Part shown: positions 1 to 64,000 of the stretch, piece by piece
How the letters are laid out: each line of letters starts with the position of its first letter
Position numbering within the stretch: the first letter of the stretch is position 1
Source: Pseudonocardia xinjiangensis
GTDB lineage: Bacteria; Actinomycetota; Actinomycetes; Mycobacteriales; Pseudonocardiaceae
Direction: 5' to 3'
DNA length: 64,000 nt
NCBI RefSeq assembly: GCF_012911925.1
Contig: NZ_JAAXKY010000003.1
Coordinates: forward strand, 62,001 to 126,000
Position numbers and translations under genes: made by a program
The notes under the pieces: generated by a model
Database searches by the model: none
What the model was told of the DNA's origin: nothing
What the model saw: only the letters and a program-made list of their open reading frames with translations

Positions 1-1
1 G

Positions 2-952
2 CTGCGTTCGGCGATCGCGGGCCACTACGCCCGCCGCTACGGCCTCGACGTCCCGGCGGAGCAGGTGGTGGTCACCACCGGCTCGTCAGGGGGCTTCCTG
101 CTCGCGTTCCTCTCGGCGTTCGACGCGGGCGACCGGGTGGCACTGGCCCGGCCCGGCTACCCCTGCTACCGCAACATCCTCACGGCGCTCGGCTGCGAGG
201 TCGTCGAGCTGCCGTGCGGGCCGGAGACCCACTACCAGCCGACCGTCGCCATGCTGGAGGCGTTGGACGAGCCCGTCCGCGGGCTCGTGGTCGCCAGTCC
301 GGCCAACCCGACCGGGGCCGTGCTGGATCCGGCCGAGCTCGCCGCGCTGGCATCCTACTGCGAGAGCACCGGCATCCAGCTGGTGAGCGACGAGATCTAC
401 CACGGCATCTCCTACGCAGGCGGGCCGCCGACCTCGTCGGCGTGGGGTACCTCGCGCGAGGCGATCGTCGTCAACTCGTTCTCGAAGTACTTCTCCATGA
501 CCGGCTGGCGGCTGGGATGGCTGCTCCTGCCGCCCCGCCTGCTGCGGCCCGCCGACTGCCTGGCAGGCAACCTGACCATCTGCCCGCCGGCACTGGCCCA
601 ACGTGCTGCGCTGGGCGCCTTCGATCCCACGAGCTACGTCGAGGCCGACGCGCATGTCGCCCGGTACGCGGTGAACCGGGGCCTCCTGCTCGACGGCCTG
701 CCGCGGCTGGGCATCACGCGACTGGCCCCGGCCGACGGCGCGTTCTACGTCTATGCGGACGTGTCGCACCTGACCGCGGACTCGATGGACCTGACCTACC
801 AGCTGCTCGCCGCCACCGGCGTCGCGGTCGCCCCGGGCATCGACTTCGACCCGGTCGACGGAGGGCGCTGGATCCGGCTGTCCTGCGCAGGCGCCACGGA
901 GGACGTGGCGGAAGCGCTGAAGCGGCTCGAGGGCTGGCTCCACCCGAGCTGA
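2..952 (+). CDS. Class I/II PLP-dependent aminotransferase, 5' end missing
   Basis: The reading frame is open from base 2, so the gene begins left of the window; 316 residues are visible, against about 380-400 for the family, so roughly 65-80 N-terminal residues are missing. The fold-type I hallmarks are present: an ASPANPTG stretch near base 300, a DEIYHG stretch near base 390, the PLP-binding lysine in NSFSKYFSMTGWRLGW (Lys codon 485-487), and the C-terminal arginine in GGRWIRLSC that binds the substrate carboxylate. These proteins transfer amino groups between an amino acid and a 2-oxo acid in the cytosol. The substrate cannot be named from the sequence. The next gene is convergent after 7 bp. 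Confidence 0.88.
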   Translation: MRSAIAGHYARRYGLDVPAEQVVVTTGSSGGFLLAFLSAFDAGDRVALARPGYPCYRNILTALGCEVVELPCGPETHYQPTVAMLEALDEPVRGLVVASPANPTGAVLDPAELAALASYCESTGIQLVSDEIYHGISYAGGPPTSSAWGTSREAIVVNSFSKYFSMTGWRLGWLLLPPRLLRPADCLAGNLTICPPALAQRAALGAFDPTSYVEADAHVARYAVNRGLLLDGLPRLGITRLAPADGAFYVYADVSHLTADSMDLTYQLLAATGVAVAPGIDFDPVDGGRWIRLSCAGATEDVAEALKRLEGWLHPS

Positions 953-959
953 TCGGCGG

Positions 960-2075
960 TTACTTCCCGCCCGGGTGGACCGGCGCGCGACCGGTACGGG
1001 AGGGGGTGCCCGGTGGCCGCGACGCTTCGACCGGCCCGATCCGCTCCAGTGCCGTGGTGATGTCGGCGTCGGTCAGGTCGGCGTGCGTCATCAGCCGGAC
1101 CTGACCCGCCATCGTCGACGCCCGGACGCCGGCCTCCTCGAAGCGGCGGATCGTGCCGTTCAGGTCGGCCACCGCCACCAGCACGATGTTGGTCTGCGGC
1201 ACCCCGACCAGCCACCCGCGCTCACGCAGCCCGGAGGCGAGGTTCCTGGCGCGCTCGTGGTCCTCGGACAGGCGGTCCACCCGGTCGAGCGCCACCAGCC
1301 CCGCGGCGGCGAGCACCCCGCCCTGGCGGACGCCGCCGCCGAGCATCTTGCGCAGCCGCCTGGCCTCCTCGACGAACTCGGCCGACCCGGCCACCACCGA
1401 CCCGACCGGTGCGCCGAGGCCCTTGCTCAGGCATACCTGCACGGTGTCGGCGCCGACGGTCAGTGCCCCCGGCGGGACGCCCAGTGCCACCGCGGCGTGC
1501 CAGAGCCGGGCACCGTCGAGGTGGACGCGCAGCTTCGCGCCCCGTGCCGCCGCGACGACCTCGGCGTGCTCCTCGGGGGCGGTGACCGTGCCTCCCGCCG
1601 CGTTGTGCGTGTTCTCGAGGCACAGCAGGCTGGTTCGCAGCGTGTAGTAGGGCCCGGTGGACCCGGCGGCGCGGCGCACGGCGGCGGGCGAGACCTTGCC
1701 GGGCCCGGCGTCGTGCTCCATCGGACGCGGCATCCCACCGGCGAGCCACGCGGCGGTGCCGAGCTCGGCGTCGAGGACGTGCGCTCCCGCCGGGGCGAGG
1801 AACGCGTCGCCGCGCTGGAGGTGGTGCATCAGTGCGATGAGGTTGCCCATGGAGCCGCTGGGGGTCCAGAGTGCGTCGGCCGCGCCGACCAGGCCCGCCA
1901 CCCGCACCTCGAGCTCGCGCATCGTGGGGTCGCGGTCGAGGACGTCGTCCCCCACCTCGGCGGCCGCCATCGCGGCCCGCATCTGCTTCGTGGGCTGGGT
2001 GACGGTGTCCGAGCGGAGGTCGATCGGGCGGTCGTCGGGTTTCGCAGACCGCCGGGCTCGCGATGGAGATCGCAC
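960..2075 (-). CDS. Low-specificity L-threonine aldolase (beta-eliminating lyase family)
   Basis: The protein opens with PIDLRSDTVTQPT, the usual N-terminus of threonine aldolases, followed by GDDVLDRDPT and SGSMGN. HLDGARLWHA holds the PLP-contacting Asp/Arg, and VCLSKGLGAPVGS holds the Schiff-base lysine. The enzyme cleaves L-threonine or L-allo-threonine to glycine and acetaldehyde, a source of glycine that would suit the neighbouring purine genes. The frame stays open far upstream, so the start is a judgement: the GTG at 2075 gives 371 aa, close to the family norm of about 340-370, but its Shine-Dalgarno is poor. Confidence 0.85.
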   Translation of the reverse strand: MRSPSRARRSAKPDDRPIDLRSDTVTQPTKQMRAAMAAAEVGDDVLDRDPTMRELEVRVAGLVGAADALWTPSGSMGNLIALMHHLQRGDAFLAPAGAHVLDAELGTAAWLAGGMPRPMEHDAGPGKVSPAAVRRAAGSTGPYYTLRTSLLCLENTHNAAGGTVTAPEEHAEVVAAARGAKLRVHLDGARLWHAAVALGVPPGALTVGADTVQVCLSKGLGAPVGSVVAGSAEFVEEARRLRKMLGGGVRQGGVLAAAGLVALDRVDRLSEDHERARNLASGLRERGWLVGVPQTNIVLVAVADLNGTIRRFEEAGVRASTMAGQVRLMTHADLTDADITTALERIGPVEASRPPGTPSRTGRAPVHPGGK

Positions 2076-2268
2076 GGCTTCCGATTCAACCAGCAGGCGA
2101 CGGGCCGGTCGCGACTGGGTCACGAACAGGTCACGGCAGTGCGTCCGTTCGAGTGAATGGGCGACTCGCGTACAACGTGTACCCCCGATCCTTGCGTCCC
2201 GTCCCCGAGAGCGACGCGTGCGGGCGGCGACGGAGCAGGACGCGGTGCGGAAGGAGGGGAACCCCCGG

Positions 2269-2802
2269 GTGGACGACGCCGGCGAGCAGAAGTTCGTCGC
2301 AGAGACGTTCGAGGAGTACTTCCGCGCCCGCCGCGACGCGGTGCGCCGTACCGCGTACCTGCTGTGCGGCGACTGGCACCACGCCGACGACCACGCACAG
2401 GCGGCGTTCGTGGCACTGCACCGGCACTGGCGCCGGATCCGGGACCGCGGCGCGCTCGACGCCTGGATGCGACGGACCCTCGTGCGCGCCGTCGTGGACG
2501 AGTCGCGGCGGCCCTGGCGGCGGGAACGCGCCACCGCCGAGCCCGCCGACACGGGCGTTCCCGCACGCGCCGACACCGTCGCCACCCGGCACGTGCTGGT
2601 GGACGGCCTGCGGGCGGTGCCGCCGCGCCAGCGCGCCGTCCTCGTGCTGCGGTTCCTCGACGGCCTCGACGTCGCCGCCACGGCAGCGGCGCTCGGCTGC
2701 ACGGAGGGCACCGTCAAGAGCCAGACGGCGCACGGCCTCGCGGCACTGCGCACGGTGCTGGGGGACTCGCTCGACGACCTGCGAACCACGGGATCGGGAT
2801 AG
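2269..2802 (+). CDS. ECF RNA polymerase sigma factor, SigE-like actinobacterial family
   Basis: This 177-residue protein has sigma region 2 (EEYFRARRDAVRRTAYLLCGD) at about residues 12-35 and sigma region 4 (LPPRQRAV-type helix, then CTEGTVKSQTAHGLAAL) at about 120-160, with no further domain. That matches the size and layout of the SigE family of actinobacterial ECF sigma factors. Two GTG codons lie in frame upstream (2218, 2245), but GTG 2269 follows a strong AAGGAGG at a good distance and is preferred. The gene is followed 15 bp later by a single-span membrane protein, the usual anti-sigma partner. The sigma factor would direct RNA polymerase to a small regulon; the signal is unknown. Confidence 0.88.
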   Translation: MDDAGEQKFVAETFEEYFRARRDAVRRTAYLLCGDWHHADDHAQAAFVALHRHWRRIRDRGALDAWMRRTLVRAVVDESRRPWRRERATAEPADTGVPARADTVATRHVLVDGLRAVPPRQRAVLVLRFLDGLDVAATAAALGCTEGTVKSQTAHGLAALRTVLGDSLDDLRTTGSG

Positions 2803-2817
2803 GGGAGAGGTGACGGG

Positions 2818-3525
2818 ATGAGCGACAACGACGACGAGGAGCTGGGCGCCCTGTTCCGCGCCGCCGCCTCCGACCCCGGCGCCCCCGCGCCGCGCTTCGA
2901 CCACGACTCGGTGGTGAGCGCCTCCCGGCGCGCCACCGTCCGCAGGCGGGTGGCCGTGGCGGGGAGCGCGGTCGTGCTGCTCGCGGTGGCCGGCGTCGGT
3001 GCCGCGGTCACGCTGCCCGGTTCCCTGCGGGGCGACGACACCACGGTGGCCGCGCCGATGCTCGCGCCCGCCCCCGCCGCTGCGCCCGGGGCGCGGCAGG
3101 ACGCCGCGCCCGGTGCTGACGCCCGCGCCGAGGGTGCGGCGCCACCGCTGGGCCCGGTGGGCCGTCCACTCGGTCCGGGCACCACCGAGTGCGCCGACCG
3201 GCAGGACCCGGCCCTCCGGACGCTCGTCGAGGAGGTGCTGCCCGCCGTCCGTGACGCCTCCGAGGCGGCCACCACGATGGAGTGCCGCCCAGCAGGGGAG
3301 CGGGGCGTCAACGTCGAGATCGATGACGGTGGCGCCACCGGACTGCTGGCCGTGCAGTACCTCCCCCCGGGCACGATCGTGGCCCTCGTCCCGGGGGCCG
3401 TCAGCGCGCCGACGGCCTCCGGCGGCACGGTGATCGTGAGCTCGCGCCCGGCCGAGGTGGGCGCCCCGGCACCGTTCGAGGACAGGCTGACGTCCGTGGC
3501 GGGCTTCCTCGCCCCCCGCCTCTGA
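2818..3525 (+). CDS. Single-span membrane protein, probable anti-sigma partner
   Basis: The ATG start follows a GGAGAGG ribosome binding site, 15 bp after the sigma factor gene, so the two are probably co-transcribed. The 235-residue product has an acidic, soluble N-terminus of about 40 residues, one hydrophobic span at about residues 45-66 preceded by basic residues, then an Ala/Pro-rich linker and an extracytoplasmic region with two cysteines (TTECADR and MECRPA). This layout fits a cytoplasmic sigma-binding segment with an outside sensor. No zinc-binding anti-sigma HxxxCxxC motif is visible, so anti-sigma function is inferred from context only. Confidence 0.65.
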   Translation: MSDNDDEELGALFRAAASDPGAPAPRFDHDSVVSASRRATVRRRVAVAGSAVVLLAVAGVGAAVTLPGSLRGDDTTVAAPMLAPAPAAAPGARQDAAPGADARAEGAAPPLGPVGRPLGPGTTECADRQDPALRTLVEEVLPAVRDASEAATTMECRPAGERGVNVEIDDGGATGLLAVQYLPPGTIVALVPGAVSAPTASGGTVIVSSRPAEVGAPAPFEDRLTSVAGFLAPRL

Positions 3526-3572
3526 GGTCGGCCGACGGTGGACCGCCGCCCGCGTCGCGGGAGACTGCACCC

Positions 3573-4145
3573 GTGGGTACCGCCAAGGGCGAACGGCGGC
3601 GGCAGGAGCTGGTGACGGCGGCCGCCGCGCTGCTGCGTTCCGGTGGCTTCGACGCCGTGCGGCACCGGGCGGTGGCTGATCGCGCCGGGCTGCCGCTGGC
3701 CTCCACCACCTACTACTTCGCCTCCCTCGACGACCTCGTCACCGCGGCCGCCGAACGGACCAGCCGCGACGAGCTCGCCGAGGGCCGGGAGCAGCTCGAC
3801 GCGCTCGCCGAAGGGGAGGTCGACACGCCCGCGCTCGTCGAGCTGGTGCTGGACCAGCTGCTGGGCCCCGAGTCGCGCGACGGTGGCCTCGACGCCGTGC
3901 TCCTGCGGTACGAGCGGCTGGTGGGCGCGGGCAGGCGGCCGTACCTGGCGCCGTTGATGCGGGAGCTGCGCGGGGAGCTGGACGCGTTGCTCGCCGAGAT
4001 CCTCGTCCGGTGCGGGCATCCGCTCGACGCCGTCGCGCTGCGCGATCTCGTCTCGCTCGTCGACGGGGCGGTCATCAGCGCGTTGATCGAGGCCGACCCC
4101 GACCCGCGGGCGGCCGGCCGCGAGGTACTGATCCGCGCGCTGTAG
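3573..4145 (+). CDS. TetR family transcriptional regulator
   Basis: The 190-residue protein starts at a GTG and has an N-terminal TetR helix-turn-helix at about residues 8-54: RRQELVTAAAALLRSGG, then HRAVADRAGLPLASTTYYF. The remaining 130 residues are helical and would form the ligand-binding and dimer domain. It lies between the anti-sigma-like gene and purB, both on the same strand. No clear operator is visible and no target can be assigned. Confidence 0.88.
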   Translation: MGTAKGERRRQELVTAAAALLRSGGFDAVRHRAVADRAGLPLASTTYYFASLDDLVTAAAERTSRDELAEGREQLDALAEGEVDTPALVELVLDQLLGPESRDGGLDAVLLRYERLVGAGRRPYLAPLMRELRGELDALLAEILVRCGHPLDAVALRDLVSLVDGAVISALIEADPDPRAAGREVLIRAL

Positions 4146-4156
4146 GGCGGAGCGCC

Positions 4157-4162
4157 TATCGT
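4157..4162 (+). promoter_or_regulatory. -10 element for leaderless purB
   Basis: TATCGT fits the actinobacterial TANNNT -10 pattern and ends 8 bases before the purB GTG, so transcription would begin at or next to the start codon. No Shine-Dalgarno lies between them. Confidence 0.45.
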
Positions 4163-4170
4163 TTCCGCAC

Positions 4171-5589
4171 GTGATCCCCAACGTGCTGGCCGCTCGATAC
4201 GCGAGCCCGGAGCTCGTGCGGCTGTGGTCGCCCGAACACAAGATCGTGCTGGAACGGCGGCTCTGGATCGCCGTGCTCACCGCGCAGCGCGACCTGGGCG
4301 TCGACGTTCCCGACTCCGCGATCGCCGACTACGAGCGCGTGGTCGAGCAGGTGGACCTGGAGTCGATCGCGGCCCGCGAGCGCGTCACGCGGCACGACGT
4401 GAAGGCCCGGATCGAGGAGTTCGACGCCCTCGCCGGCCACGAGCACGTGCACAAGGGGCTGACCAGCCGCGATCTCACCGAGAACGTCGAGCAGCTGCAG
4501 ATCCGGCTCTCGCTCGAACACGTGCGCGACCGCACCGTGGCCGTGCTGTCCCGGCTCGCCCGGCGGGCTGCCGAGCACGCCGAGCTGGTGATGGCGGGAC
4601 GCAGCCACAACGTGGCGGCGCAGGCCACCACGCTCGGCAAGCGGTTCGCCTCCGCCGCCGACGAGCTGCTCGTGGCGTACGCGCGGCTGGAGGACCTGCG
4701 TGCGCGCTACCCGCTGCGCGGCATCAAGGGCCCGATGGGCACGGCGCAGGACATGCTCGACCTGCTCGGCGGTGACGAGGCCAAGCTCGCGTCGCTGGAG
4801 GACCGTGTCGCGGCGCACCTCGGGTTCTCCGGGGTGCTCACCAGCGTGGGCCAGGTCTACCCGCGCTCGCTGGACTTCGACGTGCTCAGCGCACTGGTCC
4901 AGCTCGCCGCCGCTCCCTCGTCGCTGGCCACCACGATCCGGCTGATGGCGGGCGCGGAGCTCGCCACCGAGGGCTTCCAGCCCGGCCAGGTCGGGTCGTC
5001 CGCGATGCCGCACAAGATGAACAGCCGCTCCGCCGAGCGGATCAACGGGATGATGGTGCTCCTGCGGGGTTACGCCGGGATGGCCGCCGAGCTGGCAGGC
5101 GCGCAGTGGAACGAGGGGGACGTCTCCGACTCCGTCGTCCGCCGCGTCGCCCTGCCGGACGCGTTCTTCGCCCTCGACGGCCTGTTCGAGACCACGCTCA
5201 CGGTGCTCGACGAGTTCGGGGCCTACCCGGCCGTCATCGCCCGCGAGCTGGACCGCTACCTGCCCTTCCTCGCGACCACGGCAGTGCTGATGGCGGCCGT
5301 CCGCGCCGGTGTCGGGCGGGAGAGCGCCCACGAGGTGATCAAGCAGCACGCCGTGGGCGTGGCGCTCGCCATGCGGGAGAAGGGCCAGGCCGAGAACGAC
5401 CTCGTCGCCCGGCTGGCCGCCGATGAGCGGCTCGGGCTGCCGTCCGGCACCCTCGACGGGCTGCTCGCCGACCCGCTGCGGTTCACCGGAGCCGCCGCGG
5501 CCCAGGTCGGGTCGGTCGTCGCGCGGGTGGGGGAGATCGTCGACGACCACCCCGATGCGGCCGCCTACACGCCGGGAGCGATCCTGTGA
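4171..5589 (+). CDS. purB: Adenylosuccinate lyase
   Basis: The 472-residue protein belongs to the fumarase/aspartase superfamily. It has the N-terminal helical domain starting IPNVLAARYASPELVRLWS, an active-site HDV segment (RERVTRHDVKARIEEFD), TSRDLTEN, the central histidine region GRSHNVAAQ, and the superfamily signature GSSAMPHKMNSRSAERI. It removes fumarate from SAICAR to give AICAR and from adenylosuccinate to give AMP, acting twice in purine synthesis. It starts at a GTG without Shine-Dalgarno, 8 bases after a TANNNT box, and overlaps purC by 4 bases (GTGA), so the two are translationally coupled. Confidence 0.97.
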   Translation: MIPNVLAARYASPELVRLWSPEHKIVLERRLWIAVLTAQRDLGVDVPDSAIADYERVVEQVDLESIAARERVTRHDVKARIEEFDALAGHEHVHKGLTSRDLTENVEQLQIRLSLEHVRDRTVAVLSRLARRAAEHAELVMAGRSHNVAAQATTLGKRFASAADELLVAYARLEDLRARYPLRGIKGPMGTAQDMLDLLGGDEAKLASLEDRVAAHLGFSGVLTSVGQVYPRSLDFDVLSALVQLAAAPSSLATTIRLMAGAELATEGFQPGQVGSSAMPHKMNSRSAERINGMMVLLRGYAGMAAELAGAQWNEGDVSDSVVRRVALPDAFFALDGLFETTLTVLDEFGAYPAVIARELDRYLPFLATTAVLMAAVRAGVGRESAHEVIKQHAVGVALAMREKGQAENDLVARLAADERLGLPSGTLDGLLADPLRFTGAAAAQVGSVVARVGEIVDDHPDAAAYTPGAIL

Positions 5590-6416
5590 AGCTGCTGCAC
5601 AGCGGCAAGGTCCGGGACATCTACGCCGACGGCGACGACATCGTGCTCGTGGCGTCGGATCGGCTGTCGATCTACGACGTGGTGCTTCCGACCCCGGTGC
5701 CGGACAAGGGTGCGCTGCTCACCCAGCTCTCGCTCTGGTGGTTCGACCGGCTCGCCGACATCGCGCCCAACCACGTCATCTCGGCCTCGGACGTGCCACC
5801 GGAGTTCGTCGGCCGGGCGATCCGCTGCCGCAGGCTCTCGATGCTGCCCGTGGAGTGCATCGCCCGCGGCTACCTCGCCGGACTGGGGCTCGCGGAGTAC
5901 GAGAAGCACGGCACGGTCTCCGGGGTGGCGCTGCCGCCCGGCCTCGTCGAAGGCTCGAAGCTGCCCGAGCCGATCTTCACGCCCACCACCAAGGCGCCCG
6001 TCGGTGAGCACGACGAGTTCATGACGTTCGACGAGGTGGTGGCCGCGGTCGGAGCGGAGACGGCGGCGCGGCTGCGTGACCTGACGCTCGCGGTGTACAC
6101 GCGCGGCGCCGAGATCGCGGCAGGCAACGGGATCCTCGTCGCCGACACCAAGCTCGAGTTCGGGCTCGACCCGGCGGGGGAGATCGTGCTCGCCGACGAG
6201 GTGCTCACCCCCGACTCGTCCCGGTTCTGGCCGGCCGACTCGTGGGAGCCGGGGCGCGCGCAGTACTCCTTCGACAAGCAGTACGTGCGGGAGTGGTCGG
6301 CCTCTCTGCGGTGGGACCGGACCCCACCCGGACCCGAGGTGCCCACCGAGGTCGTGGCCGCCACGCGCGCTCGCTACGTGGAGGTGTACGAGCGCATCAC
6401 CGGCGAGGACTGGTGA
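5586..6416 (+). CDS. purC: Phosphoribosylaminoimidazole-succinocarboxamide synthase (SAICAR synthetase)
   Basis: The 276-residue protein begins KLLHSGKVRDIY, the phosphate/ATP-binding start of PurC. It has the signature VECIARGYLAGLG at about residues 90-105, and the DTKLEFGLD and LADEVLTPDSSRFWP segments that bind metal and nucleotide. It joins CAIR and aspartate with ATP hydrolysis to make SAICAR, the substrate of PurB, whose gene overlaps it by 4 bases. The length is normal for a monofunctional PurC. There is no obvious terminator in the 73 bp before the next gene. Confidence 0.97.
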   Translation: MKLLHSGKVRDIYADGDDIVLVASDRLSIYDVVLPTPVPDKGALLTQLSLWWFDRLADIAPNHVISASDVPPEFVGRAIRCRRLSMLPVECIARGYLAGLGLAEYEKHGTVSGVALPPGLVEGSKLPEPIFTPTTKAPVGEHDEFMTFDEVVAAVGAETAARLRDLTLAVYTRGAEIAAGNGILVADTKLEFGLDPAGEIVLADEVLTPDSSRFWPADSWEPGRAQYSFDKQYVREWSASLRWDRTPPGPEVPTEVVAATRARYVEVYERITGEDW

Positions 6417-6489
6417 TGGGCGCCGGAGCACCATCCAGCTATCACAGCACGGCCAACCGCCGTTCACGCGGGCATGCGTTGATGGGCTC

Positions 6490-7299
6490 GTGGCCACACA
6501 GCTGCCCGAACCCCGTCCGGTCGTGCCGTCCCACCTGGTCGTCTCGCTGTCCGGGCTGACGCACGACGCCACCGAGTCACTCGCCCGAGGCGTCGAGTTC
6601 GCCGCTGAGCTCGACGCGCGCGGCGTGCCGCTGTCGCAGCTTTTCCGGCCCCGCTCGGCGTCCGGGGCGCTGCAGCTGAAGTCGCCGCTCGTGAGCTGGA
6701 TGCACGAGCGGCGCGCGGCGGGTGACGCCATCGTGCTGCACGGCTACGACCACAACTCGGATCCGATCGGCGCCTGGCAGTCCTCGGCGCTCGCGCGGGT
6801 GGGCCGCCGTGCGGAGTTCGCCGCACTGCCCCGTCATGAGGCCGGTCTGCGGCTCACCGCTGCCCGCCGCGCTCTGACGGCGCTGGGCCTGCGCACCGAC
6901 ATGTTCGTCCCGCCCCGCTGGCTCGCGTCGCCGGGCACCGTCGAGGCTTTGCACGACCAGGGTTTCGGCGTGCTGGCCGACGAGAACGGCGTGCGCCTCC
7001 TGCACGGTCGGGCCGACGACACGGTGGTGCGGGCCAGGGTGCTCGGCTTCCGCGTCTCGGGCGAGCGCCACCCGCTGGCCGATGACCGGAAGGCCGCCGA
7101 GGCGTGGCGCTGCCGGGTGCTGGAGGCCGAGGTCGCCCGCACCGTGCGACGCGGCGGGCTGGTGCGGATCAACATCCGGGCCAAGGACCTGAAGCGGCCG
7201 GCGCGGCGGGCCGCCGTCCTGGCGGCGGTGGACGCCGCGCTCCGCCTCGGCGCCGTCCCCGCGACCTACCGCCTCACGTCGCCGGCCCGAGCCGCCTGA
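6490..7299 (+). CDS. DUF2334 / polysaccharide-deacetylase-like protein
   Basis: The 269-residue protein starts at a GTG. After VPSHLVVSLSGLTHDATESLARG it has an HGYDHNSDP stretch at about residue 80 that resembles the metal-binding DH motif of NodB-fold deacetylases in DUF2334 proteins, and a later FVPPRWLASPGTVEAL segment typical of this group. There is no signal peptide. The NodB fold suggests hydrolysis of an N-acyl or amide bond, but the substrate is unknown. The gene converges on the MBL hydrolase gene, with the symmetric 22-bp array between them. Confidence 0.7.
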   Translation: MATQLPEPRPVVPSHLVVSLSGLTHDATESLARGVEFAAELDARGVPLSQLFRPRSASGALQLKSPLVSWMHERRAAGDAIVLHGYDHNSDPIGAWQSSALARVGRRAEFAALPRHEAGLRLTAARRALTALGLRTDMFVPPRWLASPGTVEALHDQGFGVLADENGVRLLHGRADDTVVRARVLGFRVSGERHPLADDRKAAEAWRCRVLEAEVARTVRRGGLVRINIRAKDLKRPARRAAVLAAVDAALRLGAVPATYRLTSPARAA

Positions 7300-7316
7300 C
7301 CCGCGCGCACCCCAGA

Positions 7317-7477
7317 GGCGACTCGCGCACGATTCCGGGGCGACTCGCGGACGGTTTTCGGGCGACTCGCGGGCAGTTTCGGGGCGACTCGCGGGGCCCC
7401 CGCGAGTCGCCCGTTTCGCGCGCGCGAGTCGCCCGTTACGTGCCCGCGAGTCGCCCGGTTTCGGTGTGCGAGTCGCC
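7317..7477. repeat. Dyad-symmetric array of eight 11-bp sites at 22-bp spacing
   Basis: The 11-mer GGCGACTCGCG occurs at 7317, 7339, 7361 and 7383. Its reverse complement CGCGAGTCGCC then occurs at 7401, 7423 and 7445, and with one change (TGCGAGTCGCC) at 7467. Spacing within each half is exactly 22 bp, and the array is symmetric about base 7397. The central pair extends to GGGCGACTCGCGGGG/CCCCGCGAGTCGCCC with one base between. It fills the gap between two convergent genes, so it could end transcription from both sides as a long hairpin or bind a symmetric multimeric protein. No spacers of CRISPR length are present. Confidence 0.9.
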
Positions 7478-7496
7478 CGGGAGCGCGTGGGTGGGG

Positions 7497-8123
7497 TCAG
7501 AGCGTGGTGGGCTTCTCGCGGTCGAGGACGCGGACGGTGGTCTGCTCCGGGGCGAGCTGCTCGAACATCCCGTAGTGCATCGCGGGCCGGGCGAGCACGG
7601 CCTCGTGGATCGGCACCGCCGTGCGCGGTGCGACCGCCCGCAGGTAGTCCACGGCTTCGGAGAGCTTGAGCCAGGGCGCCCCGGTCGGCAGGAAGAGCAC
7701 CTCGACCGCCCTGTCCGGCGGGGTGAACGAGTCGCCGGGATGCAGGTGGGTGCCGTCGACCAGGTAGGCGTTGTTCGCGACCACGGGGATGTCGGCGTGG
7801 ATCACCGCATGCCGGCCGCCGAGCACGTCGATCCGCGACCCCCCGACCTCGAACGAGGTTCCCGGCGCCACCACCTCGTGCTCGACGTCGGCGAGCTGCC
7901 GCGACGTCCCGACGTCGACGATCAGGCGGGCATCGGGGTTGGCGGTCAGCAGGGCGCCCAGCCGGTCGGTGTCGAGGTGGTCGAAGTGCTGGTGCGTGAC
8001 GAGCACGGCGTCGAGTCCCGCCACCCCCTCGAAGCCGGCCGAGAACGACCCGGGGTCGATCAGCAACCGAGCTGCGCCGGTGTCGAGCAGGAGACACGAG
8101 TGGCCGAAGTGGGTGATCTGCAC
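7497..8123 (-). CDS. MBL-fold metal-dependent hydrolase (UlaG/YtnP-like)
   Basis: The 208-residue protein starts at GTG 8123 with ITHFGHSCLLLDTG, as in small UlaG-type members of the metallo-beta-lactamase superfamily. The zinc motif HxHxDH is present as THQHFDHLD at about residues 53-60, and later metal ligands are likely in the HLHPGDSF and PIHEAV regions. It is probably a cytosolic hydrolase of an ester, lactone or phosphodiester; the substrate cannot be deduced. It lies downstream of, and in the same direction as, the epimerase gene after a 55-bp gap. Confidence 0.83.
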   Translation of the reverse strand: MQITHFGHSCLLLDTGAARLLIDPGSFSAGFEGVAGLDAVLVTHQHFDHLDTDRLGALLTANPDARLIVDVGTSRQLADVEHEVVAPGTSFEVGGSRIDVLGGRHAVIHADIPVVANNAYLVDGTHLHPGDSFTPPDRAVEVLFLPTGAPWLKLSEAVDYLRAVAPRTAVPIHEAVLARPAMHYGMFEQLAPEQTTVRVLDREKPTTL

Positions 8124-8178
8124 CTCGACGAGTGTTCCACCGGAAGGCGCCGGGGGCGCGGTGACGACTCCTCGCTGG

Positions 8179-9171
8179 TCAGAGGAGCGAGGTGAGGACC
8201 TCCGACTCCTCGGCGGGGGTGAGCCCGGCCTTGCGGGGGCGGTCGGGGCCGAGGACGTGTTCGTGCTCGAGCGCCGCGCGTGCGGTGTCGGCCACCGGGC
8301 GGCAGCGCAGGCCCGCCGCCGCGGCGGGTGCGGTGTCGCGCGCCAGCATGCCCGCCTCGGCCGGGGTCAGCCACAGCGGCAGCGACCGGGGACCGGACCA
8401 CGGCTGCACCCCGGCCGCCGTCAGCGCGTCCGGTGTGACGGGCACGCGTTCCAGGTCCGCGGCCCCGACGGCGTCGGCGTTCTCGTCGAGCACCGCGCCG
8501 AGGGTGGAGCGGGGGCCGCTGGCGTCGAAGGTCCCGACCAGGTGTTCCTCCCCGGACCGCACGATCCAGTCGGCGAGGTCGCGGACGTCGATGATCTGGG
8601 CGGGCTGTGCGAGATCGCCCGGCACGATCGCCCGGCCGCCCCGCGCGAGCCGGTTCGGCCAGTAGCCGAACCGGTCCGTGCCGTCGTCCGGGCCGCAGAT
8701 GAGGCCCGCCCTGGCGATCAACGCGCGGTCGCCTGCCGCGTCGCGCACGGCGTTCTCGGACGCCACCTTGATCGGGCCGTACGCCTCGCCGTCCTCGGTG
8801 GGGGTCTCGTCGGTGCGCGGGGTGACCAGCCCGGCGTCGACACCCGAACCGTGGGTGACGCTGTCGGCGTACACGCTGATCGTCGAGACGAAGGTCCAGT
8901 GCGGCGCGGTCGGGCCCAGGACGTCGAGCGCGCAGCGCACCCACGGCAGCGACATCCTGGCGACGTCCACGACCGCGTCGAACACCTCGCCGCGCAGTGG
9001 GTCGAGCGCGCCGGGGGCGTCGCGGTCCACGGCGAGGAGCTTCGCGCCCGCCGGCACGGCACCGGAATGGCCACGGGCTACGCACACCACCTCGTGTCCC
9101 CTGGTCACGGCCGCGGTCGCCACCGCCCTGGAGAGGAAACGCGTACCGCCGAGCACCAGCCATCGACCCAT
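8179..9171 (-). CDS. NAD-dependent epimerase/dehydratase family protein
   Basis: The start is the ATG at 9171, because MGRWLVLGGTRFLSRAVA is the beginning of the Rossmann fold; the frame is open further upstream, but that would run into purS on the other strand. The 330-residue protein has the dinucleotide motif GGTRFLS, a serine in FVSTISVYADS, and the YGPIK (YxxxK) catalytic pair at about residue 143. This places it in the extended short-chain dehydrogenase superfamily. The substrate is probably a nucleotide-linked or free sugar, but the sequence does not settle this. It is divergent from purS across 60 bp. Confidence 0.85.
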   Translation of the reverse strand: MGRWLVLGGTRFLSRAVATAAVTRGHEVVCVARGHSGAVPAGAKLLAVDRDAPGALDPLRGEVFDAVVDVARMSLPWVRCALDVLGPTAPHWTFVSTISVYADSVTHGSGVDAGLVTPRTDETPTEDGEAYGPIKVASENAVRDAAGDRALIARAGLICGPDDGTDRFGYWPNRLARGGRAIVPGDLAQPAQIIDVRDLADWIVRSGEEHLVGTFDASGPRSTLGAVLDENADAVGAADLERVPVTPDALTAAGVQPWSGPRSLPLWLTPAEAGMLARDTAPAAAAGLRCRPVADTARAALEHEHVLGPDRPRKAGLTPAEESEVLTSLL

Positions 9172-9219
9172 GGGAGGAGCCTCACGGACGGTGGCGCGGG
9201 GTGGCAATCGTGTTCGCCG

Positions 9220-9225
9220 TACGCT
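9220..9225 (+). promoter_or_regulatory. -10 element for leaderless purS-purQ
   Basis: TACGCT (TANNNT) ends 6 bases before the GTG of purS. No proper Shine-Dalgarno fits in the gap, so a leaderless transcript is likely. Confidence 0.45.
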
Positions 9226-9231
9226 GATGAG

Positions 9232-9465
9232 GTGGCAAAGGTCGTGGTGGACGTGATGCCGAAGCCCGAGATCCTCGATCCGCAGGGCCAGGCCGTCGCG
9301 GGTGCGCTCGTCCGGCTCGGCGTTGCCGGGGTCGGGGATGTGCGGCAGGGCAAGCACTTCGAGCTCGAGGTGGACGACTCGGTCGACGACGAGACCCTGC
9401 ACCGGGTGGCGGGCAGCCTGCTCGCCAACCCGGTGATCGAGGACTGGGTGGTGACCAGGGCATGA
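9232..9465 (+). CDS. purS: Phosphoribosylformylglycinamidine synthase subunit PurS
   Basis: This 77-residue protein, starting at GTG 9232, has the whole PurS fold: [18 protein letters not shown], then [19 protein letters not shown], and [10 protein letters not shown] at the end. PurS is the small bridging subunit that docks the glutaminase PurQ onto the synthetase PurL in the PurSQL complex, which converts FGAR to FGAM. The stop overlaps the purQ start by 4 bases (ATGA), and a separate purL lies 7 kb downstream. An ATG at 9227 is out of frame. Confidence 0.95.
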
Positions 9466-10136
9466 GGATCGGCGTCATCACCTTCCCGGGCACGCTCGAC
9501 GACGTCGACGCGGCCCGGGCGGTGCGCTACGCGGGCGCCCAGCCTGTGGCGTTGTGGCACGCCGACCACGACCTGCAGGGCGTCGACGCGGTGATCGTGC
9601 CGGGCGGCTTCTCCTACGGCGACTACCTGCGGGCAGGCGCCATCGCCAGTATCGCCCCGATCATGACCGAGGTCGTGGCCGCCGCCGGCCGTGGCACGCC
9701 CGTGCTCGGCATCTGCAACGGGTTCCAGATCCTGTGCGAGGCGGGGCTGCTGCCCGGGGCGCTCACGCGCAACGTGGGGCTGCACTTCGTGTGCCGCGAC
9801 CAGCGGCTGCGGGTCGAGTCCAGCGCCACGGCGTGGACGGGCGACCTCACCGCGGGCGAGGAGATCCTTGTTCCGCTGAAGTCCGGCGAGGGTCGGTTCG
9901 TCGCCGACGCCGCCACGATCGACCAGCTGGAGGGCGACGGCCGCGTCGTGTTCCGGTACGCAGGAGTGAACCCGAACGGCGCGATGTCGGCGATCGCCGG
10001 GATCAGCTCGGCCGACGGGCGTGTCGTCGGCCTGATGCCGCACCCCGAGCACGCGATCGACGCGCTGACCGGTCCATCGCAGGACGGGCTGGCGCTGTTC
10101 ACCTCGGTGCTGCAGGGTGCGGCGTCTCCTGTGTGA
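9462..10136 (+). CDS. purQ: Phosphoribosylformylglycinamidine synthase subunit PurQ (glutaminase)
   Basis: This is a 224-residue class I glutamine amidotransferase. The nucleophile is Cys85 in [14 protein letters not shown], and the catalytic His/Glu pair lies in [11 protein letters not shown] near residue 195. The N-terminal [13 protein letters not shown] and [15 protein letters not shown] are typical of PurQ. It releases ammonia from glutamine and passes it to PurL. It is coupled to purS by an ATGA overlap, and 96 bp separate it from the following signalling genes. Confidence 0.97.
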
Positions 10137-10232
10137 CAGGACCCGTGTCACGTACCGAGGGTTCCGGGATCTAGGCTTCCGGATCCCGCCAGTGCACTGT
10201 GCCACTGAGGCCTGCGAGAAGGAGCGCTCGGC

Positions 10233-11471
10233 ATGATCCGAACCGTTCCGGCTGCGCCCCGGCACGTGTTGCTGGTCGAGGACGACCCTGGGGACGTGTT
10301 CCTCGTGCGCGAGCTGCTCGCCGAGGTCGACCCCGAGCTCGGGGTGACAGTGGCGGAGTCGGTGGCCGAGGTGGTCGAGCGCGGGCTGCTCGGGCGGTGC
10401 GACTGCGTGTTGCTCGATCTCAACCTGCCCGGTTCCGACGGTCTCGACGGGCTGCGCACGATCCTGCGTACCGAGGGTGCCCCGGCCGTCTGCGTCCTCA
10501 CCGGCCTGGACGACGAGCACCTCGGGAATGCGGCGGTCGCGGCGGGAGCGCAGGACTACCTGGTCAAGGGCAAGGTCGACGGGCAGGTACTGATCCGGGC
10601 CGTGCGCTACGCCGTGGAGCGGCGCCGGGCCGAGGCGAGCCTGCTGCGGCTGCGGGAGGAACAGCTCGCGGCGGCGGAGTCGGCCCGCCTCGAGCGCGGG
10701 CTCCTGCCGTCACCGCTGCTGGCAGGCAGCCCCGTGCGGGCGCGGTCGTTCTACCGGGCGGGCCGCACCCGTTCCTTGATCGGCGGGGACTTCTTCGACG
10801 CCGTACTCGGACCGACAGGCACGGTGCACGCGATCGTGGGAGACGTCTGCGGGCACGGCCCGGACGAGGCGGCGCTCGGTGCGCTGCTGCGGGTCGCGTG
10901 GCGGGCCCTCGTGCTGGCCGGCGTGGACGAGCCACAGGTGCTGCCGAAGCTCCAGCAGCTGCTGGTGAGCGAGCGGCACGACCGGTCGCTGTTCACGACG
11001 GTCTGCACCGTCGCGTTCCGGTCCGAGGTGGACCCTGCCGACGGAAGGTTGACGACCGAGATGCTCGTGCGTCTGGCGGGGCACCCACCGCCGGTCTCGT
11101 TGATCCCGGCGCCACGGCCTGCCGTGCCGCCGGTGGGCCTTCCCCTGGGCCTGGACGTCGACGCGGCGTGGGAGCCCGCGAGCTTCGATCTCGGCGCCGA
11201 ATGGGCATTGCTGCTGCACACCGACGGCCTCATCGAGGGCCGGGGCCCCGTCTCCGGAGAGCCGCTGTGGGAGGAGGGGCTGCTCGAGATACTGGAACAG
11301 GAGCGCGCCACCGACCTGGAGCACCTGCCGGCGAAGCTCGTCGAGCGCGTGCAGGAGCTCAACGGGGGACCGCTCTCCGACGACGTCGCGATACTGCTGC
11401 TGTCGTCGGACACCGGGCCGCAGGACGCCCCCCAGGCCAGTGCGGTCCCCGCCGGCGGGGCGGTGACATGA
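10233..11471 (+). CDS. Response regulator with PP2C/SpoIIE-type phosphatase output
   Basis: Residues 10-130 form a receiver domain: the acidic pair is in LLVEDDPGD, the phosphoacceptor is Asp62 in VLLDLNLPG, and the conserved lysine is in DYLVKGK. A short coiled linker (ERRRAEASLLRLREEQ) leads to a PP2C/SpoIIE phosphatase domain with metal-binding aspartates in LIGGDFFDAV, VGDVCGHGP and LLHTDGLIEGR and a final LSDDVAILLL. Such RsbU-like proteins dephosphorylate an anti-sigma-factor antagonist when the receiver is activated. It is the first of three overlapping genes (ATGA with the kinase) and has an AGAAGGAG ribosome binding site. Confidence 0.9.
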   Translation: MIRTVPAAPRHVLLVEDDPGDVFLVRELLAEVDPELGVTVAESVAEVVERGLLGRCDCVLLDLNLPGSDGLDGLRTILRTEGAPAVCVLTGLDDEHLGNAAVAAGAQDYLVKGKVDGQVLIRAVRYAVERRRAEASLLRLREEQLAAAESARLERGLLPSPLLAGSPVRARSFYRAGRTRSLIGGDFFDAVLGPTGTVHAIVGDVCGHGPDEAALGALLRVAWRALVLAGVDEPQVLPKLQQLLVSERHDRSLFTTVCTVAFRSEVDPADGRLTTEMLVRLAGHPPPVSLIPAPRPAVPPVGLPLGLDVDAAWEPASFDLGAEWALLLHTDGLIEGRGPVSGEPLWEEGLLEILEQERATDLEHLPAKLVERVQELNGGPLSDDVAILLLSSDTGPQDAPQASAVPAGGAVT

Positions 11472-13078
11472 CAGTGCTCGACGTGAAGCCGCCCGCGCAG
11501 CGCGAGGTCGTGCGTCGCGAGTCCTCGCAGGCGGGCGGACGGCACTGGCCGCTGGCGCGGATCTTCACCCTCGGTGCCTCGCTGGCGGCGCTCTTCGCGC
11601 TGGTCGTCGTGGTACTCGGCGGCGTCGCGCTGTGGCGGCTCTCCGACGCGAGGGTCGCCCTGATCGACTCGGCCGGTCCGGCGCTGGTTGCTGCGCAGCA
11701 GCTGTCGAACGCGCTGCTGAACCAGGAGACCGGCGTGCGCGGCTACGACCTGGGCCGCCGTGCGGAGTTCCTGGGCCCCTATGAGGACGGCCAGTCGAGC
11801 GAGGCGGAGATGGTGTCCGAGCTGCGTGGGCTCGCCGCCGCCGGCCGCCTCCCCGGCCTCGACGCGAACCTCGACGCCGTGGAGCGGGCGGCGCAGAACT
11901 GGCGCACCCAGTACGCGGGCCCCGTGCTCGCCGGGGCCACCACCGGAGTCGACCCGGAGCAGGGACGGGCACAGTTCGACGAGGTCCGAGCTGCGCTGCG
12001 GACACTGGTCACCGACCTGCAGGGAAAGCGGGAGGCAGCCAGGACCGGGATCGAGTCGGCGTCGCGGTTCCTCCTCGTCGTGGGTGTCGCGATCGCCCTG
12101 CTGCTGGCGTCGTTCCTGGTGGCGGCAGCCGTCGGGATGCGGCGGGGAATCCTGCGTCCGGTCTCGGAGCTCGCGGTGCAGGTGCGCCAGGTCGCGTCCG
12201 GGGACGTCACGAAACCCGTGGATGCAGGTGGTCCGCGCGAGATCATCGGGCTGGGCGCTGACGTCGAGGCGATGCGCCAGCACATCCTCCGCGACCTCGA
12301 CGAGGCCAAGGAGGTGAACCGGCGCCTCGACGACCAGACCCGCGAACTGGAGCGCTCCAACCGCGACCTCGAGCAGTTCGCGTACGTGGCGAGTCACGAC
12401 CTGCAGGAGCCGTTGCGCAAGGTGTCGAGCTTCTGCCAGCTGCTGCAGCGCCGGTACGGCGGTCAGCTCGACGAGCGTGCCGACCAGTACATCGCGTTCG
12501 CCGTGGACGGCGCCTCGCGCATGCAACGGCTGATCAACGACCTCCTGTCGTTCTCCCGCGTCGGGCGGACGACCGAGAACTTCACCGCTGTCGATCTCAG
12601 CGTGACGGCCGCGGCCGCCGCGGCTCAGATCGAGCCGGCACGCGAGGAGGCGGACGGCGAGATCGTCCTCGGTGAGCTGCCGGTGGTGGCGGGCGACCGC
12701 GCCCTGTTGCAGGCGCTGCTGGTGAACCTCCTGGGCAACGGGCTGAAGTTCCACCGGGAGGGCGTGCCGCCGGTGGTCCGGGTGGAGTGCCGGCGGGAGG
12801 ACGACTTCTTCGAGATCACGGTGAGCGACAACGGCATCGGCATCGAGTCCGAGTACTCCGACAAGGTGTTCGTGATCTTCCAGCGGCTGCACGGCCGCGA
12901 CGTCTACCCCGGAACCGGCATCGGCCTGGCACTCGCGAAGAAGATCGTCGAGTTTCACGGCGGCCGGATCGGTCTCGTCGAGACCCCCGGGCCCGGTACG
13001 ACCGTGCGTTTCAGCCTGCCCGTCCCGGCCGACACGGCCGCCCCTGAACCCCTTGCTTCCGAGGAGACCGACGCGTGA
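11468..13078 (+). CDS. CHASE3-HAMP sensor histidine kinase
   Basis: The 536-residue membrane kinase starts at the ATG overlapping the preceding stop. A first transmembrane helix lies at about residues 32-55, then an extracellular CHASE3 domain ([15 protein letters not shown]), a second helix at about 196-220, HAMP, a coiled coil ([17 protein letters not shown]), and the transmitter. The phosphoacceptor is His310 in [13 protein letters not shown]. The ATPase domain has the N box in [14 protein letters not shown], the G1 box in SDNGIGIE and [18 protein letters not shown]. The DLQEPLRK phosphotransfer box is shared with phytochrome-like kinases. It probably phosphorylates one or both flanking receivers. 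Confidence 0.93.
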
Positions 13079-13518
13079 CAGAGCTCCAGCCCCGGATCAT
13101 CAACGTGCTGCTGGTCGAGGACGACCCGGGCGACGTGCTGATGACCCGCGAGGCGTTCGACGAGTACCTGCACAACCGGCTCGACGTGGTGACGGACGGT
13201 GCGGCCGCGCTCTCCTACCTGCGCCGCGAGGAGCCCTACCCCGACGCGCCGCGCCCGGACCTGATCCTGCTCGACCTCAACCTCCCCCGGCGCGACGGCC
13301 GTGAGGTGCTCGAGGAGGTCAAGGCCGATCCGGACCTGCGCCACATCCCGGTGATCGTCCTCACCACCTCGCAGGCGGAGGAGGACGTGCTGCGCAGCTA
13401 CCAGTTGCACGCCAACGCCTACGTCACCAAGCCGGTCGACTTCGAGGGCTTCATCGAGGCCATCAAGCAGATCGACCACTTCTTCGTCAGCGTGGTGAAG
13501 CTCCCGTCGGGAGGCTGA
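13075..13518 (+). CDS. Single-domain response regulator (CheY/Rcp1-like)
   Basis: This 147-residue, stand-alone receiver starts at a GTG overlapping the kinase stop. The acidic pocket is in LLVEDDPGD, the phosphoacceptor is Asp67 in [13 protein letters not shown], the conserved Thr is in [12 protein letters not shown] and the Lys is in [13 protein letters not shown]. The layout (DxNLPRxDG, KPxDxxxF) matches the Rcp1 group paired with phytochrome-like kinases. With no output domain it must act by protein-protein contact or as a phosphate sink. Its last 32 bases overlap the 3' end of the convergent monooxygenase gene. Confidence 0.93.
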
Positions 13519-14995
13519 CCCGCCCTCGCGTGTGCGTGATCGACCCGATGTAGCCGTCGGGGCGAACGAGGACCGTGGTGCCGTCCACCACGTCGTACGC
13601 GCCGAACGCGTGCCCCTGGGCGTCCACCACCGCCGTGCCGGTGGCACGTTCCCCGGCGCGGAGCACGGCGTGCGCCCTGATCTCCTGCGTTTCCTCCGCG
13701 TCGCTGCCGCCGAACGCCAGCACCGTGGCGTGCGGGCCGCGGAACAGGTCGAACAGCCGCACCGCTCGCCCGTCCGCGTCGACGACCGGGGCGTCGGGCG
13801 CGCGGTCGCCCGCCCGCAGCGCTCCGGGCTCAGCGCGTCCGTCGTGGACCAGCGGGCTGTCGCGGTAGGTGATGTCGAGCTGGTGGGTTTCCGCGCCGCG
13901 GGTGAAGGCGTCGGATGCGCCGTCGGTGTACTTGCGCAACAGTTCGTTGCTGATCCCGAGTACCCGCGCGGCCACGGGGAGCCGCTCGGCCTCGTAGCTG
14001 TCCAGCAGGTCGCCCGCCCGCTCGGCGTCGGTATCGGGGCCGAGCGCCTCGGCGAGCTTCCAGCCCAGGTTGTAGGCGTCCTGGACGCCGGTGTTGAGCC
14101 CCTGTCCGCCCGTCGGCGGGTGGGCGTGGGCGGCGTCGCCCGCGAGGAACACGCGGCCGGCGCGGTAGCGCTTCGCGAGCCGGGAGTTCGGCCGCCAGAC
14201 CGTGACCCAGGCCAGCTCCCGCAGCCGGAAGCCGGGCGGGACCCCGAACCGGTCGAACGCCGCCTGCACCGTGGCAGGCGACGGCTCGGTGTCGGTGCCG
14301 GCCGGGCAGACGGTCTGGAACAGGTCTCCGCCGGGCAGCGGGCTCAGCGCGACGCCGGTGCGAGGGTCGTCCGCGGCGCCGAACCAGTATCCGTACCGGT
14401 GGTCGAGGCCCTCGATCCGCATGTCGCCGAGCAGCATCCGCATCGACTCGTCGGTGGTGCCGTCGAACGGGATGCCGAGCGCCCTGCGCACGGTGCTGCG
14501 GCCCCCGTCGGCCCCCACCAGGTACGCCGCCCGCACGCGCTCGGACCGGCCGTCTCGCCGGAGGGTGACGCTCACCCCGGTGTCGTCCTGCTCGAACGCC
14601 ACCAGTTCGGTGCCGAGCTCGACCGGGACGCCCAGCTCGGCGAGCCGGGTGCGCAGGATCGACTCGGTGCGGTCCTGACCGAGCATCCACGGGTTGGGCA
14701 GCGGCACGTCGGGCGTGGGTTCCCGCCATTCGCTCATGCGGCGCTCACCGACGAACTGCCCTCCGACGTGGACGCGCAGCGGTGCCGGAGGAGCCCCCGC
14801 GGCGCGCACTGCGTCGAGCACACCGAGGTCGTCGAAGACCTCGAGGGTCCGGGGCTGCAGTCCGTCACCGCGCGAACCGGCAGCGGGCCGCTCGCCGCGT
14901 TCGACGACGCGCACCTCGACGCCGCGGCGGGCGAGCTCGATGCCCAGGGTGAGACCGGTGGGGCCGGCACCGGTGATGAGGACCTGGTGAGCCAT
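13487..14995 (-). CDS. FAD-dependent aromatic monooxygenase (PheA/TfdB family)
   Basis: The 502-residue protein starts at ATG 14995 behind an AAGGGGAA site. It has the FAD dinucleotide motif [21 protein letters not shown] at the N-terminus, [16 protein letters not shown] in the middle, and the second FAD motif [36 protein letters not shown] at about residues 275-310. A thioredoxin-like C-terminal domain follows, as in phenol hydroxylases. Such flavoproteins use NAD(P)H and oxygen to hydroxylate aromatic rings, including polyketide and rifamycin-type substrates. The divergent TetR gene 84 bp away and two operator-like palindromes between them suggest induction by an aromatic compound or antibiotic. 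Confidence 0.9.
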
Positions 14996-15010
14996 GAGTT
15001 CCCCTTTTAC

Positions 15011-15039
15011 TGAATCAAAGTTCAGTGAATGTCGATTCA
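15011..15039. promoter_or_regulatory. Two tandem TetR-type operators
   Basis: TGAATCAAAGTTCA (15011-15024) and TGAATGTCGATTCA (15026-15039) are two 14-bp palindromes separated by one base, giving 15-bp centre spacing. They lie between the monooxygenase (minus) and tetR (plus) starts, where a repressor would control both genes. Confidence 0.6.
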
Positions 15040-15079
15040 TGGTCGACGCTGCTAGCGTCCGCTGTCAAGGAGGTCGGGC

Positions 15080-15727
15080 ATGGGGGCTCCCACGAGCCGC
15101 GCGGCGAAGGCGGCGGAGACCGAGGCGGCGCTGAAGGCGGCGGCCAAGCGCGTCTTCGCCGAACGCGGCTACGTCAACACGAAGATCACGGACATCACGG
15201 CGGCAGCCGGGCGCGCCGCCGGCTCGTTCTACAACCACTTCACCAGCAAGGACCAGCTGCTCACAGCCCTGCTCACCGACATGTTCGCCGAGGGCGACCG
15301 CGCCGCGGAGGACCCCACCCACCGCTCCGACTTCGGTGACCGGGACGCCGTGCGCTGGCACGTCGAGCAGTACTGGGGCTTCTACCGCGAGCACGTCCCC
15401 GAGATGGTCGCGCTGCGGCAGGCCGCCATGGCCGACCCCGGGTTCGGCCGCCGGCTGCAGGAGATGGTCACCCGGGACGCGGCCCATCTGATCGGGCACC
15501 TCGACCCGGTGCGTGCCGCCGGGATACCGCTGCCGGGGGAGCCCGACCTCGTGGTGTCGGTGTACTGCAGCCTGCTCGACCAGTTCGCCTACACCTGGCT
15601 CGCGGCCGGCGGGGACGGCACGGGACGGCAGATCTCCGACGAGGAGGCGATCGAGACGCTGACGGAGTTCGTCCACCGCGGGCTCGCAGGCACGCCGCCG
15701 GTGCGACGTGGGTCACCTCCCGGCTGA
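15080..15727 (+). CDS. TetR family regulator, likely repressor of the divergent monooxygenase
   Basis: The 215-residue protein starts at ATG 15080 after a strong AAGGAGG. The TetR helix-turn-helix is at about residues 12-58 (AALKAAAKRVFAERGYVNTKITDITAAAGRAAGSFYNHFTSKDQLL). The C-terminal ligand domain has no assignable ligand. It is divergent from the FAD monooxygenase with two palindromes between them, so autoregulation and repression of the monooxygenase are likely. It converges on the next gene with only 5 bp between stops. Confidence 0.9.
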   Translation: MGAPTSRAAKAAETEAALKAAAKRVFAERGYVNTKITDITAAAGRAAGSFYNHFTSKDQLLTALLTDMFAEGDRAAEDPTHRSDFGDRDAVRWHVEQYWGFYREHVPEMVALRQAAMADPGFGRRLQEMVTRDAAHLIGHLDPVRAAGIPLPGEPDLVVSVYCSLLDQFAYTWLAAGGDGTGRQISDEEAIETLTEFVHRGLAGTPPVRRGSPPG

Positions 15728-15732
15728 TCCGG

Positions 15733-16113
15733 TCAGCCCTGCCGCACCGTCGACCCTGCCTCGTTCTCGCTCTGTAGCACCTGCTCGATCTCGGCTCGGT
15801 GCCAGTCGAGGGGGAGGACGAGCCGGCCGTCCTGGCCGATGTGGGCGAGCCGCGACCCACACCACCCGCACCCTCCTGCAGCGTCGACGGAGGCAAGGCT
15901 TTCGACCTCTGCACGGCGTCGCGCGGCGGCGGATGCACGCTGCTGCTCGGCGCGCTGCCGCTTCTGCGTGGCGGTCCGGTCGTAGAGCCACCAGGCGCCG
16001 AACGGCACCGCGAGGATCGCTGCGGTGATCAGTGCCCACTTGATGATGAGGAGCACCAGACCCAGAACGAGGACGATCCCGATCACGCGGGCAAGGCCCG
16101 GACTGCGCTTCAT
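15733..16113 (-). CDS. Small membrane protein with a cytoplasmic CxxC segment
   Basis: Starting at ATG 16113, the 126-residue product opens KRSPGLARVI and has two hydrophobic stretches at about residues 9-27 and 29-46, then a basic coiled region (QKRQRAEQQRASAAARRRAE). A GGCGWCGSRL motif near residue 90 could bind one metal ion or form a disulfide. The start lies 4 bases after the stop of the nuclease-like gene, with GGAG overlapping that stop, so the two are likely translated together. No known family is recognised. Confidence 0.6.
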   Translation of the reverse strand: MKRSPGLARVIGIVLVLGLVLLIIKWALITAAILAVPFGAWWLYDRTATQKRQRAEQQRASAAARRRAEVESLASVDAAGGCGWCGSRLAHIGQDGRLVLPLDWHRAEIEQVLQSENEAGSTVRQG

Positions 16114-16117
16114 CTCC

Positions 16118-16798
16118 TCAGCACCACCACTTCTTCGCGCAGTAGCCGCCGGTGAGCGCTCCGTCCGGAAGCCCCTGGTCGCCGGGACTCGGCCAGTTGA
16201 CGTCGCCCCCGCTGCCGCCACCGCTCGACGGACGAGGCTTCGTGCAGACCTGCGGGCCGTCATCGCGACTGCGTAGGTCGTCGAGGTAGGAGGCCGGTGC
16301 CCCGTGGCCGTCGTACACCGTCGTGTGGTCGAGAGCGACGGCCATCTCGCCGAAGTCGATGCCCGTAGCGAGCTCCACGTAGCGCAGCTCGTGACCGCGG
16401 CGGTCGCGGTTCACCCCAGGTTCGGCGACCAGCGTGACCGTCTGTCCCCCGAGCTGGGAACGGGCTGACTCCGTGGCCTGATCACCGCCGTAGGTGCCCG
16501 GCTCGCAGGCATCGATGCCCAGCACCTGCACCGTGCGTCCGCCGGAGACTTCGAACGTGTCGCCATCGATCACCGACGTCACCTGCACCGTCTCGCCGGG
16601 TTGCCCCGCCTCCGCCTCCGCGGGCGCTGCTGGTGTGACCGGTCCCTGTGGCGAGACCACAGCCGAATCCGTCCCCGCACGGTCGATCGACGCTGCGGGG
16701 GTGGGGGGTGGCCTGGAGCTCGACAGGTCGGTGAGCGCGACGATCACGAACACACCGGCCGCGATCCCCGACCACACCTTGTACGCCAGCCGCACCAT
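16118..16798 (-). CDS. Membrane-anchored or secreted thermonuclease-like (SNase) protein
   Basis: The 226-residue product has an N-terminal hydrophobic segment (about residues 5-24), a Ser/Pro/Ala-rich linker, then an SNase-like OB fold: TVQVTSVIDGDTFEVSGGRTVQVLGID (DGDTF with the calcium-binding Asp), EPGTYGGDQATESARSQL, and RDRRGHELRYVEL with a likely catalytic Arg. The tail is Gly/Ser/Pro-rich and ends in a Cys- and Trp-containing stretch. SNase-fold enzymes cut nucleic acids outside the cell. It has a GGGGGAGG ribosome binding site and precedes the small CxxC membrane protein. Confidence 0.82.
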   Translation of the reverse strand: MVRLAYKVWSGIAAGVFVIVALTDLSSSRPPPTPAASIDRAGTDSAVVSPQGPVTPAAPAEAEAGQPGETVQVTSVIDGDTFEVSGGRTVQVLGIDACEPGTYGGDQATESARSQLGGQTVTLVAEPGVNRDRRGHELRYVELATGIDFGEMAVALDHTTVYDGHGAPASYLDDLRSRDDGPQVCTKPRPSSGGGSGGDVNWPSPGDQGLPDGALTGGYCAKKWWC

Positions 16799-16932
16799 GC
16801 CTCCCCCACGCAGGTTCCGGCCGGATGTCGCCGCGGCCCGCTTCGCCGTTACGACTCGCGGCCGCCACCCCGGTTGTCGTGGCAGGTGATGTGTTTCAAC
16901 CCGGTCGCGCGCGGGTGCCCGTTTTCTTTACG

Positions 16933-16938
16933 TAGGCT
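16933..16938 (+). promoter_or_regulatory. -10 element for leaderless purL
   Basis: TAGGCT (TANNNT) ends 8 bases before the GTG of purL, and no Shine-Dalgarno lies between, suggesting a leaderless transcript. Confidence 0.45.
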
Positions 16939-16946
16939 GAGAAGCC

Positions 16947-19247
16947 GTGACGTCCGCCGCCACCGCGCAGTCCGCCCCCGTCCACACCGACACCGTCCGG
17001 AACGCCGCCGCGACGCCGGACCACCCGCAGCCCCACCGCGAGCTCGGGTTGAAGGACGACGAGTACGCGCGGATCCGGGAGATCCTCGGTCGCAGGCCGA
17101 CCGACGCCGAGCTGGCGATGTACGCCGTGATGTGGAGCGAGCACTGCTCCTACAAGTCGTCGAAGGTGCATCTGGCCTACTTCGGCGAGACCACCACCGA
17201 CGAGATGCGCAGCCGGATGCTCGCCGGGATCGGGGAGAACGCCGGCGTCGTCGACATCGGGGACGGCTGGGCCGTCACGTTCAAGGTCGAGTCGCACAAC
17301 CACCCGTCGTACGTGGAGCCCTACCAGGGCGCGGCCACCGGAGTGGGTGGGATCGTGCGCGACATCATGGCGATGGGCGCCCGCCCGGTGGCGGTGGCCG
17401 ACCCGCTGCGCTTCGGCCCGGCCGACGCGCCCGACACGGCCAGGGTGCTGCCCGGCGTGGTCGCGGGCGTGGGTGGCTACGGCAACTCCCTCGGACTGCC
17501 GAACATCGGTGGTGAGGTCGTCTTCGACGAGGGCTATCTGGGCAACCCGCTCGTCAACGCCCTGTGCATCGGCGCGATGCGCACGGAGGACCTGCACCTC
17601 GCGTTCGCCTCGGGCACCGGCAACAAGATCATCCTGTTCGGCGCGCGCACCGGGCTGGACGGCATCGGCGGTGTGTCGGTGCTCGCCAGCGAGACCTTCT
17701 CGGGCGAGGAGTCGGCGAGCGGCCGCAAGAAGCTCCCGTCGGTGCAGGTGGGTGACCCCTTCATGGAGAAGGTCCTCATCGAGTGCTGCCTGGAGCTGTT
17801 CCACGCCGGACTGGTGGTCGGCATCCAGGACCTCGGCGGCGCCGGCCTGTCGTGTGCCACGTCCGAGCTGGCCAGTGCCGGTGACGGCGGGATGCACGTC
17901 GACCTGGACACGGTGCCGCTGCGGGCCACCGGGATGACACCGGCGGAGATCCTCTCCAGCGAGTCCCAGGAGCGCATGTGCGCCGTCGTGCGTCCCGAGG
18001 ACGTCGACGCCTTCATGGCCGTCTGCCGCAAGTGGGACGTCCTCGCGAGTGTGATCGGTGAGGTCACCGACGGCGACCGACTGGTGATCACCTGGCGCGG
18101 TGAGACCGTGGTGGACGTCCCCCCGCGCACCGTCGCGCACGACGGGCCGGTCTACGAGCGCCCGGTGCAGCGCTCGGCCGCACAGGACGCCCTCGTGGCC
18201 GACACCCCCGACCGCCTGGCCCGCCCGGCCGGCCCGGACGAGCTGCGCGCGGAGATCCTGCGGATGGCCGCCAGCCCCAACCTGTGCAGCCGGGCGTGGG
18301 TCACCGACCAGTACGACCGCTACGTCCGCGGCAACACGGCGTCCGCGCAGCCCGCCGACGCCGGGATGGTGCGCATCGACGAGGAGACCGGGCGCGGGGT
18401 GGCCGTCGCCACCGACTGCAACTCCCGCTTCGTCGCCCTCGATCCCTACGCGGGCGCCCAGCTCGCGCTGGCGGAGGCGTACCGCAACGTCGCGACGAGC
18501 GGCGCGGTGCCACTGGCCGTCACGGACTGCCTGAACTTCGGCTCGCCGGAGGACCCGCACGTGATGTGGCAGTTCCAGCAGGCCGTGCGTGGCCTCGCCG
18601 ACGGGTGCGTTGCGCTCGGTCTGCCCGTGACGGGCGGGAACGTGAGCTTCTACAACCAGACCGGGGAGCGGGCGATCCTGCCCACCCCGGTGGTCGGCGT
18701 GCTCGGCGTGATCGACGACGTGGCCCGGCGCGTCCGGTCCGGGTTCACCCGCGACGGCGACACGGTGCTGCTGCTCGGCGACACCCGTGACGAGCTCGGC
18801 GGCAGCGAGTGGGCGAACGTGGTGCACGGCCACCTGGGCGGTCCGCCGCCGGTGGTCGACCTCGCTGCCGAGCAGCGCCTCGCCCGGCTGCTCGCCGACG
18901 CCGCCGAGGCCGGGCTTCTCACCGGCGCCCACGACCTGTCCGACGGGGGTCTCGCGCAGGCGCTCGTGGAGGCCTGTCTCGTCGGGGGCCAGGGTGCGGC
19001 GGTGGAGCTCCCGGCCGCTCTCGACCCGTTCGTCGCGCTGTTCTCGGAGTCGGCGGGGCGCGTGCTCGTGACCACCGCCGCGGACCGGGCGGACGAGGTC
19101 AGGTCGCTGGCGGAGGCCGCAGGCGTGCCGGTCACGACGCTGGGCACCACCGGGGGCGCGGCGCTGGCCGTCGCGGGCATGGCCGAGCTGTCGCTGGCCG
19201 AGCTGCGGACCGCCTGGGAGGCCACCCTCCCGGCCCTCTTCGGCTGA
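16947..19247 (+). CDS. purL: Phosphoribosylformylglycinamidine synthase subunit PurL
   Basis: The 766-residue protein is the short form of PurL that works with separate PurS and PurQ. It has [12 protein letters not shown] near residue 70, the glycine-rich nucleotide segment [42 protein letters not shown] and the second-half repeat [16 protein letters not shown]-like segment with [10 protein letters not shown]. It uses ATP and the ammonia delivered by PurQ to turn FGAR into FGAM. It starts at a GTG with a -10 box 8 bases upstream. It is followed by the long inverted repeat at 19261-19330, which could end the transcript. Confidence 0.97.
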
Positions 19248-19260
19248 CCCGCGGGGTCGC

Positions 19261-19330
19261 CCCCGGATTGCAGCAAAGCCACGTTCATGCCGTCACGTTG
19301 CGGCAACGTGGCTTTGCTGCAACACCGGGG
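19261..19330. repeat. Long perfect inverted repeat with a competing inner hairpin
   Basis: TTGCAGCAAAGCCACGTT (19268-19285) and its exact reverse complement AACGTGGCTTTGCTGCAA (19305-19322) form an 18-bp stem with a 19-base loop. Outer CCCCGG/CCGGGG extends the symmetry to 70 bp. CACGTTGC/GCAACGTG (19294-19310) can form an alternative hairpin using part of the same right arm. It begins 14 bp after the purL stop, so it may act as terminator. It has the look of a dispersed intergenic repeat. Confidence 0.85.
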
Positions 19331-19351
19331 ACATTCGGTGGCCGCGCGGGA

Positions 19352-19357
19352 TAGGTT
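19352..19357 (+). promoter_or_regulatory. -10 element for the leaderless sterol-carrier-family gene
   Basis: TAGGTT ends 6 bases before ATG 19364, consistent with a transcript starting at the A of the start codon. Confidence 0.45.
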
Positions 19358-19363
19358 CGCGGC

Positions 19364-19720
19364 ATGCCGGAGGAGATCGACAACGGCGCGCTGAGGGCGG
19401 TGCTGGACTGGCTCGACGGCGGTCCGTCGCCGGAGCGCCCGGTGCTGCGCGGAGCGGTGAAGGAGAGCCTCGCGGCCGTGGCAGCCGCGGCGCCGGGACG
19501 CAGTGTGGAGGTGCGGGTGCCGCCGTACGGGGCCGTGCAGTGCGTCAGCGGGCCCCGGCATGGCCGCGGCACGCCGCCCAACGTCGTCGAGACCGATCCC
19601 CGCACCTGGCTCGCACTCGTCACCGGCAGGCTGACGTGGGTGCAGGCGGTGGAGGAGGGCGCACTGCGCGCGTCCGGAACCCGTAGCGGCGAGATCGCGT
19701 GCCTGCTCCCGCTCTCCTGA
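19364..19720 (+). CDS. Sterol carrier family protein (bacterial SCP-like domain, Rv0807-like)
   Basis: The 118-residue cytosolic protein lies between purL and purF, as does the mycobacterial homologue Rv0807 next to purF. Recognisable segments are ALRAVLDWLDGG, VKESLAAVAAAAPGRSVEVRVPP, VETDPRTWLALVTGRLTWVQAVEEGALRASG and the closing hydrophobic strand. The pattern of a Trp in DPRTWLALVTG followed by a turn and ASG resembles the SCP2-like fold, which binds lipids or other hydrophobic ligands. The biological role is not known, despite the conserved purine context. Confidence 0.75.
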   Translation: MPEEIDNGALRAVLDWLDGGPSPERPVLRGAVKESLAAVAAAAPGRSVEVRVPPYGAVQCVSGPRHGRGTPPNVVETDPRTWLALVTGRLTWVQAVEEGALRASGTRSGEIACLLPLS

Positions 19721-19846
19721 TCAGGCGTGTTGCCACTCTCCCGAGGGGTGAATGCAAACACATGGTGGTGGCGCAAACACAACGCGGTACGGAGAATTGT
19801 CCGATCAAGGTCGAAGCGGAAAGAACGGGCAACAGGGGGTGGTCGC

Positions 19847-22012
19847 GTGGTGGCACCGCGCAGCCTTCCTGATGCCGTCGACGCCGAGTTCGACAACGAC
19901 TCCTGCGACGAGTCGCCGGCCACGGAACGCACCCGTATCGAGCGGCTCGCCGCCCGGTGGGCGCAGCTGGGGCCGCCCGACGATCCCGGCGTCGCCCCCC
20001 ACCTGGCCACGTTGCTGCGCAGGCTCGCAGCGATCCTGCGTGCCGAGCCGTTCTGGCCCCTCGCCGCCCGGGAGGTCGGGTCCGAGCTGCTCAGCACCGG
20101 GCTCTGCGGGGCTCCGGGCCGGCCGACGTACGGGTTCGACGACATCGTTCCGCCCAGCCTCCGCTTGTTGCGGCGAGAGGCGGCCGACGTGATCGGGGTG
20201 CCGGGGGTGGAGGGCGAGCGGCGCCTCGTCGCGGTGCTCGACGAGCTGCTCGCGGGCGTCATCAGGTCGCTGCAGGACCGGAACGGGGCCGGGGACGGCC
20301 GGAGCCGGCCCACCGACGATGCGGATGCGGCCGTCATGCCCCGCCACATGAGCGCCGTGTACGAGCAGTCGTCGTTCGGCGTCGTGATCATGTGCCTGGA
20401 CGGCCGGATGATCGACGTGAACCCGGCCCTCGCCCGGATGTTCGGGCTGGACGGTCCGCTCGACCAGCCGCGGCCGGTGTCCGACTTCGTCCATCCCGAC
20501 GACGTGCTCGACGTCGTCCAGCGCTTCCAGCGGCTCGCAGGCGGCGCGTCGGACGTCGTGCGGATGGAGCTACGGCTCGCGCGTCCCGACTCGGAGGTGC
20601 TGTGGGTCCACGTCACCGCCTCGCGCATCGTCGACGACAGCGGCGAGCCGTCCCATCTGATGGCGGTCGTGGAGGACGTGTCCGACCGGCACCGGCTGCG
20701 TTCGTGGCTCCAGGGCGAGTCCTACCAGGACCAGCTGACCCGCCTGCCGAACCGGGCCGTCACCGAGGCGTGGCTGCACCGCGCCTTCGCCTTCGACGGC
20801 CCGGAGCGGGTGGGCATCTGTGTCCTCGACATCGACGGCTTCCACCCGATCAACGACGGGCTCGGCCAGCAGACGGGGGACCGGCTGCTGCTCGCCGTCG
20901 CGGGCAGGCTGCAGCTGGCGGCGGGCTCTCACCTGGTCACCCGGATCGGGGCCGACGAGTTCGCGGTGCTGGTGTCCGACTCGGAGAGCAGCGGCGACGT
21001 CGGCAGGCTCGCCGACCGGTTGCAGGCCGCTCTGGTGATCCCGTTCCAGATCGACGGCCACACACTCGTGGTCTCGGCGAGCATCGGCGTGGCCGAGTCC
21101 GAGACCGCGGGCGGTAGCGCGGCCGAGCTGTTGCGAGGTGCGGACGTGGCCCGGTCGTGGGCGAAGGCCCTCGGGGGTGGGCGCCGGGTGGTGTTCGACC
21201 CGGAGCGCGACGCCACGGAGTCGGCGCGGTTCGCGCTGCTCTCCGGGCTGCGCGGCGCGATCGACCGCGGTGAGTTCCGCCTGGCCTTCCAGCCGCTCGT
21301 CCAGCTCACCGACGGACGGGTGCGGGGGGCCGAGGCGCTGGTGCGCTGGGACCACCCGGAGCAGGGTGTGATCGGTCCCGGCCGGTTCATCGAGCTGGCC
21401 GAGCACAGCGGCGCGATCGTCCCGCTCGGGCGGTGGGTGCTGGAGGAGGCCTGTGGGCAGGCCGCGAGCTGGTGGCGTGAGCTCGGCCCCGCCGCGCCGT
21501 TCGTCAGCGTCAACGTCTCGCCGCTGCAGCTGACCGAACCGGGCTGGGTCCACGTGGTCACCGGCGCGCTCAGCTCCACGGGGCTCCCGCCCGAGCTGCT
21601 CCAGCTGGAGATCACGGAGCAGGCGGTCCTCGGGGACGAGACCGTCGCCCTCGACGCCCTGAACGCGCTGCGGGCCGCGGGAGTCCGGCTGGCGCTCGAC
21701 GACTTCGGCACCGGTTACTCGAGCCTGGCCTGGCTGCGCACGCTCCCGGTGAACGCCCTCAAGATCGACGGCTCGTTCATCGACGGGCTGCGCAACCCGT
21801 CGGCCGACCCGACGGACTCCTCGATCGTGCGCGCCCTCGTCGAGATGGCCCACGCACTCGGCCTGGACGTCACGGCCGAATGGGTGGAGACCCCCGTGCA
21901 GGCCGAGAGGCTCGCCGAGCTCGGCTGCGACATGGGGCAGGGGAGATGGTTCGGTGATGCCGGTCCCGGTATGTGTGTCCCGGAGCTCCTTCGGCGTAGC
22001 ATCGGCAGCTGA
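19847..22012 (+). CDS. PAS-GGDEF-EAL protein, probable c-di-GMP phosphodiesterase
   Basis: The first plausible start is GTG 19847 behind AGGGGG, giving 721 aa. An N-terminal helical region is followed by a PAS domain (YEQSSFGVVIMCLDGRMIDVNPALARMFG, about residues 170-285), a GGDEF domain whose signature is degenerate (RIGADEFAVL for GGDEF), and an EAL domain (about residues 470-715). The EAL catalytic set looks intact: GAEALVRW, FVSVNVSP, LQLEITEQ, LALDDFGTGYSS, ALKIDGSFI and TAEWVET. The GGDEF half has no I-site RxxD and is likely regulatory. There are no transmembrane segments, so it is probably cytosolic. Confidence 0.9.
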   Translation: MVAPRSLPDAVDAEFDNDSCDESPATERTRIERLAARWAQLGPPDDPGVAPHLATLLRRLAAILRAEPFWPLAAREVGSELLSTGLCGAPGRPTYGFDDIVPPSLRLLRREAADVIGVPGVEGERRLVAVLDELLAGVIRSLQDRNGAGDGRSRPTDDADAAVMPRHMSAVYEQSSFGVVIMCLDGRMIDVNPALARMFGLDGPLDQPRPVSDFVHPDDVLDVVQRFQRLAGGASDVVRMELRLARPDSEVLWVHVTASRIVDDSGEPSHLMAVVEDVSDRHRLRSWLQGESYQDQLTRLPNRAVTEAWLHRAFAFDGPERVGICVLDIDGFHPINDGLGQQTGDRLLLAVAGRLQLAAGSHLVTRIGADEFAVLVSDSESSGDVGRLADRLQAALVIPFQIDGHTLVVSASIGVAESETAGGSAAELLRGADVARSWAKALGGGRRVVFDPERDATESARFALLSGLRGAIDRGEFRLAFQPLVQLTDGRVRGAEALVRWDHPEQGVIGPGRFIELAEHSGAIVPLGRWVLEEACGQAASWWRELGPAAPFVSVNVSPLQLTEPGWVHVVTGALSSTGLPPELLQLEITEQAVLGDETVALDALNALRAAGVRLALDDFGTGYSSLAWLRTLPVNALKIDGSFIDGLRNPSADPTDSSIVRALVEMAHALGLDVTAEWVETPVQAERLAELGCDMGQGRWFGDAGPGMCVPELLRRSIGS

Positions 22013-22038
22013 GTCGTCGTCTGCGCAAGGAGCGAGTT

Positions 22039-23667
22039 GTGCCGAGTTCCACCCGGAACGAGCACCCGACCGACCGCAATCCGAACCCCGACCTCACCGA
22101 CGACCAGGCCGATACGAGCGCCCTCGATCCCGCTCCTCGTGAGGAGTGCGGTGTGTTCGGCGTGTGGGCCCCCGGTGAGGACGTCGCCAACCTCACCTAC
22201 TACGGGCTGTACGCGTTGCAGCACCGTGGCCAGGAGGCCGCCGGGATCGCCGTGTCCGACGGGCACCGGATGGTCGTCTTCAAGGATCTCGGGCTCGTCA
22301 GCCAGGTCTTCGACGAGCAGGTCCTGTCGTCGCTGAAGGGCCACCTGGCGGTGGGGCACTGCCGGTACTCCACCACGGGTTCCACCACCTGGGAGAACGC
22401 CCAGCCGACGTTCCGCACCACCGCCACCGGCAGCGGCATCGCGCTGGGTCACAACGGCAACCTGGTCAACACGGCTGAGCTGCGCGACGAGGTAGCCGCG
22501 CTGCGGACCGCCGCGTCGAAGGCGGACCGCTCGTCGATCCGGTCGAGCACCGACTCCGATCTCATCACCGAACTGCTGGCCGCCACCTCCGCCGACACCG
22601 GCGTCGAGGAGGCGGCGATGCGCCTGCTGCCCAGGGTGCGCGGCGCGTTCTCACTGGTGTTCGCCGACGAGCAGACGCTCTACGCCGCCCGCGACCCCCA
22701 CGGGGTCCGCCCGCTGGTGCTCGGCCGTCTCGAGCGCGGCTGGGTGGTGGCCAGCGAGACCGCGGCGCTGGACATCGTCGGCGCGTCGATGGTGCGCGAG
22801 GTCGAGCCCGGTGAGCTGCTGGCCATCGACGCCGACGGGATGCGCAGCTCCCGGTTCTCGGCGCCGGAGCCGAAGGGCTGCGTGTTCGAGTACGTGTACC
22901 TGGCCCGGCCGGACACCACGATCTCCGGACGGTCCGTGCACGCGGCCCGCGTGGAGATCGGCAGGCGGCTCGCCGTCGAGCACCCGGTCGAGGCCGACCT
23001 GGTGATCCCCGTTCCGGAGTCGGGCACCCCAGCAGCCATCGGCTACGCGCAGGGTTCGGGCATCCCCTACGGGCAGGGCCTGGTGAAGAACGCCTACGTC
23101 GGCCGCACCTTCATCCAGCCCAGCCAGACGATCCGTCAGCTCGGCATCCGGCTCAAGCTCAACCCGCTGCGCGACGTCATCCGGGGCAAGCGGCTCGTCG
23201 TCGTCGACGACTCCATCGTGCGCGGCAACACCCAGCGTGCGCTGGTGCGCATGCTCCGGGAGGCCGGCGCGCTCCAGGTGCACGTGCGGATCGCCTCGCC
23301 GCCGGTGCGCTGGCCGTGCTTCTACGGCATCGACTTCGCCACCCGCGCCGAACTGGTGGCGGGCTCGCTCGACGTCGAGGGCGTACGCCGCTCGATCGGG
23401 GCGGACACGCTGGGCTACGTCTCGCTGGAAGGGTTGATCGCCGCCAGCGAGCAGCCACGCACCCGGCTCTGTTCGGCCTGCTTCGACGGCGAGTACCCGA
23501 TCCCGCTGCCCGACGAGGCGCGGCTGGGCAAGCACCTGCTCGAGAAGCTCTCGGTACCCCCGGCCATCGCCGACCGGGTCGGCGAGACCGTGTCCGGGGC
23601 GGCTTCAGGCGATGCCGGCCCGCTGGCGGTCGGTTACGGTGCGGCCGACGCGCTGCGGCGTCCCTGA
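22039..23667 (+). CDS. purF: Amidophosphoribosyltransferase
   Basis: The 542-residue protein starts at GTG 22039 with an AAGGAG site. The mature N-terminal nucleophile is Cys37 in EECGVFGVWAP, so a 36-residue propeptide must be removed. The glutaminase domain contains LQHRGQEAAGIAVSDG, GHCRYSTTG and GHNGNL. The phosphoribosyltransferase domain has the PRPP loop VVVDDSIVRGNTQ, and the cysteines in LCSACFDGEYP are candidate Fe-S ligands as in Bacillus-type PurF. It catalyses the first committed step of purine synthesis. purM follows after 71 bp on the same strand. Confidence 0.97.
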   Translation: MPSSTRNEHPTDRNPNPDLTDDQADTSALDPAPREECGVFGVWAPGEDVANLTYYGLYALQHRGQEAAGIAVSDGHRMVVFKDLGLVSQVFDEQVLSSLKGHLAVGHCRYSTTGSTTWENAQPTFRTTATGSGIALGHNGNLVNTAELRDEVAALRTAASKADRSSIRSSTDSDLITELLAATSADTGVEEAAMRLLPRVRGAFSLVFADEQTLYAARDPHGVRPLVLGRLERGWVVASETAALDIVGASMVREVEPGELLAIDADGMRSSRFSAPEPKGCVFEYVYLARPDTTISGRSVHAARVEIGRRLAVEHPVEADLVIPVPESGTPAAIGYAQGSGIPYGQGLVKNAYVGRTFIQPSQTIRQLGIRLKLNPLRDVIRGKRLVVVDDSIVRGNTQRALVRMLREAGALQVHVRIASPPVRWPCFYGIDFATRAELVAGSLDVEGVRRSIGADTLGYVSLEGLIAASEQPRTRLCSACFDGEYPIPLPDEARLGKHLLEKLSVPPAIADRVGETVSGAASGDAGPLAVGYGAADALRRP

Positions 23668-23738
23668 CCCACCTTTATCCGACCTGTACACCCGGGCGTC
23701 CCATGCCGCCCCTCACTCACGCCAGGAGCGTTGCGACG

Positions 23739-24833
23739 ATGCCGCCGACCACCTCCGGAGCCGACGGGCCCGGCGCCAGCTACGCGTCAGCCGGTGTCGA
23801 CATCGACGCCGGGGAGCGCGCGGTCGAGGCGCTGCGCCCGTTCGCGGAGAAGGCGAGCCGACCCGAGGTCCTGGGTGGCATCGGGGGGTTCGCCGGGCTG
23901 TTCGCGCTGAAGATGGGCCGCTACACCGAGCCGGTGCTGGCGGCGTCCACCGACGGGGTGGGCACCAAGATCGCCGTGGCGCAGGCCGTCGACAAGCACG
24001 ACACGATCGGCCTCGACCTCGTGGCCATGGTCGTCGACGACCTGGTGGTGTGCGGGGCGGAGCCGCTGTTCCTGCAGGACTACATCGCCGTGGGACGGCT
24101 GGTGCCCGACCAGGTCGCCACCATCGTCAAGGGCATCGCCGAGGGGTGTCAGCAGGCCGGCTGCGCGTTGCTGGGCGGGGAGACCGCCGAGCATCCCGGG
24201 CTGATGGAGGACGGCAGCTACGACATCTCGGCCACCGGCGTCGGGATCGTGGAGGCCGACGCGATGCTGCGCCCCGACCGGGTCCGTCCCGGGGACGTGC
24301 TACTGGCGATGGGCTCGTCGGGCCTGCACTCCAACGGCTACTCGCTGGCCCGGCACGTGCTGCTGGACATCGCGCGGATGCCGCTCTCGGGGCACGTGGA
24401 GGAGTTCGGGCACACCCTCGGGGAGGAACTGCTCGTCCCCACCCGGATCTACGCCCGCGACTGCCTCGCGCTGGCGGCCGAGACCGGGGTGCGCACCTTC
24501 GCCCACATCACCGGTGGCGGGTTGGCCCGCAACCTCGAGCGCGTGCTCCCGCCCGGCCTGGAAGCGGTCGTGGAGCGCGGCACCTGGACGCCGGCTCCGG
24601 TGTTCAAGCTGATCGCCTCCCGCGGCCGGGTCGACCGCGCGGAGATGGAGAAGACGTTCAACATGGGTGTCGGCATGGTGGCGGTCGTGCCTGCCGACGA
24701 CGTCGACCGGGCACTGGCCGTGCTCACCGCCCGGCACGTCCCGGCGTGGGTGCTGGGTGAGGTGCGCCGAGGGGGCACCGAGCCGCTCGCCGACGGCCGG
24801 GTGCACCTCAAGGGCGACCATCCCCGTTTCTGA
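23739..24833 (+). CDS. purM: Phosphoribosylformylglycinamidine cyclo-ligase (AIR synthetase)
   Basis: The 364-residue protein starts YASAGVDIDAGERAVEAL about 15 residues into the sequence, with ATG 23739 preferred (AGGAG 10 bases upstream) over an in-frame ATG at 23703. PurM features include LAASTDGVGTK, DLVAMVVDDLVVCGAEPLFLQDYIAVG, GGETAEHPGL and the C-terminal ITGGGLARNLERVLP and FNMGVGM. It closes FGAM to AIR using ATP. Its last 26 bases overlap the convergent Nudix gene. In mycobacteria the next gene is DUF3073; here that gene lies 23.5 kb away. Confidence 0.97.
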   Translation: MPPTTSGADGPGASYASAGVDIDAGERAVEALRPFAEKASRPEVLGGIGGFAGLFALKMGRYTEPVLAASTDGVGTKIAVAQAVDKHDTIGLDLVAMVVDDLVVCGAEPLFLQDYIAVGRLVPDQVATIVKGIAEGCQQAGCALLGGETAEHPGLMEDGSYDISATGVGIVEADAMLRPDRVRPGDVLLAMGSSGLHSNGYSLARHVLLDIARMPLSGHVEEFGHTLGEELLVPTRIYARDCLALAAETGVRTFAHITGGGLARNLERVLPPGLEAVVERGTWTPAPVFKLIASRGRVDRAEMEKTFNMGVGMVAVVPADDVDRALAVLTARHVPAWVLGEVRRGGTEPLADGRVHLKGDHPRF

Positions 24834-25545
24834 GAGCGGCGACGCGAACCGGCCCGCCGTTGGTGAGCGGTGCCGGGTCGCGGAGCATGGGGGGGTGGAG
24901 AGCCGTCGCCTTGCCCCGCTGGAACAGCTGCCCGGGGCGGCCGCGGCCGGTGCGCACCTTCTCGCCGGTGGGGAGCAGGAAGTCGGGAGTGGACGTCACC
25001 TTGCGCTGGAAGTTGCGGGGGTCGATCGTCGTGCCCCACACCGCCTCGTAGACCCGTCGTAGCTGCGACACGGTGAACTCCGGCGGGCAGAACGACGCGG
25101 CCAGCGTCGTGTACTCCAGCTTCGAGCGAGCCCGCTCGACGCCGTCGGCGAGGATCCGCGCATGGTCGAACGCCAGATGCCCGACCTCGCCCACCGGGTG
25201 CCATGTCCCGATCGCGGTGCCGGACCCGCTCTCCTCCCCGGCCAGACCGGGCAGGAGAGCGAGGTGGCCGACGGTGAGCACCCGGCCGCGCGGGTCGCGG
25301 TCCGGGGCGGCGTAGCTGCCGAGCTGTTCGAGGTGGTGGCGGCCGACGGTCAGGCCGGTGTCCTCGACGAGCTCCCGGGTGGCGGCGTCGAGCAGATCCT
25401 CGCGCTGCCGCACGAACCCGCCGGGCAACGCGGGTTCGCCGGGGAACGGGGGCGCCGAACGCTGCGTGAGCAGCACACAGAGCCGGTCGTCGCGCACCGT
25501 GAGAACTACCAGGTCAACGGCCACGGCGAAGAGGTTGCCACGCAT
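24808..25545 (-). CDS. NrtR-type Nudix regulator (Nudix domain plus winged helix)
   Basis: The 245-residue protein has a Nudix domain (residues about 5-145) and a C-terminal winged helix containing FTVSQLRRVYEAVWGTTIDPRNFQRKV at about 155-185, the layout of NrtR regulators of NAD metabolism. The Nudix box G43-x5-E49-x7-R57-E-L-V-E-D-T-G is intact except that the last metal-binding Glu is Asp. NrtR proteins bind ADP-ribose and repress nicotinamide or pentose genes; the target here is not clear, since no NAD genes are nearby. It is divergent from a FUSC-family gene, with an operator-like palindrome between them. Confidence 0.83.
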   Translation of the reverse strand: MRGNLFAVAVDLVVLTVRDDRLCVLLTQRSAPPFPGEPALPGGFVRQREDLLDAATRELVEDTGLTVGRHHLEQLGSYAAPDRDPRGRVLTVGHLALLPGLAGEESGSGTAIGTWHPVGEVGHLAFDHARILADGVERARSKLEYTTLAASFCPPEFTVSQLRRVYEAVWGTTIDPRNFQRKVTSTPDFLLPTGEKVRTGRGRPGQLFQRGKATALHPPMLRDPAPLTNGGPVRVAALRNGDGRP

Positions 25546-25616
25546 GCGGTTCTCACCCTGATGAGGAGAGAGGCGATCATCGTCGGGCTGACGGTACAGG
25601 TGGCTCCGACAACGAT

Positions 25617-25636
25617 TTACAGACGATCACATGTAA
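25617..25636. promoter_or_regulatory. Inverted repeat between nrtR-like and FUSC genes
   Basis: TTACA (25617-25621) and TGTAA (25632-25636) are inverted around 10 bases, and the symmetry partly extends outwards. It lies in the 254-bp gap between the two divergent genes and is a candidate operator for the NrtR-like protein. No gene is seen in the rest of this gap. Confidence 0.35.
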
Positions 25637-25799
25637 TGACAAGTGAGCATTTGCTGGAGGCGTCGTACGCTCGGGGAACTCGAGGGCGACTTCCGTGCCT
25701 TCGACGCGGCCGGGGCGGCCGCCGATCGTCGCGGGTCTGCGTCCGGGGTGAGGTCCCCGCGCCGGACGCCCGGCCCGGGGCAGGACCAGGACCACGCCG

Positions 25800-27119
25800 A
25801 TGACGGTGCCGGGGCGCAGCGCGCGATGGGTCCGTGCCCTGCGGAGGTTCGCCGGCGACACGGCGCACCGGGTGCGGGAGCGCGGCCGCTCGGCGGTGGC
25901 GCGCGCCGCGCGGCTGACCGGCGCCGCGGTGGCGGCCTACGTCGCGGCCCAGGCGTTCGGGCTCCGCAATCCGCCGCCGCTGATCGCGGCCCTGACCGCC
26001 CTGATCGTCGTGCAGGTGACGCTGACCAGCACGCTGGTCCACAGCCTGCAGCGGGTGCTCAGCGTCGTGACCGGGGTGAGCCTCGCACTGCTGTTCTCCT
26101 CGGTGGTCGGGCTGAACTGGTGGAGCCTCGCCCTGATCGTGTCGGCGTCCATCGTCGTGGGGCAGCTGCTGCGGTTGGGCCCGCAGCTGATCGAGGTGCC
26201 GATCAGCGCGATGCTCGTGCTCGGCGTCGGCTTCGCGGCCGGGGCGGAGAACGTGGCCGCCGATCGCATCCTGGAGACGCTCGTCGGATCGGCGGTCGGC
26301 GTGCTGGTCAACCTCGTCTTCCCGCCGGCGGTACAGGTGCGTTCCGCGGCGGCGGCCGTCGAGCGGCTCGCCGAGGATATCGCCGCGCTGCTCGACGCCG
26401 CGGCGGCCGGGATCGAGGACTCCCCGCCGTCCGTCGAGCTCGCCGGGCGCTGGCTGGACGACGCCCGGCGGCTCAACCGGCACGTGCCCCGCGTCGACCG
26501 GGCGCTGGAGCACGTGGAGGAGAGCCGCCAGCTCAACGTGCGGGTGGCGCTGGACACGCGGGCGAGCGGGCCCAGCCTGCGCGACGGCCTCGACGTGCTG
26601 GAGCACTGCGCGGTGACGCTGCGCGGCTTGTTCCGCTCCCTGTACGACACCCGGCGTGCGGCCGGTTCCGACCTGGACGGCCTCGACGAGAAGACGCGCT
26701 CGCTCCACGCCGACCTGCTGCACGAGCTGGCGACCGTGGTCCGGGCGTTCGGCCGGCTCCTCACCGCCGAGTCGACCGGGCCGGGCCCGCAGCAGGAGGA
26801 GGCCGACCTGGCCGCGGCGCTCCAGCGGCTGCACGCCGGCCGCAGCCGGGCGGCGGACCTGCTCATGTCCGACCCCCAGGACTCCCCGGCGATCGGGGAG
26901 GTCAACACCGCGCTGGTGCTGGCGGTGGACCGCATGATGGCCGAGCTCGACGTCGTCGAGCACGCCCGGCTGCGGGAGGAACGGCGCCGCGAGGCCGCCC
27001 GCAGGCGGACGGTCCGCGCGGTGGGCCGGCTGCGCTCGACGGGCCGGCAGCTGGCCGACCGCCCCCGCCTCAGACGGGCCACCGGCCCCACGGACGGTCC
27101 TCCGGCGGCTGCCGACTGA
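25800..27119 (+). CDS. FUSC / aromatic acid exporter family membrane protein
   Basis: The 439-residue protein has a basic N-terminus, then four to six closely packed hydrophobic helices between about residues 38 and 180 (LTGAAVAAYVAAQAFGL, ALTALIVVQVTLTSTL, VLSVVTGVSLALLFSSVVGL, LIVSASIVVGQLL, VGSAVGVLVNLVFPP) and a long cytoplasmic helical tail rich in Arg and Glu. This is the half-length bacterial FUSC/ArAE layout. Such proteins export aromatic acids or lipid-like compounds. The start codon has only a weak Shine-Dalgarno. It converges on the GntR gene with a 10-bp gap. Confidence 0.8.
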   Translation: MTVPGRSARWVRALRRFAGDTAHRVRERGRSAVARAARLTGAAVAAYVAAQAFGLRNPPPLIAALTALIVVQVTLTSTLVHSLQRVLSVVTGVSLALLFSSVVGLNWWSLALIVSASIVVGQLLRLGPQLIEVPISAMLVLGVGFAAGAENVAADRILETLVGSAVGVLVNLVFPPAVQVRSAAAAVERLAEDIAALLDAAAAGIEDSPPSVELAGRWLDDARRLNRHVPRVDRALEHVEESRQLNVRVALDTRASGPSLRDGLDVLEHCAVTLRGLFRSLYDTRRAAGSDLDGLDEKTRSLHADLLHELATVVRAFGRLLTAESTGPGPQQEEADLAAALQRLHAGRSRAADLLMSDPQDSPAIGEVNTALVLAVDRMMAELDVVEHARLREERRREAARRRTVRAVGRLRSTGRQLADRPRLRRATGPTDGPPAAAD

Positions 27120-27129
27120 GGGGGAGCGG

Positions 27130-27489
27130 TCAGGAGGTGCGCGCCGCCGCCCGGACCAGAGCGACGACCTCCTCGTCGTCCAGGTCGAACCGCCGGGCCG
27201 CGCGCACGAGGTCCCTCGCCAGCTCGACGACGGCGGCCCGGCCGGCCGGCACGCCGTCGCGCACGATGGCGCCGCGACCGCGGCGGAGCTCGATGAGCCC
27301 CTCGTCGCGCAGGCTCTGGTAGCCCGCGAGCACGGTGTGGATGCTGACCTGCAGCGAGGCGGCCAGGTCGCGGGCGCCCGGCAGCCGCTCGCCGCCGCGT
27401 ACCGAGCCGTCCGCGATCCCACGCCGGACGCAGGCGGCGATCTGGTCGGCGAGCGGGGTGGCCCGGGTGGGGTCCACCCGGATCAGCAT
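27130..27489 (-). CDS. Short GntR family regulator, YtrA-like
   Basis: The 119-residue protein starts at ATG 27489, 7 bases before the end of the upstream DUF1648 gene, so translation is coupled. It consists almost entirely of a GntR winged helix: TPLADQIAACVRRGIADGSVRGGERLPGARDLAASLQVSIHTVLAGYQSLRDEGLIELRRGRGAIV. A short C-terminal dimerisation tail follows, as in the YtrA subfamily. YtrA regulators usually repress their own operon, encoding membrane proteins or ABC transporters. A perfect 10-bp-arm palindrome lies upstream of the operon. Confidence 0.87.
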   Translation of the reverse strand: MLIRVDPTRATPLADQIAACVRRGIADGSVRGGERLPGARDLAASLQVSIHTVLAGYQSLRDEGLIELRRGRGAIVRDGVPAGRAAVVELARDLVRAARRFDLDDEEVVALVRAAARTS

Positions 27490-28451
27490 GACCTGCCCCC
27501 GGAGGACGCGACGCCGGCGAGCACGCCTGCCGCGGTGCGCGGGTCGTCCACGGTGACGGTGAGCTGCTGTCCGGAGCGACGCGTGACCACCAGCGCCGGC
27601 CCGGCGCGGAGGATGATCCCGCGTCCGCCGGGCACGATCCGGTATCCCCACCCGCCGAACCCGGTGGGGGAGATGTCGGCGACGGTGACCGACGCGACGT
27701 CATCGGCCGGGACGTGCAGGCGTGGCCATCCAAGCAGCCCGAGCGTGATGGTCAGCCCGCGCCGGTCGACGGTGACCCACGCCTGGGAGTTCAGCACGAC
27801 AGCGACGCCTGCCACGCCGGTGATGATGCCGGCGGCCGGGTGAACGGTGACCCCGAGCGCGCAGCCGATGATCGCCATGACGGCACCGACCGCCGGGATC
27901 CACGGCGACCCGACGGTGCGGGACCAGCTGAACTGCTCGGCCGGTCCGAGCGGCACGGCCGGGACGGCCTCGGGTTCCTCCCCGTTGGCCGGGATGCTCG
28001 GTGTCACCAGCCAGGCGACCACGCCGGCCACCGCGCCTGTGGCCAGTCCGGCGGGGAACGTCCACCAGGGCAGCACCGCTGCGGCCGGATCGGTGAGCCC
28101 GAGGTTGGCGGCGACGCTGCCGACGAGGATCGCGCCGAGGAGCCCGGCCGTCGCCCACGACGCGGCGACGAGCACCCGCCCGTTGTCCCACCGCGTACCC
28201 GGCGGGGACCCCGCACCGCTCTGCCGGGCGCACAGGCCGAACAGCAGCGCCAGCCCGACGGCGAGCGCCACGGTCACCGCGAGGACGGTGGCCCGGCCGG
28301 CATACCTGTCCGCGCTGCCCGAGAGGTCGAAGTGCGAGGCGATCGGATCGGGCAGGCCGTCGGCCGTGGCGAGTACCACGATCGCCGGGGCGAAAGCGAT
28401 CAGGTGCGGGATGCCGGCGAGCAGGGTGCGCCGAGTGGTTGCCGAGCTCAT
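27483..28451 (-). CDS. DUF1648 domain membrane protein
   Basis: The 322-residue protein has an N-terminal DUF1648-like start (LPDPIASHFDLSGSADRYAGR after a first helix) and about six hydrophobic helices. After a final pair (VGAVMAIIGCALGV, AAGIITGVAGVAVVL) comes a C-terminal beta-rich soluble domain. DUF1648 membrane proteins are often paired with YtrA-type GntR regulators, as here. The function is unknown; some relatives are linked to envelope stress or immunity to peptides. The gene is the first of a two-gene operon controlled by the 28466-28494 palindrome. Confidence 0.8.
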   Translation of the reverse strand: MSSATTRRTLLAGIPHLIAFAPAIVVLATADGLPDPIASHFDLSGSADRYAGRATVLAVTVALAVGLALLFGLCARQSGAGSPPGTRWDNGRVLVAASWATAGLLGAILVGSVAANLGLTDPAAAVLPWWTFPAGLATGAVAGVVAWLVTPSIPANGEEPEAVPAVPLGPAEQFSWSRTVGSPWIPAVGAVMAIIGCALGVTVHPAAGIITGVAGVAVVLNSQAWVTVDRRGLTITLGLLGWPRLHVPADDVASVTVADISPTGFGGWGYRIVPGGRGIILRAGPALVVTRRSGQQLTVTVDDPRTAAGVLAGVASSGGRSC

Positions 28452-28465
28452 GTGGGTCGCTCCTT

Positions 28466-28494
28466 CACTTGTTATGAATCAACTATAACAAGTG
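28466..28494. promoter_or_regulatory. Perfect 10-bp-arm palindrome, GntR/YtrA-type operator
   Basis: CACTTGTTAT (28466-28475) and ATAACAAGTG (28485-28494) are exact inverted copies around 9 bases, starting 14 bp upstream of the DUF1648 ATG. The GTTAT/ATAAC core is of the kind bound by YtrA-like GntR repressors, so autoregulation of the operon is likely. Confidence 0.65.
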
Positions 28495-28509
28495 GCGTCC
28501 CTTTTGTCC

Positions 28510-29523
28510 TCAGTGATGGAGCTCCTCGATGCGCACCGGGCGGTGTTCCTGCAGGGAGAGCGCCGCTGCCTCGGCGATCCAGACAACCTCCATGGCGTCC
28601 TCGACGGTGCACGGAGAAGGCCGCTCACCGGCCACCACCTGGGCGAACGCGGCGAGCTCTGCGCGGAACGCGGTGGCGAGCCGGTCCATGAAGAACCCGT
28701 GCGGCGGCCCGGCCGGGAACGTGACGCCGGGCTCGGTCGAGCGCAGGGGGAGCCCGTCGTCCAGCCCGGCGGCCACACTGTCGACGGAGCCGTGCAGCTC
28801 CAGCCGCACGTCGTAGCCCCGCGGGTTGTACCGGCTGTTCGAGACCAGGGCGACGGTGTCGTCGTCGAGGGTCAGGACGGCGGCGGCCGTGTCGACGTCG
28901 CCGACCTCCGTGAAGAAACGCTCACCCTTGTTGGAGCCGGTGGCGTAGACCTCCACCACCTCCCGTCCGGTGACCCAGCGGACCGCGTCGAAGTCGTGCA
29001 CGGCGCAGTCGCGGAAGATCCCGCCCGAGCCCGCGATGTAGGCCGGGGGCGGGGGAGCCGGGTCCAGGGTGGTGGAGCGGACGGTGTGCAGCCATCCGAG
29101 CTCGCCGCTCGCCACAGCCGCCCGGGCGGCGAGGAAACCGGGGTCGAACCGCCGGGGGTAGCCGACCTGCACGGGAACGCCGGTCGCCCGTACCCGCTCG
29201 GCCACGGCGAGCGCGTCGGCCGCGGCGCGCGCGAGCGGCTTCTCGCAGAACGTGGGCAGCCCGGCGTCCACGGCGGCGAGGAGCAGTTCGGGGTGGGCGT
29301 CGGTGGCCGCCGCGATCAGCACGCCGTCGACACCGGCGGCGAGCAGCTTGGCGGGCGAGTCGACCGCCTCGGCGCCCACCCGCTCGGCCACCTCGGCGGT
29401 GACCCCGGGGACGGCGTCGGTGACGACGAGCGAACCGACGGCGGGCAGGTCGCTGAGCGTCTGCGCGTGGAACGCGCCGATCCGGCCGAGGCCGATGAGG
29501 CCCAGCCGCAGTGCACCGGCCAT
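28510..29523 (-). CDS. Gfo/Idh/MocA family oxidoreductase, inositol 2-dehydrogenase-like
   Basis: The 337-residue protein starts at ATG 29523, with LRLGLIGLGRIGAFHAQTL as the NAD-binding Rossmann motif. It has the family signature PTFCEKPLA (Lys of EKP in catalysis) near residue 95, GYPRRFDPGF, and SGGIFRDCAVHDFDAVRWVTG with the catalytic Asp/His pair near residue 175. Members oxidise inositols or other cyclic polyols and sugars with NAD. It is the last gene of the LacI-linked operon, its start overlapping the SDR stop by one base. It is one of three paralogues in the window, and the substrate may differ from myo-inositol. Confidence 0.85.
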   Translation of the reverse strand: MAGALRLGLIGLGRIGAFHAQTLSDLPAVGSLVVTDAVPGVTAEVAERVGAEAVDSPAKLLAAGVDGVLIAAATDAHPELLLAAVDAGLPTFCEKPLARAAADALAVAERVRATGVPVQVGYPRRFDPGFLAARAAVASGELGWLHTVRSTTLDPAPPPPAYIAGSGGIFRDCAVHDFDAVRWVTGREVVEVYATGSNKGERFFTEVGDVDTAAAVLTLDDDTVALVSNSRYNPRGYDVRLELHGSVDSVAAGLDDGLPLRSTEPGVTFPAGPPHGFFMDRLATAFRAELAAFAQVVAGERPSPCTVEDAMEVVWIAEAAALSLQEHRPVRIEELHH

Positions 29524-30299
29524 CAGTCCAGCCCTCCGAACACGTTCTGGTCCCAGTCGATGACGGAGCCGGTGACGACACCGCTGCGGTCGGACAGCAG
29601 GAAGACGACGAAGTCGGCGATCTCGTCGACCTGCCCGAGCTTGCCCATGGGGAGCCGCTGCGCGGCCTGCTCGCGCCACGTGTCGTCGGCGGCGTGGAAG
29701 GCACGCTGGGTGGCGTCCTCGCCCTCGGTGTCGGTCCAGCCGATGTCGAGCCCGTTGATCCGGATCCGGTCGAACCGGTGGGCGTGGGCGGCGTTGCGCG
29801 TGAGGCCGGCGAGGCCCGCCTTGGCGGCGACGTACGGCGCGAGGAAGGGCTGCCCACCCAGCTCGGACGAGGAGATCACGTTCACGACCGAGCCGCGTGC
29901 GCCGCGGGAGAGCATGTCGCGCACGGCCCCCTGCATGAGGAAGAACGGGCCGCGCAGGTTGACGGCGACGTGCGCGTCGAACAGTTCCGGTGTGGTGTCG
30001 ACGAGGGTGCCACGCGAGGTCAGCCCGGCCGCGTTGACCAGGGCGTCCACCCGGCCGAACTCCGACACCACCGCGGCCACGGACGCCTGCGCCTGCCCGA
30101 CGTCGGCGATGTCGGCCGGCACGAACAGCGCGGCGGCGCCGCCTTCCCGCAGCTCGGCCACCAGCTTCTCGCCCGGCTCGCGGCGCCTGCCGGACACGGC
30201 CACCGACGCGCCCTCCCGGGCCGCGGCCCGCGCGACGCCGGCCCCGACCCCCTGCGTGCCGCCGCTGACCAGCACGACCCGCTCGTCCAGCAGTCCCAT
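29523..30299 (-). CDS. Short-chain dehydrogenase/reductase
   Basis: The 258-residue classical SDR has the coenzyme motif LVSGGTQGVGAGVA (TGxxxGxG type) at residues 10-23, NAAG at about 87, the catalytic Ser in VNVISSSELGG and the YVAAK (YxxxK) pair near residue 155. It is probably an NAD(P)-dependent cytosolic dehydrogenase of a polyol, keto sugar or hydroxy acid. It is tightly packed in the LacI-linked operon, abutting the PhyH and dehydrogenase genes. The substrate cannot be read from the sequence. Confidence 0.87.
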   Translation of the reverse strand: MGLLDERVVLVSGGTQGVGAGVARAAAREGASVAVSGRRREPGEKLVAELREGGAAALFVPADIADVGQAQASVAAVVSEFGRVDALVNAAGLTSRGTLVDTTPELFDAHVAVNLRGPFFLMQGAVRDMLSRGARGSVVNVISSSELGGQPFLAPYVAAKAGLAGLTRNAAHAHRFDRIRINGLDIGWTDTEGEDATQRAFHAADDTWREQAAQRLPMGKLGQVDEIADFVVFLLSDRSGVVTGSVIDWDQNVFGGLD

Positions 30300-31465
30300 C
30301 AGGCTGTCCTCCTGCGCTCGGACCTGGCCGCCAGCTCGGCCCGGAAGGTGTCGTCGTCCCAGCCTTCGGCGAGTGCGCGCCGCACCAGGTCGGCCTGGCT
30401 GGGCGGGGCGAGGCCCTCGACGGGCGGGTCACGGTCCAGATTCGTCGGGAACGCGTAGCCCTCCGCCGCCGCGGCGATCGCGTTGCCGGCGGCGTCCGCG
30501 CCCCGGCGGCGCAGCGCGGGAAGCAGCGCGAGGCACATCCGCTCCCGGTCGACGCTCTCCATCGCCCGCCCGAAGGCCGAGGAGACCTGCAGCAGGTTGG
30601 CCATCCGCCGGATGCCGGCGGACCGGTTGTGCCCGGCGCCGTGGATCACCGCCGGGTTGAAGAACGCCGCGTCGCCGGTCTGCAGGGGCAGCTGGACGTG
30701 GTGGGTCTCGAAGTACTCCCGGAACTCCGGCAGGTTCGTGGCCAGGTAGCCGGGCTCGTACTTCTGCGAGTGCGGCAGGTACAGGGTCGGGCCGCTCTCC
30801 ACCGGCATGTCGGAGTGCGCGACCGCGCCCTGCAGTGTGAGCACGGGCGAGAGCCGGTGCACGTGCGCCGGGTAGCGCTCGATGGTGGTGCCCGGCAGGA
30901 ACCCGAGGTGGTAGTCGCGGTGGCCCACCTGTGCCCGGCCGCCCGGATTGACCACGTTGACCTGCGAGGTCATCTGGTAGCCGGGGCCCAGCCAGGCCTC
31001 GGAGACCAGCGCGAGCACGTCGTTGGCGTAGTAGTCGACGAACACCTCCGGCGCCCGGACCGCGAGCTTCTCCAGTGCGTTCCAAACGCGGTCGTTCGCC
31101 CCCGGCGGCGCGAAGTGGTCGCCCGCGACGGCGCCGCCCGCCCGTTGCTCGGCGATCAGCTCCTCGAACGCCGCGGTCGCCCGGTCGACGACCGTGCGGT
31201 CCGGGAAGGCGCCGCGGAACACCACGACCCCCGGGCCGTCGGTGAGGGCGTCGACGAGCTCCGACCGGACGTCCCACCGACCGGCGTCCGTCCCGGCCGC
31301 GGAGAGCACGCTCGCCGTCTCGTAGACCAGCACTCCCTGCTCGACGGCGGCGGCGTGCGGGTAGCGGCTCGCGTCGGTGGGGTCGGCCAGGACGGCGACC
31401 AGGTCCTCGACCCGGCAGTCGGCCTCGGTCGGCCGGCCCCGGGCGGCGTGCGTGGTGCGGGACAT
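30299..31465 (-). CDS. Phytanoyl-CoA dioxygenase (PhyH) family Fe(II)/2-oxoglutarate oxygenase
   Basis: The 388-residue protein has the PhyH double-stranded beta-helix. The iron ligands appear as the HxD in QVGHRDYHLGF near residue 180 and a distal His in FFNPAVIHGAGHNRSAGIRR near residue 275, followed by Arg that would bind the 2-oxoglutarate carboxylate. A Ser/Gly segment (ESGPTLYLPHSQK) precedes the distal His. Such enzymes hydroxylate or oxidatively demethylate a substrate while converting 2-oxoglutarate to succinate. Its operon partners (SDR, Idh/MocA) suggest it acts on a polyol or a derivative; this is inference. Confidence 0.85.
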   Translation of the reverse strand: MSRTTHAARGRPTEADCRVEDLVAVLADPTDASRYPHAAAVEQGVLVYETASVLSAAGTDAGRWDVRSELVDALTDGPGVVVFRGAFPDRTVVDRATAAFEELIAEQRAGGAVAGDHFAPPGANDRVWNALEKLAVRAPEVFVDYYANDVLALVSEAWLGPGYQMTSQVNVVNPGGRAQVGHRDYHLGFLPGTTIERYPAHVHRLSPVLTLQGAVAHSDMPVESGPTLYLPHSQKYEPGYLATNLPEFREYFETHHVQLPLQTGDAAFFNPAVIHGAGHNRSAGIRRMANLLQVSSAFGRAMESVDRERMCLALLPALRRRGADAAGNAIAAAAEGYAFPTNLDRDPPVEGLAPPSQADLVRRALAEGWDDDTFRAELAARSERRRTA

Positions 31466-31501
31466 CCTCGTCCTCCTCGGAGGGTTCGTGGGGGGTGCGG
31501 G

Positions 31502-31890
31502 TCACAGATCCAGCACGGGATCCTCGCGGTCCGAGCCGGTGGTGGGCAGCCCGAGCACGTCGAAGAACACCGCGTGGGGGACGGGCCAGGACAGGTCCGA
31601 CGCGATGCGGCGGAGCTGGTCGTGGCGCGGGTTGTCGATGTCGGGCAGGAAGCCAGGAGCGCTCATGGCCGTGGCCGTGTCGTCGATGTCGATGCCCTCG
31701 AACGACAGGTAGGTCTCGTGGTCGCGGGCCGCGGCCCGGACGTCGTCGAAGCGGGAGAGACGTGGAAGCCCCGCTTCTCGCTGGAGTAGACGGGCGCGGT
31801 GTCGCGCAGCTGCCGGTAGACGGGCCACGGGTCGGCCTTGAAAGCGGCGGAGTAGGGGCCGTAGACCACCGGGGGGCTGAGCGTGGGCAC
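31502..31890 (-). pseudogene. Cytochrome P450 remnant
   Basis: From GTG 31890, behind a very good GAGGAGG, the frame reads PTLSPPVVYGPYSAAFKADP, WPVYRQLRDTAPVYSSEKRG and FH, a typical P450 N-terminus. Near 31759-31762 one base appears to be missing: shifting frame restores LSRFDDVRAAARDHETYLS and so on to NPRHDQLRRI. There it jumps directly to SDLSWPVPHAVFFDVLGLP, losing about 45 residues between, and ends 14 residues later. The I helix, ExxR and haem-binding Cys are all absent, so it cannot be a working P450. Its promoter side and the LacI palindrome are still present, so it probably heads the operon transcript. Confidence 0.85.
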
Positions 31891-31918
31891 CGCGTACCTC
31901 CTCGATGCGGGCGGGCCC

Positions 31919-31932
31919 TTAAAGCGCTTTAA
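31919..31932. promoter_or_regulatory. LacI-family operator
   Basis: TTAAAGCGCTTTAA is a perfect 14-bp palindrome with the central CG and AAAGCGCTTT core of LacI/PurR/CcpA-type sites. It lies between the P450 remnant (minus) and the LacI-type gene (plus), about 40-55 bp upstream of the latter's start. Confidence 0.7.
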
Positions 31933-31972
31933 TCTGAAGTACTATGCGAGCCGCATCGAGGTCGTGTCAAGA

Positions 31973-33019
31973 GTGGGGGTCGTCCTGAGCGTCGCGAACC
32001 CGGGCCGCCGGCCCAGGCTGGAGGACGTCGCCGCCGACGTCGGGGTGTCCACCGCATCCGTGTCGCTCGTGCTCCGGGGTGTGCCGGGCCCGAGCGCGCA
32101 GACCCGGGAGCGGGTGCTGGAGGCCGCCGCGCGCCTGGGCTACCGGCCCGACCGCACCGCGAGCCTGCTGGCGCGCCGGCGGACCCACCTCCTCGGCGTG
32201 CCGGTGGTCCTGCGCGACGCGTTTCGCGCCGAGCTCGCCGAGGAGGTGCAGGTGGCCGCGGACGAGCGCGGTTACTCCGTGGCACTCGGGGCGGTCACCC
32301 CGGCGCACGACGAGGGTCGCGTCGTCGAGACCCTGCTCGACCTGCGCTGCGAGGCTCTCCTCCTGCTCTCTCCCGAGCTCGGGGCGGACGCGCTCGCGCA
32401 GCTCGGCAGCCGGGTCCCGACCGTGGTGGTGGGCCGCAACGTCGAGCCGTCGGGCTTCGATGTCGTGCGCGTGTCCGACGACCAGGGGGTCGGTCAGGCC
32501 GTCGACCACCTCGTCGGGCTCGGCCACCGGCACGTCGTGCACGTCGACGGCGGCGCCGCCCCGATGGCCGCCGACCGCCGCACCGGCTTCCTCGCGGCGG
32601 CCCGGCGGCACGGCCTGGACGGCGCGCGGGTGGTGCCGGGCGGCTACGACGAGGCGGCGGGAGCCGCGGCTGCACGCCTGCTGCTCGGTGAGCCCTCGCT
32701 CCCGACCGCGGTGGTCGCGGCCAACGACCGCAGCTCGATCGGCCTCCTCGACGTCTTCCTCCGGGCGGGGGTGCGGGTGGCCGGGGACGTGTCGGTCGTC
32801 GGCTACGACGACAGCGCGCTCGCCCGCCTCGCCCACGTCGACCTCACGACCGTGAGCCAGGAGGCCCGTGCGCAGGCCGGGCACGCCGTCGAGGCTGCCG
32901 TCGAACGCCTGGACGGCGACCGGACCGAGGCCCGGCAGGTCGTGCTCACCCCGCGGCTCGTCGTGCGGGGGACGACGGGCCCGCCCCGACGCATCCACCA
33001 GGAAACCCAGTGGAAGTGA
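31973..33019 (+). CDS. LacI family transcriptional regulator
   Basis: The N-terminal helix-turn-helix reads RLEDVAADVGVSTASVSLVLRGVPGPS, followed by the hinge (RVLEAAARLGYRPDRTASLLARRRT) and a periplasmic-binding-protein-like sensor domain. The DNA recognition helix (VSTASVSLVLRG) matches LacI proteins that bind AAAGCGCTTT-type palindromes, one of which lies just upstream. Three GTG codons are possible near the start; GTG 31973 gives 348 aa and a better spaced GAGG than GTG 31964. The gene is divergent from the P450 remnant-PhyH-SDR-dehydrogenase operon and probably represses it until a polyol-type inducer binds. Confidence 0.9.
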   Translation: MGVVLSVANPGRRPRLEDVAADVGVSTASVSLVLRGVPGPSAQTRERVLEAAARLGYRPDRTASLLARRRTHLLGVPVVLRDAFRAELAEEVQVAADERGYSVALGAVTPAHDEGRVVETLLDLRCEALLLLSPELGADALAQLGSRVPTVVVGRNVEPSGFDVVRVSDDQGVGQAVDHLVGLGHRHVVHVDGGAAPMAADRRTGFLAAARRHGLDGARVVPGGYDEAAGAAAARLLLGEPSLPTAVVAANDRSSIGLLDVFLRAGVRVAGDVSVVGYDDSALARLAHVDLTTVSQEARAQAGHAVEAAVERLDGDRTEARQVVLTPRLVVRGTTGPPRRIHQETQWK

Positions 33020-33164
33020 TCGTTCCGAGACTCACGCTTCCGCCCCCGGGCAGGCGAACCGGCGGATCTCGCGACGATCACCGATCCGCCGCGCCGCCAT
33101 GATCGTTCCGAGACCCGCGCTGTGGCCCTCGCGAGGGCGGATCCGTGGATCTCGTGGCGATCAC
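33017..33164. repeat. 83-bp tandem duplication, each copy an imperfect inverted repeat
   Basis: TGATCGTTCCGAGAC occurs at 33017 and again at 33100, and GATCTCGCGACGATCAC (33065) recurs as GATCTCGTGGCGATCAC (33148); both pairs are 83 bp apart. Within each unit the first motif (TGATCGTTCCGAGA) is nearly the reverse complement of the second (TCTCGCGACGATCA, 12 of 14). Each unit can therefore fold into a hairpin. The array starts at the lacI stop codon. Confidence 0.8.
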
Positions 33165-33221
33165 TGAGCCCCGCGGGCGGCGGCCCCATGACCGTTGCGG
33201 TACCCCCGCTTCAACAGACGG

Positions 33222-33413
33222 CTACCCGTCCTGGGAGTCGGGGCGGGGACGGTCGGAGACGGGGGAGCGCCGGAGTTCGCGCAGATGCTCGGCGATGGCC
33301 ACCTCGACCGCGGCCCGCACGGCGGCGGGTGAGACGTCGGGGTCGATCGAGCGGGCCGCGGCCAATGACCGCGCCGAGACAGAGATGTTGATCACTTCGG
33401 CAGCTTTCCCCAT
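33222..33413 (-). CDS. Possible small protein, antitoxin-like (uncertain)
   Basis: This 63-residue frame lies in the 480-bp gap between lacI and the first inositol-operon TIM-barrel gene. It reads GKAAEVINISVSARSLAAAR then SIDPDVSPAAVRAAVEVAIA and EHLRELRRS, a short strand followed by two helices that faintly resembles ribbon-helix-helix antitoxins such as CcdA. There is no toxin gene next to it, no clear Shine-Dalgarno and no -10 box at the start. It may be a fragment or a chance frame. The rest of the gap holds only the repeat at 33017-33164 and the small hairpin at 33447. Confidence 0.3.
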   Translation of the reverse strand: MGKAAEVINISVSARSLAAARSIDPDVSPAAVRAAVEVAIAEHLRELRRSPVSDRPRPDSQDG

Positions 33414-33446
33414 TGAAGTGGACGGGTTCCGTCAGGTCCCCGTGCT

Positions 33447-33464
33447 GTTACCCCTCTGGGTAAC
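33447..33464. terminator. Hairpin downstream of the inositol operon
   Basis: GTTACCC (33447-33453) and GGGTAAC (33458-33464) form a 7-bp stem with a 4-base loop, about 35 bp past the stop of the last operon gene (minus strand). A second small stem (CCCTC/GAGGG, 33467-33479) lies next to it. No T-run follows, as usual in high-GC genomes. Confidence 0.4.
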
Positions 33465-33499
33465 ACCCTCGCGTGAGGGCCCTCACACATTACGCCCCG

Positions 33500-34372
33500 T
33501 TAGTGGGACAGGATCGCGCGCAGGTGCTCCACGCTCGCGCGCACGTCCGCCACCGGCCCTTCTCCGCGCGGCTCGTCGGTGAGGATCGTGTCCTGCTCCA
33601 GCACGTACCACCCGTCGTAGCCGTGCCCGTGCAGATGCCCGACGATCGCGCCGAAGTCGACGTCCCCCTGGCCGAGCGGGCGGTACATCCCCTCCCGGAC
33701 GGCCTCGGTGTAGGAGCGCCTGCCCGACTGCACCTGGCCTGCGAGCCGGGCGTCGACGTCCTTGAGGTGGGTGTGGGCGATCCGGTGCGGCGCCTGCCGC
33801 GTCAGCTCGGCGGGGTCGGTGCCGCCGATCAGCAGGTGGCCGGTGTCCAGGCACAGCGCGATCGACGAGCCGTCGAGCACGCGCTGCACCTCGTCAGGGT
33901 TCTCCACCATCGTGCCGACGTGCGGGTGCAGCACGGCGCGGACGCCGTGCTCGGTCGCGAGATCCGTGAGCCGGTCCAGGTTGGTCAGCAGCGTGCGCCA
34001 GCCCCGGTCGTCGAGGACGGGACGGGTGTCGTAGCCCTCCCGCCCGGAGACGGCCGAGAGCACCAGCACGTCCGAACCGGTCGCCGCGTACGCCTGGAGC
34101 AGCTTCTCCACCTCGGGCACCGGGTCGTGCCCGGACACGTGCAGCAGCAGCGGGGTGAACCCGCCGACGGCCTGCAGGTGGTTCCGCGAGAGCACCTCGG
34201 CCATCGCGCCCGGTTCGGCCGGGAGGAACCCGTCGGGCCCCAGCTCGGTGGCTGCGAGCCCCACCTCCCGCATCTCCGCGAGCACGCGCTCGCGCGGGAG
34301 CTGGTAGCCCCACCCGGGCACCTCGCACACGCCCCACGAGATGGGCGCCCCCGCGATCCTCTGGTCACTCAC
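33500..34372 (-). CDS. TIM-barrel isomerase/epimerase, IolE/IolI-like (inosose dehydratase family)
   Basis: The 290-residue protein starts at GTG 34372 with GGAGGAG upstream, overlapping the preceding gene's stop (GTGA). AGAPISWGVCEVPGWG at the N-terminus is a hallmark of IolE-type AP-endonuclease-2-like barrels, with later metal ligands in VLHPHVGTMVE, ALCLDTGHLLIGG, HTHLKD and LEQDT. These metal enzymes dehydrate scyllo-inosose or epimerise inososes. A second, closer IolE (40320-41243) is present, so this copy could serve another inositol isomer. It is the last gene of the inositol operon. Confidence 0.82.
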   Translation of the reverse strand: MSDQRIAGAPISWGVCEVPGWGYQLPRERVLAEMREVGLAATELGPDGFLPAEPGAMAEVLSRNHLQAVGGFTPLLLHVSGHDPVPEVEKLLQAYAATGSDVLVLSAVSGREGYDTRPVLDDRGWRTLLTNLDRLTDLATEHGVRAVLHPHVGTMVENPDEVQRVLDGSSIALCLDTGHLLIGGTDPAELTRQAPHRIAHTHLKDVDARLAGQVQSGRRSYTEAVREGMYRPLGQGDVDFGAIVGHLHGHGYDGWYVLEQDTILTDEPRGEGPVADVRASVEHLRAILSH

Positions 34373-35415
34373 GTCGACTGCTCCTCCACTTCGTACAGCA
34401 CGCCGTGGGGCGTACGCAGGGGCTTGGTTCCGACCGGGCGCCCCGTCTCCCACGACCGGCGTGCCGCGGTGGCCAGGTCGAACGCGGCGAGGGCGTCGTG
34501 GCCGGTCACCCGGGGTGCGCTGCCGTCACGCACGGAGCGCCCGAACGCGTCCAGCTCCGCGGCGTAGGCCTCGGGATAGCGCTCCTCGAAGTCGCGCGGG
34601 ATGTCGTGCGCCGCCAGCCCCGGCGTGCGCCACTCGTAGTGGTGCCGCTGCGGGGCGTCGATCCGGACGGTCGCGGCGCTGCCCATCACCTCGGTGGAGC
34701 ACTCGTAGCCGTACCGGGCCGAGCGGCTGTTGTCGATCACCCCGAGGGCGCCGTTCTCGAAGCGCAGCACGACGACGGCGGTGTCGATGTCGCCGAGCGC
34801 GGCGAACGCCGGGTCGGCGGCGGCGCCGTGCGCACTGACCTCCACGACCTCGCCCACCAGCCAGCGGGCGACGTCGAGGTCGTGCACCGTGACGTCGACG
34901 AAGAACCCACCCGAGCCGGTCAGGTACGCGGGCGGCGGTGAGGTCATGTCCCGCAGCGACGTGCGGAACAGCGTCACCGCGCCCAGCTCCCCGGCGTGGA
35001 TCCGCTCCGCGGCGGCCACCCAGTCGGGGTCGGAGCGGCGGTGGAAGCCCACCTGGAACAGCACGCCGGCCTGCGCGACCGCATCGATGGTGGCGAGCGT
35101 GGTGTCGCGGTCCAGCGAGATCGGCTTCTCGCAGAAGATGTGCTTGCCCGCAGCGGCGGCGGCCACCGCCAGCTCCGCGTGCGACCCGGTGGAGGTGGCG
35201 ATCGCGACGGCCTCGACGCCGTCGTCGGCCAGCAGCTCGTCGAAGCTCGCCGTCCAGGGCACATCGAGCTGTTCGGCGAGCTGCCGGGCGACCGCGGTGT
35301 CCGCGTCGTACAGGCACGCCAACTCCGCCGAGGCGCAGCGCGACGCCAGGTTCCGCGCGTGGATCCGGCCCATCCGCCCGAGCCCGGTGAGCCCGACGCC
35401 GACCCGGCGGCTCAT
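34369..35415 (-). CDS. Gfo/Idh/MocA inositol dehydrogenase-like protein
   Basis: The 348-residue protein starts at ATG 35415 (ATGA overlap with the previous stop). The NAD site is VGVGLTGLGRMGRIHARNLA, then HIFCEKPISLDRDTTL (EKP) near residue 93, VGFHRRSDPDWV, and FFVDVTVHDLDVARWLVGE with catalytic Asp/His. It closely matches the inositol 2-dehydrogenase group by these segments. Together with its flanking TIM-barrel genes on both sides it forms a dehydrogenase-isomerase unit appended to the main operon, perhaps for scyllo- or chiro-inositol; this last point is inference. Confidence 0.85.
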   Translation of the reverse strand: MSRRVGVGLTGLGRMGRIHARNLASRCASAELACLYDADTAVARQLAEQLDVPWTASFDELLADDGVEAVAIATSTGSHAELAVAAAAAGKHIFCEKPISLDRDTTLATIDAVAQAGVLFQVGFHRRSDPDWVAAAERIHAGELGAVTLFRTSLRDMTSPPPAYLTGSGGFFVDVTVHDLDVARWLVGEVVEVSAHGAAADPAFAALGDIDTAVVVLRFENGALGVIDNSRSARYGYECSTEVMGSAATVRIDAPQRHHYEWRTPGLAAHDIPRDFEERYPEAYAAELDAFGRSVRDGSAPRVTGHDALAAFDLATAARRSWETGRPVGTKPLRTPHGVLYEVEEQST

Positions 35416-36281
35416 GCGCTGCTCACGGCGTGGCGGCCCAGGTACTCCAGCACCTTCTTGCGGTTGGAGCGCAGCGACTCCCGCGCCCGCTCCTCCCAGG
35501 CGAAGACGCAGACCGTGGCGATCCCGTCGAACCCGACCTCGGCGAGCGTGGCGAAGAACAGGTCCCAGTCGACCTCGCCCTGGCCCACGTCGAGGTGCTG
35601 GTGGACGCGCGCCGTCGACCCCGGGGGGTTGACGATGTAGCGCAGCCCCGAGCTCCCGGTGTGGTCGAAGGAGTCGGCGATGTGCAGCTGGGTGAGCAGC
35701 GGTCCGGCGTACCGGATGACGTCGGCGAGGTCGCCGCCCTGGTGGAACGTGTGCGGCGCGCAGTACAGGAAGGAGACGAGCTCGTTGTCGATCCCGCGGA
35801 TCAGGTCGACGGCGCCCCGCCCGTCCTCCATGAAGTCGTCGGGGTGCGGCTCCAGCACGAGCCGCACGCCCTCCTGCTCGAACACGGGGAGCAGCTCCTC
35901 CATCGAGCGCCAGAACTGTGCCTCGCTGGCCGCTGCCTGCTCGGGGCGCCCGTTGAACTCGGAGTTCATCACCTCGCAGCCCAGGTCGACGGCGATCTGG
36001 ATGGCACGGCGCCAGTACCGCACCGCGGCCTGCCGCTCGTCCTCGTCGGGGCCCGACCACTTGTAGAGCGGCAGCACCGAGGCGATCTCCACGCCGGCGC
36101 CTGCGAGCTCCTTGCGGAACGCCGCGATGGTGGCCCGGTCGGCCCGCGGGTGAACGAAGAACGGGATGAAGTCCTCGCGCGGCGACAGCTCGATGTGCTG
36201 GTAGCCGAGCTCCGCGACCAGAGCCGGGAGCTCCAGCAACGGCGTCTTCCGCAGCATGTAGGGGTCGACGGCCAGCTTCAC
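35412..36281 (-). CDS. Sugar phosphate isomerase/epimerase-type TIM-barrel protein
   Basis: The 289-residue protein starts at GTG 36281 after a strong AAGGAGG, overlapping the preceding dehydrogenase by GTGA. It starts KLAVDPYMLRKTPLLELPAL, and metal ligands are likely in IELSPREDF, NSEFNG, VLEPHPDDF, CAPHTFHQG, HIADSFDH and GEVDWDLF. These belong to the AP-endonuclease-2 superfamily that includes IolH, IolI and xylose-isomerase-like proteins. Its place in the operon suggests isomerisation of an inosose. The exact reaction cannot be decided. Confidence 0.8.
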   Translation of the reverse strand: MKLAVDPYMLRKTPLLELPALVAELGYQHIELSPREDFIPFFVHPRADRATIAAFRKELAGAGVEIASVLPLYKWSGPDEDERQAAVRYWRRAIQIAVDLGCEVMNSEFNGRPEQAAASEAQFWRSMEELLPVFEQEGVRLVLEPHPDDFMEDGRGAVDLIRGIDNELVSFLYCAPHTFHQGGDLADVIRYAGPLLTQLHIADSFDHTGSSGLRYIVNPPGSTARVHQHLDVGQGEVDWDLFFATLAEVGFDGIATVCVFAWEERARESLRSNRKKVLEYLGRHAVSSA

Positions 36282-37297
36282 CTGGCCCCCTCCTTGTACA
36301 GGTCGGGACGCTCGCGCAGGACCGCCGGGACGCGCTCGCCGGAGTGCAGCGCGGCGAGCGCCGTCTCGCACGACACGGTGGCGGCGTAGCCGTCCCACGC
36401 GCTGGGGCCGGTGGTGCCGCCCGCGGTCACGGCGTCGATCCACGCCTGGAACTCGGTGTCGAACGCGCGGACGAAGCGCTCCTGCCAGTTGGCCGGCACC
36501 CGGCCGCTGACCCGTCCGGCCGTCTTGACCAGGGCACCCGCGCTCTCCGACAGCTCGACGGTGCCGTCCTCGCAGACCACCTCGCCGCGGATGTCGTAGC
36601 CGAAGCCCGCGTTCACCATGGCTTCGACGTCGACGACCACGCCGCTCGCCATCTCCAGCAGCACGAGCAGCGGGTCGTTGAAGCCTGCGGCCGCCTTGCT
36701 GCTCACCCGCGGCTTGAGCACGGTGATGGCGGCGATCTCGTCGTCGAACATCCAGCGGGCGACGTCGATGTCGTGCACCGTGCTGTCGTTGATGATCATG
36801 TCGCTGGTGTAGTGCGGCGGCACCGACGGGTTGCGGTGCGCGGCGTGCATGAGCAGCGGCAGGCCGATCTCCCCGCTGGTCACCACCTGCTTCATCGCCC
36901 GGTACTGCGGGTCGTAGCGCCGCATGAAACCGACCATGACGAGCCGTCGTCCCGCCGCGACCTCGGCGTCGACGATCCGGGTGCAGGCCGCCTCGGTGGT
37001 GGCGAGCGGCTTCTCGCAGAACACCTGCTTGCCGGCCGCGATGCAGCCCAGCACGTACTCCTCGTGGGTGGGTCCCCAGGACGTGACGACCACCGCGTCG
37101 ACGCCCGGGTCGGCGATGAGCTCTTGGCCGCTGTCGTGCAGCACTGCGCCGGGGAGGTCGTCCGCGACCGTCCGTGCCCTGGCGAGATCCACGTCGGTGA
37201 CCGCGGCGACCCGCGCCCCGGACAGGACGTGGGTGAGCCGCCTGATGTGGTCCTGCCCGATCATGCCCACGCCGATGACGCCGACGTTCAGAGTCAC
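36278..37297 (-). CDS. iolG: Inositol 2-dehydrogenase
   Basis: The 339-residue protein starts at GTG 37297 with an AGGAGAGG site. It opens LNVGVIGVGMIGQDHIRRL and contains QVFCEKPLATTEA (catalytic Lys of EKP near residue 97), MVGFMRRYDPQY and MIINDSTVHDIDVARWMF, all characteristic of actinobacterial IolG. It oxidises myo-inositol to scyllo-inosose with NAD, the first catabolic step. Of the three paralogues in the window it is closest to a canonical IolG and lies directly after the ABC importer genes. Confidence 0.9.
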   Translation of the reverse strand: MTLNVGVIGVGMIGQDHIRRLTHVLSGARVAAVTDVDLARARTVADDLPGAVLHDSGQELIADPGVDAVVVTSWGPTHEEYVLGCIAAGKQVFCEKPLATTEAACTRIVDAEVAAGRRLVMVGFMRRYDPQYRAMKQVVTSGEIGLPLLMHAAHRNPSVPPHYTSDMIINDSTVHDIDVARWMFDDEIAAITVLKPRVSSKAAAGFNDPLLVLLEMASGVVVDVEAMVNAGFGYDIRGEVVCEDGTVELSESAGALVKTAGRVSGRVPANWQERFVRAFDTEFQAWIDAVTAGGTTGPSAWDGYAATVSCETALAALHSGERVPAVLRERPDLYKEGAR

Positions 37298-37325
37298 GTC
37301 GTTTCCTCTCCTGGAGTCGGGTGCT

Positions 37326-38141
<816 letters not shown>

Positions 38142-38148
38142 GGCCGTC

Positions 38149-39213
38149 TCACCGCCTCTGGCTCGCGTAGTTCTTGACGTAAAGGTTGACGAGCACGGCC
38201 AGCAGGAGCATCGCGCCCAGGAAGGCCTTGAACCAGTTCGGGTCCCAGCCGGCGAAGACGATGCCCTGGGTGACCATGCCGAAGATGAACGCCCCGAGCG
38301 CGGAGCCCACCGCGGAGCCGTAGCCGCCGGTCAGCAGCGCGCCACCCACGACCGCGGCGATGATGTAGATGAACTCGTTGCCCACGCCCAGACCGGCCTG
38401 CACGCTGCTGAAGTTGAACAGCAGGTGCTGGCCGAGGAACCAGGCCAGGAACGCGACGCCCATGAACAGGCCGATCTTGACCTTGGGCACGGGCACACCG
38501 ACCGCGCGGGCGCTGGCGGCGTTGCCACCCGAGGCGAAGATCCAGTTGCCGGTGCGGGTGCGCAGCAGCACCCACGTGGCGACGGCCACGAACAGGATCC
38601 ACCACACCACCGTGATCTCGATGGTGATGACGCCGAGGTCGATGTTGCCCGCGAACACCGCGCGCGCCGAGTCGAACCCGTCGAGCCGGTCGATGTTGGT
38701 GGTGGCCACCGTGCCGGTGACGAGCTTGGTGACACCCAGGTTGACGCCCTGCAGCACGAAGAACGTGCTCAGGGTGATGAGGAAGCTGGGAATCCCCGTC
38801 CGCACCACGAGGTAGCCGTTCACGAAGCCGATCGCCAGCGCGATCACCAGGCTGATGAACACGCCGACCCAGGCGTTCAGGCTGAACTGGTAGGAGATCA
38901 TCGCCGAGGCGAGTGCTGCAGTGGCCACCGCGACACCGGCCGAGAGGTCGAACTCTCCACCGATCATGAGCAGGGCCACGCCGACCGCGACGATGCCGAT
39001 GGTCGAGCTGGCGTACAGCACCGTCGAGAACGCCGGAAGGGTCCGGAAGGGCGGCGCGACCGCGAAGAAGAAGATGAAGATGGCGATCGCGGCAGCCAGC
39101 GCACCGATCTCGGGGCGCGCGAGCACGCGGGACAGCATCGACCGGCGGACCTGTGCCGGTTCCGGTGCGGACGGGGACTGCGGCGGCGGTGATGTCGTCA
39201 CGGTCGAGCTCAT
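38149..39213 (-). CDS. Sugar/inositol ABC transporter permease
   Basis: The 354-residue protein has a Pro/Ser-rich cytoplasmic N-terminus of about 35 residues and eight to ten hydrophobic helices. The segment [22 protein letters not shown] is the conserved BPD_transp_2 signature of ribose/galactose-type permeases ([11 protein letters not shown] near residue 85), and a second half carries the EAA-like loop around [16 protein letters not shown]. It forms the membrane channel for the substrate delivered by the upstream lipoprotein, with the ATPase gene 7 bp downstream. Confidence 0.92.
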
Positions 39214-39273
39214 GACTGGCTCCAGGGGTGGGCGGCGCGGTGGAGCCGGCGCGCCGGCCCCACCGCGGTGGAA

Positions 39274-40269
39274 CTAGCGAGTGTTGTTGGCTGCGTACGT
39301 CGCGATCTTGTCGATGTTGCTCTTGTCGACGAACGACGGACCGGTCAGCACGGGCTTGCCGCCGCCGATGTCGTTGCCGTTGGTGAGGTTCAGCCAGAGC
39401 GCCTGCACGGCCATGTAGCCCTGGACGTAGGGCTGCTGGTCGATCGAGAAGTCGATCGTGCCGTCCTGGATGTCCTTGGCGACATCGGCGTTCAGGTCGA
39501 ACGTCACGATCTTGGCCTGGCTGGTGGTGCCCTGCTTGGCCTGCAGCGCGGCGAGCGCGATCGGTGCGCCGAGCGTGACGACGTCGGTGATCGAGGGGTC
39601 CTGCTGCAGCTTCGCGCCGATCGTCTGCTGCACCGACGGCAGATCCGTGCCGTTGACCTGCAGGTTCTCGGTGTTCGGGAAGGTCTTCTTCACGCCGGCG
39701 CAGCGGGCTTCGAGCGCGACGCTGCCCTGCTCCTGCACCACGCAGATCGCCTTGCGGCCACCGGCGGACGCCATTCGCTGCCCCGCCGACTGCCCGGCGA
39801 GGTCCTCGTCCGACCCGAAGTACATGGGGATCCCGTACTTCGTGTAGTCGGTGATGCCCGAGTTGAAGGCGACGGTCGGGATACCGGCCTGCACCGCCTT
39901 CTGCGCGGCCGGTCCGACCTGGTCGGCGTACGCCAGCGTGACGGCGATCCCGTCGACCTTGCTGTCGATGGCGTTCTGCACCAGCGTCGCCTGCTGGCCC
40001 GCGTCGTTGTTGTTGGAGTACTTCAGGTCGACGTTGAGCTCCTTCGCCGCCTGCTGGGCGCCGGCGCGCACCTTGTCCCAGAACGAGTCGCCCGGGGCCT
40101 CGTGCGTGACCATCGCGATCGTGTACTGCCTGCCGCCGGCGCTGCCGACGGCGGGGCCGCTGTTCTGGTTGGCCTCGTTCGCGCCGCCCTGGCTGCTGCA
40201 CGCGGCCAGCGCGACACCGAGCGCTGCGACCACAGCCAGCGCCCGCATCGACTTCCCGGGACTCCTCAT
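39274..40269 (-). CDS. Sugar/inositol ABC transporter substrate-binding lipoprotein
   Basis: Starting at ATG 40269 (AAGGAAA site), the 331-residue product has a lipoprotein signal peptide ending VALAACSSQGG, with the lipidated Cys at about residue 24. The mature part is a ribose-binding-like fold: YTIAMVTHEAPGDSFWDKVRAGAQQAAKEL at its start, then NNNDAGQQATLVQNAIDSKVDGIAV. It captures the substrate outside the membrane for the downstream permease and ATPase. A 50-bp gap with an inverted repeat separates it from iolE. Confidence 0.92.
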   Translation of the reverse strand: MRSPGKSMRALAVVAALGVALAACSSQGGANEANQNSGPAVGSAGGRQYTIAMVTHEAPGDSFWDKVRAGAQQAAKELNVDLKYSNNNDAGQQATLVQNAIDSKVDGIAVTLAYADQVGPAAQKAVQAGIPTVAFNSGITDYTKYGIPMYFGSDEDLAGQSAGQRMASAGGRKAICVVQEQGSVALEARCAGVKKTFPNTENLQVNGTDLPSVQQTIGAKLQQDPSITDVVTLGAPIALAALQAKQGTTSQAKIVTFDLNADVAKDIQDGTIDFSIDQQPYVQGYMAVQALWLNLTNGNDIGGGKPVLTGPSFVDKSNIDKIATYAANNTR

Positions 40270-40291
40270 CGAGTTTCCTTCCAGTGTCGGC

Positions 40292-40307
40292 CCGTCATCG
40301 GTGACGG
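40292..40307. other. Inverted repeat between iolE and the binding-protein gene
   Basis: CCGTCA (40292-40297) and TGACGG (40302-40307) form a 6-bp stem with 4-base loop in the gap between iolE and the binding-protein gene. It could lower or segment transcription within the operon, or be an operator. Confidence 0.35.
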
Positions 40308-40319
40308 ACCGGGATCGGG

Positions 40320-41243
40320 TCAGTAGGGCCACCGTCGGAGCGGTCCGAGCCCGCACCCGGCGAAGTACCCCGCCGTGCGGGCGGCTATCGGTAGCGGGAT
40401 GTGCGCTTCCACGGGATAGAGGTCCTGCTCCACCACGGTGAACAGGTCGGTGTCGAGTGCGGCGAGCGCGTCGAGCAGCGGTGGCATCGACGGGTCCCCG
40501 TACGGCGGCTCGACCATCACACCGAGCGGCACGGCCTCGGCGAGCGAGAGCTTCTCGGCGCGGACGCGCTCCCGGACGGCGGGGTCGACCTGCTTGAGGT
40601 GCACGTAGCGGATGCGTTCCGGGAACCGCCGGATGATGGCGATGTTGTCGCCGTCGCAGTAGGAGATGTGCCCGGTGTCGAGGCACAGGTTCACGTACCG
40701 CGGGTCGGTGTCGGCGAGGAACCGCTCCACCCGCACCTGCGTGTCGACGTGGGTGTCGGCGTGCGGATGGAACACCAGGTCGACGCCGAACTCCTCGTGC
40801 AGCAGCTTCCCCAGCCGGTCGTAGCCGGTGGTGAGGTTCTTCCAGTGCTCGGGGTCGATGTCGCCTGACCCGGTGGCGGCGCCGGTGTGCATGTCGGTGT
40901 ACTGCTCGGGCAGCAGCACGAGGTGGCGGGCGCCGAGCGCGGTGAGCAGGCGCGACTCCCTGCTGCACGCCTCGATCGCCTCGTCCAGCGCCTCGCCCCC
41001 GCGGTGCAGGCCGGCGAAGATCGTGCCGCCGCACAGCGTCAGCCCCCGGGAACCGAGTTCGTCGCGCAGCTGCCCGGGGTCCTGCGGCAGGAACCCGGAC
41101 GGGCCGAGCTCGGTGTGGGTGTAGCCGGCCTGGCCGATCTCGTCGAGGTACTGCGTCCAGCCGACCTGGTGCGGGTCGGACGGGAACCACACGCCCCACG
41201 AGTCGGGGGCGGTGCCGAGGGTCAGCCGGTCCAGCGCAGCCAT
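40320..41243 (-). CDS. iolE: Inosose dehydratase
   Basis: The 307-residue protein starts DRLTLGTAPDSWGVWFPSDP, the typical IolE N-terminus, and continues with YTHTELGPSGFLPQDP. Metal ligands of the TIM barrel are probably in FHPHADTHVDTQ, NLCLDTGHISYCDGD, YVHLKQVD and VVEQDLYP. It dehydrates scyllo-inosose to 3D-(3,5/4)-trihydroxycyclohexane-1,2-dione, the substrate of IolD. It is 2 bp after iolA on the same strand. A shorter IolE-like paralogue lies at 33500-34372. Confidence 0.92.
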   Translation of the reverse strand: MAALDRLTLGTAPDSWGVWFPSDPHQVGWTQYLDEIGQAGYTHTELGPSGFLPQDPGQLRDELGSRGLTLCGGTIFAGLHRGGEALDEAIEACSRESRLLTALGARHLVLLPEQYTDMHTGAATGSGDIDPEHWKNLTTGYDRLGKLLHEEFGVDLVFHPHADTHVDTQVRVERFLADTDPRYVNLCLDTGHISYCDGDNIAIIRRFPERIRYVHLKQVDPAVRERVRAEKLSLAEAVPLGVMVEPPYGDPSMPPLLDALAALDTDLFTVVEQDLYPVEAHIPLPIAARTAGYFAGCGLGPLRRWPY

Positions 41244-41245
41244 GA

Positions 41246-42742
41246 TCAGGTCGCCGTCGGGAAGTGGTAGGACGCGCCGGTGGATTGTTCGACCTCCGGC
41301 CAGCGCGAGGTGACGACCTTCGCCCGCGTGTAGAACGAGACGCCCTCCGGGCCGTGGACGTGCTTGTCCCCGAAGAGCGAGTCCTTCCAGCCGCCGAAGG
41401 AGTAGTACGCCATCGGCACGGGGATCGGGACGTTGATGCCGATCATGCCCACGTTCACCCCGCGCTGGAACCGCCGCGCCGCCTCCCCGCTGGAGGTGAA
41501 GATGGCGGTGCCGTTGCCGTACGGGTTGGCGTTGATCAGCGCGATCGCCTCGTCCACGGAGTCGGTGCGCACCACCGAGAGGACCGGTCCGAAGATCTCC
41601 TCGCGGTAGACGTCCATGTCCCGGCCGACGTTGTCGATCACGGTGGGCCCCACGAAGAAGCCGTCCTCGTAGCCCGGGACGGTCAGGCCGCGGCCGTCGA
41701 CGGCGAGCGTGGCGCCCTGGTCGGCGCCGCTGCCGATGAGCCCGACGATGCGGTCACGGGCGGCGGCGGTGACGACGGGGCCCATCTCACTGGCCGGGTC
41801 ACGGCCGGGGCCGACCTGCACGGCGCGGGCCTTCTCGCTCACCACGGCGACGAGCTCGTCAGCGGCGGAACCGACGGCGACGGCCGCCGACACCGCCATG
41901 CAGCGCTCGCCCGCCGAGCCGAACGCGGCCGCGACGAGGTGGTCGGAGGCGTAGTCCAGGGGAGCGTCCGGGAGGACGACGGCGTGGTTCTTCGCGCCGC
42001 CGAGGGCCTGCACCCGCTTGCCGTTGGCGGAGCCGCGCTCGTGGATGTAGCGCGCGATGGGCGTCGAGCCGACGAAGGACACCGCGGCGACGTCCGGGTG
42101 GTCCAGCAGCGCATCGACCGCCTCCTTGTCGCCGTGCACGACGTTGAACACGCCGTCGGGCAGCCCGGCCTCGGCCCACAGCTCCGCCACCAGCATGGAC
42201 GCGCTCGGATCGCGTTCGCTCGGCTTGAGCACGAAGGTGTTGCCGCAGGCGATGGCCACCGGATGCATCCACATCGGCACCATCGCCGGGAAGTTGAACG
42301 GGGTGATCCCGGCGCACACCCCGAGCGGCTGCCGGAACGAGAAGACGTCGACCCCACCCGAGACCTGGTCGGAGTACTCGCCCTTGAGCAGAGTCGGGAT
42401 GCCGCAGGCGAACTCGACGACCTCCAGCCCGCGCTGCACCTCGCCACGCGCGTCGGAGACGACCTTGCCGTGCTCGTCGGAGATGATCTCCGCGATGTCC
42501 TGCGTGCGCTGGTTCACCAGCTCGCGGAAAGCGAAGAGCACCTTGGTGCGCGTCGAGAGCGAGGACTGCGACCACGTCTCGAAGGCGGCGGCAGCCGTGG
42601 CGACCGCCGAGCCGATGTCCACCTGGTTCGCGAGCGCCACCTCGGCCTGCTGCTCACCGGTGGCGGGGTTCCACACCGGGCTGGTGCGGGTGGAGGTACC
42701 CGGCTCCGACTTGCCACCGATCCAGTGGGTGATGGTCCTCAC
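41246..42742 (-). CDS. iolA: Methylmalonate/malonate-semialdehyde dehydrogenase (CoA-acylating)
   Basis: The 498-residue protein starts at GTG 42742 (GAGGAGGG site), overlapping iolD by GTGA. It is an aldehyde dehydrogenase of the MmsA group: PVWNPATGEQQAEVALA, CAGITPFNFPAMVPMWMHPVAIACGN, LGGAKNHAVVLPDA, and catalytic Cys281 in SAGERCMAVSAAV. MmsA members use CoA instead of water. In inositol catabolism it turns malonate semialdehyde into acetyl-CoA and carbon dioxide, the last step. The same enzyme can serve valine breakdown, but its place in this operon points to inositol. Confidence 0.93.
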   Translation of the reverse strand: MRTITHWIGGKSEPGTSTRTSPVWNPATGEQQAEVALANQVDIGSAVATAAAAFETWSQSSLSTRTKVLFAFRELVNQRTQDIAEIISDEHGKVVSDARGEVQRGLEVVEFACGIPTLLKGEYSDQVSGGVDVFSFRQPLGVCAGITPFNFPAMVPMWMHPVAIACGNTFVLKPSERDPSASMLVAELWAEAGLPDGVFNVVHGDKEAVDALLDHPDVAAVSFVGSTPIARYIHERGSANGKRVQALGGAKNHAVVLPDAPLDYASDHLVAAAFGSAGERCMAVSAAVAVGSAADELVAVVSEKARAVQVGPGRDPASEMGPVVTAAARDRIVGLIGSGADQGATLAVDGRGLTVPGYEDGFFVGPTVIDNVGRDMDVYREEIFGPVLSVVRTDSVDEAIALINANPYGNGTAIFTSSGEAARRFQRGVNVGMIGINVPIPVPMAYYSFGGWKDSLFGDKHVHGPEGVSFYTRAKVVTSRWPEVEQSTGASYHFPTAT

Positions 42743-44646
42743 GGCGATCCCTCCTCGGAGCCGGGCGCGCCGGACGGCCGCAGCAGGGGCCGCTGCTCCG
42801 CCTTGTGCGCCTCGTAGGTCTTGCGGGCCTGGTTCGTGCTCATCAGCTGGGCGACCTCGGACACCGGCACGTCCCACCAGCTCTCCGACGACGGGACGGG
42901 CGCGAGCGGGTCGGTCTCGATGTGGATGGCGGTGGTGCGGTCGGACGCGCGGGACCGCGCCAGCGCGGCGCGGAACTCCTCTATCGTCCGGACCCGGATG
43001 ACGTCGGCGCCGAGACTCGCGGCGTTGGCGGCGAGGTCGACCGGGAGCACGTCGCCGTCGAGCTGCCCGGTCTCCGGGTTGCGGTAGCGGTAGGCGGTGC
43101 CGAAGCGCTGCGAACCCAGCGACTCCGAGAGCGCCCCGATCGAGGCGAACCCGCGGTTCTCCACGATGACGACGTTGAGCTTGATCCCCTCGGACACCGC
43201 GGTGACCAGCTCCTGGGACATCATCAGATAGGAACCGTCGCCGACCAGCGCGAACACCTCGCGATCAGGCGCGGCCATCTTCACGCCGAGGGCGCCGGCG
43301 ATCTCGTAGCCCATGCAGGAGTAGGCGTACTCGACGTGGTACTGCTTCGCGTCGCGCGCCCGCCAGAGCATCTGCAGGTCACCCGGCATGGAACCGGCCG
43401 CCTGCACCACGACGTCGCGCGTGTCCATCTCCTCGTTGAGCGCGCCGAGCACCTCGGTCTGGGCCGGGAGCGGCGCGTGTCCCAGGTGGACGGCCTGGTC
43501 CACCACCTGGTTCCACTCCCTGGTGTGGGCCCGGTGCGCCGCGGTGTAGGCGTCGTCGACGCGGTACCCCTCGACCGCGTCGACGAGCGCGTCCAGCGCA
43601 GCCCTCGCGTCGGCCACGAGGGTCGAACCGGCGTGCTTCGCGGCGTCGAAGGCCGCGATGTTGACGTTGACGAAGCGGACGTCCGGGTTCTGGAATGCCG
43701 TGCGCGACGCGGTGGTGAAGTCGCTGTAGCGGGTGCCCACCCCGATGACGACGTCGGCCTCGCGGGCCAGCGCGTTGGCCACGGGGGAACCGGTGGAGCC
43801 CACACCGCCGACGGCCTGCGGGTGGTCCCACAGCAGCGCGCCCTTGCCGGCCTGCGTGTCGGCGACGGGGATGCCCGTGGCCTCGGCGAAGCGGCGCAGC
43901 GCGTCGCCCGCCTCGCTGTAGTGCACCCCACCGCCCGCCACGAGCAGGGGACGGCGGGCCGAGGAGATGATCGCCGCGGCGCGGGCCAGTGCGGCCGGCT
44001 CGGGCACCGGGCGCGGGATGTGCCAGACGCGCTTCGCGAACAGCTCATCGGGCCAGTCGTGCGCCTCGGCCTGCACGTCCTGCGGCAGCGCGATCGTCGC
44101 CGCGCCGGTCTCCGCCGGGTCGGTGAGCACCCGCATCGCTCCGAGCAGCGCCGACGGGAGCTGCTCGGGGCGCCAGACCCGGTCGAAGAAGCGTGACAGC
44201 GGCCGGAACGCGTCGTTCACCGACACGTCGTAGCCGGAGGGCTGCTCCAGCTCCTGCAGCACCGGGCTGGCCACGCGGGTGGCGAAGATGTCCGACGGGA
44301 GCAGCAGCACCGGGATGCGGTTGGTGGTGGCCAGCGCCGCTCCGGTGAGCATGTTGGTGGACCCCGGCCCGATCGACGCCGTGCAGGCCATCGCCTGGAG
44401 CCGGTTGCGCATCCGCGAGTAGCCGACGGCGGCGTGCACCATGCCCTGCTCGTTGCGCGCCAGGTGGTAGGGGAGGTCGCCGCTCTCGGCGGTCTCGAGC
44501 AGCGCCTGCGCGACGCCAGCCACGTTGCCGTGCCCGAAGATGCCGAAGCAGCCGGGGATCAGCCGCTGCTCGATCCCGTCGCGCTCGCTGTACTGGGCGG
44601 CCAGGAACCGGACGAGCGCCTGGGCGACGGTCAGCCGGACGGTCAT
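42739..44646 (-). CDS. iolD: 3D-(3,5/4)-trihydroxycyclohexane-1,2-dione hydrolase
   Basis: The 635-residue thiamine-diphosphate enzyme starts at ATG 44646, coupled to iolB by an ATGA overlap. It has the ThDP-fold N-terminal domain (GNVAGVAQALLE, NEQGMVHAAVGYSRM with the activating Glu, IGPGSTNML), the central domain, and the C-terminal ThDP motif FALVGDGSYLMMSQELVTAVSEGIKLNVVIVEN. It cleaves the cyclic dione to 5-deoxy-D-glucuronate, which IolB isomerises. The length fits the family (about 640). Confidence 0.95.
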   Translation of the reverse strand: MTVRLTVAQALVRFLAAQYSERDGIEQRLIPGCFGIFGHGNVAGVAQALLETAESGDLPYHLARNEQGMVHAAVGYSRMRNRLQAMACTASIGPGSTNMLTGAALATTNRIPVLLLPSDIFATRVASPVLQELEQPSGYDVSVNDAFRPLSRFFDRVWRPEQLPSALLGAMRVLTDPAETGAATIALPQDVQAEAHDWPDELFAKRVWHIPRPVPEPAALARAAAIISSARRPLLVAGGGVHYSEAGDALRRFAEATGIPVADTQAGKGALLWDHPQAVGGVGSTGSPVANALAREADVVIGVGTRYSDFTTASRTAFQNPDVRFVNVNIAAFDAAKHAGSTLVADARAALDALVDAVEGYRVDDAYTAAHRAHTREWNQVVDQAVHLGHAPLPAQTEVLGALNEEMDTRDVVVQAAGSMPGDLQMLWRARDAKQYHVEYAYSCMGYEIAGALGVKMAAPDREVFALVGDGSYLMMSQELVTAVSEGIKLNVVIVENRGFASIGALSESLGSQRFGTAYRYRNPETGQLDGDVLPVDLAANAASLGADVIRVRTIEEFRAALARSRASDRTTAIHIETDPLAPVPSSESWWDVPVSEVAQLMSTNQARKTYEAHKAEQRPLLRPSGAPGSEEGSP

Positions 44647-45548
44647 GAGCGCTCCTCCGTGGTCGTCAGGGGCAGCCGGGGGTCGATCTCCTGGTCGTCC
44701 CACGTGCCGCGGACCCAGCCGTGGGCCGGGTCGTCGCAGATCAGCCAGGCCCGGTCCGGGCTCGGGCCGGCCATGACGTTGAGGTAGTACAGGTCGTAGC
44801 CGGGCACGGCCATCGACGGCCCGTGCCAGCCGTGCGGGATGAGCACGGTGTCGCCGCTGCGCACCTCCGTGCACACGTCGATCTCGCGTCCCGGCCCCGA
44901 GGAGTAGACGCGCTGGTAGGCGATGCCCTCACCGGTGGGCCCCGGCGCGACCTCGAAGTAGTAGACCTCTTCGAGCCGCGCCTCACCCTCGCGCTCCTCG
45001 TCGTGCTTGTGCGGCGGGTAGGACGACCAGTTGGCCGCCGGGGTCAGCACCTCGACGGCGATCAGCTTGTCGGCGTCGAACGCCTCCGGGGTGCAGAAGT
45101 TGTTGACCTGCCTGCTGGCCTGCCCGGCTCCGCGCAGCTCGACCGACACGCCGTCGGCCGGGCCGTACCGGGCCGCCAGCCTGCGGGAGGCTCGGGCCGC
45201 CGGCAGGGCGAACCGGCCGCCCGCCCCGGACGAGACCGTGACCCGTGCATCGCGCGGGACGTACGCGAAGTCGGTGACCCGGGAGAACACGCTCTCGCGC
45301 CCGGCCAGCTCGAAGGTCTCGCCGTCGCACTCCACCACGCAGGCACCGGACAGCGGGAGGACCACCATCTCGTCCTCGCCGGTGTCGAAGCTGACGCGCC
45401 CGCCCGCGGGCAGGTCGAGCACGCGCAGACTGCTGTATCCCCAGCCTGCGGTCCCCGGGGTGATGACGAGGGAGAACGTGCCGTCGGCCGTCTCGCCCCT
45501 GCGGACCACCGGGCCCACGGTCGGCGTCTCGCTCGCGAGCTCGGTCAC
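44643..45548 (-). CDS. iolB: 5-deoxy-glucuronate isomerase
   Basis: The 301-residue protein starts at GTG 45548 (GTGA overlap with the aldolase gene). It is a KduI/IolB-type bicupin: EMVVLPLSGACVVECDGETFELAGRESVF in the first half, and NWSSYPPHKHDEER, LEEVYYFEVAPGPTG and GDTVLIPHGWHGPSMAVPGYDLYYLNVMAGP in the second, with His and Glu zinc ligands (PPHKHDE, EEVYY, HGWHG). It converts 5-deoxy-D-glucuronate to 2-deoxy-5-keto-D-gluconate for IolC. Confidence 0.95.
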   Translation of the reverse strand: MTELASETPTVGPVVRRGETADGTFSLVITPGTAGWGYSSLRVLDLPAGGRVSFDTGEDEMVVLPLSGACVVECDGETFELAGRESVFSRVTDFAYVPRDARVTVSSGAGGRFALPAARASRRLAARYGPADGVSVELRGAGQASRQVNNFCTPEAFDADKLIAVEVLTPAANWSSYPPHKHDEEREGEARLEEVYYFEVAPGPTGEGIAYQRVYSSGPGREIDVCTEVRSGDTVLIPHGWHGPSMAVPGYDLYYLNVMAGPSPDRAWLICDDPAHGWVRGTWDDQEIDPRLPLTTTEERS

Positions 45549-46420
45549 AGCAGGCTCACCGCCGCATCCACGGCTGCGGCGACGTCGTCGTTCGGCGGGT
45601 ACAGCAGGGACCGGCCGATCACCAGCCCCTGGACCGTTGGCAGGGCAAGCGCCTTGCTCCAGCTCGCGAACGCGGCGTCCTGGTCGTCGGTCACCTCGCC
45701 GCCCAGGATCAGTGCTGGCAGCGTCGTGGCGGCCATGGCCCGCTCCATCTCCTCGACTATCGGCACCTTCAGCCACGTGTAGGCGGAGGTGGCTCCCAGC
45801 CCCGCCGCCACGCACGTCGCGCGGATCATGGCCTCGGCGGTGAGCTCGTTGCGTACGCGCCCGTCCACCCGGTGGGAGATGAACGGCTCGACCATCGCCA
45901 TCAGCCCGTTGCGCGCCAGCTCGCCGACCGCGCGCGCACCCGCTTCCAGCGTGGTGACCGTCGCCGGGTCCTCCGGGTCGATCCGCAGCAGCATCTTGCC
46001 GCCCTCGAAGCCGGACGCCGCGATGCTCGGCACGTCGTAGGCGGTGAAGCGGTCGTCGATCTCGAAGCTGGTGCCGGCCAGGCCGCCCCGGTTCATCGAG
46101 CCGACCACCACCTTGTCGTCGAGGGCGCCGAGCAGCAGGAGGTCCTCCAGCACGTCCGGAGTGCCGAGCACGCCGTTCACGCCGGGGCGGGACAGCGCGA
46201 GACAGAGCCGGTCGAGCAGGTCGGCGCGGTCGGCCATGGCCAGCGGCCGGCCACCGGCCCGCAGTGCGCCCCTGGCCGGGTGGTCGGCGGCGATCATCAT
46301 CAGCTTGCCGTGCTCGGCGAGCAGGGAGCCGGGCCTGCGGCGCCGCGCCGCGGCTTCGGCCACGGCCTGCGGCCTGCGCACGCGGCTGTCGATCAGGTTG
46401 CGGAGCTGCTCCTCACGCAC
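45545..46420 (-). CDS. Cgl0159-family (beta/alpha)8 aldolase, probable IolJ equivalent
   Basis: The 291-residue protein starts at GTG 46420 (GAGG upstream) and overlaps iolC by 8 bases. It contains KLMMIAADHPARGALRAG, NGVLGTPDVLEDLLLLGAL, VGSMNRGGLAG, TSAYTWLKVP with a candidate Schiff-base lysine, and LILGGEVTDD, features of the DeoC/LacD-like Cgl0159 proteins of Corynebacterium inositol clusters. Its likely role is to split 2-deoxy-5-keto-gluconate 6-phosphate (made by IolC) into DHAP and malonate semialdehyde; the sequence itself does not prove the reaction. Confidence 0.82.
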   Translation of the reverse strand: MREEQLRNLIDSRVRRPQAVAEAAARRRRPGSLLAEHGKLMMIAADHPARGALRAGGRPLAMADRADLLDRLCLALSRPGVNGVLGTPDVLEDLLLLGALDDKVVVGSMNRGGLAGTSFEIDDRFTAYDVPSIAASGFEGGKMLLRIDPEDPATVTTLEAGARAVGELARNGLMAMVEPFISHRVDGRVRNELTAEAMIRATCVAAGLGATSAYTWLKVPIVEEMERAMAATTLPALILGGEVTDDQDAAFASWSKALALPTVQGLVIGRSLLYPPNDDVAAAVDAAVSLL

Positions 46421-47417
46421 GGATGACCTCCCCGAGTCTCGCCTCGACCTCGTCGGTGGTGGGCATGGCGTCGGAACAGGCGAGCCGTCCCGCGACGATG
46501 GCCCCCGCGGTGTTGCAGAAGCGCATCGCCCGTTCGAGGTCCCACCCCGCCAGCAACGCGTGGCACAGCGCGCCGCCGAACGCGTCGCCGGCACCGAGCC
46601 CGTTCACCACCTCGACGGGCACCGGCGGCACCTGCACCTCCTGGGTGCCGTCGGAGGCGAGTACCCCGGCGGGTCCCTGCTTGACCACGGCCAGTTCGAC
46701 GCCCGCGTCGTGCAGGGCCCGGGCTGCGGCGCGCGGCTCGCGGACCCCGACGGCGGTCTCGCACTCGTCGAGGTTGCCGACCGCCACCGTCACGTGGGGC
46801 AGCGCCTCCTGCATCCACCGGCGGGCCTCCTCGCGGGAGGACCAGAACATCGGCCGGTAGTCGAGGTCGAGCACCGTGATGCCGCCCTTGGCGCGCTCGC
46901 GGAGTGCGGCGAGCGTGGCGCCGCGGCTCGGTTCCTGGGACAAGCCCGTGCCGGTCACCCAGAAGATGTCGGCGGACCGCACCGCGTCCGTGTCGAGCTC
47001 GCCGGTGTGGATCTCCAGGTCGGGGGCCTTGGGGAGGCGGTAGAAGTACAGCGGGAAGTCGTCGGGCGGGAAGATCTCGCAGAAGGTGACGGGGGTGGGC
47101 AGCCCGGGCACCGCCGTGACGTACCGGTCGTCCACGCCGTAGCCGCGCAGCGCGTCGTGCAGGAACTCGCCGAACGGGTCCGCTCCGGTGCGGGTGATCA
47201 CCGCGCTGCGCCTGCCGTGGCGGGCGGCGGCGACGGCGACGTTGGACGCGCTGCCCCCGAGGTACTTGCCGAACGTCTGCACCTCGCGCAGCGACACCCC
47301 GATCTGCAACGGGTAGATGTCCACCCCGATGCGTCCCATCGTGAGCACCTCGAGGGCGCTCGTGCGGTCGCTCCCGGCGTGCGGCGGTGCGTGCCCCGCG
47401 TCGGCCCCCGGCGTCAT
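46413..47417 (-). CDS. iolC: 5-dehydro-2-deoxygluconokinase
   Basis: This 334-residue ribokinase-family (PfkB) protein starts at ATG 47417 behind a GGGAGGA site. It has ALEVLTMGRIGVDIYPLQIG, GGSASNVAVAAARHG, TVLDLDYRPMFW and the catalytic anion hole NGLGAGDAFGGALCHAL near residue 280. It phosphorylates 2-deoxy-5-keto-gluconate at C6. The first 25 or so residues are a non-conserved extension, and a start nearer TMGRIGVD cannot be excluded. It heads the inositol operon, divergent from the GntR gene. Confidence 0.94.
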   Translation of the reverse strand: MTPGADAGHAPPHAGSDRTSALEVLTMGRIGVDIYPLQIGVSLREVQTFGKYLGGSASNVAVAAARHGRRSAVITRTGADPFGEFLHDALRGYGVDDRYVTAVPGLPTPVTFCEIFPPDDFPLYFYRLPKAPDLEIHTGELDTDAVRSADIFWVTGTGLSQEPSRGATLAALRERAKGGITVLDLDYRPMFWSSREEARRWMQEALPHVTVAVGNLDECETAVGVREPRAAARALHDAGVELAVVKQGPAGVLASDGTQEVQVPPVPVEVVNGLGAGDAFGGALCHALLAGWDLERAMRFCNTAGAIVAGRLACSDAMPTTDEVEARLGEVIRA

Positions 47418-47504
47418 CGCTGTCCTCCCGTTCGGGTCGTGCTCCGGGAGTGACCCGGGACACTCCGACAGATGTACTCTGACGACCGGAACCTGTCAAC
47501 ACTT

Positions 47505-47514
47505 TGTCCTGACA
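47505..47514. promoter_or_regulatory. IolR-type operator between iolC and the GntR gene
   Basis: TGTCCTGACA matches the 10-base motif KGWCHTRACA that I recall for GntR-type IolR of Corynebacterium glutamicum, and it is a TGTC/GACA dyad. It lies 88 bp upstream of iolC and 22 bp before the regulator's GTG, where it could control both. Confidence 0.55.
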
Positions 47515-47535
47515 TAAACGACGGAGGAGTACGCC

Positions 47536-48291
47536 GTGGATCGTTCGGGCCCGACCGGCCTGGTCCCGGAGGTGGGGTTGGACCGCACCAGCCCGGTGCC
47601 CCTGTACTTCCAGGTGGCGAGCCGGATGCAGCAGCTCATCGAGAGCGGCGTGCTGCCGGTCGGAGGGCGGCTGGAGAACGAGGTGGAGCTGGCCGAGCGC
47701 CTGGGAGTGTCGCGGCCGACGATCCGCCGGGCCGTGCAGTACCTCGTGGAACGGGGCGTGCTCGTCCGCAAGCGCGGGGTCGGCACGCAGATCGTGCATC
47801 CGAAGGTCCGCCGCCCGGTGGAGCTCTCGAGCCTCTACGACGACCTGGCGAAGTCGGGGCAGAAGCCGCGCACGCAGGTCCGGACGCTGGAGGTGCGGCA
47901 TGCGCCGGACCACGTGGCGGAGGCGCTCGGCCTCGACGAGAACGCTCAGGTCACATGGATGGAGCGACTGCGGTTCGCGGACGGCGAACCGCTCGCGATC
48001 ATGCAGAACGCGGTGCCGGTGGACGTGCTGCCGCTGCGGTGCGAAGACCTCGAAGGGCGAGGGCTCTACGAGCTGCTGCGGGCGGCGGGATACGCGCCGC
48101 GAATGGCCACGCAGGTGGTGGGTGCGCGGGTCGCCACGGCGGCGGAGGCCAGCGTGCTCGAGGACGTCAGGGGTGCGCCGTTGCTCACGATGACGCGCAC
48201 GGCCTGGGACGCGAGCGGCCGAGGCGTGGAGTACGGCTCGCACATCTACCGCGCGAGCCGCTACGCCTTCGAGCTGACGCTCTCCACGTGA
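47536..48291 (+). CDS. GntR family regulator of the inositol operon (HutC/UTRA type)
   Basis: Starting at GTG 47536 with GGAGGAG upstream, the 251-residue protein has a GntR winged helix at about residues 18-85 (PLYFQVASRMQQLIESG, LAERLGVSRPTIRRAVQYLVERGVLVRKRGVGTQI) and a C-terminal UTRA ligand domain (residues about 100-245, with VTWMERLRFADGEPLAIMQNAVP). It is divergent from iolC, so it probably represses the operon until an inositol breakdown intermediate binds. A hairpin follows the stop at 48297-48318. Confidence 0.92.
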   Translation: MDRSGPTGLVPEVGLDRTSPVPLYFQVASRMQQLIESGVLPVGGRLENEVELAERLGVSRPTIRRAVQYLVERGVLVRKRGVGTQIVHPKVRRPVELSSLYDDLAKSGQKPRTQVRTLEVRHAPDHVAEALGLDENAQVTWMERLRFADGEPLAIMQNAVPVDVLPLRCEDLEGRGLYELLRAAGYAPRMATQVVGARVATAAEASVLEDVRGAPLLTMTRTAWDASGRGVEYGSHIYRASRYAFELTLST

Positions 48292-48296
48292 CACGA

Positions 48297-48318
48297 GCCG
48301 GCACTTGTGGGTGCCGGC
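48297..48318 (+). terminator. Hairpin terminator after the GntR gene
   Basis: GCCGGCAC (48297-48304) and GTGCCGGC (48311-48318) form a perfect 8-bp stem with a 6-base loop, 5 bp after the stop. There is no T-run. Confidence 0.6.
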
Positions 48319-48400
48319 CCGTGCTGAAGCTGTCGCGCCGTTGTGTCACCCCACGAGGGCCCGAGGCAGGTGACCCGCAGGCCCTGCCGGGCCCCCGGCG

Positions 48401-48610
48401 TCACCTGTAGCGACGGCTCGGGGCCTCGTCCTCGTCGTCCGCCTCCGGAGGAGCGTACGGGTCGACGTAGTCGTCTTCGGCAACACCGTTGCGGGGTGCC
48501 GTCCCACTCCCGATCTCGCGCTGCAGCGCGTCGAGATCCATGGTGGGGGAGCTGTACTTGAGCTCTCGGGCCACCTTCGTCTGCTTGGCCTTGGCTCGTC
48601 CGCGCCCCAT
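48401..48610 (-). CDS. DUF3073 small protein (Rv0810c-like)
   Basis: The 69-residue protein starts GRGRAKAKQTKVARELKYSS, the invariant DUF3073 start, then PTMDLDALQREIG and an acidic, Tyr/Pro-rich tail (DDYVDPYAPPEADDEDEA). It has an AAGGGGG ribosome binding site. The family is restricted to actinobacteria and unstudied; the Lys/Arg-rich head could contact nucleic acid or the ribosome. In mycobacteria it is next to purM; here it is 23.5 kb away. Confidence 0.9.
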   Translation of the reverse strand: MGRGRAKAKQTKVARELKYSSPTMDLDALQREIGSGTAPRNGVAEDDYVDPYAPPEADDEDEAPSRRYR

Positions 48611-48734
48611 GGCTGGTCCCCCTTACAACAGGGAAGGGGCGGCCGGATAACTCGGCGGCCCCATTCACATCTCATCAATGTCCTGGTGACCACCGTACCT
48701 TGCGGATGGGGTCGTGTGCGATGTGGCACCAGTT

Positions 48735-48748
48735 GTGTGACTTCACAC
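48735..48748. other. Short palindrome in the 213-bp gap upstream of DUF3073
   Basis: GTGTGA (48735-48740) and TCACAC (48743-48748) are inverted around two bases. Its arms resemble a CRP half-site, but the spacer (2, not 6) is wrong for CRP. The gap 48611-48822 otherwise appears to hold only the DUF3073 promoter. Confidence 0.3.
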
Positions 48749-48822
48749 GCTCTCTGCCGCTCGGGCGCGTCGGAGGCGGGGCGTCTGGATCAGCCGATGT
48801 CCGCAGGTGGAGGCCGTGAAGG

Positions 48823-50019
48823 TCAGGTGCCGGCGCTGCGCCCGGCCACCGGCTCGGCCAACCTGATCAACGCGGCGAACGCCCCCAGCGCGGCCACCGC
48901 CCCCATCCCCAGCATCGCGGGCCAGCCGGCGACCTCGGCGACGAGGCCGCCGAGCGGGGGAGCCACCGCGGCGGCCACGTAGTTGGCGGTGTTGGACACG
49001 GCCATCGCGGTGGCGGCCCGGTCAGGTGGAGCGAGCTCGCCCGCCGCGGTGAAGACGAGGCCGTTCCAGCTGATCGCCACCGCGGCGGCGGGCACCAGCA
49101 CGGCGGCGAGCACGGGTGCCGGCCCCGGTTCGAGCGCCGCGGACAGCGCGAACCCGACGGCCGCCGCGACGGCGACGACCCGCAGGGGCCCGAGCCTGCT
49201 CGACACGCGGTCGGACCAGAACCCGTTCCCGAGCCGCCCCAGCGCGCCGAGCACCTGGGTGAGCGCGAGCAGCCCGCTGGACAGGCCGAGGGGGAGCCCC
49301 GCACCCTCGTGCAGCACCTCGACGAGGAAGACCGAGCCGAGGAACTGCGGGACGACCAGCAGCAGGCCCGCGAGGCTCAGCCGCAGCAGCCGCCGGTCCG
49401 CCAGCACGGTCATGACCCCGGTGGCCGGCCGGGTGCCGCGGGCGGGCCGGCCCGGTGGCTCGCGAACCCAGATCGCCACCGCGGCCGCGGCGAGCAGGCA
49501 GGTGGCGGCGAGCGTCAGGAACACGGCCGGGATCCCGCCCGCGGTGGCGATCGCCGGCAGGGCCGCGGCCGCGAGGGCCGCCCCGACCGGTACGGACGTC
49601 TGGCGGACGGCCATCGCCATCCCCCGGCGTCCGGACGGGAACCAGGTGAGCACCGCCCGGCCGCTGGCCGCGTTCACGCTCGCGCCGGATGCGCCCGCGA
49701 GGACCAGGAGGGCGCCTGCGGCGAGCGGGGTGTGGACGAACGCCGTCCCGGCCAGCGCCGCGGCCGCCCCGACCAGCCCGACGCTCATCACCCCGCGCTC
49801 GCCGAACCGGTCGGCCGCCCCGCCCCAGGCGATCAGCGTGAGGACGAGGCCGACGGAGATCGCTCCGATCAGGGTACCGACGGCGGCCAGCCCGAGCCCG
49901 AAGTAGTCACGCAGTGCCGGCGTGACGGCGGAGAGCCCGAGGAAGTAGGCGGCTGTGGCGGCCTGGGCCACGGTGCCCACCGCGAGCACCACCCATCGAT
50001 ACCCGGGGCCCCTCAGCAC
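48823..50019 (-). CDS. MFS transporter
   Basis: The 398-residue protein has 12 predicted hydrophobic helices in two halves. The inter-helix motif GGAADRFGERGVM at about residues 65-78 matches MFS motif A (GxLaDrfGrkr), and a second copy follows the central loop as GNGFWSDRVSSRLGP. It is a probable secondary transporter of a small organic compound, substrate unknown. No regulator or operon partner is adjacent. It is downstream of the folate-binding YgfZ gene but on its own transcript, separated by 86 bp. Confidence 0.9.
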   Translation of the reverse strand: MLRGPGYRWVVLAVGTVAQAATAAYFLGLSAVTPALRDYFGLGLAAVGTLIGAISVGLVLTLIAWGGAADRFGERGVMSVGLVGAAAALAGTAFVHTPLAAGALLVLAGASGASVNAASGRAVLTWFPSGRRGMAMAVRQTSVPVGAALAAAALPAIATAGGIPAVFLTLAATCLLAAAAVAIWVREPPGRPARGTRPATGVMTVLADRRLLRLSLAGLLLVVPQFLGSVFLVEVLHEGAGLPLGLSSGLLALTQVLGALGRLGNGFWSDRVSSRLGPLRVVAVAAAVGFALSAALEPGPAPVLAAVLVPAAAVAISWNGLVFTAAGELAPPDRAATAMAVSNTANYVAAAVAPPLGGLVAEVAGWPAMLGMGAVAALGAFAALIRLAEPVAGRSAGT

Positions 50020-50105
50020 GCGATCGACCGTACGTGGTCATCCCGAAGGGCAGGAGCGCCGTCCCGAGATGTGGACTGTGGGACGGAGCACGCGGCGGCG
50101 CGGGC

Positions 50106-51194
50106 TCAGCCGCGCAGCCCGCCCCGCATCTGGGCGGCGCGACCGGGAGGAGGGGCGTCGTCCTCCGGCGGCACCGAGGACGGGTCGACCGCAGCGGGCG
50201 CCACGCGGTCCTCGGCGCCGGCCACCAGCTCGGCGTCCACCGGCACGGACCGCTTGAGCAGCGCCAGCGCCACCGGGCCCAGCTCGTGGTGCAGGGCCAC
50301 CGTGCCGACCCGGCCGACGGGCCTGCCGTCGCGCAGCACCGGGTCGCCCGGCAGCGGCAGGCGCTCGTCGCCGCCGTCGAGGTGCAGCAGCACCAGCCGG
50401 CGCGGGGGACGGCCGAGGTTGGCCACCCGCGCGACCGTCTCCTGCCCGCGGTAGCAGCCCTTCGTCAGGTGCACGGCCGAGCCGATCCAGCCCACCTCGT
50501 GCGGGATGGTGCGGTCGTCGGTGTCGACGTGCAGCCGGGGCCGCAGGGACTCCACGCGCATCGCCTCGAAGGCCATCGTGCCCGCCGGACGTGCGCCGGC
50601 CGCCGTCAGGCGCTCCCACCAGGCGGCCTGCGCCTCCCGGGGGACGAGCAGGTCGACGGCGTCGGTGCCCGGCCACGTCATCCGACGCGCCACCCCGCCG
50701 TCGGGCAGGGCCAGCGCCCCGTGCGGTGCGGCGGGCACCGCGCAGCCCGCCTTCGCGAGCACGTCCGCCGTGGCCGGGCCGACGATGCTCAGCACCGCGA
50801 GCTCGTCCGTGGCGTCCCGCGGTTCGACCTTCGACCAGAACACCATCTTCTGCAGGTAGCCGAGCAGCTCGGGGACGTCGCCGGGCTCCGTGTCGAGGTA
50901 CACGGTGTCCTGGGCGTGGGCGACCACCATGTGGTGGAGCACGCGGCCGTTGATGTCGAGGATGAGCGCTTCGGTGCCGGTGTCGGACGGCAGCTCGCTG
51001 ACGTGCTGGCTCAGCAGCAGGTGCAGCCAGCTCAGCCGGTCCTCACCGGTGACGGCGATGACGCCGCGGTGCCCGCGGTCGACGACGGCGGCGGTGCGTG
51101 CCATCGCCCGCTGCTCGGCCAGCGGGTCACCCCGGTGGGCGGGCACCTGCGGGTCGGAGTCGGCGCCGGGGAGCGTCTGGTCCGTGCTGGTCAT
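50106..51194 (-). CDS. ygfZ: Folate-binding YgfZ/GcvT-like protein
   Basis: The 362-residue protein starts at ATG 51194, coupled to the Fur gene by an ATGA overlap. It has the GcvT-like N-terminal fold (VIAVTGEDRLSWLHLLLSQHV) and the YgfZ signature KGCYRGQETVARVANLGRPPRRL near residue 250, with the conserved Cys. YgfZ binds tetrahydrofolate and helps maintain Fe-S clusters. The mycobacterial counterpart, as I recall, is Rv0811c, beside DUF3073, as here. The C-terminus is a Pro/Asp-rich, poorly conserved tail. Confidence 0.92.
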   Translation of the reverse strand: MTSTDQTLPGADSDPQVPAHRGDPLAEQRAMARTAAVVDRGHRGVIAVTGEDRLSWLHLLLSQHVSELPSDTGTEALILDINGRVLHHMVVAHAQDTVYLDTEPGDVPELLGYLQKMVFWSKVEPRDATDELAVLSIVGPATADVLAKAGCAVPAAPHGALALPDGGVARRMTWPGTDAVDLLVPREAQAAWWERLTAAGARPAGTMAFEAMRVESLRPRLHVDTDDRTIPHEVGWIGSAVHLTKGCYRGQETVARVANLGRPPRRLVLLHLDGGDERLPLPGDPVLRDGRPVGRVGTVALHHELGPVALALLKRSVPVDAELVAGAEDRVAPAAVDPSSVPPEDDAPPPGRAAQMRGGLRG

Positions 51195-51655
51195 GACAGC
51201 TCCTCTGGCGTGGTCTCGCGGCAGGTGCTGCACATTCCGGACAGGGCTACATGGGAGGGGTCGAGCTCGAAGCCGATGTCGCTGCGCAGCCGGCGGGTCA
51301 GCCCGTCCATCAGGTCGGTGGCGGCCTCGGTGACGGTGCCACAGGAATGGCAGACCAGGTGGACGTGCTGGTGTTCCTGCTCCGAGTAGGTGGGGGCGCC
51401 GTGTCCGAGATGGGTGTGGCGCACGAGTCCGATGCGCTCCATCAGGTCCAGCGTGCGGTAGATCGTGGTGATGTTGACCGCAGGTGCGGCCCGCTGCACC
51501 TCGGTGCAGATCTGCTCCGGGGTGGCGTGGCCGAGGGTGCGGACGGCGTCGAGGACCAGCTGCCGCTGCGGGGTCATCCGTAGGCCCCGTTGGTGCAGCG
51601 TCCGGCGCAGCGCCGATGATCCGCCAGCAGGATCGAGCATCGACGGAGTGTCCAC
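51191..51655 (-). CDS. Fur family metal-dependent regulator
   Basis: Start GTG 51655 is chosen because a TANNNT -10 (TACCAT) ends 7 bases upstream, giving a leaderless 154-residue protein; ATG 51640 would give 149. The N-terminal winged helix is LRRTLHQRGLRMTPQRQLVLDAVRTLG and ITTIYRTLDLMERIGLV. The metal sites include HQHVHLVCHSCGTVTEA and GMCSTCRE: the two CxxC pairs for structural zinc and the His-rich sensing segment. It could respond to iron, zinc or peroxide. It is coupled to ygfZ. Confidence 0.9.
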   Translation of the reverse strand: MDTPSMLDPAGGSSALRRTLHQRGLRMTPQRQLVLDAVRTLGHATPEQICTEVQRAAPAVNITTIYRTLDLMERIGLVRHTHLGHGAPTYSEQEHQHVHLVCHSCGTVTEAATDLMDGLTRRLRSDIGFELDPSHVALSGMCSTCRETTPEELS

Positions 51656-51662
51656 CGGTTCG

Positions 51663-51668
51663 ATGGTA
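51663..51668 (-). promoter_or_regulatory. -10 element for the leaderless fur-like gene
   Basis: On the minus strand TACCAT is followed by 7 bases and then GTG 51655, with no Shine-Dalgarno between. This supports 51655 as the start. Confidence 0.45.
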
Positions 51669-51843
51669 GGCCGTCGGGAGGTCCCTGTCCGGGTGCCCGT
51701 CCGGCGGCCGCCCACGAGCCACCGACGGGGTCAACTCTCCCCTATCGGTATGCTCCGTCAGGGTGAACGACCAGGTTCGGTCGCGAAGATCTACCTACCC
51801 TCGGCGAAATGCAGGGTGACCATACGCTCGGGAGGGGCCGACG

Positions 51844-53289
51844 ATGACGACTGACCCGGGCGTGTCCGGCGCCCCACGGTTCGACGTCGTCCTCCGGGGA
51901 TACGACCGCCGGCAGGTCGACGAGCACGTGGCTCGTCTCCAGCGGGCGGTCGCCAGGATGCGGGCCGATCTCGAGCTGGCGCGCAGCCAGCCGCTCCCGG
52001 TCGTCTCGTCCCCCTCCGGCGGTCCGCCGGGGCAGGCCCCGCCCGGTGCGCGGCCCCGGCCCACTCCACGTCCGCGGCCCGGCGGCGGCCCGATGCCGCA
52101 CGGCGAGTCGCCCGACATGATCGGGAACTTCACCGACCGGATGCAGAGCATTCTGCAGGCCGCCGAGGAAGAGGCCGCGGAGATCCGCAAGAAGGCCAGG
52201 GTCGCCGCCCGCGCCGAGGAGGACAAGGTCCGGGCCCAGCTCGCCGACCTGGTGCGTCAGCGCGACGCGCTCGTCGCCGAGCTCACGCGCATGCGCGGCC
52301 AGCTCGAGGGCATGCTCGCGGCGCCCACCGCCCGCATCACGCTGCCGCCCCGCGACGGTGCCCCGCCCGCCGCCCGGCCGCGGGACACCGCCGCACCGGG
52401 CTCGTCCCAGCAGCCCCCGGCGTCCTCCGCGTCCGCTCCTGCCGCACCGCCTTCCGCCGGCGCCCCTCGCGGGGCGGCCGCACCCTCGGGCGGGCAGGCC
52501 GCCCGCAGCGGTGACGGTCCCGGCGGCCACGGCCCGAGGCCCGGCGCCCCCGCCGCCGACGGAGCGCAGGGCGGCTCGGCTCGTCCGGCCCAGGGCGCGC
52601 CCGCACGTTCCCCGTCCGGTTCGTCCGGGGGTGCGCCGGTCGGATCGGCCCGCGCCGACATCCTCCAGACCCTCCCCCCGCCGTCGAAGGTCGTCCCGCC
52701 GGGCGATCCGACCGGGGCCGTTCCCCATGTCGCAGGCGACCCGCGCGCAGGCGACCGCAGCTCTGTCTCGTCATCCGGCAAGCCGGCCGCCCACCGGCTG
52801 CCCTCCGGTGGCTACCAGGCGGTCGGTGCGGCGGCGGGCGAGCAGTCCGGATCGATGCGTCCGACCACGGAACCCGAACCGCAGCCCAGCGAGCTGTTCC
52901 GTCCCCCCGCCGGGGGCCGCGAGGACGAGCCGCGCACCAGCGCGGTGCCGCACGCGGCCCGCTCCGGCCCCGCTCCGGCAGCCGAGCGCACCACGGTCGT
53001 GCCCACCGTGCGGCCCGCCGACAAGTCCGGTCCGAGTGCCGGCAGCGATAAATCCGCCCGGAAACCGGTCCCTCCGGACTCAACCGTCAAGGTGAATTCG
53101 GTAAGGCCGCCGAGCGGCTCGGATGCGGGCAGGCCGGCCCCGCCTCCCGGCCCCGGTCAGGGCCGTTCCGAGCAGAAGAATGCGCCGTCAGACGAGGTGA
53201 ATGACGGTCGACGCGGTGAGCGCGGGCCAGGTGCCGGGGGCGGTTCCGACCGCTCGGGTCGCTCCGCCTCGCCGTCACGTTCGGGTTGA
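51844..53289 (+). CDS. DivIVA-domain coiled-coil protein with a long Pro/Ala/Ser-rich tail
   Basis: The 481-residue protein starts at ATG 51844 behind GGAGGGG, with a TACGCT box at 51823-51828 nearer the 5' end. PRFDVVLRGYDRRQVDEHVARLQ at residues 11-33 is the DivIVA membrane-binding segment. A proline-rich linker, a coiled coil (NFTDRMQSILQAAEEEAAEI, then RKKARVAARAEEDKV) around residues 97-160 and a very long low-complexity Pro/Ala/Ser/Gly tail follow. DivIVA proteins mark poles and curved membranes in actinobacteria. A role in polar growth is inferred from the domain only. Confidence 0.8.
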   Translation: MTTDPGVSGAPRFDVVLRGYDRRQVDEHVARLQRAVARMRADLELARSQPLPVVSSPSGGPPGQAPPGARPRPTPRPRPGGGPMPHGESPDMIGNFTDRMQSILQAAEEEAAEIRKKARVAARAEEDKVRAQLADLVRQRDALVAELTRMRGQLEGMLAAPTARITLPPRDGAPPAARPRDTAAPGSSQQPPASSASAPAAPPSAGAPRGAAAPSGGQAARSGDGPGGHGPRPGAPAADGAQGGSARPAQGAPARSPSGSSGGAPVGSARADILQTLPPPSKVVPPGDPTGAVPHVAGDPRAGDRSSVSSSGKPAAHRLPSGGYQAVGAAAGEQSGSMRPTTEPEPQPSELFRPPAGGREDEPRTSAVPHAARSGPAPAAERTTVVPTVRPADKSGPSAGSDKSARKPVPPDSTVKVNSVRPPSGSDAGRPAPPPGPGQGRSEQKNAPSDEVNDGRRGERGPGAGGGSDRSGRSASPSRSG

Positions 53290-53320
53290 TTTCGATTGCG
53301 CACAGTTAGCTGAATTCGCG

Positions 53321-53326
53321 TACGGT
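53321..53326 (+). promoter_or_regulatory. -10 element for the leaderless single-TM gene
   Basis: TACGGT ends 8 bases before ATG 53335, with no Shine-Dalgarno between. Confidence 0.4.
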
Positions 53327-53334
53327 CCGCATCC

Positions 53335-54279
53335 ATGCAGCTGCCCCTGACGACGAACGGGCTGGTCCCGGTGGGTGTGGGCGTCGTGGTCGCCCTCGCT
53401 CTCGTCCTCCTGATCGTGTTCGCAATGAGACGCAGGCGCCCGGTGGGCGCCGCCCCACACCTCCGGGATCGCGGCATGCGCGACTGGACAGGACTGGAAC
53501 CCCACCACGTCCTGGCCCCGCCGCCGCCCCCGGCGATGCCCGCGGTCCAGTGGTCCACCGGCCTCGCCGCGCCGTCGGCCCACCAGGACGCTCCGGTGCG
53601 TGGGTGGGGGGACGCGGCGCCGAAGGGCTACCCGGACTCCGCCTCCACCACCGGCAGTGCCGCCACCACCGGCAGCGGGGCGTCCGGCGGGTCGCCCGGC
53701 GAGGCGTACCCGGTCGCCGGACCGGGCACGCCCGCGGCGCCGCCCTCCACCCCGGCCGGCAACAACCACACCGTGCGGCCGTTGCTCAGCTCACTCGACG
53801 CTGCGTCGCGCAGCGGGCTGGGCTCCCGGTCCAACGCGGCCGACTCCACCGGATCCGGCCGTACGGTGGCAGCGGCGGTGGCGCAGGCGTTCGCCGTTCG
53901 GGCGGCGGCCGTCCGAAGTGGTCGCCTGGAGCAGATTCCGGGCACATCCGAGCGGAACGGGTCTGCTGCTCTCTCCACCCCGCCGACTGCGGTCCCGCCG
54001 AGTTCCGACCCGCCCGCGGCGAGCGCTGCGGTGCCCGCACAGCCGTCCACCGCGCAGGCCGACGTCCGCGACCGGCTGCTGGCCGTGCTGCTCGACGATC
54101 CGGCACGGGCGGTCGGTGCCACCGCCGAGCTGGAGGCGTGCCGCAGCCGGCTCCAGGACGTGCTGCACCGGCTCGCCGCCAGCGGTCTGCGCCCGGAGCA
54201 GCTCGCGCGTCTCGTCGAGCTCCCGGTCGAGGAGGTACGCACGATCCTCGCGTCAGCTGCCGGTTCCCCCGCCCACTAG
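53335..54279 (+). CDS. Single-span membrane protein with a low-complexity linker
   Basis: The 314-residue protein has a hydrophobic segment at about residues 9-31 (GLVPVGVGVVVALALVLLIVFAM) followed by RRRRPVG, so it is likely anchored with its long tail in the cytoplasm. A Gly/Ser/Ala/Pro linker leads to a C-terminal helical domain (AVLLDDPARAVGATAELEACRSRLQDVLHRLAASG...LVELPVEEVRTIL) of about 85 residues. The family is not recognised. It follows the DivIVA-like gene in the same direction, so they may work together at the membrane. The end is 3 bp from the convergent nitrobindin-like gene. Confidence 0.6.
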   Translation: MQLPLTTNGLVPVGVGVVVALALVLLIVFAMRRRRPVGAAPHLRDRGMRDWTGLEPHHVLAPPPPPAMPAVQWSTGLAAPSAHQDAPVRGWGDAAPKGYPDSASTTGSAATTGSGASGGSPGEAYPVAGPGTPAAPPSTPAGNNHTVRPLLSSLDAASRSGLGSRSNAADSTGSGRTVAAAVAQAFAVRAAAVRSGRLEQIPGTSERNGSAALSTPPTAVPPSSDPPAASAAVPAQPSTAQADVRDRLLAVLLDDPARAVGATAELEACRSRLQDVLHRLAASGLRPEQLARLVELPVEEVRTILASAAGSPAH

Positions 54280-54282
54280 GGC

Positions 54283-54909
54283 TCAGCCGGCGATCCGGCT
54301 CAGCCGGGCCGAGAGGTGGGGCTGCAGGGGCTGGCCCTCCATCGCCCGCTCGTCGACGTAGGCCAGGTCCCCGCCCTCGACGAGCCCGTACAGCCGATGC
54401 GACGCCGTCACCTCCTTGGCGGAAGCCGTGCGCACTATCGCGTCGGCCTCGATCTCCCAGGACGTCAGGTTCCGGGCGCGGCCGTAGAAGATCTCGCTGA
54501 TCCCGGTGGCGTGGGTGATGAGCACCTCGAGCTCCCCGTCGGGCTGAGGACGCCAGAAGCCGGTCTCCCGCGCTGCGGGCCGCAGCACCTCGCCGTCCGG
54601 ACCGAGCAGCCACGCCCTGGACTCGTAGGACAGGAACGGACGCCCGTCGTGGGCGAACACGATCTGCTGCCCGTAGGCGTACGGGCCGTCGATCGTCGGG
54701 TAGACGACCTCGCCAGCACCGCGCCACACCCCGACCAGGGGGAGCAGGCCGAGGCACTGCTCGTGCAGGTCGGGGCCTTCCCGGAGGTTCGCGGTGTCGT
54801 CCGGGACCGGGAGGTCCTCGAAACGGGGCCGGTTGCGCTGCGGTGAGTCGGGCGCTGCGTTCGCAGGCCCGGTGATCTGGCCGGGCAGCTCGGCCTCCGG
54901 GCCTGTCAC
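54283..54909 (-). CDS. Nitrobindin/FABP-like protein (Rv0813c-like)
   Basis: The 208-residue protein starts at GTG 54909, coupled to the preceding small gene by a GTGA overlap. It contains LLPLVGVWRGAGEVVYPTI (GxWxGxG...YPT, the nitrobindin signature) near residue 55, FLSYESRAWLL, and the C-terminal HLSARLSRIAG with a His at the usual place of the haem-binding ligand. The fold is a 10-stranded beta barrel. Nitrobindins bind ferric haem and handle peroxynitrite or NO; some relatives instead bind fatty acids. Neighbour genes match Rv0813c-Rv0815c in mycobacteria. Confidence 0.88.
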   Translation of the reverse strand: MTGPEAELPGQITGPANAAPDSPQRNRPRFEDLPVPDDTANLREGPDLHEQCLGLLPLVGVWRGAGEVVYPTIDGPYAYGQQIVFAHDGRPFLSYESRAWLLGPDGEVLRPAARETGFWRPQPDGELEVLITHATGISEIFYGRARNLTSWEIEADAIVRTASAKEVTASHRLYGLVEGGDLAYVDERAMEGQPLQPHLSARLSRIAG

Positions 54910-55037
54910 GGGGTGACCTCCCGGGTGACGTCAGGGGTGCCCGGTTCCGTCGTGAAGAGCCGCCGGAGCAGGTAGCCGGTGAACGCCGCGATGCCCGCGC
55001 TGGTCACGATCAGCAGGCCTGAGAAGAACCAGTTCAC
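54906..55037 (-). CDS. 43-residue single-span membrane protein
   Basis: Starting at GTG 55037, the product is NWFFSGLLIVTSAGIAAFTG followed by YLLRRLFTTEPGTPDVTREVTP, one membrane helix and a short hydrophilic tail. Its stop overlaps the nitrobindin-like start by GTGA, which is unlikely for a chance frame. The function is unknown; it may anchor or regulate its partner. Confidence 0.55.
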   Translation of the reverse strand: MNWFFSGLLIVTSAGIAAFTGYLLRRLFTTEPGTPDVTREVTP

Positions 55038-55140
55038 GGGCGGGCAGCCTAGTCCGTGCGCTGTCCGGTGCCGGGCGTGGCACGGGAAGGCCCCGTGCGC
55101 CATGACGCGGCGCACGGGGCCTGCCGGCAACTCGCTGGTC

Positions 55141-55443
55141 CTACGACGCCACCGCGACCTCGGCCTGGTGCAGGCCAGGGCCGTCGGCACTGAGCACGGT
55201 CTCGCCGTTGCCCGCACGGGACAGTGCGCGCAGCGTCCAGGTGCCGGGCGCTGCGAAGAACCGGAAGTCCCCGACTGCCGACGCCACGACCTCGGCGGTG
55301 AACTCACCCGTCCCGTCGAGCAGGCGGACGAACGCTCCGGGCACGGGCAGACCGTCGGCGACCACCCGCCCGGCGAGCACGGTCTCCTTGGTCAGGTCGG
55401 TACCGGGCGGCAGTGCGACCGCCTGGTCGGGCGCTCCGCACAT
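55141..55443 (-). CDS. DUF1416 protein (SseC-like)
   Basis: The 100-residue protein begins CGAPDQAVALPPGTDLTKE and has the DUF1416 pattern VLAGRVVADGLPVPGAFVRLLDGTGEF, AVGDFRFFAAPGTWTLRALSR. It resembles a small immunoglobulin-like or carboxypeptidase-regulatory fold. DUF1416 genes are typically paired with a rhodanese gene in actinobacteria (SseC2 with CysA2 in mycobacteria), and the start of this one overlaps the rhodanese stop by one base. Its job in sulfur transfer is not known. Confidence 0.9.
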   Translation of the reverse strand: MCGAPDQAVALPPGTDLTKETVLAGRVVADGLPVPGAFVRLLDGTGEFTAEVVASAVGDFRFFAAPGTWTLRALSRAGNGETVLSADGPGLHQAEVAVAS

Positions 55444-56282
55444 CAGCGGCTCACCTCCAGCTCGATCGGGACGCCGACGAGGGAGCCGTACTCGACCCAG
55501 CTGCCGTCGTAGTTCTTGACGTCGCTCCGGCCGAGCAGTTCGTGCAGCACCACCCAGGTGTGCGAGCTGCGCTCGCCGATGCGGCAGTAGGCGATCGTCG
55601 CCTTGCCCTCGTCGAAGCCGGCCTCGCCGTAGAGCGCCGTGAGCTCCTCATCGGACTTGAATGTGCCGTCCTCGTTGGCCGCCTTGCTCCACGGGATGTT
55701 GATCGCGGAGGGCACGTGGCCGCGCCGCTGCGACTGCTCCTGCGGCAGGTGGGCGGGCGCCAGGATCTTGCCGGAGAACTCGTCGGGCGAGCGCACGTCG
55801 ACCAGGTTCTTCGTGCCGATCGAGTCGACGACCTCGTCACGGAAGGCCCGGATGCTGAGGTCCGGCTCCTGCGCCGTGTAGGTGGTGGCGCTGCGCTCGG
55901 CGACGTCGGAGGTGAGGGGGCGCCCGTCGAGCTCCCACTTCTTGCGGCCGCCGTCGAGCAGCTTGACGTTCTGGTGGCCGTAGAGCTTGAACTCCCAGTA
56001 CGCGTAGGCCGCGAACCAGTTGTTGTTGCCCCCGTAGAGGACGACGGTGTCGTCGGTGCCGACACCCTTGGCCGACAGGAGCTGCTCGAACTGCTCCTTG
56101 GTGACGATGTCGCGTCGCACCGGGTCCTGGAGATCGGTGGTCCAGTTGATCTTGACGGCACCGGGGAGGTGACCACCGTCGTAGGCGGTGGTGTCCTCGT
56201 CGACCTCGAGGAAGACGATCCCGTCGGTCCCGAGGTTCTTCTCGGCCCAGTCTGCTGTGACCAGGACGTCCTGACGGCTCAT
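55443..56282 (-). CDS. Thiosulfate sulfurtransferase (rhodanese), CysA2/SseA-like
   Basis: The 279-residue protein has tandem rhodanese domains: the first, inactive one carries YDGGHLPGAVKINWTTDL at about residues 34-51, and the second carries the DVRSPDEFSG motif and the catalytic loop with Cys233 in IAYCRIGERSSHT. It starts DVLVTADWAEKNLGTDGI. It transfers the sulfane sulfur of thiosulfate or a persulfide to an acceptor such as cyanide or a thiol protein. Stop/start overlaps with DUF4395 and DUF1416 show a single operon, preceded by a cysteine-rich leader peptide. Confidence 0.95.
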   Translation of the reverse strand: MSRQDVLVTADWAEKNLGTDGIVFLEVDEDTTAYDGGHLPGAVKINWTTDLQDPVRRDIVTKEQFEQLLSAKGVGTDDTVVLYGGNNNWFAAYAYWEFKLYGHQNVKLLDGGRKKWELDGRPLTSDVAERSATTYTAQEPDLSIRAFRDEVVDSIGTKNLVDVRSPDEFSGKILAPAHLPQEQSQRRGHVPSAINIPWSKAANEDGTFKSDEELTALYGEAGFDEGKATIAYCRIGERSSHTWVVLHELLGRSDVKNYDGSWVEYGSLVGVPIELEVSR

Positions 56283-56743
56283 GCGGTGGCTCCCTGTTGG
56301 TTGTTCTTCCGGAAACGGGCGATCACTGCGTACAGCTCGCAGCCCAGGCAGAAGCCGAAGGCGGCGTTGAGGAAGGCGGCGGCCAGTGCGAAGGCGGTGG
56401 CGACGATGCCGAGGCCGGTGAGACCGGCGAGGTAACCGACAGTACCTATGACGGCGAACACGAGGCCGACGGTTTGCGAGAACCGCACCGGGGCGGCCTC
56501 TTCCCGCTCGGTGGGCGGTCTGAGCCGCGGCGCGACCAGTACCCGGAACAGCACCGCGTAGGGCGAGAACCGGAGGCCGGCGATCGAGCCGAGCGCGAAC
56601 ACGAGCGCCTGTGCGCCGAGCAGCCAGCCGCTACCGCTGACGAGCACCAGAGCGAGAACGAGAGTGGTGAGTGCCGCCGAGAAGCGGACGCCGCGCGGAT
56701 CGACGGGCGGATCGCGGCGCGCGGGGGCGGCGGGCGTGGACAT
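56279..56743 (-). CDS. DUF4395 membrane protein
   Basis: The 154-residue protein starts at ATG 56743 (AGGAG site) and overlaps the rhodanese start by ATGA. It has four hydrophobic helices (two at about residues 22-55 and two at about 92-140) and a distinctive FGFCLGCELYAVIARFRK near the C-terminus, where two cysteines sit at the membrane face. DUF4395 proteins often occur beside rhodanese or thioredoxin genes; they may bring sulfur or thiols to the membrane. It is the first structural gene of the leader-controlled operon. Confidence 0.85.
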   Translation of the reverse strand: MSTPAAPARRDPPVDPRGVRFSAALTTLVLALVLVSGSGWLLGAQALVFALGSIAGLRFSPYAVLFRVLVAPRLRPPTEREEAAPVRFSQTVGLVFAVIGTVGYLAGLTGLGIVATAFALAAAFLNAAFGFCLGCELYAVIARFRKNNQQGATA

Positions 56744-56782
56744 GGGGATGCTCCTGAGGACGGGTGCGAGGGGACGCGGATC

Positions 56783-56857
56783 TCAGGAGGTGCGACAGAG
56801 GCAGCTACCGACGCGGCACAGGTCGACTGCGCGTCGTCGGGTCAGCGGCCAGCACAC
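56783..56857 (-). CDS. Cysteine-rich leader peptide upstream of the sulfur-transfer operon
   Basis: From GTG 56857 the frame encodes 24 residues, CWPLTRRRAVDLCRVGSCLC then RTS, and stops at 56783-56785, 39 bp before the DUF4395 start. It has four cysteines, three near the end, and matches the style of Cys-rich leader peptides (VDLCR...C.C) found before sulfur genes in actinobacteria. A TACCCT -10 ends 7 bases before the GTG, so it would be translated from a leaderless message. Ribosome stalling at Cys codons when charged Cys-tRNA is scarce could raise expression of the downstream genes. The frame is too short for routine gene finding. Confidence 0.65.
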   Translation of the reverse strand: MCWPLTRRRAVDLCRVGSCLCRTS

Positions 56858-56864
56858 GGGGGCG

Positions 56865-56870
56865 AGGGTA
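56865..56870 (-). promoter_or_regulatory. -10 element for the leader peptide and sulfur operon
   Basis: TACCCT on the minus strand ends 7 bases before the leader-peptide GTG. The -35 region is weak. Confidence 0.45.
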
Positions 56871-56936
56871 ACCGAGGATTGCTGCTTTCGGGAGCGGGGT
56901 GTAGCTGCACAAATCGTCCGCGTGGCGGGAAGCCGC

Positions 56937-57374
56937 TCACGCCGACCCCGTGCCGGTCAGGCGGGGTGCGATCGCAGCCTCCAGTTCGGGGAGCCGGGGC
57001 ACGCCCGAGATGCGGAGCAGCTCCGCCCCGTCACGGGTGAAGGCGACGACCGTCGGTGTCCGCATCACCGAGAGCTCGCGGGCGACGTCGGGCCGTTCGG
57101 CGACGTCGATCTCGAGGTGCACCACGCCGGGGCGGCGGGCGGAGAGGTCCGTCAGCAGCTCCGCGGTGCGGCGGCACGGCGTGCACACGGGGGAGGACAG
57201 CTGCAGCAACAGGACCCGGTCCGAGGCGGCGGGGGCGGTGCCGGCGAGCGCCCATCCGCCGGACGCGGCGCCGCCGGTGCGCATCCGGCCGGCGCGGGCC
57301 CGCACCACCAGCCCCACCGCCGTGGCGAGCGCCAGCGTGCCCACCAGAACCAGGAGACCGGGGTCACTGATCAT
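56937..57374 (-). CDS. Membrane-tethered thioredoxin-fold protein (ThiX-like)
   Basis: The 145-residue protein has an N-terminal hydrophobic helix (residues about 5-25) and a thioredoxin domain with redox motif Cys64-Thr-Pro-Cys67 in LLLQLSSPVCTPCRRTAELL, followed by VHLEIDVAERPDVARELSVMRTPTVVAF, which carries the cis-Pro (TPTVVAF). It would act in thiol-disulfide exchange at the membrane. It corresponds by position to thiX (Rv0816c) in the mycobacterial order. A 79-bp gap separates it from the leader peptide. Confidence 0.85.
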   Translation of the reverse strand: MISDPGLLVLVGTLALATAVGLVVRARAGRMRTGGAASGGWALAGTAPAASDRVLLLQLSSPVCTPCRRTAELLTDLSARRPGVVHLEIDVAERPDVARELSVMRTPTVVAFTRDGAELLRISGVPRLPELEAAIAPRLTGTGSA

Positions 57375-57422
57375 GCCGGTGGCAACGCGACGGGGGCGCG
57401 GTGTACTCCCGGGTCGTCCGGA

Positions 57423-58202
57423 TCAGGACGGTGTCGGGGCACCGAGGGTGAGGTTACGGGCCTCGCCGCTGATCTCGAGCTGCCCGTTGTTGGCCCGCAG
57501 CGCGGTGGGGGTGACCTGCAACGGGAGCGAACCGGGATCGATGCGCACCGTGAACAGCTGCTGCAGTGTCCGCTGGATCGCCTGCGGGACGGGCTGGTTG
57601 TCGTCGCCGAGCCGGATGTCCTGCGGGACGATCTGCGCCTGGCCGCCGTCGAGCTGCAGCTCAGCGATGACCGACACCGGCGTCTCCTGGCCCAGGAACG
57701 ATCCGGTGCCCGAGAGCCGGGCGACGTTGTCGGGATCGAGCCGCGTGAGCGCCGGGTCGCCGCCGTCCTCGACGGCCTGCTGCAACGCCTCGTCGTCGAC
57801 CGTGTCGATCCGGAGGTCCTTGATGCCCGGCACGAGCCGTTCCACGTCGGTGGCCGACACGCTCACCGTGCCCTCGGCGTTGCCCACCTGCAGTGTCTTC
57901 GGGCCGGAGCCCAGCAGCATCGACAGCGGCGCCGTGACGTTGCGGAGCTGCGCCGAGACGTCGAGCTCCTGCAGCTGTCCGACGCGGATCCGGGTCGCGT
58001 CGACGTCGATGCTGCGGTAGTGGCCGGACAGTGCCTGCGTGAGGAACGGGAAGCCGTTGATCCGGACCGACGGGTCGTCCACGAGCCCGATCTGCTGCCG
58101 CATCTGCCGTGACACGGCCGACTCGGCAAGGGCGGCGGACCCGTAGTCGACGGCCACGAGCAGCCCGACCAGCACGAGCAGCCCGATGACCACGCGCTTC
58201 AT
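57423..58202 (-). CDS. DUF2993 protein, LmeA-like
   Basis: The 259-residue protein starts at ATG 58202 with a hydrophobic signal or anchor helix (residues 4-23) and then a DUF2993 body: AESAVSRQMRQQIGLVDDPSVRINGFPFLTQALSGHY, RIRVGQLQELDVSAQLRNVTAP and so on. By position it matches Rv0817c, which I recall is LmeA, a periplasmic protein needed to finish the lipoglycan/lipomannan backbone in mycobacteria. It would act at the outer face of the membrane in phosphatidylinositol-mannoside lipoglycan assembly. It overlaps the hydrolase stop by ATGA. Confidence 0.87.
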   Translation of the reverse strand: MKRVVIGLLVLVGLLVAVDYGSAALAESAVSRQMRQQIGLVDDPSVRINGFPFLTQALSGHYRSIDVDATRIRVGQLQELDVSAQLRNVTAPLSMLLGSGPKTLQVGNAEGTVSVSATDVERLVPGIKDLRIDTVDDEALQQAVEDGGDPALTRLDPDNVARLSGTGSFLGQETPVSVIAELQLDGGQAQIVPQDIRLGDDNQPVPQAIQRTLQQLFTVRIDPGSLPLQVTPTALRANNGQLEISGEARNLTLGAPTPS

Positions 58203-59080
58203 CCGACCTCCGACCCTGGTGCCCGGCGCTCTGCCGGGGTGCGGGGTCCGACCGTAGAGCCGCCGCCGTTGGTGCGTTCGCCCGGGATGGCACTCGACGC
58301 GGCGGCGAGCGCCCACAGGGCGATGCGCTCGGCGAGTTCGGGGCCGGTTCCGCTCTCGCCGTGGCCCTCGCCCGGCTCGGTCCACAGCTGTGCGTGGCCG
58401 CCCGACGCCGCGGCCAGGGCTTCCGGGTGCGCCGCCGAGAAGTAGTGGTCACCGGCGAAGTGGACGAGCAGCAGCGGCACCGGCGCCACCGCCGCGACGA
58501 CCTCCACCGGTGAGGGCGGGACCACGTCCCACGCCGAGTCAAGGCGAACACCGAGCAGGCGGGCGACGGCGCGGCCGTGCGGCTGCTCCAGCAGCCAGTG
58601 CACCCGGCGCATCGCAGGTGTCTCGCGGGAGTACCAGCGTGCGGGGCCGCTGACGGCGACCACTGCGTCGGGACGGACCGTGCCTGCTGTGGCCTGGCGC
58701 AGCGCCACCGCCGCACCCAGGGAGAAGCCGACCGTGGCCACCCGGGAGTAGCCGGCGTCCCGGGCCCACCGCACGGCTGCGTCGAGGTCGAGCAGCTCCC
58801 GGTCGCCCACGGTGGTGCGCCCGCCCGAGCGACCGTGCCCCCGCATGTCGAGGGCGACCACCGGCGCCTGGCCGCTGAGGGCCTCCAGAACCACACGGGT
58901 GACGGGGAGGCGCGTGTGATGGGTGAACCCGTGACACACGGCGAGTGCGGTGTCCCCGCCGGGTCCTGGGAGGTGCATTCCGGAGAGTGAGACGCCGTCC
59001 AAGGTCGTTACGTTCAGCGCACGGTGCGTGACCTGCGCCGCGCCGCTCTTCCGATCGGCCCTCACGCAGTTATCCTGCAT
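58199..59080 (-). CDS. Alpha/beta hydrolase
   Basis: The product has an oxyanion-hole stretch VCHGFTHHTRLPV, the nucleophile elbow GFSLGAA with Ser, an acid in HFAGDHYFS and the catalytic His in GEGHGESG. The Pfam-like hydrolase body starts at VTHRALNVTTLDGVSL, so GTG 59032 (277 aa) is an alternative to ATG 59080 (293 aa). It is probably a cytosolic esterase or lipase-like enzyme of unknown substrate. It is coupled to the LmeA-like gene by an ATGA overlap. Confidence 0.85.
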   Translation of the reverse strand: MQDNCVRADRKSGAAQVTHRALNVTTLDGVSLSGMHLPGPGGDTALAVCHGFTHHTRLPVTRVVLEALSGQAPVVALDMRGHGRSGGRTTVGDRELLDLDAAVRWARDAGYSRVATVGFSLGAAVALRQATAGTVRPDAVVAVSGPARWYSRETPAMRRVHWLLEQPHGRAVARLLGVRLDSAWDVVPPSPVEVVAAVAPVPLLLVHFAGDHYFSAAHPEALAAASGGHAQLWTEPGEGHGESGTGPELAERIALWALAAASSAIPGERTNGGGSTVGPRTPAERRAPGSEVG

Positions 59081-59205
59081 CGATCCGCGTGGTGTGTTCC
59101 GACCGGGTCACGCGGGTGTGAACGGTGCGTCAGCGTCGCCCGCCGTGATCGGACGAGGGGCGCCGCACCGGCGCCTCGGCTCCCGGTGTGGAAAGGAGGC
59201 ACCAC

Positions 59206-59985
59206 GTGGAACTCCTTCTGCTGACCGCCGATCCCGATCCGGGATCCGTGCTGCCGGCCCTGACATTGCTCCCCCACGGGGTCCGCACGGCGGCGCCCGA
59301 GGTGGCCGCGCTGCTGGACGCCGGCCCGCACGACGCCGTACTGGTCGACGCACGCACCGACCTCGTGGCGGCCCGCAGCCTGTGCCGCCTGCTGGGCAGC
59401 ACCGGCATGGACGTGCCGGTGATCGCGGTGCTCACCGAGGGTGGCCTGGTGGCGGTGTCGGGCGAGTGGGTCGTCGACGAGATACTCCTGCCCGGTGCCG
59501 GTCCGGCCGAGGTGGACGCGCGGCTGCGGCTGCTCAAGTCCCGCCCGGGCGGCGACGCAGGCCGCGACGGCGGCGCGCTGGTGCTCGGCGAGCTGGTGAT
59601 CGACGAGGCCACGTACGCGGCGCGCCTGCGCGGCAGGCTCCTCGAGCTCACCTACAAGGAGTTCGAGCTGCTCAAGTACCTCGCGCAGCACGCCGGCCGG
59701 GTCTTCACCCGCGCTCAGCTCCTCCAGGAGGTGTGGGGCTACGACTTCTTCGGCGGCACCCGGACCGTCGACGTGCACGTGCGGCGGCTGCGCGCCAAGC
59801 TCGGCACGGAGCACGAGCAGATGATCGGCACCGTGCGCAACGTCGGCTACAAGTTCGTCCGGCCCAGCCGAGGTCACCTCGGGTCAGCCCCGGTCGGCAT
59901 CGTCGACGACGATGGTGGCGGCGACGATGGCGAGGAGACCGACCGGGCCAACGGCCGCGTCAACGGTGTCGCCGGACTGGTGTGA
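59206..59985 (+). CDS. glnR: GlnR-type orphan response regulator
   Basis: The 259-residue protein starts at GTG 59206 behind GGAAAGGAGG. The receiver-like N-terminus (residues 1-115) keeps an Asp at position 48 in AVLVDART but lacks a full acidic pocket, as in GlnR, which works without a kinase. The C-terminal OmpR winged helix (residues about 130-225) has [53 protein letters not shown] and ends RNVGYKFV. GlnR controls nitrogen genes, including glnA and transporters, in actinobacteria. The place between an LmeA-like gene and mshD matches mycobacterial Rv0818. Confidence 0.92.
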
Positions 59986-60021
59986 TCAGCAGCTCCGCGT
60001 CCCGCACGAGGGGGGCGGGGG

Positions 60022-60027
60022 TAGCGT
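60022..60027 (+). promoter_or_regulatory. -10 element for leaderless mshD
   Basis: TAGCGT ends 7 bases before GTG 60035, with no Shine-Dalgarno in between. Confidence 0.45.
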
Positions 60028-60034
60028 CGCACCC

Positions 60035-60934
60035 GTGACCGAGCTGTCATGGCGTGCCGGGTTGGACCAGCCCACGATCGACGAGGTCACGGCCCTCGCG
60101 GCCGCGGCCACCACGGCCGACGGCACAGCGCCGCTCGGCGAGCACGTGCTCCTGCACCTGTCCGACGACACGGCCGTCCACCTGCTCGCGCGGGATCCCG
60201 ACGGCGTCCTCGTGGGGTTCGCCCAGCTGGACCAGGCCGACCCGCAGGACGGCGGCGTCGCCGAGCTGACGGTCGATCCCGGGCACCGCCGGGCCGGCCT
60301 CGGCACGCGCATCGTCGAGGAGCTCCTGAAGCGCACGGAGGACGGGCACCTCCGGGTCTGGGCCCACGGGCAGCATCCGGGAGCGGTGGCCCTCGCCGCG
60401 CGCCTCGGTTTCACCCCGGCCCGGGTGCTCTGGCAGATGCACCGGAACCTGCTCACCCCCGTCGCCGAGCCCGAGCTGCCCGCCGGGGTGCGGTTGCGCT
60501 CCTTCGTGGTCGGTGCCGACGAGGCCGAGTTCCTGCGCGTCAACAACGCGGCGTTCGACTGGCACCCCGAGCAGGGTGGCTGGGGCCTCGAGCAGATCGC
60601 GACGCGCGAGGCCGAGCCCTGGTTCGACCCGGCGGGCTTCCTGCTGGCGGTCGACGAGTCGGACCGGCTGCTCGGCTACCACTGGACGAAGGTGCACGAA
60701 CCGGGCGAGCACGGGCCCGAGCCGATCGGTGAGGTGTACGTGCTGGGCGTCGACCCGGCGGCGTGGGGGAAGCGGCTGGGCGCGGCGCTCACCCTCGCCG
60801 GGCTGCAGTACCTGAGGGACCGCGGCCTGGGCGCGGTGATGCTCTACGTCGAGGCTGACAACACTGCGGCCGTCCGGGTGTACGAACGCCTCGGGTTCAC
60901 CCTGTCGGGCACCGACGTTTCTTACGCCCGGTGA
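60035..60934 (+). CDS. mshD: Mycothiol synthase
   Basis: The 299-residue protein has two GNAT domains: VDPGHRRAGLGTRIVEELLKR (acetyl-CoA loop) near residue 80 and VYVLGVDPAAWGKRLGAALTLAGLQYLRDRGL in the C-terminal half, with YVEADNTAAVRVYERLGFTL near the end. WHPEQGGWGLEQIATREAEPWFDP is typical of MshD. It acetylates Cys-GlcN-Ins to give mycothiol, the actinobacterial thiol, and so confirms that this organism makes mycothiol. It is followed by the pst promoter region. Confidence 0.94.
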   Translation: MTELSWRAGLDQPTIDEVTALAAAATTADGTAPLGEHVLLHLSDDTAVHLLARDPDGVLVGFAQLDQADPQDGGVAELTVDPGHRRAGLGTRIVEELLKRTEDGHLRVWAHGQHPGAVALAARLGFTPARVLWQMHRNLLTPVAEPELPAGVRLRSFVVGADEAEFLRVNNAAFDWHPEQGGWGLEQIATREAEPWFDPAGFLLAVDESDRLLGYHWTKVHEPGEHGPEPIGEVYVLGVDPAAWGKRLGAALTLAGLQYLRDRGLGAVMLYVEADNTAAVRVYERLGFTLSGTDVSYAR

Positions 60935-61047
60935 CAAGCGTTCACCGCGTGGCAACCATTGTGGCCGCGGGCACGATCACGTCTCCGCAGGTCACAGCAA
61001 GATCACGGTGGCCGTTTGAGCGATTGATGACCTATCGCCTTTAAGCT

Positions 61048-61069
61048 GTTCATTCCGCGTTTACCTGAT
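61048..61069 (+). promoter_or_regulatory. PHO box upstream of pstS
   Basis: GTTCATTCCGC (61048-61058) and GTTTACCTGAT (61059-61069) are two adjacent 11-bp direct repeats resembling the Streptomyces PhoP box (GTTCACC...). GTTCACCGCGT at 60940 could be a further half-site. PhoP would activate the pst genes under phosphate starvation. Confidence 0.55.
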
Positions 61070-61106
61070 CGGGGGAGTGTGTCCACCCCGCTTACCTACC
61101 GTCGCT

Positions 61107-61134
61107 GACGTACGGCCACCCCGAGCCGTACGTC
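61107..61134 (+). other. Strong hairpin in the pstS leader
   Basis: GACGTACGGC (61107-61116) and GCCGTACGTC (61125-61134) are a perfect 10-bp stem around an 8-base loop, ending 35 bp before the GTG of pstS. A smaller CCCGT/ACGGG dyad follows. It may stabilise the message or act as regulator. Confidence 0.55.
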
Positions 61135-61169
61135 CCCGTTCAACGGGAACTCATGACGGAGGAACACAG

Positions 61170-62288
61170 GTGAAGACCGTGCGGCACGGAGCTCGTGCCC
61201 GAATCGCCGCGGTGGGCATCGCCGCCAGCGGCGCCCTGCTCATCGCCGGCTGTGGAGCGTCCAACGAGTCGGCTCCGGCGGGCGATGCTGGCGGGTCGGC
61301 TGCGCCGAGCGTCTCCGGAACGATCGCCGGTGCCGGCGCCAGCTCGCAGCAGGCTGCCCAGGAGGCGTGGATCGCCACCTTTACGGGCCAGAACGCCGAC
61401 GCGAACATCACGTACGACCCCAGTGGATCGGGCGCGGGACGCACCCAGTTCCTCGGTGGTGGCGTCGCCTTCGCCGGTAGCGACGCCTACCTCAAGCCGG
61501 AGGAGGTCACCCAGGCCAACACCCGCTGCAAGAGCGACGTCGTCGAGGTGCCGGCCTACGTCTCGCCGATCGCGATCATCTACAACATCGCAGGCGTCAG
61601 CAACCTGCAGCTCGCCCCGGCCACCATCGCGCAGATCTTCGACCGGAAGATCACCAAGTGGAACGACCCGGCGATCGCCGCCGACAACCCCGGTGTCACG
61701 CTGCCCGACCTCGCGATCACCCCGGTCAACCGGTCGGACAAGTCCGGCACCACGCAGAACTTCGCCGACTACCTGAAGACCGCTGCCGGCACGTCGTGGC
61801 CGTACGACGTCAGCGACAGCTGGCCCGTGCAGGGCGGGGAGGCCGCCCAGGGCACCTCGGGTGTCGTCGGCGCGGTGAAGGCCGGCAACGGCGCGATCGG
61901 GTACGCCGACGAGAGCCAGGCCCGCGACCTGGGCCAGGCGAAGGTCAAGGTGGGCTCGGAGTACGTCGGACCCACCCCCGAGGCCGCCGCAGCCGTGCTC
62001 GAGGCCTCTCCGCGGGTCGAGGGCCAGGGCCCGTCCGTCTTCGCCTACAAGCTCGCCCGCGACACCTCCGCGTCGGGCACCTACCCGGTGGTGCTGGTGT
62101 CCTACCTGCTGGCCTGCTCCAAGTACCCGGACGCCCCCACGGCGGACCTGGTCAAGGCCTACCTCAACTACGTGGTCAGCTCCGACGGTCAGTCCGTCGC
62201 CGCCGACAAGGCAGGAGCCGCTCCGCTCAGCGACTCGCTGCGTAGTCAGATCACCCCGGCCATCAACGCCATCGCCGCCGGATCTTGA
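61170..62288 (+). CDS. pstS: Phosphate ABC transporter substrate-binding lipoprotein
   Basis: The 372-residue product starts at GTG 61170 behind GGAGG and has a signal peptide ending ALLIAGCGASN, with the lipidated Cys near residue 25. The mature part shows PstS features: GTIAGAGASSQQAAQEAW, YDPSGSGAGRTQF (phosphate-binding SGSG) and FAGSDAYLK, NRSDKSGTTQNFADYL. It binds phosphate outside the membrane and hands it to PstCA. A PHO box lies upstream, and a strong hairpin separates it from pstC. Confidence 0.95.
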   Translation: MKTVRHGARARIAAVGIAASGALLIAGCGASNESAPAGDAGGSAAPSVSGTIAGAGASSQQAAQEAWIATFTGQNADANITYDPSGSGAGRTQFLGGGVAFAGSDAYLKPEEVTQANTRCKSDVVEVPAYVSPIAIIYNIAGVSNLQLAPATIAQIFDRKITKWNDPAIAADNPGVTLPDLAITPVNRSDKSGTTQNFADYLKTAAGTSWPYDVSDSWPVQGGEAAQGTSGVVGAVKAGNGAIGYADESQARDLGQAKVKVGSEYVGPTPEAAAAVLEASPRVEGQGPSVFAYKLARDTSASGTYPVVLVSYLLACSKYPDAPTADLVKAYLNYVVSSDGQSVAADKAGAAPLSDSLRSQITPAINAIAAGS

Positions 62289-62309
62289 GCTCTTCGTCAC
62301 CTAGCCGCC

Positions 62310-62348
62310 GGGACCGGGCGATTGTCACGATGACAATCGTCCGGTCCC
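62310..62348 (+). terminator. Hairpin between pstS and pstC
   Basis: GGGACCGG-G-CGATTGTCA (62310-62327) pairs with TGACAATCG-T-CCGGTCCC (62331-62348): 17 Watson-Crick pairs and one G-T wobble around a 3-base loop. No T-run follows, so it is more likely a partial attenuator or RNA-stability element that keeps PstS in excess over PstCA than a full stop. Confidence 0.75.
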
Positions 62349-62385
62349 GCCGGTGTGTTCCTGCCCCACCCGTAGAGGGGATGCC

Positions 62386-63339
62386 GTGACCACGACCACC
62401 GAGAAGGTCATCGCGAAGGCGCCACCGAAACCGGTGCTGCAGCTGGGTGACCGAATCTTCGCCGGCTCCGCGAAGGGCGCCGGGATCCTCATCCTCGTGG
62501 TGCTCGCCGGCGTCGCCGCGTTCCTCATCGCGCAGGCGATGCCCGCCATCGTCGCGTCGCCCGCCGACCTCCCCGGCGGGAAGACCCTTGTCGCGTACAT
62601 CGCCCCGCTGGTGTTCGGGACGATCCTCGCCGCGCTGATCGCGCTCCTGATCGCCACCCCGCTCGCGGTGGCGGTCGCCCTGTTCATCACCCACTACGCG
62701 CCGCGCAGGCTCGCTCAGGGCCTCGGCTACCTGATCGACCTGCTCGCCGCCGTGCCGAGCATCGTCTACGGCCTGTGGGGCGTCGCGGTGCTCGCGCCCG
62801 CCACCCTCGGGCTCTCCACGTGGCTCAACACCTACCTCGGGTGGCTGCCCTTCTTCGCCGGCCCGGTGTCGGTCACCGGACGCACGATGCTGGTGGTCGG
62901 GGTCACCCTCGCGGTCATGATCCTCCCGATCATCACCGCGGTGGCCCGCGAGGTGTTCCTGCAGACCCCCAAGCTCCACGAGGAGGCGGCCCTCGCGCTG
63001 GGCGCCACCCGCTGGGAGATGATCCGGATGGCCGTGCTGCCGTTCGGCCGCTCGGGGATCATCAGCGGCGCGATGCTCGGGCTCGGCCGCGCACTCGGCG
63101 AGACGATGGCGGTGGCGATCATCCTCTCCGCGTCCGGCGCCGTCACGTTCAACCTGATCAGCTCGGACAACCCGTCGACGATCGCCGGCAACATCGCGCT
63201 GCAGTTCCCCGACTCCACCGGCCTGGCCGTCAACACGCTCATCGCGTCCGGTCTCGTGCTGTTCGTGATCACCCTGCTGGTCAACGCGCTCGCCCGCTAC
63301 ATCATCAACCGACGCCGCGAGTTCTCGGGGGCCAACTGA
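62386..63339 (+). CDS. pstC: Phosphate ABC transporter permease PstC
   Basis: The 317-residue protein starts at GTG 62386 with GAGGGG upstream. It has a first transmembrane helix at about residues 34-55, then AYIAPLVFGTILAALIALLIATPLAVAVALFI, a PstC-like ALLDLLAAVPSIVYGLWGVAVL stretch (here LIDLLAAVPSIVYGLW), and the EAA loop (LHEEAALALGATRWEMIRMAVLPFGRSGIISG). It forms one half of the phosphate channel. The pstA start overlaps its stop by one base. Confidence 0.93.
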   Translation: MTTTTEKVIAKAPPKPVLQLGDRIFAGSAKGAGILILVVLAGVAAFLIAQAMPAIVASPADLPGGKTLVAYIAPLVFGTILAALIALLIATPLAVAVALFITHYAPRRLAQGLGYLIDLLAAVPSIVYGLWGVAVLAPATLGLSTWLNTYLGWLPFFAGPVSVTGRTMLVVGVTLAVMILPIITAVAREVFLQTPKLHEEAALALGATRWEMIRMAVLPFGRSGIISGAMLGLGRALGETMAVAIILSASGAVTFNLISSDNPSTIAGNIALQFPDSTGLAVNTLIASGLVLFVITLLVNALARYIINRRREFSGAN

Positions 63340-64000
63340 TGTCCATCGACACCGAGCGCCAGCAGAGCGGCGCAGAGGTCACCGCCCCACCGGTCCCGTC
63401 CCTCGTCCGCGCCGAACTCCCGACGTGGGCGCCGTGGGCGGTGCTGGGTGGGTCGTTCGTCGTCATCGGTGCCCTGCTCGCGGCCACCGGTGGGTTCAGC
63501 ATCGGCATGCTCGTGGTCGCGTCGGCGGTCGTCTACGCCGTGGCCACCTACGTGCTGTCCCGGGTCGTCGAGGGCGGCCGCAAGGCCGCCGACCGTCTCG
63601 TCACCATCGTGGTCACGCTGGCCTTCCTCATCGCGCTCGCGCCCCTGGTCTCCGTGGTCGTCACGGTGGTGGGCAACGGCCTCGCCCGGTTCGACGTCGA
63701 GTTCTTCAACTCCTCCATGCGCGGGGTCATCGGGGCGGGCGGCGGTGGCTACCACGCCATCGTCGGAACGCTGATCATCACGGCGCTGGCCGCCGTCATG
63801 TCGATCCCCGTCGGCCTGCTCACCGCCGTCTACCTGGTGGAGTACGGCAAGGGCAGGCTCGCCAGGGCGATCACCTTCTTCGTCGACGTCATGACCGGCA
63901 TCCCGTCGATCGTGGCCGGCCTGTTCGCGTTCGCGCTGTTCGCGCTGTTCTTCGGACCGGGTGTCCGGCTCGGCTTCGCCGGGTCCGTGGCGTTGAGCGT
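63339..64000 (+). CDS. pstA: Phosphate ABC transporter permease PstA, 3' end missing
   Basis: The gene starts at ATG 63339, sharing one base with the pstC stop, and runs off the right edge with 220 residues visible. It has hydrophobic helices, then GTLIITALAAVMSIPVGLLTAVYLVEYGKGRLARAITFFVDVMTGIPSIVAGLF, the conserved permease core (MTGIPSIVAGLF). It pairs with PstC to form the phosphate channel. A pstB ATPase gene would be expected beyond the edge. Confidence 0.92.
   Translation, partial: MSIDTERQQSGAEVTAPPVPSLVRAELPTWAPWAVLGGSFVVIGALLAATGGFSIGMLVVASAVVYAVATYVLSRVVEGGRKAADRLVTIVVTLAFLIALAPLVSVVVTVVGNGLARFDVEFFNSSMRGVIGAGGGGYHAIVGTLIITALAAVMSIPVGLLTAVYLVEYGKGRLARAITFFVDVMTGIPSIVAGLFAFALFALFFGPGVRLGFAGSVALS

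Follow-up and report, generated by a model that had tools for sequence, protein, structure and literature searches.

The locus examined here raises the question of whether a very short reading frame, rich in cysteine codons and lying just ahead of a rhodanese operon, senses the supply of cysteine and, if so, by which codon and through which step of gene expression. The window analyzed, a stretch of 64,000 nucleotides from Pseudonocardia xinjiangensis, carries three consecutive genes on its minus strand, encoding a DUF4395 protein of 154 aa (56279-56743; PF14340, 3.6e-45), a two-domain rhodanese of 279 aa (55443-56282; PF00581 in two stretches, 6.4e-33) and a DUF1416 protein of 100 aa (55141-55443; PF07210, 3e-40). 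Upstream on the same strand, a frame of 24 codons (56783-56857) runs from a GTG at 56857 to a TGA at 56785-56783 and encodes the peptide MCWPLTRRRAVDLCRVGSCLCRTS, assigned as a leader peptide from its translation and its matches to the profiles NF042934 and NF042933. Four of its codons (2, 14, 19 and 21) specify Cys. The hexamer TACCCT (56865-56870, minus strand), a -10-like box of the form TANNNT in an arrangement kept in relatives, is separated from the GTG by the seven nucleotides CGCCCCC, and 39 nt lie between the leader stop and the DUF4395 ATG at 56743. The original prediction had described this four-cysteine GTG frame, the box seven bases before it, the stop 39 bp ahead of DUF4395 and the order of the three genes, all of which were borne out by the translation, the coordinates and the domain matches. 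The span that it gave, 56783-56870, takes in the promoter box, since TACCCT begins at 56870; reading from that base gives a frame other than that of the leader. A CTPC-motif thioredoxin-like protein (PF00085, 1.4e-7) is encoded at 56937-57374, also on the minus strand, and adjoins the leader upstream.

GC-rich DNA contains many short frames, and 76 open frames of at least 20 aa overlap positions 53500-60000 alone, so that a chance frame without function had to be weighed against conservation. For this purpose 216 DUF4395 loci were used: the window, 35 named loci (the confirmed relatives among the matches listed) and 180 loci from genomes of the same family, order and class. The latter were part of those found (90 + 90, the second half among the matches listed) and were picked for genus spread; named loci may share species with them, and genus counts omit the named loci. 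Among the matches listed, in the 35 named loci, the DUF4395 protein nearest to that of the window was from P. alaniniphila (84% identical). Leaders were sought within about 600 nt upstream, and a frame counted as one only if it carried a VD motif and, ahead of its stop, one Cys or more; some Cys is thus present by construction, whereas its position and codon are not imposed. Such a leader was found in 195 of the 216 loci (194 by a slightly different pattern) and was absent, within about 600 nt upstream, from the other 21. After removal of identical leader DNA 179 distinct leaders remained, 176 of them with an assigned start and 162 of these with a recognised Shine-Dalgarno sequence and at least 15 nt from stop to start. 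An eight-region alignment of leaders was also prepared, the rows of which cover differing stretches, and no count rests on it. Over columns 0-9, the entropies of the three codon positions were 0.56, 0.33 and 1.17 bits, compared with 1.79 for intergenic DNA, and the Arg of column 0 was encoded by all six codons across the DUF4395 leaders. By these entropies, what is kept constant in the leaders is the peptide rather than the RNA. The family match, the presence in most of the loci and this codon pattern already contradict a chance frame, which we regard as extremely improbable.

In one genus (f20_g68) no leader was present in the stretch read for any of the seven DUF4395 loci examined (L163, L175, L177 and L202-L205); genomes of this genus bear RRAVDLC leaders elsewhere (L292, L294). 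In Pseudonocardia sp. CNS-139 (L014, DUF4395 at 3001), comparison with relatives placed the loss of the leader frame just ahead of the putative sensor Cys described below, by decay or by sequencing error.

In 159 of the 179 distinct leaders TANNNT stood 5-9 nt ahead of an ATG or GTG in frame, with a spacing of 7 in 136, and the same search in two out-of-frame controls gave 13 of 179. This conserved arrangement supports the leaderless-type start that had been proposed for the window. A scan for sigma-70-type sites with two hexamers returned no promoter-like site for the TACCCT region.

The window leader matched NF042934 (cis_reg_atten, putative leader peptide domain) with 31.2 bits, over the cut-off of 27 (1.1e-7), and NF042933 (Ms5788A Cys-rich leader) with 39.1 bits, under the cut-off of 45 and with a better E-value (4.3e-10). 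The original prediction supposed that ordinary gene finding would miss the frame; NCBIfam already has models for such leader peptides. NF042934 describes a sequence domain only, with no mechanism attached. As judged from the NF042934 score, the window leader is one of a known family of leaders that probably act as cysteine-sensing switches, in agreement with the original prediction. At least nine further NF042934 copies with Cys at the sensor place occur in the same genome. In the phylum sample NF042934 matches (1e-4) were detected in 6 of 119 genomes, all six from the same class.

An Ms5788A-type leaderless Cys-rich frame precedes cysA2/Msmeg_5788 and is occupied by ribosomes in M. smegmatis (Shell et al., 2015, PMC4633059). 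The window leader resembles it in the rhodanese operon that follows, the position expected of the NF042933 type (PMC4633059), as well as in its leaderless-type start, its LT[RK]RRAVDLCRV core and the Cys near its end; it differs in scoring under the NF042933 cut-off and in having no run of adjacent Cys codons. Cysteine-dependent attenuation by such frames is credited to Canestrari et al. (2020, Mol Microbiol) in the papers that cite that work (PMC9031893, PMC13236596). The mycobacterial polycysteine attenuators, as known here through these citing papers, share with the window leader a leaderless short Cys frame before a sulfur operon, and their attenuation follows the Cys supply, as that of the window leader presumably would. 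By contrast, they have contiguous Cys codons, whereas the four Cys codons of the window leader are separated, one of them being a conserved UGU sensor candidate. The uORFC-8-2 frame before cysS in Rhodobacterales (PMC8632094) is likewise an attenuating leader frame with Cys codons, but it works with an intrinsic terminator and has tandem Cys codons among which UGC, the opposite codon, dominates. The original prediction had drawn on the mycobacterial polycysteine frames and on VDLCR-type leader peptides as separate analogies. Both fit; their separation does not, as the window peptide is itself VDLCR and joins the two.

The four Cys codons of the window leader differed greatly in conservation. 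Cys21, ten codons past the Val of VD (codon TGT, 56795-56797, minus strand), was Cys in 178 of the 179 distinct leaders, and the codon at this position was TGT in 176, TGC in 2 and CGT in 1. Cys14, the C of VDLC (codon TGC, 56816-56818, minus strand; not the proposed sensor), was Cys in 147 leaders and Cys19 in only 40, and near relatives have Asn or Tyr in place of Cys2. In the leaders read, VD and the proposed sensor Cys stood a fixed distance apart, the one exception among the 179 having Arg at that place, and between 0 and 36 residues followed the sensor Cys. The two conserved positions had opposite codon preferences: for the Cys of VDxC, TGC was found in 140 and TGT in 7 of 147 leaders, and the leaders with both Cys (147) had TGC then TGT in 139, TGT in both places in 6, TGC in both in 1 and TGT then TGC in 1. 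The background share of TGT among Cys codons was 15% in long GC3-rich frames of the window (37/249), 13% in frames of the named loci (58/451) and, for 60 loci, 19% in the frames flanking them (159/850). The sensor codon was TGT throughout in 80 of 82 genera, from 23 families, with L184, L187 and L206 as the exceptions. The expected conservation in relatives held for the Cys of consequence, Cys21, and the proposed cluster of Cys residues found no support as the sensor, conservation singling out the UGU at Cys21.

The regularity extended to leaders of another peptide type. When NF042934 was run against 40 genomes of the class and the window's genome, 78 of the leaders obtained were read (69 from the class genomes, 9 from the window's genome). 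Of these, 58 were assigned to another peptide type, in which the residue before VD is not A, V, T or S, and the remaining 20 to the RRAVD type; some of these 20 are DUF4395 leaders already counted, and every counted DUF4395 leader is of this first type. TGT was the sensor codon in 57 of the 58 and in 19 of the 20, and the window's genome had TGT in all ten leaders with Cys at the sensor place. The genes following the 58 were looked at for eight leaders, in the window's genome only, taking one downstream frame each; the products were a sulfite/nitrite reductase, a PLP enzyme of Cys/Met metabolism, two luciferase-like monooxygenases, an acyl-CoA dehydrogenase, a solute-binding protein, a PF03601 protein and a DAO oxidoreductase. 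Several of these products fit, as we assume, sulfur metabolism. UGU would be read by wobble by the one tRNA-Cys, with the anticodon GCA. The codon comparisons suggest that in leaders of various types a single UGU codon, Cys21 in the window, probably acts as the sensor. No report of this UGU regularity was recognised in a literature search that covered listings and excerpts and drew on Canestrari et al. (2020) through the papers citing it. In L045, a VDLCR leader on the minus strand in the window's genome (LRLVRRWHVDLCRTSTAV), a TGA stands exactly at the place of the sensor Cys, ten codons past Val.

The UGU might instead be kept not as a codon but as an element of the RNA, which either pairs with another segment or is recognised by an RNA-binding protein or a nuclease. 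The lone leader without Cys21 has CGT, so that GT is kept there, and the base after UGU is C in 148 of the 179 leaders, as an RNA element would allow. Against this, the neighbouring third positions (columns 12 and 14) vary, the base before the codon differs in the wider family (C 48, G 24, T 3), and the invariant A of the Asp codon, a possible partner of the U, has no covarying neighbour pair (75/179, compared with 90.8 expected). An RNA element is thus rather unlikely, and a codon read by the ribosome is preferred.

A possible output of such a codon became apparent when the structure of the window RNA was predicted (-49.8 kcal/mol, z -2.76): CUCCUGAG, holding the leader stop, pairs in this fold with CUCAGGAG, holding the Shine-Dalgarno sequence of DUF4395. 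The putative anti-Shine-Dalgarno CTCCTGAG, which includes the leader stop codon (56782-56789, minus strand), is marked both by this fold and by a peak of complementarity at the stop; its partner CTCAGGAG, the Shine-Dalgarno sequence with a 5' extension (56751-56758, minus strand), is assigned from the sequence, the predicted fold and relatives. Sequestration of the next gene's Shine-Dalgarno sequence by the leader, as in translational attenuators, is predicted by the fold and, as detailed below, backed by covariation. A scan of 55000-58500 with Rfam produced no family match over threshold, the sole sub-threshold match being malK-III on the opposite strand (57731-57825; 19.5 of 50 bits). A hairpin inside the RRAVDLCRV coding stretch, which had appeared in the window fold as a conserved candidate, was dropped because third positions vary there.

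A general test of duplex energy over 175 loci gave a weak signal (mean z -0.74; 22% at rank 5 of 100 or better), and the test anchored on the stop codon was made after its output and so is not an independent prediction. In the stop-anchored test 6-mers complementary to the Shine-Dalgarno region were found in 35 of 162 loci at stop offset -3 (permuted mean 21.4, maximum 29; 200 permutations) and in 30 of 162 at offset -1 (permuted mean 11.2, maximum 19). Outside offsets -5 to +1 the counts were 0 to 5, those at offsets -14 to -12 (4 to 5) slightly exceeding the permuted means. The base after the leader stop, which is noncoding, covaries with its Shine-Dalgarno partner, being paired in 95 of 162 loci (permuted mean 70.3, maximum 85; 2000 permutations, which ignore kinship). 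The two stop bases before it gave z values of 2.8 and 3.5 (162 loci; the permutations again ignore kinship), and the base two positions further on paired below expectation (46/162, z -2.3). When each of the 77 genera contributed a single locus, z averaged 3.4 at the base after the stop, compared with 1.3 and 1.8 at the two bases within it. The pair types at the base after the stop were C-G 59, T-G 9, G-T 6, G-C 5, A-T 3 and T-A 3, adding up to 85 of 133 short leaders. Among the 133 loci whose stop follows the sensor by no more than four residues, 66 had the complement; of the 29 with longer tails, 2 did. These patterns indicate, at the level of sequence comparison, that in some DUF4395 operons the leader stop codon doubles as an anti-Shine-Dalgarno. 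The stop-codon hairpin is not the general mechanism, as it was seen in only 66 of the 162 usable loci and in 1 of the 58 other-type leaders (0.5 expected), in which something else may act.

Two further complementarities were noted. The Leu-Thr codons CTGACC (columns -3 and -2; 56845-56840) complement GGTCAG, which precedes many DUF4395 Shine-Dalgarno sequences. As a second anti-Shine-Dalgarno this element was rejected: its register fits, but true pairs were not clearly above permuted ones (13 compared with 11.6 for the 6-mer at offset -9; 6 compared with 2.7, maximum 7, for the 7-mer at offset -10). In three leaders of mycobacterial type (L183, L193 and L036) the run of Cys codons TGTTGTTG complements the DUF4395 Shine-Dalgarno sequence CAACAGGAG, in the manner of the LEU element; this complementarity did not exceed that of shuffles. 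The LEU element of leuA in Actinobacteria (PMC1262725) resembles the window in that a region of the leader peptide pairs with the Shine-Dalgarno sequence of the next gene; there the paired region is the run of Leu codons, with a proposed pseudoknot, whereas in the window the stop codon is predicted to pair.

The same data bear on whether translation of the leader might govern Rho-dependent (or intrinsic) termination before DUF4395. Mycobacterium cys leaders have been described as lacking conserved hairpins, with Rho suggested as the factor (Seliverstov et al., 2005, PMC1262725), and the near absence of the stop-codon hairpin from other-type leaders would also agree with such transcriptional attenuation. 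Nevertheless, no terminator-like site (intrinsic terminators, as GC-rich hairpin plus U run, numbering 0) was found in 56600-57000, the 39 nt from stop to start would leave little room for Rho to load, and the covariation between the stop region and the Shine-Dalgarno sequence points to translation. Termination of transcription is accordingly considered unlikely, though the least so of the alternatives weighed here. Another possibility is that translation of the leader merely delivers ribosomes to DUF4395, in which case shortage of Cys would lower expression. Leaderless leaders do bring ribosomes near the next start, and reinitiation after leader frames has been proposed in Actinobacteria (PMC4833913). 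The distance to be bridged, 39 nt here and a median of 80.5 nt (range -41 to 186) over 176 loci, appears far for this, and reinitiation leaves one nearly invariant UGU codon unexplained; we hold it to be improbable.

Translational attenuation was also consistent with the predicted effect of a ribosome on the window RNA. For every tested A-site position up to codon 19 (column 11), the Shine-Dalgarno sequence had a predicted unpaired probability of 0.00-0.05, and with a ribosome at the Cys of VDLC it is predicted to stay closed (0.01); the probability rose to 0.26 at codon 20 (column 12) and to 0.41 at the UGU (column 13). In the 66 loci selected for the hairpin the predicted switch was, on average, sharp, with a mean exposure of 0.17 at column 11 and 0.31 at column 12, a place that partly follows from the selection. 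In unselected loci the predicted gain was about equal in short (0.095) and long (0.080) leaders, and the switch is not specific there.

Taken together, these observations make it probable, with room for doubt, that a leaderless leader peptide of the VDLCR/Ms5788A kind controls DUF4395-rhodanese-DUF1416 by translational attenuation. Transcription would begin at or next to the GTG, as the conserved TANNNT-7 nt-start arrangement implies, and ribosomes would load on the 5' end. When Cys-tRNA is ample, the ribosome would pass the UGU at codon 21, terminate and leave, whereupon the stop segment CUCCUGAG would pair with the Shine-Dalgarno segment CUCAGGAG, a pairing predicted by the fold and backed by covariation, and DUF4395 would be poorly translated. 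When Cys-tRNA is scarce, the ribosome would wait with the UGU in its A site, mask the anti-Shine-Dalgarno and free the DUF4395 start, with which the predicted geometry is compatible. The RRxVDxxR motif, at a fixed distance before the UGU and conserved as peptide, probably aids the stall as a nascent chain. Since a ribosome at the stop codon likewise covers the anti-Shine-Dalgarno, the model rests on dwell time. The cysteine-responsive attenuation put forward in the original prediction thus stands as the best reading, favored by the conservation of Cys21 and the position before a sulfur operon, and, like that proposal, is deduced from sequence.

More tentatively, a class-wide sulfur regulon may be read by one control codon, nearly always UGU, that is sensitised by the nascent chain and has outputs differing by operon. 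RRxVDxxR would then lie in the exit tunnel when the UGU, ten codons after Val, occupies the A site, and the nascent chain could sensitise the ribosome so that a single wobble-decoded Cys codon suffices, in a hybrid of hungry-codon attenuation and arrest peptide. The same sensor would serve different outputs, one of which, in part of the DUF4395 operons, would be the Shine-Dalgarno hairpin on the leader stop codon.

Actinobacterial Cys leader peptides were described as early as 2005, and how they regulate was then stated to be unknown (PMC1262725). What the present comparison adds is that one UGU is singled out as the candidate sensor, that RRxVDxxR, always equally far from it, appears to be conserved for its peptide sequence, and that in some operons the leader stop codon would act as an anti-Shine-Dalgarno. 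For the annotation of such leaders, the comparison shows which Cys codon to inspect. The hypotheses reduce to two sharp targets, a single base of the UGU and the stop-codon segment with its partner. For the biology of this family, one codon may suffice where other attenuators use runs.
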